A DNA stretch of 35,002 nt from positions 1 to 35,002 of the forward strand of contig JANRJG010000037.1 of assembly GCA_033875315.1 (NCBI GenBank), in the 5' to 3' direction. Source of the DNA: Candidatus Methylacidiphilales bacterium (GTDB lineage: Bacteria > Verrucomicrobiota > Verrucomicrobiia > Methylacidiphilales > CAZTYG01). Shown piece by piece: positions 1-35,002 of this stretch; position 1 is the first letter of the stretch; each line of letters opens with the position of its first letter. The notes under the pieces are model-generated. The model did not search any database. It was not told the origin of the DNA and worked only from the letters and a program-made list of their open reading frames with translations. Made by a program: the position numbers and the translations under genes.

Positions 1-123
1 TTACGCCGGGCTTGTGCAAGAACCTACGAAGAACTCATGCGGGCGGTCGCAGACTGCTTGTCACTGTTCACTCCACAAGAATGTATCAACTACTTCACTC
101 ATGCACATTATGTGTCTATATGA
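1..123 (+). CDS. IS630-family transposase, C-terminal fragment (runs off left edge)
   Basis: Reading frame 1 is open from the first base to a TGA at 121-123 and encodes 40 residues. The end, with ARTYEELMRAV, then FTPQEC and NYFTHAHY, matches the usual C-terminus of IS630/Tc1-type DDE transposases, where a helix is followed by TPE/QE, a short loop and an F-x-H-x-x-Y ending. The DDE catalytic core lies outside the window, so activity cannot be judged. No clear terminal inverted repeat was recognised after the stop. The fragment is too short for the usual ORF length cut-offs. The family call is a judgement from the C-terminal pattern only. Confidence 0.7.
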   Translation, partial: LRRACARTYEELMRAVADCLSLFTPQECINYFTHAHYVSI

Positions 124-180
124 TCCGGAAATGCTCTAGAATCTAGGAGGTCTGAGGACTGATTTCGCCAAGAGCAAAAA

Positions 181-201
181 GCCAATAGCCAATATCCAAT
201 A
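181..201. repeat. Three tandem heptamers (GCCAATA-like)
   Basis: Three 7-bp units, GCCAATA, GCCAATA and TCCAATA, lie head to tail between the transposase fragment and plsC. On the opposite strand the unit reads TATTGGC, which resembles the GGCTGTT heptamers at 907-941. Just after it (about 216-237) there is a short run of GAACGAG/GCACGAG-type units. The region 124-283 has no gene that I can support. Confidence 0.6.
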
Positions 202-283
202 GGAAGCTGCAAGGAGAGAACGAGCACGAGAACGAGTGGGAGTTGTTTACCTACCGGGGAAACATTCGATAGGAATGGCTGGA

Positions 284-895
284 TCAGTCGCCGGGGCAGG
301 GGAGGGCGGCAATGGCCTGCATGATTTGGTTGCCGATGGACTGGTAGGCGTCGCGATCACCCGGGATCTCGGTGAATTGGATGGGGGGCCCGAAGACGAC
401 GCGGATGGGATGGAAGGGGGTGGGCTTGCGGCCCCGGGGCCAGGCGGGGTGGGCGCCGAAGATGCGCGCGGGCACGACGGGAACGCGGGCCTTGGCCACC
501 ACCAGGCCGATGCCGGGCTGGGCGGGTTGGAGTTGGCCGTCCCAACTGCGTGAACCCTCGGGGAAGAGGACAACGCCCGCGCCTTTTTTGGCCACGCCGA
601 TGACGCGTTTCAATCCGGCCATGTCCGGCCGTTCCTGGTCGATGGGATGGGCGTTGAGGTTGGCGATGGCGGTGGCGAAAAGGGGGTGATCGAAGAGGGT
701 TTTGCGGGCAAGGTAGTGGGGGGCGCTTTCCAGGGTGCAGCCGATGAGCGGAGGATCGAAGAAGCTGTCGTGGTTGGCGGCGATGATGCAGCCGCCGTCG
801 GGCACGTGTTCGGCGCCATGGACGCGGTAGTCGTAGAAGGTGCGGAAGAGAAGCGCGCTGGCAGCCTGGATGAAGAGGTAGAAGGGGCTTCGCAT
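284..895 (-). CDS. plsC: 1-acyl-sn-glycerol-3-phosphate acyltransferase (PlsC family)
   Basis: This 203-residue protein should acylate lysophosphatidic acid at the sn-2 position to give phosphatidic acid at the inner membrane. The catalytic motif is NHDSFFD (NHx4D) near residue 41, and the glycerol-phosphate-binding motif FPEGSRS is near residue 114. A hydrophobic N-terminus fits membrane association. Length is typical of short bacterial PlsC proteins. It is the last gene of a minus-strand operon, 49 bp after cmk, with a heptamer repeat in the gap. Pairing of plsC with cmk is common in bacteria. The acyl-chain source cannot be read from the sequence. Confidence 0.9.
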   Translation of the reverse strand: MRSPFYLFIQAASALLFRTFYDYRVHGAEHVPDGGCIIAANHDSFFDPPLIGCTLESAPHYLARKTLFDHPLFATAIANLNAHPIDQERPDMAGLKRVIGVAKKGAGVVLFPEGSRSWDGQLQPAQPGIGLVVAKARVPVVPARIFGAHPAWPRGRKPTPFHPIRVVFGPPIQFTEIPGDRDAYQSIGNQIMQAIAALPCPGD

Positions 896-906
896 GGAAG
901 GCGGAT

Positions 907-941
907 GGCTGTTGGCTGTTGGCTGTTGGTGGATGGCTGTT
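907..941. repeat. Tandem heptamer repeat (GGCTGTT)n in the cmk-plsC gap
   Basis: Units at 907-913, 914-920 and 921-927 are identical (GGCTGTT), followed by a variant GGTGGAT and one more GGCTGTT at 935-941. It fills most of the 49-bp gap between the cmk stop and the plsC start. The unit is close to the reverse complement of the heptamers at 181-201, so both probably belong to the same simple-repeat type. Confidence 0.7.
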
Positions 942-944
942 TTG

Positions 945-1598
945 CTAGGCGCGGGATTGGATGCCGCGCACCTTCAATTCTTCGACGATTTCCCGGGCGA
1001 TGGATTCTGCGGAGAGATGGGTGCTGTCGATGAGCCGGGCGTCGGCGGCCATGGTGAGGGGGGCGACGCGGCGTCCGCGGTCGATGGCATCGCGCTGGGC
1101 CAGGGCATCGGTCTGGCCCTGGTTGCGGCGGCGGGCGTCGCGCACGGCAGGATCGGCGTCGATGTAATACTTGTGCGGGGTGTCGGTGAAGACAACGGTT
1201 CCGATATCGCGGCCTTCCATGACCAGGGGCTTGCGGTTGCGCAGCTCGCGTTGGCGGATGACGAGGAATTCGCGCAGTTCGGGGATGGAGGCGATCTGCG
1301 AGACCACGGCGTTGATGCGTTCGGCCCGGATGTGGGGGGTGGGATCGGTGCCGTCCAGGCGGAGTTCGAGGGAACCGTTCTCGAGGAGGGTTTCGAGGCG
1401 TGAGGCGGCGATGAGGGCCTTGACCGCGGCCCGGTCGGTGGGGTCGCAGGTTTTTTCCAGGGCCAGCCAGGCGTAGCTGCGATACATGGCCCCGGTGTCG
1501 ACATAGACGAAGTTGAGGTGGCGGGCGACGAGCCGGGCCACGGTGCTTTTTCCGGAGGCGGCGGGGCCGTCGATGGCGATGACAGGGTTGAGGATCAT
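945..1598 (-). CDS. cmk: Cytidylate kinase
   Basis: The 217-residue protein phosphorylates CMP and dCMP with ATP in the cytoplasm. The P-loop GPAASGKST is at residues 11-19, the NMP-binding segment DTGAMYRS follows near residue 35, and GRDIGTVVF near residue 129 is the conserved CMP-contacting arginine region. The arginine-rich lid (DARRR) follows. Length matches bacterial Cmk. It starts 21 bp after the aroA stop and is cotranscribed in a hisC-tyrA-aroA-cmk-plsC order; aroA-cmk linkage is widespread in bacteria. Confidence 0.95.
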   Translation of the reverse strand: MILNPVIAIDGPAASGKSTVARLVARHLNFVYVDTGAMYRSYAWLALEKTCDPTDRAAVKALIAASRLETLLENGSLELRLDGTDPTPHIRAERINAVVSQIASIPELREFLVIRQRELRNRKPLVMEGRDIGTVVFTDTPHKYYIDADPAVRDARRRNQGQTDALAQRDAIDRGRRVAPLTMAADARLIDSTHLSAESIAREIVEELKVRGIQSRA

Positions 1599-1619
1599 GA
1601 TGGAACGGGGGCCGGTCGG

Positions 1620-3005
1620 TTAGGCGCTGGGGGAGGCGGATTGGGGATCCTTCTTGGTTTGTGGGCGGGCGGTTTTCTTGCGGAAGGGCCATTTGACGGC
1701 GAATTTGCTGGCGGTGTCGCCATCGAGGACCTCGGCCAGGTGTTTCTCGAAGGTGGGGTAGGAGGTCTGGATGCAGTCGGTGTCGTCGATGATGCTGGCC
1801 CCCTCGGCAAAGAGACCGAGGATGGCGGAGGCCATGGCGATGCGGTGGTCGCCGTAGGAGGGCACGCGCGCGGCATGGAGGGGGGCGCCGCCCTCGATGA
1901 TCAATCCATCGGGGGTTTCCTCGATCGGCACGCCGAAGGCGCGGAAGTTGGTGGCGATGGCGGCGAGACGGTCGGATTCCTTGACGCGGAGTTCGCCCGC
2001 ATCCTTGATGACCGTGCGGCCCTCGGCGAGGGCGGCGGCGACGGCGATGATGGGGATTTCATCGATGACGTTGGGGATTTCCGCGCCGCCGATTTCGGTA
2101 CCCTTGAGGCGTGTGCCTTCGAGGATTTCCAAGGAACCGCAGGGCTCGGTGGCGTTGTCGTTGACGGATTCGCGCAGCTGGGCCCCCATGCGCAGGAGGA
2201 CGGTGAGGAGGCCGGTGCGGGTGGGGTTGAGGCCGACGTTGGAGATCTTGAGCCGGGCGCCGAGCATGGCGGAGGCGGCGACGAGCCAGAAGGCGGCGGA
2301 GGAGAAGTCGCCGGGGACGCGGAAATCCTCGCCGTGGAGCATGGTGCCGCCGTGGACGGTGACGCTGAGGTCCTTCTGTGCGAGGTGGGCGTGGAAGTGA
2401 CGGAGCATGCGCTCGGTGTGGTCGCGGGAGGCGGTTTTCTCCGTCACACAGGTGCTGCCTTCGGCCTGGAGGCCGGCGAGGAGGATGGCGGATTTCAACT
2501 GCGCGCTGGCGACGGGGGTTTTGTAATGGATGCCCTTGAGTTTGCCGCCGCGGACTTCGATCGGGGGGCGATTGTCAGCGCCTTCGCAGTGGATGACCGC
2601 GCCCATGGACTCGAGGGGTTCCTTGACGCGTTTCATGGGACGCTTCGAGAGGGAGGCGTCGCCGAAAAGCTTGGTGGCGAAGTCCTGGCCGGAGAGGAGG
2701 CCGGTGAGCAGTCGCATGGTGGTGCCGGAATTGCCGCAATCGAGGGGTTCGCCGGAGGCGAGGAATTTGCCGCGGCGGCCCTGGATGATGAATTCGGTCG
2801 GGCTGATGGTGTCGATTTCGACCCCGAGGGCCTGCATGGCGTGGAGGGTGGAAAGGCAATCCTCACTGGGGAGAAAGCCGCTGACCCGGGTTTCGCCGTC
2901 GGCAAAGCCGGCCATCATGAGGGCGCGGTGGGACATGGATTTGTCACCGGGCATTTCGAATTCGGCGGCCAGTTTACGGATGCGATAGACCTTGATCTTG
3001 GACAT
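1620..3005 (-). CDS. aroA: 3-phosphoshikimate 1-carboxyvinyltransferase (EPSP synthase)
   Basis: This enzyme joins shikimate-3-phosphate and phosphoenolpyruvate, the sixth step of the shikimate pathway. The 461-residue protein shows the substrate-binding motif DKSMSHRALMMAG near residue 21, NSGTTMRLLTG near residue 91, the catalytic Asp region DEIPIIAVAAALAEG near residue 315, and ELRVKESDRL followed by a late DHRIAMA. The last 20 residues are a Lys/Pro/Ser-rich tail not seen in most AroA proteins. It sits 24 bp after tyrA and 21 bp before cmk. The absence of a fused partner domain is normal. Confidence 0.95.
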   Translation of the reverse strand: MSKIKVYRIRKLAAEFEMPGDKSMSHRALMMAGFADGETRVSGFLPSEDCLSTLHAMQALGVEIDTISPTEFIIQGRRGKFLASGEPLDCGNSGTTMRLLTGLLSGQDFATKLFGDASLSKRPMKRVKEPLESMGAVIHCEGADNRPPIEVRGGKLKGIHYKTPVASAQLKSAILLAGLQAEGSTCVTEKTASRDHTERMLRHFHAHLAQKDLSVTVHGGTMLHGEDFRVPGDFSSAAFWLVAASAMLGARLKISNVGLNPTRTGLLTVLLRMGAQLRESVNDNATEPCGSLEILEGTRLKGTEIGGAEIPNVIDEIPIIAVAAALAEGRTVIKDAGELRVKESDRLAAIATNFRAFGVPIEETPDGLIIEGGAPLHAARVPSYGDHRIAMASAILGLFAEGASIIDDTDCIQTSYPTFEKHLAEVLDGDTASKFAVKWPFRKKTARPQTKKDPQSASPSA

Positions 3006-3029
3006 AGGAATGGGTGGGGGGGAGGGAAT

Positions 3030-3866
3030 TCAAGACAGTGAACGGCGGACCTGACAAGCTTTGTGTAAGAGATCGGTGAGCGTGGCGGCGTCCCCGGCTT
3101 CGAGGGCGGAACGGGCTTGGCGACTGGAGGCTTCCAGGCTGGCCAGGGCCTCCAGCACAGCGGTGCGATTTTCCAGGAGAATTTCCGTCCACATTTCCGG
3201 GGGGCCCGCGGCGATGCGGGTGACGTCGCGGAAACCGGGTCCGGCAAATTCACGGGCCCCGGCATCGGCGGCGTGGACGAGCAGGGCGGCGAGGAGGTGG
3301 GGCAAGTGGCTGATGGCGGCCACGCGCCGGTCGTGTTCCTGGGGCGAGCAGGTGATGGTGCGGCTGCCCAAGGATTCCCAGAAGGCACGCAGGGCGGTCA
3401 GGGCGCGGGCCGGGGTGTCGTCGTCCGGGGTGAGGATGGTGAGGGAACCGTCAAAGAGGGAGGCGCGTGCCGCGGAGAGCCCGGATTGCTCGCTGCCGGC
3501 CATGGGGTGGCTGCCCAGCCAGGCGCAACGGTCCCGGGTCATGGGGGCCAGGCGGAGGTGGACCGGAGCCTTGACGCTGCCGACATCGGTCAGGACGGTG
3601 GCGTGATCCATGGCGGGGAGGATTTGCCGGACCAGATCCGGCATGGCACCGACCGGGGTGCAGAGGACGACGAGGTCGGCCCCGGCGGCGACCCGGACCG
3701 GGTCGGTGTCGGCGAGGTCGGCGAGTTGTTGTTCCCGGACGGGGGCCAAGGCCTCGGGGCGGCGGGCCCAGGTGTGGAGGCGGGTGGAGGGTTCCCGCGC
3801 GCGCAGGGCCATCAGGATAGAGCCGCCGAGGAGGCCGGGGCCGAAGATGGCGACGGTGCGGTTCAT
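3030..3866 (-). CDS. tyrA: Prephenate dehydrogenase
   Basis: This protein should oxidise and decarboxylate prephenate to 4-hydroxyphenylpyruvate for tyrosine synthesis. The N-terminal Rossmann motif is GPGLLGGS (residues 9-16). The catalytic-His segment GSHPMAGSEQSG lies near residue 138. At 278 residues there is only the NAD-binding half plus the helical dimerisation half, with no C-terminal ACT domain, so the usual tyrosine feedback domain appears to be missing. Arogenate specificity cannot be excluded from sequence. It lies 29 bp after hisC and 24 bp before aroA. Confidence 0.93.
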   Translation of the reverse strand: MNRTVAIFGPGLLGGSILMALRAREPSTRLHTWARRPEALAPVREQQLADLADTDPVRVAAGADLVVLCTPVGAMPDLVRQILPAMDHATVLTDVGSVKAPVHLRLAPMTRDRCAWLGSHPMAGSEQSGLSAARASLFDGSLTILTPDDDTPARALTALRAFWESLGSRTITCSPQEHDRRVAAISHLPHLLAALLVHAADAGAREFAGPGFRDVTRIAAGPPEMWTEILLENRTAVLEALASLEASSRQARSALEAGDAATLTDLLHKACQVRRSLS

Positions 3867-3895
3867 GGATTGATGGATTGATTGAGAAAGGTAGC

Positions 3896-4993
3896 TCAGG
3901 ACCGGAGCAGGCGGGAGAAGGCCTCCTCGAAGCGCCGCATTTGTTCGGGCGTGCCGATGGAGACGCGAACCCAGGCCGGAAGGCCGTAGCTGGTCATGGA
4001 ACGGATGATGATGCCCTCACGAAGCAGGGCCTTGAAGATCCGGTCGGCCTCCCCGACTTCGACGAAGACAAAATTGGCCTCGGAGGGAACGAAGCGGAGG
4101 CCCAGCCCGCGGAAAAAGTCCTGCAGGCGGGCGCGTCCGTCGAGGGTCATGGCGCGGGTGCGGGCCATGTGGTCGTCATCGCCCAATCCGGCCAGGGCGC
4201 CCGCCTGGGCCATGCTGTTGGCGTTGAAGGGTTGGCGGCAGCGCTGGAGGATTTCCGCGGTCTCGGGGGAGGCGATGCCGTATCCGACGCGGAGGCCGGC
4301 CAGTCCCTGGATCTTGGAGAACGTGCGGAGGACGATGACCTGGAGTCCCTGCCTGACCCATTCGACCGAGGCCGGAGGGTTTTCCAGGAATTCATAATAG
4401 GCCTCGTCGAGCACGCAGACCACATGGGGCGGGAGCGACCGGACGAACGACTCGAGGGGTTCGTTGGGAATCCGGGTTCCGGTTGGATTGTTAGGATTGG
4501 CGATGAAAACCAGGCGGGTGTCCGGGCGGATGGCGGCGCGGATGGCATCGAGGTCGTGGTGGAAGTCGCGGTCGGGGGCCGCGATGAATGTGACATCGAA
4601 GAGTTGGGCCATCAACTGGTAGACGACGAAGGCGTGGCGGCTGGCCACGGCGCTGGTGGTGCCGGCGCGGCCGAAGGCGTGGTAGGCGAGTTCGATGATT
4701 TCGTTCGATCCGTTGCCGAGCACGACCATGGAACGGTCGACGCCCATTTTTTCCGCGATGGCGTTGCGGAGGTGGAAGGAGCCGCCGTCGGGGTAGATGT
4801 GGAGGCCGCGGAGGGAGGCCTCCATGGCGGCCACGGCCTTGGGCGAGGGACCGAGGGGATTTTCGTTGGAGGCCAGTTTGATGATGTTGGCCGGGTCGAG
4901 CCCGAGTTCGCGGGCGACGTCATCGATGGGTTTTCCGGGCTCGTAGGGAACGAGCTGGCGGAGGTTGGGATTGGCCAGATTCCAGACGGACAT
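3896..4993 (-). CDS. hisC: Histidinol-phosphate / aromatic aminotransferase (HisC family)
   Basis: A 365-residue fold-type I PLP aminotransferase. Substrate-region motif ASNENPLGPS is near residue 41, the NPNNPTG motif near residue 165, and the PLP lysine is in RTFSKIQGLAGLRVGYG near residue 223. It heads an operon with tyrA and aroA rather than with his genes. HisC enzymes in several bacteria also transaminate 4-hydroxyphenylpyruvate and phenylpyruvate, so here it may serve tyrosine and phenylalanine synthesis, with or without a histidine role. The family is sure; the physiological substrate is inferred from neighbours. Confidence 0.88.
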   Translation of the reverse strand: MSVWNLANPNLRQLVPYEPGKPIDDVARELGLDPANIIKLASNENPLGPSPKAVAAMEASLRGLHIYPDGGSFHLRNAIAEKMGVDRSMVVLGNGSNEIIELAYHAFGRAGTTSAVASRHAFVVYQLMAQLFDVTFIAAPDRDFHHDLDAIRAAIRPDTRLVFIANPNNPTGTRIPNEPLESFVRSLPPHVVCVLDEAYYEFLENPPASVEWVRQGLQVIVLRTFSKIQGLAGLRVGYGIASPETAEILQRCRQPFNANSMAQAGALAGLGDDDHMARTRAMTLDGRARLQDFFRGLGLRFVPSEANFVFVEVGEADRIFKALLREGIIIRSMTSYGLPAWVRVSIGTPEQMRRFEEAFSRLLRS

Positions 4994-5082
4994 AAGCGGG
5001 AGATCTTGCCGAGCGGGTGGGGGGCTGTCGATGGGATTTGTGATTGGGCAGGGAGCTGGAACTCCCTAGGATGATCGGGACC

Positions 5083-6201
5083 ATGACCCGCACCCCGATC
5101 CAATCCGAGAGCGGAGCCTGCCCCAGCCTGGGCGGTCTCAGGTTGAGGCATCCGTTGATGCTTTCGCCGATGGCGGGGTTCACCAACCTGCCCTTCCGCA
5201 CGGCCATCCGGGCGATGGGGGGATTGTCGGTGGCGACGACCGACCTGGTCAACGCCCGGTCGTTGCTGGAGTTGAATCCCAAGGCGGTGCGGATGGTCAC
5301 GGCCTGTTCGGACGACCGGCCATTGGGGGTGCAGTTGTTCGGGGCGGACAAGCACGAGTTGAGCGCGGCGGCACGTTTTCTGGAAGACCTGGGGATCGAC
5401 TTCATCGACATCAATCTGGGCTGTCCGTCCGACAAGGTGACCAAGAACGGGGCCGGTGCGGCCTTGATGCAGGATGAGGAGTTGACCGAGGAACTGGCCG
5501 AGGCGGTGGTGAAGGCGGTCCGGCTGCCGGTCACGGTGAAGATGCGTTTGGGGTGGGATGAACGTTCGATCAACGCGCATGAGATCGCCCCCCGGCTGGA
5601 GGCGATGGGTGTGGCGGCGGTGGCGGTGCATGGCCGGACCAAGGCCCAGGCCTATTCCGGCAAGGTCAATCTGGAGGGCATCCGCGCGGTGGTTCAATCG
5701 GTCAAGCGCATTCCGGTCATCGGCAATGGGGACGTGCACAGTCCCGAGGATGCCCGGCGGATGATCCGCGAAATCGGCTGTGCGGCGGTGATGGTGGGCC
5801 GGGCGGCGCTGCGTGATCCCTTTTTTTTCCGTCGCACTGCCTTGTTCTTGGAAGATGGGATTGAGCGACCCCAGCCGGGGATGGAAGCCACTCTGCTTTT
5901 CATGCACCACCATTTTGTGCTGACCATGAAATATCTTGGGGAGGACGAGGCCTGCACCCTCTTCAGGAAAACGGTGGCGGGCTACAGCGACGAGTTTCCG
6001 CACCGGGAACGCTGGCGGGTGGCCTTCCAGCATCTCGAGTCCAAAGAAGAATACCTCGAACTCCTCGAGTCGCTCTGCCCGGGTGATTACTCCGCGCTGG
6101 CGCGGCGCCCGGTCTGGGATGCCGGGGTGATGTTGGAAGCGGTGCGGGCGGCGGTCGACCTGCCGGAACTAGAACCGGCAGGATCGACGCGCGTGAAATG
6201 A
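5083..6201 (+). CDS. dusB: tRNA-dihydrouridine synthase (DusB-like)
   Basis: A flavoenzyme that reduces specific uridines in tRNA D-loops to dihydrouridine. The FMN-binding start SPMAGFTNLPFR is followed by the catalytic-cysteine motif NLGCPSDKVTKNGAGA, KMRLGW, the His motif AVHGRTKAQ, and GNGDV plus MVGRAAL for phosphate binding. The frame is open from a TTG at 5044; I chose ATG 5083, with AGGA eleven bases upstream, but ATG 5071 is equally possible. The C-terminal 80 residues form the helical tRNA-binding domain. It diverges from hisC and converges on the sigma-factor gene, with 25 bp between the stops. Confidence 0.92.
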   Translation: MTRTPIQSESGACPSLGGLRLRHPLMLSPMAGFTNLPFRTAIRAMGGLSVATTDLVNARSLLELNPKAVRMVTACSDDRPLGVQLFGADKHELSAAARFLEDLGIDFIDINLGCPSDKVTKNGAGAALMQDEELTEELAEAVVKAVRLPVTVKMRLGWDERSINAHEIAPRLEAMGVAAVAVHGRTKAQAYSGKVNLEGIRAVVQSVKRIPVIGNGDVHSPEDARRMIREIGCAAVMVGRAALRDPFFFRRTALFLEDGIERPQPGMEATLLFMHHHFVLTMKYLGEDEACTLFRKTVAGYSDEFPHRERWRVAFQHLESKEEYLELLESLCPGDYSALARRPVWDAGVMLEAVRAAVDLPELEPAGSTRVK

Positions 6202-6226
6202 GGCGTGGGGGTGGGAGGTTGGACGA

Positions 6227-7090
6227 TCAGGCCTTGAGACCGGCCATGCGGCCTTTGGCCTCGGCCTTTTCTTCATCGCGGGTGATGCGCTTTTCCAATT
6301 TGGAAAGGGCGCTGTTCTGCAACTGCCGGATGCGCTCGCGGGTGACGCGGAATTTTTTCCCGATGTCGGCCAGGGTCTGTTCCTTGGCACCGTCCAGGCC
6401 GAAGCGGAGGGAAATGATCTTCATTTCCCGCTCGTTGAGCACACTGAGGGCGGCCATGACCGTTTCACGCATGTTGTCGTCGAAGAGGCTTTGCGCGGGA
6501 TCGACCGCGTTTTGGTCGCCGATGATGTCGCCGAGCGAAGGCATGTCTTCGTCGGTGCCGGTGCTGGCATCGAGCGAGAGGGGTTGGAGGCCGGCGGCGC
6601 GGAGCTGGGCGATGCGGGTTTCCGAGACCGAGAGTTCCTCGGCCAGTTCGGTATCGTCCGGTTCGCGGCCGAGTTCCTCGGTCAGACGGTAGCTGAGGCG
6701 GCGCATTTTCTGGATCTTGTCCGAGACATGGACCGGGACGCGGATGGTTTTGCTCTGATTGGCGATGGCACGGCGCACGGCCTGCTTGATCCACCAGGAG
6801 GCGTAGGTGCTGAAGCGGTTGCCACGGCGGTGGTCGAATTTTTCCGCCGCACGCATGAGGCCGATGTTGCCCTCGGCGATGAGGTCCTCGAGGGGCATGC
6901 CGTAGCCGTTGTATTCCTTGGCGATTTTGACGACGAGGCGGAGATTGGCTTCCGTCATCTGGCGGAGGGCTTTTTTGTCGCCCTTCTGGATGCGCTTGGA
7001 AAGGGCGACCTCATCTTCGGCTTTGAGGAGGGAGAACTTTCCGATTTGTTCCAAGTAGGCTTGAAGGGAATTGCGAATGTCGGTGGTCAT
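6227..7090 (-). CDS. RNA polymerase sigma factor, sigma-70 family (RpoD/SigA-like, group 2 size)
   Basis: The 287-residue protein directs RNA polymerase to promoters. Region 1.2 is at the N-terminus ([15 protein letters not shown]). Regions 2.1-2.4 include [14 protein letters not shown] and the DNA-reading helix [20 protein letters not shown]. Region 3 spans about residues 125-200, and region 4.2 has [20 protein letters not shown]. Region 1.1 and the long spacer of a full RpoD are absent, so it is either a compact housekeeping factor or a group 2 factor. Regions 2.4 and 4.2 match the housekeeping consensus, so it should read TTGACA/TATAAT-type promoters. An AT-rich 486-bp leader region lies upstream. 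Confidence 0.93.
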
Positions 7091-7576
7091 ATGAGCTCCA
7101 TTTTGAGATGAATGCGTAATTCTTATGTGATTATGACGCCCCGGGGGTGTTGTTTATTCAGAAAATTTGTATGGACTATGTATGCATCCAGTGAAGGCAA
7201 AAAGCTGTTTATGTAACAGGCACGTCGACAACCATTTCCATGAAATTTTATGTCAAACGACCCTGAGACTCAGTTGCTTTAGCCGTAAGAATTTGGTTTT
7301 TTTCATCACTTCGCACACAGAGGAGAGACTGTAGGAAACGAGTTGGGCGGCTATAAGGCATGATCCCCATATGGTGAGGGAGAATTCAACCCTGGGAATC
7401 ATCGGGGCTGGTATCTTGCCGGGTCACTGCTGATCCCATGGCTTTTATAGTGTGCTGCTGTGCTCTTCATGGTTCACTCCCTGCAAAACGGATGAAAAAT
7501 CCATCCAATCCATCAGAAGCAGAAGCGAGCTGGCGGCTTGTCGGGGCTACCGCGTTGGGTATGCTTGGGGAACGTG
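7091..7576. other. 486-bp gene-free stretch upstream of the sigma gene and tRNA-Arg
   Basis: No coding gene is supported here. The part next to the sigma gene (7091-7330) is clearly AT-richer than the surrounding genes and should hold its minus-strand promoter; a CATAAT hexamer (minus strand, 7130-7135) is a possible -10 box, but no convincing -35 box was found. The distal half (7330-7576) has mixed composition and should include the tRNA-Arg promoter, which I could not pin down. No hairpin followed by a T-run was seen. Confidence 0.5.
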
Positions 7577-7650
7577 GCTCCCGTAGCTCAGCTGGATAGA
7601 GCAGCGGATTTCTAATCCGCTGGTCGCAGGTTCGAATCCTGCCGGGAGTG
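7577..7650 (+). tRNA. tRNA-Arg (anticodon TCT)
   Basis: A complete cloverleaf of 74 nt can be drawn. The acceptor stem GCTCCCG pairs with CGGGAGT (first pair G-U). The D-arm is AGCTCAGCTGGATAGAGC, and the anticodon stem GCGGA/TCCGC encloses loop TTTCTAA with anticodon TCT at 7611-7613. The T-arm is GCAGG TTCGAAT CCTGC, and the discriminator base is G. No CCA is encoded, so it must be added after transcription. The gene stands alone, and the last 14 nt around its 3' end recur at 7703-7716. Confidence 0.95.
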
Positions 7651-7702
7651 CGGCGAACGAAAAAAATCTGAGGCCGTGGGCCGAACCCCGAAGAAATCGG
7701 GG

Positions 7703-7716
7703 CTGCCGGGAGTGCG
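7703..7716 (+). repeat. Displaced copy of the tRNA-Arg 3' end
   Basis: CTGCCGGGAGTGCG occurs at 7639-7652, spanning the tRNA T-stem and acceptor end, and again exactly at 7703-7716, 64 bp downstream. A small inverted repeat (CCCCG...CGGGG, 7686-7702) sits just before the second copy. Such direct repeats of a tRNA 3' end are typical of integrase attachment sites, but no integrase gene or cargo lies between the copies, so it would be a scar at best. Confidence 0.45.
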
Positions 7717-7726
7717 TCGCTGCCGT

Positions 7727-8284
7727 TTAAATGCCCACACCCGGGCGCCAATGGCGGAAGATTTCCGGGAGATGGTTGCCCCATCCGCCCCAGATCATGC
7801 CCGCCAGGAGGGGCAGGATGAGGAGGACAATCCCCCCGTAGCCGAGAACCGTTCCCACGAGGGCAAGATTCCTTGAATTCATGGTTAGGTCCGTCCGGGC
7901 CAGGGTGAGGTGGCCGAGGATGATGGCCACGAGGGAAACCGGGGTGGTGGCGCAGCAGACGATGCCGGAAATGCCGATGGCTCCACAGATCACGACAGCC
8001 ACGGCCGCGCCATCCGGATTTTGCGACCCCGCCGGGGTGCTGGCGTGTGGTTGGGGTTGAAATGGTGGATCGGGTGGGGGGACGGGTGGAGATGAAGGGG
8101 ACGGGATCAACTCGGGAACCGTGCCGAGCGGTCGCCAGTCGGGCCAGCCCTCCGTCCAGACGAGGGAGGCGTCATTGAGGACGCCGACCATACGGAGTCG
8201 CTTGAGTTCCTTTTCCTCCACCGGGCCGCCTTTCTGGCCGGAGAGGGCGTAGTGCCATAGGCGTGCGGGGTGTTCAGTCGACAT
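7727..8284 (-). CDS. GYF-domain and DUF4190-type membrane protein, function unknown
   Basis: The 185-residue protein has three parts. Residues 8-55 form a GYF_2-like domain (LWHYALSGQKGGPVEEKEL, then VWTEGWPDWRPL), which in other bacterial proteins is taken to bind peptides. Residues 60-90 are a Pro-rich linker. Residues 93-165 contain two hydrophobic segments of DUF4190 type, with the typical AIILGHLALA-like motif between them. This arrangement is common in Verrucomicrobia and Planctomycetes, and its function is not known. It is the last gene of a minus-strand run that begins with the ion channel, 50 bp after the preceding gene. Confidence 0.8.
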   Translation of the reverse strand: MSTEHPARLWHYALSGQKGGPVEEKELKRLRMVGVLNDASLVWTEGWPDWRPLGTVPELIPSPSSPPVPPPDPPFQPQPHASTPAGSQNPDGAAVAVVICGAIGISGIVCCATTPVSLVAIILGHLTLARTDLTMNSRNLALVGTVLGYGGIVLLILPLLAGMIWGGWGNHLPEIFRHWRPGVGI

Positions 8285-8334
8285 GCGACCAAACTACGGG
8301 GACCGGGTTGTTTGAAAAGGCTGCAATGACACTT

Positions 8335-8667
8335 TCATCCCGGAAAAAAACCACGAACCATGACCAGATCGTGGCCCTCGGCATCGACAAAGACCGGGGG
8401 TTCGGGCAGGAATTGGATCTGATGGATGTCGTCGTCGGCCAATCGGAGCGAAACCCCCTCGAGGTGTCCGGCCGCGCCGAGCACGTAGCCGTCCATACGG
8501 AAGACGGAGGGATCGGCGGGGTCGGCGGCGATGTAACCGGAAAAGGTGGTTTCTTCGTCGAGGGTCACCCGGGCGAAATCCCCGGCGGCGATGCGGTTGC
8601 GCATGTGCGGGTTCATGACCAATTTACGGGACAGAAGCTGGTGAGGCGGTTTCCAGGGCCGGGGCAT
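8335..8667 (-). CDS. Small protein of unknown function
   Basis: The 110-residue protein is not recognised. It has no signal peptide or membrane segment and is acidic in its C-terminal half (DDDIHQIQF, FVDAEGHDLVMV), reading like a small beta-rich domain. It lies 30 bp after the DEAD-box helicase stop on the same strand, so cotranscription is likely. The first ATG at 8667 is used; an internal ATG at 8616 would give a 93-residue protein but has no better ribosome-binding site. It is probably real because it fits the spacing of the minus-strand run. Confidence 0.6.
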   Translation of the reverse strand: MPRPWKPPHQLLSRKLVMNPHMRNRIAAGDFARVTLDEETTFSGYIAADPADPSVFRMDGYVLGAAGHLEGVSLRLADDDIHQIQFLPEPPVFVDAEGHDLVMVRGFFPG

Positions 8668-8697
8668 CCATCCCTGGAAGGAGGGATTTCCGATGCT

Positions 8698-9891
<1,194 letters not shown>

Positions 9892-9955
9892 GTCGCCCGA
9901 TCCTAGGCGTGCCCGGAGTGAAAGCAACGCATAAGGTGGGAATCGCGGGAGGGTT

Positions 9956-10774
9956 TCAGAGTTTTTCCCGGGCGGCCCGGACGCGGGTTTTGAGGGCTTC
10001 GAGCTCCCTTTCCATGGCCTCAAGCTCGCCCGCGGTGGATTCGGCCTTGAGCCGGTGCACGGCCTTCTCTTCCTGCACCTCCTGCATGCTGTTCATGATG
10101 ACCCCGATGAAGAGGTTGAGCATGATCATGGTGCCGAAAAGGACAAAGGAGATGAAGTAGACGACCACCTTGATAGGAGAAACACCCGAACCCCCGCGCA
10201 AAAGGTCATACATCAAGCCGGTCCAGCCCTCGAGGGTGATGACCCCGAAGAGGGTCAGCAGGGTGTCGCCGAGGGTGCCGAAATGCTGCGGATCGGCCTT
10301 GCCGAAGAAGAAGACGCCGGTGACGCCGTAGATGTAGAAAAGGACGGAAAGGAGGAGGCCGACATAGCCCATCGAGGGGATGGATTTGAGCAGGGCGCCG
10401 ACGAGGAGCTGCAACTTGGGCAGGGCGGTGACGAGGCGGAGGACGCGGAGGACCCGGGCCAGACGGAGCACGGCGGCAAATTCCGAATGGAAAGGCAGGA
10501 GGCAGACCGCAACGATGCTGAAGTCGAAGACATTCCAGGGGTCGCGGAAGTAGCGCCAGGGGCGTGGGAGTTCGGAGGCCAGCTTGAGGAGGATTTCCAG
10601 AACGAAGACGAGCAGGATGGCACGGTCGAGCCCGTGCAGGAGGGGGCCATGGGTGGCGACGATGCCGGGGTTCGTTTCCAGGCCGACGACGATGCCGGCG
10701 AGAAAGATGGCGGCGATGATGAAGGTTTTGAAAGGGGTCGAATCGACCACGGAGCGGAGGGCGGCGGCGGACAT
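9956..10774 (-). CDS. Voltage-gated cation channel, single six-helix repeat (BacNav-like)
   Basis: From ATG 10774 the protein has 272 residues. S1-S3 hydrophobic helices lie at about 17-100. S4 has arginines at 104, 107, 110 and 113 spaced every third residue (RLARVLRVLRL), the hallmark of a voltage sensor. The S5-pore-S6 unit lies at about 135-228, with the selectivity-filter motif TLEGW at 180-184. A charged coiled-coil-like helix (228-272) closes the protein, as in bacterial sodium channels that assemble as tetramers. Sodium channels of this group have TLESW, so the ion preference (sodium or calcium) is open. It diverges from the glycosyltransferase gene. Confidence 0.88.
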   Translation of the reverse strand: MSAAALRSVVDSTPFKTFIIAAIFLAGIVVGLETNPGIVATHGPLLHGLDRAILLVFVLEILLKLASELPRPWRYFRDPWNVFDFSIVAVCLLPFHSEFAAVLRLARVLRVLRLVTALPKLQLLVGALLKSIPSMGYVGLLLSVLFYIYGVTGVFFFGKADPQHFGTLGDTLLTLFGVITLEGWTGLMYDLLRGGSGVSPIKVVVYFISFVLFGTMIMLNLFIGVIMNSMQEVQEEKAVHRLKAESTAGELEAMERELEALKTRVRAAREKL

Positions 10775-10869
10775 GCCAAACGATCTAGCGGTGCTTTGCC
10801 GGGTGTCCAGTGCGGGATGTGGAAGAACTGGGGCTGGCGGTCCAGGAAGCACTGTGTTTATCTGGAGGG

Positions 10870-12051
10870 GTGAAAAAACGCATCCTCATCATGTCGGCTT
10901 CGGTGGGATCGGGTCACATGAAGGCGGCCGAAGCATTGGAAAAAGCCTTCCGGGCGCGCCCCGAAGTGGGCGAGGTGATGAGCGACGATGCGCTTGAATA
11001 CACGAATGCGGTCCACAAGCAGTTTTACTCCAAGTTGTACGAAAAGCTTTCGAGCATCGCCCCGAACTTTTTGGGCTGGTGGTATGAGCGGAGCGACGAG
11101 CCCTGGCGGGCGGACCAGGTGCGTCTGGCCATCGATCTGCCCAACACCCTGCCCCTGATCAAGTTCATCAAGGATTTCCAGCCCGACGCCATCGTTTGCA
11201 CCCACTTCATGCCCGCCGGGGTGATCTCCTACCTGATCGCCCAAGGCAAGTTGGATACCCACCTGTCGATTGTGGTGACGGACTACCATTTCCATGCCGA
11301 ATGGTTGTGCCGGGCGTTCCACCGTTACTTTGTGGCCCAACCGGAGGACCGGGTGCACATGGAGGCCTTGGGCCTGCCGCCGGAGCGGATCCATGTGACG
11401 GGCATTCCGGTGGACCCGGGTTTCTCGCGTCGCATGAGCCGGCCGGCCATTCTGCGCCGCTTCGGCCTGGACGGAGAGCGGCCGATCCTATTGTTGACGG
11501 CGGGGACGCTCGGCCTGAGTCCGGCCCAGTCGGTGGTGCGGCGGTTGTTGGAAATGCCGCAGGATTTCCAGACCGTGGTGGTTTGCGGGAAGAACGAGGC
11601 CCTGCGGGATACCATTCATGAACAGGTACGGAATTCGGGGCGGAAGTTCCTCGTTCTGGGCTACACCCGGGAGATGCGGGAATTGATGCATGTATCGAGC
11701 CTCTTGTTAAGCAAGCCGGGTGGGTTGACCACGGCCGAATCACTGGCCAGCGGGCTGCCGATGGTCGTGCTGGACCCGGTTGGAGGGCAGGAGGAACGGA
11801 ATGCGGAGATGCTTCTGGAGAAAGGCGCGGCGATCAAGTGCACGGAAGTGACGGTGCTGCCCTACAAGGTGGGCTGCCTGCTTGACGACCCGGCCCGGCT
11901 GCGCCAGATGTCACGTGCCGCCCTGGCGGTTGGCAAGCCCGACGCTGCTGCGGAAATCGCCCGCCTGGTGCTGGAGGATGACGGATTGCCGAACATCATC
12001 ACCCCGGCAGAAACCCGCAAGTGGCGCTTGGCGGCAGCCCGGGAGGCATGA
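10870..12051 (+). CDS. MGDG-synthase-like glycosyltransferase (GT28 family)
   Basis: This protein likely transfers a hexose from a nucleotide sugar to diacylglycerol or a similar lipid. The N-terminal MGDG_synth-type domain begins KRILIMSASVGSGHMKAAEAL, and the C-terminal GT28 donor-binding half has SKPGGLTTAESLASGLPMV followed by GGQEERNAEML. The frame is open from a GTG at 10810; GTG 10870 (VKKRILIM) is closer to the family's usual start but has GGAGG only one base upstream, so the start is uncertain. It has 393 residues from 10870. The stop lies 4 bp before the GH1 start, so the two genes are probably translated together. Whether the sugar is glucose or galactose cannot be told. Confidence 0.85.
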   Translation: MKKRILIMSASVGSGHMKAAEALEKAFRARPEVGEVMSDDALEYTNAVHKQFYSKLYEKLSSIAPNFLGWWYERSDEPWRADQVRLAIDLPNTLPLIKFIKDFQPDAIVCTHFMPAGVISYLIAQGKLDTHLSIVVTDYHFHAEWLCRAFHRYFVAQPEDRVHMEALGLPPERIHVTGIPVDPGFSRRMSRPAILRRFGLDGERPILLLTAGTLGLSPAQSVVRRLLEMPQDFQTVVVCGKNEALRDTIHEQVRNSGRKFLVLGYTREMRELMHVSSLLLSKPGGLTTAESLASGLPMVVLDPVGGQEERNAEMLLEKGAAIKCTEVTVLPYKVGCLLDDPARLRQMSRAALAVGKPDAAAEIARLVLEDDGLPNIITPAETRKWRLAAAREA

Positions 12052-12055
12052 GCGC

Positions 12056-13576
12056 ATGAGTCCGAGTCCGGTTGGGGCCGGCCGGTTCCTTTGGGGCGTG
12101 GCCACCTCAGGTTACCAAAGCGAAGGGGGTTACAACGGTCCCGGCCAGCCCCAGAACAACTGGGCCGAGTCCGAGGAGCGGAGCGATGTCGCCACCACCG
12201 GACAGGGGCCTGACTTTTGGAACCGCTACGAGGAGGATTTCAGTCGTTGCCAGGCGATGGGACTGAATGCCTTCCGCATGGGTGTGGAATGGGCGCGCAT
12301 CCAGCCCAGCCCGGCAAGGCACCGGCACGACCCGCCGTTTTTCGACGGCGAGGCATTGCGGGCCTATGCCCGGCGCCTGGCCTCGGCGAGGGAACATGGC
12401 ATGGAGCCCGTGGTGACCCTGCACCACTTCACCCATCCGGCGTGGTTGGGGACCGATCCCTGGTTGGAGGAGGAGACGCCCGCGTTGTTTGCGCACTATG
12501 TCCGCCACACGGTCCTGATGCTGAACCGGATTCTCGAGTCGGAGCACGGCCAACCGCCCCTGCGCTGGTTCATCACGCTCAACGAGCCGAACATGCTGGT
12601 GCTGAACACCTATGTCCGCCGGCAATTCCCCGGCTCCATTCCTCCCTCGATCCGGACAGTGACCCTGGCCTACGACCACCTCCTGGCAGCCCACGTTCTG
12701 GCCTACAATGTGCTCCATGATCTTTACGCGGGCGAAGGCTGGCGGGCGCCCATGGTTTCGCTCAACACCTACAGCAGTGACCTCTATTGGAACGACAAGG
12801 TGCTGTGGGATTTCCTGGCCCTGGGCGAGACCAATCTCCGGCCCAGCGATTGGAATGAGTATTTCCGCAACCGGGCGGCGGAGTTTGACGAGGCGGTGCA
12901 CGCTGCGGACCTGCCCATGGCCCATACGGCCGGGTGGTTCATGGGAAAGGCCTTCCAGAGCCTGGCCAATTGGTTCCACTTCCTTGTTTTTGACGCCGGA
13001 GAAATGAAGGCTTTTGCCAGGGCGCTGGAACGCTCCGCCCGCTCCCGCCTTTTTGATTACACCGGAATCGATTACTACGATCCCTTCAGCGCGCATCTTT
13101 TCCGGTTCCCGAGCTTTGCCGACCTGGAATTGTCGCACGTCGGTTGGCACGCCTGGGTCATGGAGGGGATGATGCGCAAGTGGTGGGAATGGAAGATGCT
13201 TCCGGAGGGCCTGGGGTTCTTCTGTCGCCACTACGCCGAGGCCTACCATCGTCCGGTGTTGATCGCCGAGAATGGCATGGCCCTGCGGCGGAAGGCGGAC
13301 AATTCACCCGGCCACCGCCGCGGCGACCGCATGACGCGCAGCCTGTTCCTCCAGATGCATGTGAGACAAGTGATCCAATTGGTCCGGGCGGGGGTGCCGG
13401 TGGCGGGTTATCTGCACTGGTCGCTGACGGACAATTACGAATGGGGATCGTTCACCCCGCGCTTCGGGCTGTATGCCCTGGATTACGCCCGCGCTTCTGT
13501 GCGTCTGGAGGCGGACCATCTGGGGGACGAACCGTCGCGGACGTATGCCAAGCTGGTCCGCCAGGCGGGTTTTTGA
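12056..13576 (+). CDS. Glycoside hydrolase family 1 (beta-glycosidase-like)
   Basis: The 506-residue protein covers the whole GH1 barrel. The glycone-site motif SGYQSEGG is at residues 18-25, the acid/base glutamate in TLNEPN at E177, the nucleophile in IAENG at E405, and the sugar-binding motif WSLTDNYEW at 455-463. No signal peptide is present, so it is cytoplasmic. The start ATG 12056 has GGGAGG nine bases upstream, inside the end of the glycosyltransferase gene. Family members hydrolyse beta-glucosides or galactosides, and some (plant SFR2) transfer galactose between galactolipids. The coupling with a lipid glycosyltransferase raises that option here; it is inference. Confidence 0.9.
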   Translation: MSPSPVGAGRFLWGVATSGYQSEGGYNGPGQPQNNWAESEERSDVATTGQGPDFWNRYEEDFSRCQAMGLNAFRMGVEWARIQPSPARHRHDPPFFDGEALRAYARRLASAREHGMEPVVTLHHFTHPAWLGTDPWLEEETPALFAHYVRHTVLMLNRILESEHGQPPLRWFITLNEPNMLVLNTYVRRQFPGSIPPSIRTVTLAYDHLLAAHVLAYNVLHDLYAGEGWRAPMVSLNTYSSDLYWNDKVLWDFLALGETNLRPSDWNEYFRNRAAEFDEAVHAADLPMAHTAGWFMGKAFQSLANWFHFLVFDAGEMKAFARALERSARSRLFDYTGIDYYDPFSAHLFRFPSFADLELSHVGWHAWVMEGMMRKWWEWKMLPEGLGFFCRHYAEAYHRPVLIAENGMALRRKADNSPGHRRGDRMTRSLFLQMHVRQVIQLVRAGVPVAGYLHWSLTDNYEWGSFTPRFGLYALDYARASVRLEADHLGDEPSRTYAKLVRQAGF

Positions 13577-13582
13577 CCCGCC
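13564..13582. terminator. Hairpin across the GH1 stop codon, candidate bidirectional terminator
   Basis: A perfect 7-bp stem GGCGGGT/ACCCGCC encloses loop TTTTG, and the GH1 stop TGA lies in it. It sits between the convergent GH1 and fucI genes. The sequence after it is only weakly T-rich (ATTCCTTATT), so termination by the classic mechanism is uncertain. Confidence 0.4.
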
Positions 13583-13599
13583 CGGCATTCCTTATTCCA

Positions 13600-15384
13600 T
13601 CAGGCGTACAGCGGACCGTACGTCTGGCAGGCGCGGAAGTCCGCGCCCTCGCGGTCGGCGGTGCCGAAGGCATTCCACGCGCTCGGGCGGAAGATGCGGG
13701 GTTCTTCGACATTGTGCATGTAAACCGGGATGCGGAGGATGGAGGCGAGGGTGAGGTAGAGGTGGCCGACATGGCCCGCCGTGAGCACACAATGGTTGGC
13801 CCCCCAGTGGTTCATGACCTCGTAGGTGGACTGGAAGGCGCCCGAGCCGGTCAGGCGCGGGGCGAACCAGGTGGTCGGCCAGGTTGGGTTGGTCCGGAGG
13901 TCGAGGGCGTCATGCACCGCATCGGGGAGTTCCACCGTCCAACCTTCGGCCACCTGGAGCACGGGGCCCAGGCCGGCCGCCAGATTCAGGCGGATCATGG
14001 TGGCGGGCATGCCCCCGCGGGTGCGGTAGCGGGTGCTCCAACCGCCGCCCGGGAAATACTCGGTGATGGAAGGATGCCAGGTGGTGGACTTGAGGCAGGC
14101 TTCGGCTTCTGCATCGGTGATTTCCCAGAAGGGCTTGAAGGCCGGCTTGCCGTCGGGGCCGCTTTGGCAGCCGGTGCCGTCCAGTGCGGCCGGGCCGGAG
14201 TTGATCAAGTGGAGCAGTCCGTCGGCCGCCGGGCCCGAGGGCTTCCAGCCCCCGGAGGCCTTGGCGATGGCGTCCGGGCTCCAGTAAGTGCGCAGGTCGG
14301 CGAAGATTTGTGCCGTATTGGTCAGAAGCCAGCCAAAGAGCATGCCGGCGCCGTTGAGGGCGTCGTTCTCGGTCGCGACAATGTAAGGGGCGCGTTTCCC
14401 GGTCCAGTCGAACGAGCTGTTGAGGATGGCCTCGAGGTAGTCGCCATTGGGGAAGTGGTCGGTCCATTGGCGCTGGCCCTGGAATCCGCCGGCCAGGGCA
14501 TAGTGGCCCTGGGCCTGTTCGCCGTAGCCCAGTTCGGCCAGGCGTGGATTGCCCACCATGAGGTCGCGCGCGATGAGGGCCATCTTGACCGATGTCTCCC
14601 ATTCGCTGTCGAGCTGTTGGCGGCTGCGGGTGGTTTCCTTGCTGTTGAAGTCCCTGCCCTCGGCGCAGTGCTTCCGGGTCCAGGCCAGGGCGGTTTCGTA
14701 CTCGGCCGGATCGAAGATCCCCTTGTTGATCCGTCCGCAGAATTCCGCCATGTCGATGGCTTCGACGCGCATGCCGAGGTGTTGTTCCCAGAAAGCGGGG
14801 TCGACGACACTGCCGGCGATGCCCATGCTGGTGCCGCCCATGGAGAGATAAGCTTTGCCGCGCATGATGGCCGCGGCCAGTCCGCAGCGGGCGAAGTTGA
14901 GGAGTTTTTCCTCGACGTCGGCGGGGATGGATTCATCCCCGGCATTCTGGACATCGCGGCCGTAGATGCCGAAAGCGGGCAGGCCCTTCTGGGTGTGGCC
15001 GGCGAGCACGGCGGCGAGGTAGACCGCGCCGGGGCGTTCGGTGCCGTTGAAACCCCAGACCGCCTTGGGCCGGTGGGGGTCCATGTCCATGGTTTCCGAG
15101 CCATAACACCAACAGGGGGTCACGGTGAGGCTGACTCCCACGTTCTCGCGGCGGAATTTTTCCTCGCAGGCGGCGGCTTCGCGCACGCCGCCGATGCAGG
15201 AGTCGGCGATGACACATTCGACCGGAGTCCCGGCCGGGGTGCGCAGCTTGGAAGAGAGGAGGCGGGCGGTGCGTTCCGCCATGGCCATGGTTTGCTTTTC
15301 GAGGGATTCGCGCACGCCGCCGAGGCGTCCGTCAATTGTCGGGCGAATGCCAATTTTTGGGATGTTTTGCAACAAGGGATTCAT
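13600..15384 (-). CDS. fucI: L-fucose isomerase
   Basis: The 594-residue protein interconverts L-fucose and L-fuculose, the first step of intracellular fucose breakdown; some homologues also accept D-arabinose. The N-terminus ([20 protein letters not shown]) and the segments [34 protein letters not shown] and [12 protein letters not shown] are characteristic, and length is close to E. coli FucI (591). The frame is open to 15507, but ATG 15384 (MNPLLQNIP) begins at the family's normal N-terminus. No fuculokinase or aldolase is adjacent, so the remaining pathway must be elsewhere. Fucose use fits growth on algal or cyanobacterial polysaccharides. Confidence 0.93.
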
Positions 15385-15467
15385 CGGAGAAAATTGTGCC
15401 GCTCGTGCGGCAAAAGCAAACTGAAATCCCGTGCTTGCCAGCGTTCCCGTCCTTGGGAAGATGAGCC

Positions 15468-16205
15468 ATGTATCGATCCGAACCTCCCTCTTCATTCTTT
15501 CCAGCACTGGTTCTTGCCCTTGGCTTGGCCATGGGCGGCTGGCTCATCGGTTCCGGGATCCGCCAAGTGGCTTTGGCCAAGGAAAGCGTGACCGTCAAAG
15601 GCTATTCCGACCAGGAAATCACCTCGGATTTCGGGCTGTGGTCGGCCACGGTGACCGTGCGGGGCCTCAAGCTGGCCGACACCGGCAAGACCCTCCAAAA
15701 CCAGATGGCCGCGGTGACTAAATTTTTGGAAAGCCAGGGTGTCCCCGCGACGCGGATCGCCGTGCAGCAAGTCAACAGTTACCCCCTGATGCGAACCACC
15801 GACTCGGGCAACACGACATCGATCATCGACAGTTTCGTCACGAGCCAGCGGGTTTCGGTGGAAAGCACGGACATCGCCATGCTCCAGGCCCTGACCCTCC
15901 GCAGCCCCGAGCTGCTGGGACTGGGTTACGAGATCAACCTGGAACCGACGCAGTACTTCCGGCGCGAGCTTGGGGATTTGAAGATCAAACTGCTGGGCAA
16001 TGCGATTGAAGACGCACAGACCCGGGCGCGGGAAATGGCTTCGCGGACCGGACGTTCGATCGGCCGCCTGCGTTCGACGACCCAGGGGGTCTTCCAAGTG
16101 ACGGCGGCCTCTTCCACGGAGATATCCCCGACCGGCGAATTGGACACCTCCTCGGTGGAGAAGAAAATCCGCGCCGTGGTCACGGCGGAATTCGAGTTGA
16201 AGTAA
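15468..16205 (+). CDS. SIMPL-domain (DUF541) periplasmic protein
   Basis: The 245-residue protein has an N-terminal hydrophobic signal or anchor (residues 12-35, ending QVALAKE) followed by the SIMPL/DUF541 domain: [25 protein letters not shown], the helical middle, and [19 protein letters not shown] near residue 185. DUF541 proteins (such as E. coli YggE) are periplasmic and linked to oxidative-stress resistance or envelope integrity, but their biochemistry is unknown. It diverges from fucI with 83 bp between start codons and converges on ppk1 with 12 bp between stops. Confidence 0.85.
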
Positions 16206-16217
16206 CCGGCGGAAATT

Positions 16218-18344
16218 TCAGGTCTGGAGGGTGGTCTTGCTGCGCGGCTTCGAGGCCGAGGCGGCCGGCCGGTTGTGTTTCTCCGCCAGCAGGATGAATT
16301 CGGCCTGGCAGCGGACGCGCGGGGTGTCCGCGGTCACCGCGGGCCGTCGGTAGGTGCCATCGGGCTGCATGACCCGGGCCTTGGTGTTGTCGGATTTCAT
16401 CAGATCGACAATCTCGTCCAGGATGCGCTGGCGGAGCAGGGGATCGAGCACCGGGAAAACGACCTCGATCCGCCGGATGAGGTTGCGGGGCATCCAGTCG
16501 GCACTGCCGAGATAGACCTCAGGGGCGCCGTCGTTGCCGAAGATGTAGACCCGGCTGTGTTCCAGGAACTGGTCGACGATGCTGCGCACCTCGATGTTCT
16601 CACTGACCCCGGGAAGTCCGGGGCGCAGACAACAGATGCCGCGGATGAGCAAATCAATCTTCACCCCGGCCTGCGAAGCCTGGTAAAGGGATTCGATGAT
16701 GTCGCGGTCGACCAGGGCGTTCATTTTGGCGAAGATCGAGGCCGGCCTGCCGGCGCGGGCATGGGCGGTTTCGCGGGCGATTTTTTCGATGAAACGTTCG
16801 CGCAGGTCAAAAGGGGCGACCATGAGATGTTCGAAACCCGGGTAATCGGACATGCCGGTCAGGGTGTTGAAAAGCGTGGCGACCTCCGAGCAGAGGGACT
16901 CGCGCGTGGTCAAAAGGCCGAGGTCGGTGTAGAGCCGGGCCGTGCGGGGGTGGTAGTTGCCGGTGCCGAGGTGCACGTAGTGGCGGATGCGGTCCTCGTC
17001 GCGGCGGACGATCATCAGGATCTTGCAGTGGGTTTTGAGGCCGACGAGCCCATAGACGACGTGGATGCCGGCCTCTTCCATGGCGCGGGCCCAGGCGATG
17101 TTGTTGGCCTCGTCGAAACGGGCCTTCAGTTCTACCAGGACGGTGATCTGCTTGCCTTCCTCGGAAGCGCGGATGAGGGCCTTGATGATGGGGGAATCGC
17201 CGCTGGTGCGGTAAAGGGTCATCTTGATCGCCAGGACGCGGGGGTCGGATGCCGCCTTTTCGACAAACTCGACGATGCTCTGGAAATTTTCGTAGGGGTG
17301 GTGGAAAAGCAGGTCCTGCGTCCGCATGACCTCAAAGATGTCGGCATCACCCTGTAAAGGAAGGAGGGTGACGGGGTTGTGGTTGGGGTATTTGAGTTCC
17401 TTGGGGGCGTCGAGGGTGGAAAGGGTCATCAGTCGCATCATGTTGAGCGGCCCGTTGACGGCGTAGAGGTCCTCTTTTTGCAGGCGGAATTTTTCCAGCA
17501 GGATCTGGCGCACGGCCGTCGGGCAGCTGTCCTCGACTTCCAGGCGGACCGCATTGCCTCGGTTGCGCTTGCGCAATTCTTCCTCGATGTGGCTGAGCAG
17601 GTTTTGTGATTCTTCCTCGTCGATGTAGAGATCGCTGTTGCGGGTGACGCGGAAGGGATGGGTGCCGAGGACCCTCATGCCGGGGAAAAGGTATTCGACA
17701 TGGGCCTCGATGAGGTGGCCCAGGAACAGGAACTCGTGGGTGTGTCCGGTGCGGTTGGGGAGTTCGATCAGGCGGCTGAGCACCCGCGGGATCTGGACGA
17801 TGGCATGGCGGTTTTCGGCGTCCTTGGGCCCTTTTTCCAATACCACAATGAGATTGAGGCTTTTATTGAGCAATTGGGGGAAGGGATGGCTGGGATCGAC
17901 CGCCAACGGGGTGAGGACGGGGTAGACCTCGTTGATGAAGTAACGCCGGGCCCATTCGCGGTCATCCGGGTCCAGTTCGGCCAGCTTGAGGAAGCGGATG
18001 TTTTTCTCGGCCAGTGCGGGCACCAGTCCGGCGCGCCAGAGATGGTACTGGTCGCGGACCATCTGGTTGACGCGCCTTTGGAGCGCGGCCAAGGCTTGGT
18101 TGGCGGTGAGGCCGTCCGGACCGGAATCGTCGGTCTGGGAGTCGATTTGCTGTTTCAGTCCGGCGATGCGGATTTCGAAGAATTCATCGAGATTCGAACT
18201 GACGATCCCGAGGAATTTGACCCGCTCCAGGAGTGGGGTGGTGGGATCGAGCGCCTCTTCGAGGACACGCTGGTTGAATTCAAGCCAACTCAGCTCCCGG
18301 TTGACAAAGTGCTCCGGTCTAAAGGTTTCCACAGGGTCCTGCAC
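16218..18344 (-). CDS. ppk1: Polyphosphate kinase 1
   Basis: The 708-residue enzyme makes long-chain polyphosphate from ATP, reversibly. All four PPK1 domains are present: the N domain (FVNRELSWLEFNQRVLEEA), the head domain, and two phospholipase-D-like C domains. The catalytic histidine lies in HLGTGNYHPRTARLYTDLG near residue 456. The C2 domain has STEHSRVYIFG-like sequence (LEHSRVYIFGND) and SADWMPRNL. Length is typical. It is downstream of the M16 protease on the same strand, with a 172-bp gap that has no gene. No exopolyphosphatase or PhoU lies nearby. Confidence 0.95.
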   Translation of the reverse strand: MQDPVETFRPEHFVNRELSWLEFNQRVLEEALDPTTPLLERVKFLGIVSSNLDEFFEIRIAGLKQQIDSQTDDSGPDGLTANQALAALQRRVNQMVRDQYHLWRAGLVPALAEKNIRFLKLAELDPDDREWARRYFINEVYPVLTPLAVDPSHPFPQLLNKSLNLIVVLEKGPKDAENRHAIVQIPRVLSRLIELPNRTGHTHEFLFLGHLIEAHVEYLFPGMRVLGTHPFRVTRNSDLYIDEEESQNLLSHIEEELRKRNRGNAVRLEVEDSCPTAVRQILLEKFRLQKEDLYAVNGPLNMMRLMTLSTLDAPKELKYPNHNPVTLLPLQGDADIFEVMRTQDLLFHHPYENFQSIVEFVEKAASDPRVLAIKMTLYRTSGDSPIIKALIRASEEGKQITVLVELKARFDEANNIAWARAMEEAGIHVVYGLVGLKTHCKILMIVRRDEDRIRHYVHLGTGNYHPRTARLYTDLGLLTTRESLCSEVATLFNTLTGMSDYPGFEHLMVAPFDLRERFIEKIARETAHARAGRPASIFAKMNALVDRDIIESLYQASQAGVKIDLLIRGICCLRPGLPGVSENIEVRSIVDQFLEHSRVYIFGNDGAPEVYLGSADWMPRNLIRRIEVVFPVLDPLLRQRILDEIVDLMKSDNTKARVMQPDGTYRRPAVTADTPRVRCQAEFILLAEKHNRPAASASKPRSKTTLQT

Positions 18345-18505
18345 GGAGGCAACATAGCGGAAGCACGGCAGGTCACAACTGCAAAGCCGTCACGGCGTAT
18401 CAAGCAGAACGCGGCCCAAGGGACACGGCAACAGGCTGGCCGATTTTCAGCAGAGCCTGTGTGATGGGGCAGTGTATGGCTGTTCAGTTCTGACAGGGCG
18501 TTCGG

Positions 18506-18529
18506 CCAGCCGGACGTCACTTCGGCTGG
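18506..18529. terminator. Inverted repeat across the M16 protease stop codon
   Basis: A 7-bp stem, CCAGCCG/CGGCTGG, with a 10-nt loop spans the stop codon of the protease gene (18517-18519). No T-run follows on the minus strand, so it may act as an RNA-stabilising hairpin rather than a terminator, or may be coding coincidence. Confidence 0.25.
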
Positions 18530-21165
18530 ACGATGACCGTGACGCGGCCCTGGGTGGGGGCGAAGTACTTTTTGATGGCCGTGTTGATTTCGGCATCGGT
18601 GATGGACTGGATGCGCTCGTTCAATTTGGATTCGTAATCCAGACCGAGGCCATAGAGTTCGTTGAGCGAAGCCTTGAAGGCGATGGCGGCGGCGCTTTGG
18701 TCCTGGAGGAGGCGCTCGCCGGTGAGTTTGGCGCGGGCGCGGGCGATTTCGTCGGCTGCCAGGCCTTTTTCGACCATGATTTTGATTTCATCCAACAACT
18801 CGGTGCGGACTTTCTCGGCCTTGGTCTTTTCGGTTCCGGCGTAGAAGATGAACATGCCGGGTTCGAGGGCCACGGACTGGCCGGTGCCGACAAAGTAAGC
18901 CAGGGATTGTTTCTCGCGGATGCGGATGAAGAGACGGGAAGCGAGGTCGGAAAGGGCCTCGTTGACGATCTCGAGGGCGGGCCGGTCGGGTGAGCCGACG
19001 GAGACACCGGGGAAACCGATCATGACGATGGCTTGTTGCTTGGGGGTTGAGATTTCGAGAGGGGCCTGGGTGAAGGTCCAGTCGGGGGCGCCTGGGCTCT
19101 TGAAGGCCGTGCCCGACTGGAGCTGGTCTTTGGGGAAGTACCGTTCAAAGAGGGCGGTGGCGGCGGCGGGGTCGAAGCTGCCGCCGATGCTGAAGACCAT
19201 GCGCGAGGGGTGGAGGAGGGAACGGTGGTAGGTTTGGAGGGCACCGGGGGTGAGGGCGGCCAGGCTGGTTTCGCTGCCAAGGGGATTGAGGCGGAAGGGG
19301 TGTTGGCCGAAGAGGGTGGCGCGCATGGCGTTGCGGGCCAGAGCGGTGGGTTGGTCTTTTTCCAATTTGAGATCGGAGACCTGCTTGGCGCGCTCTTTGT
19401 CGAATTCTTCCGCAGGGAAAGAAGGGTGGAGGGAGAGGTCGGCCAGGAGGGCGACCGCGGCATCCAGATCGCCGGGCAGGACTTCGATGCCGAGGCTGAG
19501 GGAATTGTTGCCGTAGAGGCGGTCGACGGAGCCGCCGAGATTTTCGATGGTGTCGGCAATGGCTTCGGCGGTGCGGGTGGGGGTGCCCTTGTCAAGCAAG
19601 CGGCTGGTGAGGGTGCCGATGCCGTTGTTCGCGGCCGTTTCTTCAAGAATGCCGCCGAGGAAGGTGACGCGGATGTTGACCAGGGGGACTTTTTCGTCGC
19701 GCTTCAAGACCAGGGGGACGCCGTTGGCCAGCACTTTTCTCTGGAGGTCGGCGGTCTGGGAATTCGCGGCCGGGGCGGTGGCGGATTCCGGGGCCGATGC
19801 GGGCGGGTTGAGGCTGACGACGGAGAGGGTGCGGTCGAGGAGATAGGTTTTGGCGACTCGGCGGAGGTCGTCGGCGGTGACTTGCTGCACCCCTTCCAGG
19901 TAGGTCTGGTCGAATTGGAGATCGCGGGCCACCAGCCAGCTGCTGCCGAGGGCGGCGGCTTTGCCGGCGACGGTTTTGAGTTCGGAGGCGCGTTCGACGA
20001 GGACTTTGCGTTTGGCTTTGTTCAGTTCGGACGGGGTGACGGGTTCGGTCTTGAGTTTGTTCAGTTCCTCGGCGATCTCGGATTCAACCTTGGCGCGGAG
20101 GTCGTCCGCTCCGGGATGGAAGAGGGCGCTGACGCCCCAGAGACCGGAGTCCTTGGGGGTGTAGGAGAAGACCGAGACGCTGCGGAGGAGTTTTTCCCGT
20201 TCGACGAGGCGGCGGTGGAGGCGCGAGCTGTCGCCGTCGCCGGCAATGATGGCGAGGACATCGAGGGCGTAGATGTCGGGGTGGGTGATGCCCGGGATGT
20301 GCCAGGCAAGGCTCAGACGGCGGGCGTCGGTGGGGAAGGTTTCGGCGGCTTCACGGCGTCCGAGTTGGGGAGGTTCGTCCGGATAGAGGGAGGGTTCGTG
20401 GGCCCGGCGCGGCACGTCGGCGGTCAGGCGGGTGAGCTCACTTTTGACTTCCTCGGCGTCGACGTTGCCGACGAGGATGAAGGTCATGTTGTTGGGGACG
20501 TAGTGTTTTTTGTAGTAAGCCAGGACGTCCTCGCGGGTGAGTTGGTTGTAGACCTCGAGATGGCCGATGACCGGATAGCGGAAGGGGTGGCGGGTGAAAG
20601 CAGTGGAGAAGAAAAGCTTCTGCATGGTGCGGTCGGGGTCGTCGAAGCCCATGGCGAATTCGCGGCGGATGACTTCCTGCTCCTTGGCGTATTCCTCGGG
20701 AGGCAGAGTGGAGTGGAACATGGCGTCGGCGAGGACATCGAGGAGGGTTTTCCAGCCCGAACTGGGGGCGTCGACGTAATAGACGGTGCGGTCGAAGGAG
20801 GTGTAGGCGTTGATGTAGCCTCCGTGGTCCTGGATGGTGCGGGCGATCTCGGAATTGCCGCGGCGGGTGGTGCCCTTGAAGAGCATGTGTTCGAGGATGT
20901 GGGAGATGCCGGCGCCGAGGTGTTTGCCCTCGGTGAGGCTGCCGGCTTCACACCAGGCTTGGACGGAGACGACGGGCGAGCTGTGGTCTTCCTCGACGAT
21001 GAGGCGGAGGCCGTTGGGGAGTTCGAAAAGGCGGGCCTTGCCGGAGGCGAGACGGAGGTTGATGTTGGGTTGGGAGGATGGGGCGGAGCCCGATCCCTGC
21101 TGAAGGTTGCAGGCATTCATGGAAAGTAGGGTGGCGGCCAGGAGACCGCAGAGGGCATGCTTCAT
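18517..21165 (-). CDS. M16 family zinc metalloprotease, two-repeat form, exported
   Basis: The 882-residue protein carries two M16 units. The first has the zinc motif HILEH (H89, E92, H93), with the third ligand probably E169. The second unit (about 450-882) lacks HxxEH and would be the inactive partner that closes the chamber, as in other fused M16 proteins. The first 19 residues look like a lipoprotein signal ending M-N-A-C, with a poor lipobox, so simple export is also possible. M16 enzymes degrade peptides, often misfolded or imported ones. It lies 28 bp after the Minf_1886-type gene in the leuS operon. Confidence 0.9.
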   Translation of the reverse strand: MKHALCGLLAATLLSMNACNLQQGSGSAPSSQPNINLRLASGKARLFELPNGLRLIVEEDHSSPVVSVQAWCEAGSLTEGKHLGAGISHILEHMLFKGTTRRGNSEIARTIQDHGGYINAYTSFDRTVYYVDAPSSGWKTLLDVLADAMFHSTLPPEEYAKEQEVIRREFAMGFDDPDRTMQKLFFSTAFTRHPFRYPVIGHLEVYNQLTREDVLAYYKKHYVPNNMTFILVGNVDAEEVKSELTRLTADVPRRAHEPSLYPDEPPQLGRREAAETFPTDARRLSLAWHIPGITHPDIYALDVLAIIAGDGDSSRLHRRLVEREKLLRSVSVFSYTPKDSGLWGVSALFHPGADDLRAKVESEIAEELNKLKTEPVTPSELNKAKRKVLVERASELKTVAGKAAALGSSWLVARDLQFDQTYLEGVQQVTADDLRRVAKTYLLDRTLSVVSLNPPASAPESATAPAANSQTADLQRKVLANGVPLVLKRDEKVPLVNIRVTFLGGILEETAANNGIGTLTSRLLDKGTPTRTAEAIADTIENLGGSVDRLYGNNSLSLGIEVLPGDLDAAVALLADLSLHPSFPAEEFDKERAKQVSDLKLEKDQPTALARNAMRATLFGQHPFRLNPLGSETSLAALTPGALQTYHRSLLHPSRMVFSIGGSFDPAAATALFERYFPKDQLQSGTAFKSPGAPDWTFTQAPLEISTPKQQAIVMIGFPGVSVGSPDRPALEIVNEALSDLASRLFIRIREKQSLAYFVGTGQSVALEPGMFIFYAGTEKTKAEKVRTELLDEIKIMVEKGLAADEIARARAKLTGERLLQDQSAAAIAFKASLNELYGLGLDYESKLNERIQSITDAEINTAIKKYFAPTQGRVTVIVQPK

Positions 21166-21193
21166 CGGATGAACCGGGAGGGCGGGGCCGGGG

Positions 21194-21697
21194 TTACTCT
21201 GCGCAGTCGCCGCTGGGGGGGCTGGAAGGGCTGGGGAAAGAGGTGTCGGGGTTGGTTTTGATACGGCGACTGCGCACGGGTTTTTTGGAACGGGAGGTGC
21301 GGGTGGCGGGCGCGGGTGTAGGGAGGAAGGGTTTCACGAAGGCGTCTTCGAAGGTGAAGATGGAGGAGAAGTCCTCGGGTTTGTCGTTCTCGCTTTTGCC
21401 GAGCACACCCTTCTGGACGAGGTTGAAAACGATCTGGCCGAAGTGTTCGCACTGGGTGATGCCCCACTCGTTGAGGACCATCATGCCCATGGGGCCGAAT
21501 TCCTTGAGGGTGTATTGGCGGATGCCGTCGAGAAGCTCCGGGCCGGTGACGTGGCGGGGGACGGAACCGCTGCTGCGTTTGTGCATTTTCAGGGTGAAAT
21601 CAAGGCCCTCACGGACGAAGCGGTAGGCCTGGGCGTCGAAACGGGTGTCTTCTAGGAGGATTTCCGTCACGACCTGGTCAAAATTGCTTTTCTGCAT
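21194..21697 (-). CDS. Minf_1886-type protein, Verrucomicrobia/Planctomycetes-restricted family
   Basis: The 167-residue protein resembles the Minf_1886 family, which I recall as limited to Verrucomicrobia and Planctomycetes; its function is unknown. The family core covers residues 1-110 and includes YRFVREGLDFTLK, ELLDGIRQYTLKEFGPMG, MMVLNEWGI, FGQIVFNLVQKGVL and FTFEDAF. From about residue 125 to the end the protein is a disordered Lys/Arg/Pro/Ser tail. It lies 9 bp after the 42-residue membrane protein and just before the protease. It is the best taxonomic marker in the window. Confidence 0.85.
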   Translation of the reverse strand: MQKSNFDQVVTEILLEDTRFDAQAYRFVREGLDFTLKMHKRSSGSVPRHVTGPELLDGIRQYTLKEFGPMGMMVLNEWGITQCEHFGQIVFNLVQKGVLGKSENDKPEDFSSIFTFEDAFVKPFLPTPAPATRTSRSKKPVRSRRIKTNPDTSFPSPSSPPSGDCAE

Positions 21698-21706
21698 AGG
21701 TGCGAG

Positions 21707-21835
21707 CTACCTCATAGGCGATTCCACGGACTTTGTCCATGGGGTGTTGTTGCGGGTGAGGATGAGGCCGGAGCCGAGGACCAGAAGGGCCGCGGCGAGA
21801 ACGACGAGGCGGGTTTGGATCGGCGTCAGATTCAT
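21707..21835 (-). CDS. 42-residue membrane protein, start codon overlapping the leuS stop
   Basis: The frame begins with an ATG whose last bases form the leuS TGA (ATGA, 21835-21832), the arrangement usual for translational coupling. The product, beginning [18 protein letters not shown], has one membrane helix at about residues 8-27 followed by a short polar tail ([16 protein letters not shown]). It ends 9 bp before the next gene. No family is recognised. It is too short for ordinary gene finders and could be missed, but the overlap, the spacing and the clean membrane helix support it. Confidence 0.6.
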
Positions 21836-24294
21836 CCCACCACCATATTAACGAGCTTCCCGGGAACGACAATGACCTTGCGCACGATTTTCCCATCCAG
21901 CCAGGCATTAAAATCGGGGTGCGCGCGGACTTTGGCCTCATACTCGCCCTGGGGAAGAGCGGTCGGGACGGTGAGGCGGCCGCGGAGTTTGCCATTGAAC
22001 TGGATGACGATTTCGACTTCATCCTCAACCAAGGCGGCGGGGTCGTAGGCGGGCCAACCTTCATGGCTGAGGGAATGCGGGTGGCCGAGGACGGACCAGA
22101 GTTCCTCGGAGAGGTGGGGGGCGAAGGGGGCGAGAAGGAGGACGAGGGTGTCGATGACCGACTTGGGGCGGGTGTCCAAGGGGGTCAGTTCGTTGGTCAG
22201 GACCATGAGGGCGGAAATGGCGGTGTTGAACTGGAGGGTTTCGATGTCGCCGGTGACCTTCTTGATGGTGGTGTGGAGGGTCTTGTGCAGGGCGGGGGGG
22301 ACGGGGGCGTCGACCACGCTGCCGTTGAAGACCCACGAACCATCCTCCTGTTCTTTCATGACCAGACGCCACACGCGGCCGAGGAAGCGGTAGACGCCCT
22401 CGACGCCCTTGCTGCTCCAGGGTTTGACCTGTTCCAGGGGACCCATGAACATTTCGAAGAGGCGCATCGCGTCGGCGCCGTACTCGCCGATGATGTCGTC
22501 GGGGTTGACGACATTGCCGAGGGACTTGGACATTTTCTGGCCGTCCTCGCCCAGGATCAGGCCCTGGTTGACCAGTTTGTGGAAGGGTTCGGCGGTGGAG
22601 ACGACGCCGAGGTCGAAAAGGACCTTGTGCCAGAAACGGGCGTACAGGAGATGCAGGACGGCGTGTTCGGCACCACCGACGTAAAGGTCGACGCCTTTTT
22701 CACCCATCCAGTAGCGCTCGACGGTGGGATCGATGGGCGCCAGATCATTGTTGGGATCACAGTAACGGAGGTAATACCAACACGATCCGGCCCATTGGGG
22801 CATGGTGTTGGTTTCACGGGTGGATCCGTCGGGGAGTTTGAGCCAGTCGCTGGCTTTGGCCAGCGGGGCCAAGCCCTCGGGGCTTGGACGGAAATCGTCC
22901 ATTTCCGGGAGGAGCAGCGGCAGTTCGTTCTCTCCGATGGGGCGGTGTTGTCCGTCCCGCCAGACGATGGGGAAGGGTTCGCCCCAGTAACGCTGGCGGG
23001 AGAAGAGCCAGTCGCGGAGTTTGTATTGGACGGCGCCGCGACCAAGGTTCTTTTCCTGCAACCAAGCGATCATGCGCGATTTGGCCTCCGGAGTGGGGAG
23101 GCCGTCGAGGAATCCGGAATGGACGGCGGTGCCTTCGCCGCTGAAACAGCCCTCGACGGCCTTGGGGGGCCTGACCACCTCCACCACGGGAAGGTTGAAT
23201 TTCTGCGCAAAGGCGTGATCGCGTTCGTCGTGGGCAGGGACGGCCATGATGGCACCGGTGCCGTAGCCCATGAGGACGTAGTCGGCGATCCAGACGGGGA
23301 TTTCCTTTCCGTTGACGGGATTGATCGCATAGGCCCCGGTGAATTCACCGGTTTTGTCCTTGGCCAGGTCGGTGCGTTCGAGGTCGGTCTTGCTGGCTAC
23401 TTTCTGGCGGTAGGCGTCGACGGCGGCACGGTGGCCGGGCTTGGTGAGGGCATCGACCAGGGGGTGTTCCGGGGAAAGTACGAGATAGGTTGCGCCAAAG
23501 AGGGTGTCGGGGCGGGTGGTGTAGACCTCGAGGGGACTCGCGGAATTCGGGATTTGAAATTGGACGAAGGCCCCTTCGGAGCGTCCGATCCAGTTGCGCT
23601 GCATTTCCTTGAGCGATTCGGGCCAGTCGAGGACGTCGAGGTCGGCCAGCAGGCGGTCGGCGTAGGCGGTGATTTTCAGCATCCACTGGCGGAGGGGCCG
23701 TCGTTCGACGGGGTGGTTGCCGCGTTCCGAGCGGGGTCCCTGGTCGGTGTTGAGGACTTCCTCGTTGGCCAAAACGGTGCCAAGCGCGGGGCAGTACCAA
23801 ACGGGGGCCTCACTGACGTAGGCCAGGCCTTTTTTGTAGAGCTGGAGAAAGATCCACTGGGTCCAACGGACATACTTCGGATCGGTGGTGTCGACTTCAC
23901 GGTCCCAGTCGTAGGAAAAGCCCAGGGCCTTGATCTGGCGGCGGAAGTTGTCGATGTTGCGTTTGGTGGTGATGCGGGGGTGGGTGCCGGTCTGGATGGC
24001 GTGTTGTTCGGCCGGCAGACCGAAGGCGTCCCAGCCCATGGGGTGGAGTACGTTGAAGCCGCGCATGCGTTTGTAGCGGGCGAGGATGTCGGTGGCGGTG
24101 TAGCCCTCGGGGTGGCCGACATGCAGGCCGGCCCCGGAGGGGTAGGGGAACATGTCGAGGATGTAATACTTGGGCTTTTCCGAGCCTGGTTCACCGGGAT
24201 TGGCGGCGCGGAAGCTGCGGTTCGTTTCCCAATGGGCCTGCCACTTGGGTTCGAAGTCGCGGAAAGGGAACTGCTTGCGTGTCGGGGTCTGCAT
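21832..24294 (-). CDS. leuS: Leucyl-tRNA synthetase
   Basis: The 820-residue class I synthetase charges tRNA-Leu. The HIGH-type motif is HVGH (58-61), preceded by [10 protein letters not shown]. The CP1 editing domain (about 225-420) contains [15 protein letters not shown] and [17 protein letters not shown], and KMSKSLGN lies near residue 587. The anticodon-binding domain and a C-terminal domain follow. Length is typical of bacterial LeuRS. It heads a minus-strand run of leuS, the small membrane gene, the Minf_1886-type gene and the M16 gene. It diverges from rdgB across 116 bp. Confidence 0.96.
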
Positions 24295-24325
24295 GGTCGG
24301 GGAAGAAAAAAATACAGATTGAAGC

Positions 24326-24375
24326 CACTAATGCACACTGATTTTCGCGCAACCCGAGAATTCCCAAAATTAGTG
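24326..24375. repeat. CACTAAT/ATTAGTG inverted pair in the leuS-rdgB gap
   Basis: CACTAAT (24326-24332) and its perfect reverse complement ATTAGTG (24369-24375) flank 36 bp in the divergent gap. The left part also carries heptamer-like steps (CACTAATGCACACTGAT). It could be a regulatory site for the two divergent genes or a decayed simple repeat. Confidence 0.3.
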
Positions 24376-24410
24376 TTTATGCGCGGCCGCAAGTGGTTTA
24401 AGCGCTGTCT

Positions 24411-24998
24411 ATGCAGACGATCCTCATCGCCACCGGCAACCGGGGCAAGGCGCGGGAATTCCAGGAAATGATCGGACATGCCTGGAGGGTGTTGACCCTG
24501 CGGGATCTTCCCGAAGCCCCCACGGTGGAGGAGGATGGGGCGACCTTTGAGGCCAATGCGTGCAAAAAGGCCCTGGCTTTGGTGCCGCACTTTGACGGAC
24601 CGATTCTGGCCGATGATTCCGGGTTGGAGGTCGATGCCTTGGGCGGTGCACCGGGTGTGTTTTCTGCACGCTATGCCGGAGTTCATGGAGATGATGCGGC
24701 CAACAACCGGAAGTTGATGGAGGCGATGCGCGACGTTCCGGAGGCGGCGCGAGGGGCGCAGTTCCATTGCGTCCTGGCCTGGGTGGAGGGCGGAATCGTC
24801 CGGGGTACCTACGAGGGGATTTGTCGCGGGCGCATTCTCCGGGAAGGCCGGGGGACGAACGGTTTTGGATACGATCCTCTTTTCCAGCCGGAAGGATTCC
24901 TCCACACGATGGCCGAGCTGGACCCCGGAGAAAAACATGCGCTCAGCCATCGCGGCAAAGCCATGAGGCTGGCGGTGGAGGCATTGAACAAAAAGTAG
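24411..24998 (+). CDS. rdgB: XTP/dITP diphosphatase (RdgB/HAM1)
   Basis: The 195-residue enzyme removes non-canonical purine triphosphates (dITP, XTP) from the nucleotide pool. It shows the N-terminal IATGNRGKAREF, the metal-binding segment EDGATFEANACKKAL, the catalytic ADDSGLEVDALGGAPGVFSARYAG near residue 67, and the C-terminal GFGYDPLFQPEG and LSHRGKA. Length is typical. It diverges from leuS; no strong ribosome-binding site is visible before the ATG. Confidence 0.94.
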   Translation: MQTILIATGNRGKAREFQEMIGHAWRVLTLRDLPEAPTVEEDGATFEANACKKALALVPHFDGPILADDSGLEVDALGGAPGVFSARYAGVHGDDAANNRKLMEAMRDVPEAARGAQFHCVLAWVEGGIVRGTYEGICRGRILREGRGTNGFGYDPLFQPEGFLHTMAELDPGEKHALSHRGKAMRLAVEALNKK

Positions 24999-25077
24999 AG
25001 CGTTTGTCGGGGGATGGCGAGCGGGCTTGGATTCAGACCAATCTTGCCGGGAGGGGCCTGGAAGCTAAGATACCGGC

Positions 25078-25647
25078 GTGGAGGTTTTTTTCGGAATCTG
25101 CCTGGGACTCGGTCTGGCGGCGGCATCGGGAATGCGCGTCACGGTGCCCGCCCTGGTGCTGGCCATCGCGGCCAAGAGCGGTCATGTCACACTGGCCGAG
25201 CATTTCCAATGGCTGGCCACCACTCCGGCCTTGATTTGTCTGGGGGTGGCGGCGTTATTGGAAATAGCGGGCTATTTCATTCCCTGGGTCGACCACCTGC
25301 TCGGCAGTATCGCCACCCCGGCCGCGGTGATAGCGGGAACCCTGGTCGCGGCGTCGACGATGGGGCACCTCGATCCCTGGCTCCAGTGGACCCTGGCGGT
25401 GATTGCCGGGGGAGGGGCGGCGGGAACGGTGCAGCTGGGGACGGTGGCGGCGCGGGCCTTGTCGCTGTTCACCACCGGGGGGATCGCCAATCCCGTGGTG
25501 TCGTTGCTGGAGTTTCTTGGTTCGTTGCTGCTGTCGGTTTTGAGCGTGTTGTTGCCCCTGCTGGGTCTGATCCTGGCGTCGATGGTCTTGCTGGTTTTGT
25601 GCGGGGCGATTCTTCTGTGGAGAACACGCCGGGTTCAGGCGCACTGA
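25078..25647 (+). CDS. DUF4126 membrane protein
   Basis: The 189-residue protein starts at a GTG and has four or five hydrophobic segments. Its pattern, with GLGLAAASGMRVTVPALVLA at the start, a loop holding FIPWVDHLLG, then ATPAAVIAG and a long hydrophobic C-terminus, matches DUF4126. The function of this family is unknown. It lies 79 bp after rdgB and 45 bp before the glutamate dehydrogenase. The short C-terminal tail, WRTRRVQAH, is basic and should face the cytoplasm. Confidence 0.8.
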   Translation: MEVFFGICLGLGLAAASGMRVTVPALVLAIAAKSGHVTLAEHFQWLATTPALICLGVAALLEIAGYFIPWVDHLLGSIATPAAVIAGTLVAASTMGHLDPWLQWTLAVIAGGGAAGTVQLGTVAARALSLFTTGGIANPVVSLLEFLGSLLLSVLSVLLPLLGLILASMVLLVLCGAILLWRTRRVQAH

Positions 25648-25692
25648 TTTATTTCCGGTTGCCATGGCGGGAGGGCGCTCCAAAATGGAGGT

Positions 25693-26955
25693 ATGGCCGC
25701 GACCTTGATGCAGTCGGCTTCGGAACGACTATTGGAGCCGCTCAAGTTGTTCCCACTCCCTGCCGATACGACAGAAATCCTCCAAGCAGCCGAGGCACGC
25801 TATGGATTTTCAATCCCGGTCCGCATGGATGACGGATCCTTGCGGGTTTTTCAAGGCTACCGCGTGCAATACAACCGCCTGCGCGGCCCGGCCAAGGGGG
25901 GGATACGGTTCCATCCGGCGGTCAATCTGGATGAGGTGACCTCGCTGGCTTTCTGGATGACCTTCAAGTGTGCGGTGGTTGACATCCCCTACGGCGGGGG
26001 CAAAGGCGGGGTGGAAGTCGACACCAAGTTGCTTTCCCCGCGCGAACTCGAGCGCCTGAGCCGGGGTTACATCAATGCCTGTGCGCACCTCATCGGTCCG
26101 GACAGCGACATCCCGGCGCCGGACATGTACACCAACGAACGCGTCATGGGTTGGATGATCGACCAGTACAACATCATCCACCGGAGCCAGCAGCCGGCGG
26201 CATTGACAGGCAAACCACTGGCGCTGGGAGGAACGCGCGGGCGGACCGAGGCCACCGGACGGGGCGGCTTCCATGTCCTCGAGGCCCTGTTGGAACGCCT
26301 CAAACTCAAGCGCGAGATCACTCGCGTGGTCGTGCAGGGTTTTGGCAATGTCGGATACTATGCGGCGCTGACGATGGCCGAGGCGGGGTACATCGTGCAG
26401 GCGGTGTCGGGTTCGCAGGGGGGGATTTATCGCGCCTCGGGTTTCTCCCCGGCCGAGTTGCAGGAGGCCTATGGGGCGGGTTCGCTGACGGCCTGGGGTG
26501 AGGCCCGGGACTGCCGGTTGTTGACCCAGGCCGAGCTCTTGTCGCTGGAAGCGGAGGTGCTTGTGCCTGCGGCGTTGGAAAACCAGATCCATGCCGGGAA
26601 CGCCGGGGCCGTGCGTGCGCGGGTGGTTTTGGAGTTGGCCAACGGACCGGTGACCCCGGAGGCGGACCTGATTTTGGAAAAGATGGGCGTCGTGGTGGTT
26701 CCGGACATTCTGGCCAATGCGGGCGGCGTGACAGTGAGTTACTTTGAATGGGTGCAGAACCGGCAGGGTTTTTACTGGCCCCTAGAGCTGGTGCGGCAGC
26801 GGCTGGAGGAGATCATGCACCGGTCGACCCGGGAAGTGGCCCATCTGGCCGACCGGCACGGGTGCAGCCTGCGCACGGCGGCTTATGTGCTGGCGCTGCA
26901 GCGGATCAATGCGGCGGTAGAGGCCCGGGGGACACGGACGTTTTTCCAGCGGTAG
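25693..26955 (+). CDS. gdhA: Glutamate dehydrogenase
   Basis: The 420-residue enzyme interconverts glutamate and 2-oxoglutarate plus ammonium. The substrate domain shows GPAKGGIRFHPAVNLDEV and the catalytic-lysine segment PYGGGKGGV, followed by PAPDMYTNERVMGW. The nucleotide domain has the fingerprint GFGNVGYYAA, followed by AVSGSQGGIY. Many family members have SDS at the latter site; the change to SGS may alter coenzyme choice. GGAGG lies only one base before ATG 25693, so ATG 25708 may be the used start. NAD or NADP preference is not decided. Confidence 0.93.
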   Translation: MAATLMQSASERLLEPLKLFPLPADTTEILQAAEARYGFSIPVRMDDGSLRVFQGYRVQYNRLRGPAKGGIRFHPAVNLDEVTSLAFWMTFKCAVVDIPYGGGKGGVEVDTKLLSPRELERLSRGYINACAHLIGPDSDIPAPDMYTNERVMGWMIDQYNIIHRSQQPAALTGKPLALGGTRGRTEATGRGGFHVLEALLERLKLKREITRVVVQGFGNVGYYAALTMAEAGYIVQAVSGSQGGIYRASGFSPAELQEAYGAGSLTAWGEARDCRLLTQAELLSLEAEVLVPAALENQIHAGNAGAVRARVVLELANGPVTPEADLILEKMGVVVVPDILANAGGVTVSYFEWVQNRQGFYWPLELVRQRLEEIMHRSTREVAHLADRHGCSLRTAAYVLALQRINAAVEARGTRTFFQR

Positions 26956-27084
26956 GGGTAGGAACTTTTGGCCCTAGCCTGTCATTTAAAACGGAGTGAG
27001 CCGATGGCGGGTGCGGGAATCGACGGCTGCGCATCTGGCCTTGCTTCATGGGGCTGATTTGGCAGTATTTCACGTTTTCCAGAG

Positions 27085-27819
27085 ATGAAGACAGTCAAAT
27101 ACGGAATATTCAGCGACATCCACAGCAATCTGGAAGCCCTGATTGCGGTCCTGAAGGACATGAAGGAACAGGGCGTGACCCATACGGTCTGCCTGGGCGA
27201 CGTCGTTGGCTACAACGCCAACCCCCGCGAATGCCTGAAAATCGTCCGCACCCTCGGCTGTCCGTTGATCAAGGGGAACCACGATGACATCGTGGCCAGC
27301 AACCAGGACGCGCGCCACTTCAATGCCCTGGCGGGCGAGGGCATCTCGCATTCCAAGAAATTGCTCAACGACGAGGAGAAGTCCTACCTCCGTACCCTCC
27401 CGATGCAGGCACGGATCGCCGATTTCACCGTGGTCCACGCGTCGCTTGACGATCCGGAGGACTGGAATTACGTCAACACCGGCCTGGAAGCCGAGAGCAG
27501 TTTCACCTACCAACACACCCAGCTTTGTTTCTGTGGCCACACCCACATCGCCAAAATCTTCATCCGCGAGCGTGAAGTGCGCGAGGTGCAGAAATCGCAG
27601 AGGCTCGAATTGAAAAAGAACTGCCGCTACCTGGTCAACGTGGGTGCGGTGGGTCAACCGCGTGACCGCGACTGGCGTTCGAGCTACGTCATCTACCAGC
27701 CGGAGGCCAAGGTCTTGGAATTCCGCCGGGTGGCCTACGACCTGGAGACCTGCCAATCGAAGATCATGGATTTGGGTTTGCCCGAACCTCTGGCCGCCCG
27801 CCTGGCCATGGGGGTCTGA
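27085..27819 (+). CDS. Metallophosphoesterase (calcineurin-like, YfcE/diadenosine-tetraphosphatase-like fold)
   Basis: The 244-residue protein has the full set of metal-binding motifs: FSDIHSN near residue 8, GDVVGYNANP near residue 40, GNHDD near residue 65, a VHAS His near residue 118, and CGHTHIA near residue 151. Two metal ions should be bound. The substrate is unknown; related proteins hydrolyse phosphodiesters, nucleotides or phosphoproteins. No signal peptide is present. The stop lies 12 bp before the DUF2062 gene, so they are probably cotranscribed. Confidence 0.88.
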   Translation: MKTVKYGIFSDIHSNLEALIAVLKDMKEQGVTHTVCLGDVVGYNANPRECLKIVRTLGCPLIKGNHDDIVASNQDARHFNALAGEGISHSKKLLNDEEKSYLRTLPMQARIADFTVVHASLDDPEDWNYVNTGLEAESSFTYQHTQLCFCGHTHIAKIFIREREVREVQKSQRLELKKNCRYLVNVGAVGQPRDRDWRSSYVIYQPEAKVLEFRRVAYDLETCQSKIMDLGLPEPLAARLAMGV

Positions 27820-27831
27820 GACGAGTCAGCC

Positions 27832-28395
27832 ATGGCGCGACGCATTTTCCGCTGGCTGCACCGCAGAAAGATGTCCCGCAGTCATTTGCGTGGAGGTCGG
27901 CTGCACCGCTGGTTCGGGGACCATCTATTCAACCCCCACCTGTGGATGCTGGAGCGCGAGGGCGTTTCGCGGGCCATGTTCTGGGGCCTGCTCATCTGCC
28001 TGAGTCCGTTCTTCGGACTGCACTTTATTCTCGGCATTGCGGTGGCGATGTACTTCCGGGCCAACATTCCCGTGACCATCATCGTGCAGGTGCTGACCAA
28101 CCCGGCGACGGCGGTACTGTATTATCCGGCTGCTTACGCTCTGGGGGCCAGATTGTTGGGCCATTCCGTGGTGCACCGTTCACGGCTGATGGAAGTACTC
28201 AAGGGAGGAAGCTTTCAGGACTGGATGAACCTTCTGCAACAGATCTGGGTGCCGTTGTTCCTGGGGTGTTTTTTGTGCGGCATCACTGCGGCGGTGACGG
28301 CCTGGTTCTTGGTGAACTGGTGCTGGCCGAAAGCCAAAAAAACCACCCCGCCAAGCCCTGTTGACAAAGGGCCTATCCGGACTCCGACGGGGTGA
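27832..28395 (+). CDS. DUF2062 membrane protein
   Basis: The 187-residue protein has a very basic N-terminus (MARRIFRWLHRRKMSRSHLRGGR) and then the DUF2062 core: a segment with GVSRAMFWGLLICLSPFFGLH, a helix reading FILGIAVAMYFRANIP, TNPATAVLYYPAAYALG, and a final membrane helix with GCFLCGITAAVTAWFLVNW. DUF2062 is widespread in Gram-negative bacteria, and its function is unknown. It follows the phosphoesterase by 12 bp. About 100 bp without a gene separates it from the next frame. Confidence 0.82.
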   Translation: MARRIFRWLHRRKMSRSHLRGGRLHRWFGDHLFNPHLWMLEREGVSRAMFWGLLICLSPFFGLHFILGIAVAMYFRANIPVTIIVQVLTNPATAVLYYPAAYALGARLLGHSVVHRSRLMEVLKGGSFQDWMNLLQQIWVPLFLGCFLCGITAAVTAWFLVNWCWPKAKKTTPPSPVDKGPIRTPTG

Positions 28396-28497
28396 TTTCG
28401 CGATGTCATATCCATTTTAACCGATCAGGTTCTTTGCCCATTCCTGGACATGTTTTCAGGCTTTTCGCCGGCCGTTGACTGCGCTAAATAGAAAAAA

Positions 28498-28944
28498 GTG
28501 CAACTCGATGAAGAGGGAGGATATTCGCCGGGCTTGGTTTTTGGTCTGCTCGGCGGGCTGGCCGTCCTAGTTGCTTTGGCATGGGCCTTCTTTTTTTTCC
28601 CGGGCGGGGGCACGGTTTCACGGCATGTGACCGGTGGAGGATTTTCCTCCGGTTCTTCTGGTATGGAGGTGGGTTGGGATGTCTGCAACGTCGGTCCGGG
28701 ACAGTCCCTCCGGGTGGATGTGGATATCCGGGAGCGGCGATCCGGAGCCCTGAATGTTTGCATTTGGAATGCGGCCTTTTTCTCGTTTCCCAAGATTATT
28801 GAAACCCACCGGCTGGTGCGGGAAGGGCGGGACGAATGGCGCTTCCGCCCCCCACACCCTGGACGTTACCGGGTGACTTTTTCACCGGTGCCCGACGGGC
28901 ACGGTTATGACTTCAAATACGAAGCCTCCTGGAAAGTGGAATGA
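28498..28944 (+). CDS. Membrane-anchored protein of unknown function
   Basis: The 148-residue frame starts at a GTG. A single membrane helix at about residues 12-34 follows a short N-terminus. After it comes an extracytoplasmic domain of about 110 residues, rich in beta-strand patterns (GMEVGWDVCNVG, LRVDVDIRERRSGALNVCIW, HPGRYRVTFSPV). The two Cys could form a disulfide. No family is recognised. The start is uncertain because no ribosome-binding site is visible. It converges on the next gene with only 9 bp between the stops. Confidence 0.65.
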   Translation: MQLDEEGGYSPGLVFGLLGGLAVLVALAWAFFFFPGGGTVSRHVTGGGFSSGSSGMEVGWDVCNVGPGQSLRVDVDIRERRSGALNVCIWNAAFFSFPKIIETHRLVREGRDEWRFRPPHPGRYRVTFSPVPDGHGYDFKYEASWKVE

Positions 28945-28953
28945 TCAACCCCG

Positions 28954-29667
28954 TCAGCGGCGCAGGTTGGCGCCGCGCTCGGACCAACGCGGGGGACCGC
29001 CGGAGGAACTCCGCGGGGGACGGAGGTTGGGATGTTGTTCCTTGCCGATGGTTTCCCATCCCCGGATGCGGAAGACATCGACAAAGACATCGTAGTTCGG
29101 CTCATAGCCTTTGTAATCGGTGAACTCGCCATAAAGGCGATAGGTCATGCCGTCGTCGCCGGTCGGTCGTCCGTAGTGGCGGCCGGGCGCGACGGATTTC
29201 CCCGGGGCTTCTTCCAGCATGACCCATTTGGCGCTGCCCCAGGACTGTTTGTCTTTTTTGATCCAGCCCCATCCGGCGTAACGGTCGATGACCGCGCGGT
29301 GGCCGATCCAAATGGGGCCGGTGCGGTCGCCGGAACTGGTGGGGATGGGCTTCTTGGGCTTTTCCGCGGGGAGGTTTTGTTGGGAAAACTCGTCCGAGGG
29401 TGCGGGGTCGGATGGGGCGGAGTTGTCGGCCGGGGCAGAGCTGGCGGGAAGAGAAGAAGGCGCGGAATTGTCGGCCGGGGCAGGAGGGGTTGAGGGTGCG
29501 GAAGCTGGAGTAGGGTTCGGGTCCACCGCCGGAGCCGGGGAAGTTTCGACCGTGGGCGCCGGTTTGTCTGGTAGCGGCGTGACAACCGGTGCGTCCTGCG
29601 CCCGGAGCAAGGGGGAAGCCAGGACAATCAAACAAGCGGTCAAGATGAAGTGGGGGGTGCGTTTCAT
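28954..29667 (-). CDS. Secreted protein of unknown function with a Pro/Ala-rich linker
   Basis: The 237-residue protein has a signal peptide (residues 1-23, ending LLRAQ). Residues 25-110 form a Pro/Ala/Ser/Asp linker with the repeated segment APADNSAPS. A folded domain of about 110 residues (GPIWIGHRAVIDRYAGWGWI, then YRLYGEFTDYKGYEPNYDVFVDVFRIRG) ends in a basic tail. The domain is not recognised; the strand pattern suggests a small beta barrel. It starts 6 bp after the stop of the other secreted gene, so the two form an operon. Confidence 0.7.
   Translation of the reverse strand: MKRTPHFILTACLIVLASPLLRAQDAPVVTPLPDKPAPTVETSPAPAVDPNPTPASAPSTPPAPADNSAPSSLPASSAPADNSAPSDPAPSDEFSQQNLPAEKPKKPIPTSSGDRTGPIWIGHRAVIDRYAGWGWIKKDKQSWGSAKWVMLEEAPGKSVAPGRHYGRPTGDDGMTYRLYGEFTDYKGYEPNYDVFVDVFRIRGWETIGKEQHPNLRPPRSSSGGPPRWSERGANLRR
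28957..28976. terminator. GC-rich hairpin next to convergent stop codons
   Basis: A perfect 7-bp stem GCGGCGC/GCGCCGC with loop AGGTTG begins one base after the minus-strand stop triplet (28954-28956), between convergent genes. It overlaps the final codons of the minus gene and has no T-run on either side. It could stall or process both transcripts; evidence is structural only. Confidence 0.3.
29417..29483. repeat. In-frame 45-bp direct repeat in the Pro/Ala linker
   Basis: Two 22-bp segments (29417-29438 and 29462-29483), differing at one base, are spaced by 45 bp, exactly 15 codons. They encode the repeated APADNSAPS segment in the linker of the secreted protein. This looks like slippage or unequal exchange lengthening a disordered linker. 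Confidence 0.7.
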
Positions 29668-29673
29668 GGTGAT

Positions 29674-30387
29674 TTACTTGGTCCAGTATCCGCCGGGGGT
29701 TGAAATCACCGGGATGCCGCCGCCGGAATAATCCGTTTTGCCGACGGCGCCGATCATGCGGGCACCCGTCGCCCTCTGCCACGCGTTCGTGTATTCCTCG
29801 CCGGAATGGCAGCCCCAACTGCGCGTGTAGGCATTGGGGGCGAATGATTTGTGATTGAGTTTGGGGAGGTCGTTGATGTGCAAGCAGAGCGGGGCGGCCA
29901 CGGCGCCGTCGAGGCGGTTGCTGTAGTCGAACATCCAGTTGCGTTTGTTGGAGTGGCCGAAGTATTCCAGTCTAGAAATCTTGACCTTGCTGCGGTCCTG
30001 CCCGCGGTTGATGTATTCGATGAACTCGTCGCGGGAACTGAACCAGACCACTTTGGCGCCGGTCGGGCGGATGCGGTTCTCCACCTCGGTGATGACATCG
30101 AATTCCGCCTCGGTCATACGGGATTCATAACTCGGACGGAAAACCATCCAGGTGAACGTGTCTTCCTTTGGTATCTCTTCTTTGATCTGGTTGTAGCGCA
30201 GCACCCCGGCGTGGATGAAGTTGCCCCAGAATTTGTCATGGCTGCTGACTTTGTGTTTTTCGAAATAGCGCAAGGCCGGGCCTCCGCTGACGAAGATTTG
30301 CTCATCGGCCCGGAGGGCAGGGGAAAGGAACAGGCTGAAATGGCAGAGAAGGCAGGCCAGACAGGCCGGAAGAACACGTGCGGGCAT
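29674..30387 (-). CDS. Secreted protein of unknown function, possible clan CD peptidase-like fold
   Basis: From ATG 30387 the product has 237 residues, with a signal peptide (1-26, ending PALRADE). The frame is open to 30489, but the 30387 start begins at the signal peptide. After a mixed alpha/beta region there is LEYFGHSN near residue 138 and SWGCHSGEEY near residue 190, followed by ATGARMIGAVGKTDYSGGG. A hydrophobic strand ending in His and a later one ending in Cys resemble the catalytic pair of caspase-like (clan CD) peptidases, but order and spacing alone do not prove it. It lies 6 bp before the other secreted gene. Confidence 0.65.
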   Translation of the reverse strand: MPARVLPACLACLLCHFSLFLSPALRADEQIFVSGGPALRYFEKHKVSSHDKFWGNFIHAGVLRYNQIKEEIPKEDTFTWMVFRPSYESRMTEAEFDVITEVENRIRPTGAKVVWFSSRDEFIEYINRGQDRSKVKISRLEYFGHSNKRNWMFDYSNRLDGAVAAPLCLHINDLPKLNHKSFAPNAYTRSWGCHSGEEYTNAWQRATGARMIGAVGKTDYSGGGIPVISTPGGYWTK

Positions 30388-30451
30388 CGGTAGAACGTAG
30401 CAAGCCCGCGTTACCTGCCAACGGGAAAAACAGAGGGTTTGATTTGGGGTC

Positions 30452-30480
30452 GGTTGGCAGGAACTCGGACCGCGAACCAA
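30452..30480 (-). repeat. Degenerate copy of the tRNA-Lys 3' portion
   Basis: This 29-nt stretch matches 30526-30554, the variable, T-arm and acceptor part of tRNA-Lys, at 24 of 29 positions without gaps, 74 bp away and in the same orientation. Next to it (30481-30495) CCCC-TGCAAGC-GGGG can form a 4-bp stem with a 7-nt loop, where an anticodon arm would be. No D-arm is recognisable, so it is not a working tRNA. Confidence 0.5.
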
Positions 30481-30523
30481 CCCCTGCAAGCGGGGGCGGT
30501 TCGACGATGGGGAAGAAAAATTG

Positions 30524-30595
30524 TGGGTTGGCTGGGACTCGAACCCAGAACCAATACCTTAAAAGGGTACTGCTCTACCATTGAGCTACCAACCC
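30524..30595 (-). tRNA. tRNA-Lys (anticodon TTT)
   Basis: On the minus strand a 72-nt cloverleaf forms. The acceptor stem GGGTTGG pairs with CCAACCC, and the D-arm is AGCTCAATGGTAGAGC. The anticodon stem GTACC/GGTAT (first pair G-U) has loop CTTTTAA with anticodon TTT, and the T-arm is CTGGG TTCGAGT CCCAG. The discriminator is A, and CCA is not encoded. It lies alone between the secreted gene pair and the zinc operon. Confidence 0.95.
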
Positions 30596-30732
30596 GGAGA
30601 GGTTTCCGCCAAGGGACGCGAAATAGAGCGAAAACAATCGCCGAACCATTTTGTGTGTCAACGCGGAATTCGTGTCGCAGAGGGTCGCCATAGGTTTGGT
30701 GTTGAATTGCTACTTGCTTCGAACGGCTTAAA

Positions 30733-30748
30733 TGATAATCAATTATCA
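30733..30748 (+). promoter_or_regulatory. Fur/Zur-type operator upstream of znuA
   Basis: TGATAAT-CA-ATTATCA is a palindrome with perfect 7-bp arms, like the TGATAAT-n-ATTATCA boxes of Fur-family repressors but with a 2-bp centre. It ends two bases before the znuA ATG and takes the place of a ribosome-binding site. GATAAT within it could double as a -10 box. The gene downstream makes zinc control by Zur the likely reading; the repressor gene is not in the window. Confidence 0.7.
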
Positions 30749-30750
30749 AT

Positions 30751-31716
30751 ATGGATTCGTCCAATCGCCTCTTTTGTCCATTGATCTTCAGTTTGTTGGC
30801 TTTTGCAGGGTGCTCGCCAACGCCCGATGGGGAAACTCCGGTCAATGCATCGGCCCCTGTTCATCGGCTCAAGGTGGTGGCTTCTTTTCTTCCCATCTAC
30901 GCCCACACCTCGCGGGTGGCCGGTGGAAGCGCCGATGTGACCATGCTGCTCCAATCCGACAGCGGTCCGCATGACTACCAACTGGCTCCGGATGATATGA
31001 AGCGCATCGCTGACGCCGACCTGTTCGTCGTCAATGGTGGAGGCATCGAGGCCTGGTTGGATGATTTGGTGCAAGCGGTCGGAAGTCCGCGCTTGAAAGT
31101 GGTCGATACAGGGGTGGGCATCGTTCCCTCCGACGTTCCGGAGGAAATCACGTTGGGGCAATCGGGACAGAAGCATCGTCATGAACATGTCCACGAATCC
31201 GAAGAAGGCATCAACCCGCATTACTGGCTCGATCCGGTCCATGCCATCTCCCAAGTGGAAGTGATCCGGGACGCCCTGATTTCCGCTGATCCAAACCAAG
31301 GCGGGAGTTATCAGGCCAACGCCGCTGCCTACATATTGGAATTGCAGGCCCTGCATGCGGCATTCCAGACGGCCCTGGACACGCTCCCGGGGAAGAATCT
31401 GGTCACTTTCCATGATGCTTTCCCTTACTTTGCCCGCCGTTATGGATTGAATTATGTGGGGTTCATCGAGGCTTTTCCCGAAAAAGATCCCAGCCCGCGT
31501 CAACTGAAGGCACTGGTCGACGCCATCCGCCGGAACCAGGTCAAAGTGCTGTTTGCCGAAACCGGCTACGCCCCGGCGATTCTCCGGACCCTGGCCGCCG
31601 AGACCGGGGCCCGGGTGGCGGAGTTGGATACCCTGGAAGTGGGGGAACCCGTGCCCGACGCCTATCTGGTGCGGATGAGAAACAATTTGCGGGCGTTGCA
31701 GCAGGCGGCCCCCTGA
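30751..31716 (+). CDS. znuA: Zinc ABC transporter substrate-binding lipoprotein
   Basis: The 321-residue protein captures zinc (or manganese) outside the inner membrane. It has a lipoprotein signal ending FAGC (Cys 21). The metal-site histidines lie in SGPHDYQLAP, NPHYWLDPVHAIS and FHDAFPYFARRYGL, with the fourth ligand in the ETG region near residue 270. A short His-rich loop (KHRHEHVHE) before NPHYW, a typical zinc-collecting feature of ZnuA, favours zinc. The stop overlaps the znuC start by one base. A Fur/Zur-type palindrome sits directly upstream, and no ribosome-binding site is visible. Confidence 0.9.
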   Translation: MDSSNRLFCPLIFSLLAFAGCSPTPDGETPVNASAPVHRLKVVASFLPIYAHTSRVAGGSADVTMLLQSDSGPHDYQLAPDDMKRIADADLFVVNGGGIEAWLDDLVQAVGSPRLKVVDTGVGIVPSDVPEEITLGQSGQKHRHEHVHESEEGINPHYWLDPVHAISQVEVIRDALISADPNQGGSYQANAAAYILELQALHAAFQTALDTLPGKNLVTFHDAFPYFARRYGLNYVGFIEAFPEKDPSPRQLKALVDAIRRNQVKVLFAETGYAPAILRTLAAETGARVAELDTLEVGEPVPDAYLVRMRNNLRALQQAAP

Positions 31717-32492
31717 TGGTAAGTTTGAATCTTCTTTTTGTGGATACCGGGCAACCTTTGATCGAACTACAGGATGTTGGCGTCGCCTACGGCGGGGCCT
31801 GGGCGCTGCGTCATGTTTCCCTCAACATCCAGAAAGGAGAGATCCTCTCCCTGGTTGGTCCGAATGGCGCGGGCAAGTCCACCCTGCTCAAAACGATGAT
31901 GGGTTTTGTCCAACCGGCCGAGGGCACCGTCCGCCTGAACACCGGGCGCGGGGTGCGCAGCGTGGGCTACGTTCCGCAGAAACTCGACATCGACAAGACG
32001 GTTCCTTTCACGGTGGGCGAACTCCTGACCCTGAATATGCCGGGCACCCGTTTCTGGTTCGGCGGACAAACCACCGGGCAGCGCAGCCAGGCCGTCGATG
32101 TCCTGCACCAGCTGGACGCCTGTGCCCTCATCGACCGCCAGATCGGCCAGCTCTCCGGCGGCGAATTCCAACGGGTCATGATCGCTTACGCCTTGTTGCA
32201 AAAGCCGCAGGTGCTCTTGCTGGATGAGCCCCTAACCGGGGTGGACAAACTCGGGGCCGAGCTCCTGGAGGATCTCATTTTGCAATTGCGAGGGGAACGC
32301 CAGCTCACCTTGATCATCGTTTCCCACGACCTCCACCTGGTCAGCCATGTCTCCGACCGTGTGCTATGTCTCAACCAGACCCCCTGCGGTCTTGGATCCC
32401 CCCAAGAAGTACTCCAGGACCACCTGCTCGATGAAATCTACGGCACCCGGCGCCGCCATCACCACCAGCACCGCCACAGCCTGGCCGCTTAG
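31716..32492 (+). CDS. znuC: Zinc ABC transporter ATP-binding protein
   Basis: The 258-residue ATPase drives import through ZnuB. Walker A is GPNGAGKST, the Q-loop follows in GYVPQKLDI, the signature is QLSGGEFQR, Walker B is LLLDEPLTGVDK, and the H-loop is IIVSHDLHLV. The C-terminal tail is His-rich (RRRHHHQHRHS), perhaps a metal-binding tail. ATG 31716 overlaps the znuA stop (TGATG), so translation is coupled. A 54-bp gap precedes znuB. Confidence 0.93.
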   Translation: MVSLNLLFVDTGQPLIELQDVGVAYGGAWALRHVSLNIQKGEILSLVGPNGAGKSTLLKTMMGFVQPAEGTVRLNTGRGVRSVGYVPQKLDIDKTVPFTVGELLTLNMPGTRFWFGGQTTGQRSQAVDVLHQLDACALIDRQIGQLSGGEFQRVMIAYALLQKPQVLLLDEPLTGVDKLGAELLEDLILQLRGERQLTLIIVSHDLHLVSHVSDRVLCLNQTPCGLGSPQEVLQDHLLDEIYGTRRRHHHQHRHSLAA

Positions 32493-32546
32493 CCTGCTCC
32501 TACTGCTGATACACCTTATCCTTCCTGCCACCACACCACGCTTCTC

Positions 32547-33398
32547 ATGCACGATTTCCTGCAATACGAATTCCTCCGCAACACGCTCCTTGCCGCCATG
32601 TTGTTGGGGCCCACCTGCGCTTTGCTGGGGGTGTTTGTCACCCTGCGCGGCATGGCCTTTTTCAGCGACGCCCTGGCGCATTCCGCGTTGACCGGGGTGG
32701 CCCTGGGGTACTTAGTGCAGGAGATTTTCCATTTCCAGGTTCCCTTGCTTTTGGTTGTTCTGCTCTTCAGCTTCGGACTGGCCACGGTCATGGCCTACTT
32801 TTTTGAGAAAACCCGCCTGCGCGCCGACACCATCATCGCCTTCAGTTTCACCGGCAGTGTCGCACTGGGTGTGGTGGTGATTTCCGCCCTGGGCAAATAC
32901 CGACTCATCGATGGCCTCCTCTTTGGTTCGATCCATGCCAACAGCCGGACCGACCTGGTTCTCCAGGCGGTCTTCTGCACCGGGTTGGTGGCGTTTTTGC
33001 TGGCCAATGTCAAACCCTACGCCCTGACCATCCTCCAGCCCGAACTCGCCCGTGCCCAGGGGGTCAATATGCAGCGCTTGAACTACTTTTTCGCCATGGC
33101 CATCGCCGCCACCGTGGCCATGGGTATGAAAATGGTTGGTGCCCTGCTGCTCAGTGCCCTGATCGTCGTCCCCCCGGCCGCGGCCAAGCTGGTCTCGGGC
33201 AACTTCCGCGGCATGCTGGTTATCGCCCCCGCGTTCGGACTCATCGCCGCCGTTGCCGGTGTGACCGGCTCCAATTCCCTTGGATTACCCACCGGCCCGA
33301 CCATCGTCCTGACCAACGTGGCGGTCCTTTTGGTTTGCCTCGTGCTTTCTTCCCTCAAAAAATCGCCCAAGGTCGCTGACACCCCGCTGCCCAATTGA
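32547..33398 (+). CDS. znuB: Zinc ABC transporter permease
   Basis: The 283-residue integral membrane protein belongs to the ABC-3 family. It starts with the family hallmark [20 protein letters not shown], then [20 protein letters not shown] and several further membrane helices, including [20 protein letters not shown] near residue 205. It forms the channel with ZnuC and receives zinc from ZnuA. The stop is 13 bp before the cobW start, so cobW is part of the operon. Length is typical. Confidence 0.93.
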
Positions 33399-33411
33399 AT
33401 CTTCCCAACCC

Positions 33412-33645
33412 ATGAGCACTCCCATCCCCGTCACCATCCTGACCGGCTTCCTCGGGGCCGGCAAAACCACCCTCCTCAACCGCATCCTGACGGAAAACCA
33501 CGGCCAGCGCATCGCGGTCATCGAAAACGAATTCGGCGAGGTCGGCGTCGACCACGAACTGGTCATCAACACCGACGAGGAAATCTTTGAGATGAACAAC
33601 GGCTGCATCTGCTGCAAACTCAAGGAGTCGATATCTTCCGCATGA
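33412..33645 (+). CDS. CobW/COG0523 GTPase, N-terminal part only, cut by the junction
   Basis: The first 68 residues are a good COG0523 N-terminus. Walker A is GFLGAGKTT (residues 12-20), followed by [12 protein letters not shown] and the metal-binding CxCC motif, NNGCICC, ending at residue 68. The following nine residues (KLKESISSA) do not continue the family, and a stop follows. Position after znuB suggests a zinc metallochaperone of the ZNG1/YeiR type, induced under zinc limitation. The rest of the gene (about 240 codons) is missing because the sequence jumps into another organism's cobW at about 33,615. Confidence 0.85.
33612..33618. other. Junction between verrucomicrobial and cyanobacterial sequence
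   Basis: Up to 33615 the frame reads N-terminal CobW (G-C-I-C-C). From 33615 a different frame reads [14 protein letters not shown], the start of the CobW C-terminal domain. About 240 codons are lost and the frame changes. Base composition and the presence of HIP1 sites change at the same place. The exact breakpoint may be off by a few bases because CAA or TGC could belong to either side. Confidence 0.75.
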
Positions 33646-33830
33646 AAGGCATTCTCACCCTAAAAGGAGAAGACAATCGATTTGTCTTCCAGGGTGTTCA
33701 TATGCTGTTTGATGGGATACGCGATCGCACCTGGAAGCCTGGAGAAACTCGCAAAAACGAACTGGTGTTTATTGGACGAAATTTAGATGCAGCCAAACTG
33801 AGAGAGGACTTTTTAGCGTGTATGGCTTAA
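33615..33830 (+). pseudogene. Cyanobacterial CobW/COG0523 C-terminal domain, 5' part missing
   Basis: The frame encodes 71 residues with the CobW C-terminal hallmark [10 protein letters not shown], then EDNRFVFQGVHMLFDG and RKNELVFIGRNLDAAKLREDFLACMA, and ends at TAA. It lacks the GTPase part and has no start codon of its own in register with the upstream gene. A perfect GCGATCGC octamer (33721-33728) lies within it. The residue pattern, with GRNLDAAKLREDFLAC, is typical of cyanobacterial homologues. It is intact in its own genome presumably, and broken only in this sequence. Confidence 0.8.
33721..33728 (+). repeat. HIP1 octamer GCGATCGC
   Basis: GCGATCGC is the highly iterated palindrome of many cyanobacterial genomes. 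Near-matches GCGATCG occur at 34024-34030 and 34335-34341, all within the last 1.4 kb. A single octamer can occur by chance; three related hits in a small AT-richer segment support cyanobacterial origin. Confidence 0.7.
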
Positions 33831-34918
33831 GTGCTAATGGTAAAAAATTATTTGACCGACAGGTTTCGGAGACAGTCTCTGAATATGTAACGGGGTTGGC
33901 TTGGTCGCCTGACGGTAAAGTCTTAGCCGTTAGTTCAGCGGCAGGGGAAGTCATGCTGTGCCGGAATTTGCCCAATCAAAAGGGAAATAGTCTAACCCTG
34001 CTGCCCCTGCAACAAGGGAACGGGCGATCGGTGGACTGCGTAGCATTTTCCCAGGATGGGCAATTTCTTGCTGCTGGCGGTCAGGATGGACGGGTGAAAA
34101 TTTGGCGCATTGAGCCAGAAGAGAGCCAATTAATTGCCACACTGGAAAATGCTCCAGCTTGGGTTGACACGCTTAGCTGGAGTCCCACAAGCAATTATCT
34201 TGCCTTTTGTTTAGGGCGTTACGTTCAAGTGTGGGATGCTGATGCGGGGGAAGTAGCAGCGACGCTGAATTTTGAGCTGTCGTCTGTACTGGGGATGTGC
34301 TGGCATCCAGACGGAGAACACCTGGCAGTTTGTGGCGATCGAGGAGTCAAGGTTTGGAATGCTTCATCTTGGGATGATGACCCCTATATCTTGGCTTTGC
34401 CTAGCGCGAGTGTTGCAATTGCTTGGTCGCCGGATGGCAAGTACATAGCTGCTGCTAATCTGGACAACACCCTAACAGTTTGGGAATGGGGATACCTCGA
34501 CCCTTGGGTGATGCGCGGCTTTCCCGGTAAAATCCGCAGCTTGGCGTGGTCGAAACCAGTCACGGCGATAGGTGCTCCTCTATTAGCCGTGTCTAGCGTG
34601 GAAAGTGTTGTGGTTTGGGAACTGCACCCCAATCCAAGAGTAGGTTGGGATGGTCGAATGTTGGAGATTCATGAAGGTCTAGTACAGGCTTTAGCCTTTC
34701 AACCTGGCACCTTTCTCCTAGCATCAGCCGCTGACGACGGTCAAGTTTGTCTGTGGCACAAAGCCCAACAAGTCGCACAAAGTTTGGAAGGTGCACCCGA
34801 CGGGTTTTCTTGTCTAGCTTGGCATCCTGGAGGACATCAACTTGCCGCTGGGGGTCAAAATGGCGAATTGCTGATTTGGTCAAAATCTAAAAGCGGTACG
34901 GGATTTGGAGGACGGTGA
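33818..34918 (+). CDS. WD40 repeat protein (cyanobacterial)
   Basis: The 366-residue product is made almost entirely of WD40 repeats. Eight repeat ends can be counted, each with a W-x-P/x-D-G start and a final V-x-I/V-W pattern, such as AWSPDGKVLAVSS, FSQDGQFLAAGGQDGRVKIW and AWHPGGHQLAAGGQNGELLIW, enough for a 7- or 8-bladed propeller. It has no signal peptide and no other domain. GTG 33818 overlaps the cobW end by 13 bp, and the true start is uncertain. It lies between a CobW gene and a zinc-type permease gene, so it may act in metal handling; no function is known to me. Confidence 0.85.
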   Translation: MYGLSANGKKLFDRQVSETVSEYVTGLAWSPDGKVLAVSSAAGEVMLCRNLPNQKGNSLTLLPLQQGNGRSVDCVAFSQDGQFLAAGGQDGRVKIWRIEPEESQLIATLENAPAWVDTLSWSPTSNYLAFCLGRYVQVWDADAGEVAATLNFELSSVLGMCWHPDGEHLAVCGDRGVKVWNASSWDDDPYILALPSASVAIAWSPDGKYIAAANLDNTLTVWEWGYLDPWVMRGFPGKIRSLAWSKPVTAIGAPLLAVSSVESVVVWELHPNPRVGWDGRMLEIHEGLVQALAFQPGTFLLASAADDGQVCLWHKAQQVAQSLEGAPDGFSCLAWHPGGHQLAAGGQNGELLIWSKSKSGTGFGGR

Positions 34919-34922
34919 ACTT

Positions 34923-35002
34923 ATGAGTGTTACTGCCGAACTTACCCGCCTCATCGAACTATTTCAGTTTCCCCTCATGCAACGGGCACTCTTGGGGGGG
35001 GT
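34923..35002 (+). CDS. Metal ABC transporter permease, N-terminus (runs off right edge)
   Basis: The frame gives 26 residues from ATG 34923: MSVTAELTRLIELFQFPL followed by MQRALLGG, continuing off the edge. The run FPLMQRALLGG is the usual start of ABC-3 family zinc or manganese permeases in cyanobacteria (F-M-x-R-A-L-x-G-G-x-L). It starts 4 bp after the WD40 stop. Only the first residues are visible, so the family call is moderate. Confidence 0.6.
   Translation, partial: MSVTAELTRLIELFQFPLMQRALLGG

Follow-up and report, generated by a model that had tools for sequence, protein, structure and literature searches.

In plants, SFR2, a galactolipid:galactolipid galactosyltransferase of glycoside hydrolase family 1 (GH1) that converts MGDG to oligogalactolipids, acts in the same pathway as the MGDG-type lipid glycosyltransferase (GT) MGD1, and a loop of the protein termed loop A is important for SFR2 (PMC11525325). 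A further characterised lipid GT of this kind is UgtP/YpfP, a processive diacylglycerol beta-glucosyltransferase. The balance between hydrolysis and transfer in GH1 enzymes has been approached by engineering of the active site. Asn282 of the Thermus beta-glycosidase (Tt-beta-gly) hydrogen-bonds the acid/base glutamate, with an occupancy of 92% in simulation (PMC6467970), and its N282T mutant and the N291T mutant of the T. neapolitana enzyme show a raised ratio of transglycosylation to hydrolysis, with W120C also among the listed transglycosylating variants (PMC4803828, PMC9113129), although in HoBGLA the N294T change did not raise the oligosaccharide yield (PMC4803828).

The locus considered here lies in a stretch of 35,002 nucleotides (the window) from a Candidatus Methylacidiphilales bacterium (GCA_033875315.1, contig JANRJG010000037.1), in which the initial annotation had noted an MGDG-synthase-like GT gene next to a GH1 gene and proposed, by reference to SFR2, a galactolipid-remodelling pair. 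The pair probably builds or rebuilds a bacterial sugar-lipid.

The gene pair and its products

The first gene (10870..12051, + strand, GTG start) encodes an MGDG-synthase/UgtP-like glycosyltransferase of the GT28 type with 393 residues, and the second (12056..13576, + strand) a GH1-family enzyme of 506 residues; both are complete and, as annotated, separated by 4 bp. The ribosome-binding site of the GH1 gene had been placed inside the GT gene, and a Shine-Dalgarno-like GGGAGG (12041..12046, + strand) is indeed found within the GT reading frame, with the GH1 ATG 9 nt downstream by inspection of the sequence. Upstream of the GT is an ion-channel-like gene on the - strand and downstream of the GH1 a convergent L-fucose isomerase gene, also on the - strand, and because these flanking genes point away from the pair or converge on it the two genes stand as one unit. 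The ion-channel-like protein (Ion_trans; 9956-10852, - strand) is listed with a GTG start that is probably too far upstream, a Met roughly 26 codons later fitting better, and the isomerase (13600-15507, - strand) is full length and scores above the NCBIfam equivalog cut-off. A long hydrophobic stretch was found in neither the GT nor the GH1 protein. With the barrel of the GH1 starting as early as about residue 11, the earlier description of this enzyme as cytoplasmic is reasonable.

The GT matches the Pfam families MGDG_synth (2.7e-27, 96.3 bits) and Glyco_tran_28_C (3.5e-10, 40.6 bits), both above cut-off, and its top NCBIfam model is that of the diglucosyl-DAG synthase PRK13609, at 228 bits and below the cut-off of 500. 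The solved structures closest to it by sequence are those of a UgtP-type processive diacylglycerol glucosyltransferase (PDB 9wde) and of plant MGD1 (PDB 4wyi), and the characterised relatives as a whole are mainly diacylglycerol GTs. Among 23 pair GTs drawn from Verrucomicrobiota and cyanobacteria, His16 of the SxGxGH motif (10915..10917, + strand) is invariant, as are G306, Q307, E308, E309 and N311 of a GQEERN motif (G306-N311; 11785..11802, + strand) that aligns with the GQE of MGD1. The window GT is therefore like UgtP/YpfP and MGD1 in family, domain make-up and the GxGH and GQE motifs, and differs from them in its identity to enzymes of known function (~30-34%, and ~30% to UgtP and MGD1 themselves), in falling under the equivalog cut-off and in sharing an operon with a GH1 gene. 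This distance and the NCBIfam score would fit a pair whose lipid is not diacylglycerol but a hopanoid, carotenoid, polyprenol or sphingolipid, or whose substrate is a soluble glycoside, as would the fact that cyanobacteria already have a different route to MGDG (PMC5809773). Among enzymes of known function those closest to the GT are nonetheless diacylglycerol GTs, and such a substrate is considered improbable.

Conservation and distribution of the pair

Whether the pair is conserved in other Verrucomicrobiota had been proposed as a check, and it is, both within the window's order and beyond it. Among 60 genomes of the window's order, one of them that of the window itself, GH1 (E<1e-40) is found in 50 and the GT (E<1e-60) in 45; 44 genomes have both, 9 neither, 6 the GH1 only and 1 the GT only, counts that are not independent events since the genomes are related. 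The two genes are adjacent in 36 of the 44 two-gene genomes and lie on different contigs in 8 genomes of family f9; in one of the 6 GH1-only genomes (G017) the locus begins at a contig edge. At G027:C1:967950-969064 either a frameshift or an error in sequencing has divided the GT into two frames (pieces of 46% and 57% identity), next to an intact GH1.

Named genomes, when scanned, yielded 80 loci, in Verrucomicrobiota (Chthoniobacter, Terrimicrobiaceae, Methylacidiphilales and subdivision 6) and, unexpectedly, in cyanobacteria (Planktothrix, Phormidium, Leptolyngbya, Elainella and others), where the GH1 is ~49-55% identical to that of the window. Among the Methylacidiphilales loci, L127 and, through a GT sequence identical to that of G020, L124 correspond to genomes from the order of the window, which by itself makes Methylacidiphilales its probable order. 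In most of these loci the GT is directly 5' of the GH1 on the same strand, and in none are the two on opposite strands; many Verrucomicrobiota have a 4-bp ATGA overlap of the two genes. No other widely shared neighbour was found at the pair loci. Contamination of cyanobacterial bins is an unlikely source of the cyanobacterial loci, the pair being present in cultured strains and on a Planktothrix chromosome (L070, L078, L073, L082), and a search of plasmids with the GH1 returned ordinary GH1 enzymes only, at <28% identity.

In an even sample of 292 cyanobacterial genomes the GH1 is present in 6 and the GT (at least 60% identity) in the same 6, adjacent every time, while the next-best GTs in the sample reach 33% identity. 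An even sample of the phylum Verrucomicrobiota has the GT family in 62 of 288 genomes (E<1e-30) and the GH1 in 10 of 288 (E<1e-40), and the GT subfamily is present without this GH1 in other Verrucomicrobiota; the wider spread of the GT family suggests that it is the older partner, to which the GH1 was added later. The recurrence of the pair in the same order and on the same strand in two phyla is far beyond chance.

The surroundings of the genes vary among relatives. Lipid-related neighbours occur in single genomes: in G012, where the GH1 stands without the usual GT, a gene for a fatty acid desaturase lies near it in the same orientation (L196:2283-5819), and in G004, a genome of the same order with the GT and without the GH1, the GT is immediately preceded by lipid-transport genes of the MlaE and MlaD types and by an ispD-like gene (L197:641-3758). 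In some relatives a metallo-beta-lactamase-fold gene lies 3' of the GH1. An alternative partner is seen in family f24 of other Verrucomicrobiota, where a GH1-less GT is coupled by a 4-bp overlap to a gene resembling low-molecular-weight protein tyrosine phosphatases (L277:3367-5126, L278:2467-4253, L279:1481-3261).

A separate GH1 lineage and its relation to SFR2

The window GH1 matches Pfam Glyco_hydro_1 (PF00232) at 2.9e-46 (158 bits against a cut-off of 22.6) and misses the cut-off of the GH1 beta-glucosidase equivalog TIGR03356 (168 bits against 478.5). A tree was built from 30 pair GH1s, 38 ordinary GH1s mostly of the same phyla, PDB entries 8y9q and 6kdc, and SFR2. The SFR2 sequence used in the comparison is a provisional one, its length of 622 residues and catalytic E267/E429 agreeing with the known protein. 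The 30 pair GH1s come together in a single clade (100/100) whose stem measures 1.47 changes per site, and they are thus a lineage separate from ordinary beta-glucosidases.

The pair GH1s do not group with ordinary beta-glucosidases, a grouping that the initial annotation had listed among the grounds for refutation. They do not group with SFR2 in the best tree either, in which the provisional SFR2 joins 8y9q and 6kdc at 99/92, apart from the pair clade. Forcing the provisional SFR2 together with the pair clade costs 6.7 log-likelihood units, and this joint clade is not formally rejected (AU p=0.073). The specific link to SFR2 made by the initial annotation is not supported by the structural comparison either, since the N-terminal segment of SFR2 and its long loop A before the second strand are absent from the window GH1; the segment from W36 to FWNRYEED spans ~16 residues in the window GH1 and ~70 in the provisional SFR2. 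That the GH1 is an orthologue of SFR2, the same galactolipid:galactolipid galactosyltransferase in a bacterium, could draw on the AU value just given and on an FRMGV(E/D)W motif common to both proteins, and yet it is extremely improbable, given the placement of the provisional SFR2 in the best tree, its bit scores, which are higher against ordinary GH1s (133 for those in this set and 168 for PDB entries) than the maximum of 103 reached with pair members, and the mismatch at Asp339, in the N-terminal part and at loop A. Because the best tree places SFR2 elsewhere and SFR2 scores higher against ordinary GH1s, the comparison is one of analogy, and the likeness is functional at most. It lies in the shared pathway of a GH1 enzyme and an MGDG-type lipid GT, as proposed for the window pair, and in the lack of Trp at the position of Trp122 of TmBglA, where the window GH1 has Phe and the provisional SFR2 His. 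At the position of Asn293 of TmBglA, SFR2 keeps Asn whereas the window GH1 has Asp, and the two are not sisters in the best tree.

Pairing with different glycosyltransferases

The histories of the two genes differ. In the GH1 tree the cyanobacterial sequences nest within the verrucomicrobial clade, next to those of Chthoniobacter and Terrimicrobiaceae, with AU p=0.031 against a clade made up of Verrucomicrobiota only. In the GT tree the pair GTs of cyanobacteria branch on their own, outside those of Verrucomicrobiota. A single clade of all pair GTs is rejected (AU p=0.0005 and 0.0006), and the grouping predicted by the GH1 tree has p~0.01. Long branches were considered as the cause of the discordance of the GT and set aside, as the same result is obtained without the longest rows, although the program continues to flag a junction of long branches. 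As for the pair of the window, both its GT and its GH1 fall with Chthoniobacter-type pairs and not with its own order, a placement suggesting that they travelled as a unit.

In genomes of family f3, which belongs to the window's order, no GT of the usual kind was found; their GH1 divergently adjoins a third type of GT, in which an MGDG_synth-type domain is fused to a PHP domain. Two examples from the same order (L187:3491-5467 in G002 and L188:1244-3196 in G010) encode a fusion of ~650 residues with the PHP domain at the C-terminus, and in other genomes of the window's order GT matches fall in open frames about as long.

The GH1 lineage appears to have been paired with MGDG-synthase-like GTs more than once. 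A functional tie between the GH1 and the MGDG-synthase-like GT, which had been drawn from gene order, is now strongly supported because the GH1 adjoins different branches of the GT family in different lineages. That the GH1 recurs beside one class of lipid GT is the strongest indication that it acts on what these GTs produce. A neighbourhood of two housekeeping genes that share no pathway and were kept together by chance is very improbable; it would be consistent with the separation of the genes in part of family f9 and with the GT standing alone in other classes, and what speaks against it is conservation, namely adjacency in two phyla, joint absence, the identical distribution in the sampled cyanobacteria and the pairing with different GTs.

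Active site and predicted structure of the GH1 enzyme

The catalytic residues noted previously are present and are invariant in 68 members of the family: Glu177 (12584..12586, + strand), the acid/base of the TLNEP motif, aligns with E166 of TmBglA, and Glu405 (13268..13270, + strand), the nucleophile of AENG, with E351. In alignment with TmBglA the pair GH1 family also keeps Q21, H124, N176, Y341, W455, E462 and W463. Two positions depart from the usual pattern. Asp339 (13070..13072, + strand), in the signature DYYDPF, occupies the position of Asn293 of TmBglA and Asn282 of Tt-beta-gly; it is Asp in 68/68 members and Asn in 38/38 ordinary GH1s, and Asn is likewise found in TmBglA, 8y9q, 6kdc and the provisional SFR2. 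Phe125 (12428..12430, + strand), at the position of Trp122 of TmBglA, is invariant in the 68 (Phe in 30/30 pair GH1s of the tree set and Trp in 37/38 ordinary GH1s), and is common to 8y9q and 6kdc, both annotated as beta-glucosidases. These are the same two positions that are altered in the engineered transglycosidases (Tt-beta-gly N282T and W120C, T. neapolitana N291T), which, however, are laboratory mutants carrying Thr or Cys, whereas in the pair GH1s the Asp and Phe are natural and invariant. By this analogy D339 and F125 point to a transfer enzyme, bearing in mind that the mutants tested at the position of D339 carry Thr and not Asp; an Asp at position 339 could equally suit a hydrolase that differs in its pH optimum or in its leaving group.

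An AlphaFold2 model of the GH1, built with the 68 sequences (pLDDT 88, pTM 0.91), is a (beta/alpha)8 barrel that matches GH1 structures with Z up to 39.3 over 360 residues. The structure search does not discriminate function, because its top rows, all ordinary GH1 enzymes, are tied within 1-2 Z units; the uppermost, tied with the rest, is PDB 1vff from P. horikoshii, an enzyme with a preference for alkyl glycosides. By the predicted secondary structure, a helical stretch between barrel strands 5 and 6 (residues 248-326; 12797..13033, + strand) is longer than that of TmBglA. The segment 340-380, which follows the strand bearing D339, is aromatic and conserved, though modelled with low confidence, and could be a mobile lid. 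Compared with ordinary GH1 beta-glucosidases (TmBglA, PDB 1od0, and the P. horikoshii enzyme), the window GH1 shares the barrel fold (Z ~39), the catalytic glutamates and most residues of the -1 subsite, and differs in its separate long-stemmed clade, the invariant D339 and F125, the longer helices at 248-326 and the coupling to a GT.

The GH1 might alternatively be a plain beta-glycosidase that strips sugar from the glycolipid made by the GT, for recycling, quality control or tuning of its level. The evidence of coupling fits this equally, and both catalytic glutamates together with the main -1 subsite residues are as in hydrolases; on the other hand, a maker and a degrader in one translationally coupled operon would constitute a futile cycle unless regulated, and the Asn-to-Asp change falls at a position tied to the balance of hydrolysis and transfer (PMC4803828). 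A plain hydrolase is accordingly regarded as rather unlikely, though it deserves to be taken seriously.

Proposed function and significance

The preferred reading, to which we assign a probability of about 0.75, is that the GT and GH1, coupled in translation, make up a glycolipid module whose GH1 works on the beta-glycosyl-lipid made by the GT. In this module the GT would be an inverting enzyme that takes a hexose (Glc or Gal) from a UDP-sugar and places it on a membrane lipid, diacylglycerol being the likeliest, to yield a beta-glycosyl-lipid. The GH1, with its retaining beta-glycosidase fold and both catalytic glutamates, would take this product as its substrate and would pass the sugar from one glycolipid to an acceptor, whether a second glycolipid or another lipid, more probably than to water, and would in this way lengthen or remodel the head group without UDP-sugar. 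Transfer is favoured over hydrolysis because the surroundings of the acid/base are altered in every member, from Asn to Asp and from Trp to Phe; that the module works through transfer has, in our estimation, slightly less than an even chance. Its most far-reaching form, offered tentatively and rather unlikely as a whole, is a bacterial glycolipid-remodelling system where a GH1 lineage separate from SFR2 serves as a natural transglycosidase making oligoglycosyl-lipids from the product of its operon partner, the cyanobacteria having taken the GH1 from Verrucomicrobiota and coupled it there to a different MGDG-synthase-like enzyme, in convergence with plant MGD1/SFR2.

In the open-access literature, searched for the pair, for lipids of Methylacidiphilum and for glycolipids of Verrucomicrobiota, no description was found, and the proposed way in which the pair builds a sugar-lipid seems undescribed there. 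The GH1 clade, likewise undescribed in that literature, has a diagnostic change in the active site and goes together with lipid glycosyltransferases in two phyla. Should its members prove to be transglycosidases, the pair would be a bacterial counterpart of plant oligogalactolipid synthesis, present also in filamentous cyanobacteria, and would allow the part played by individual GH1 residues in the choice between hydrolysis and transfer to be tested on a natural enzyme. The prediction that follows is that of an as yet unnoticed glycolipid in Verrucomicrobiota.
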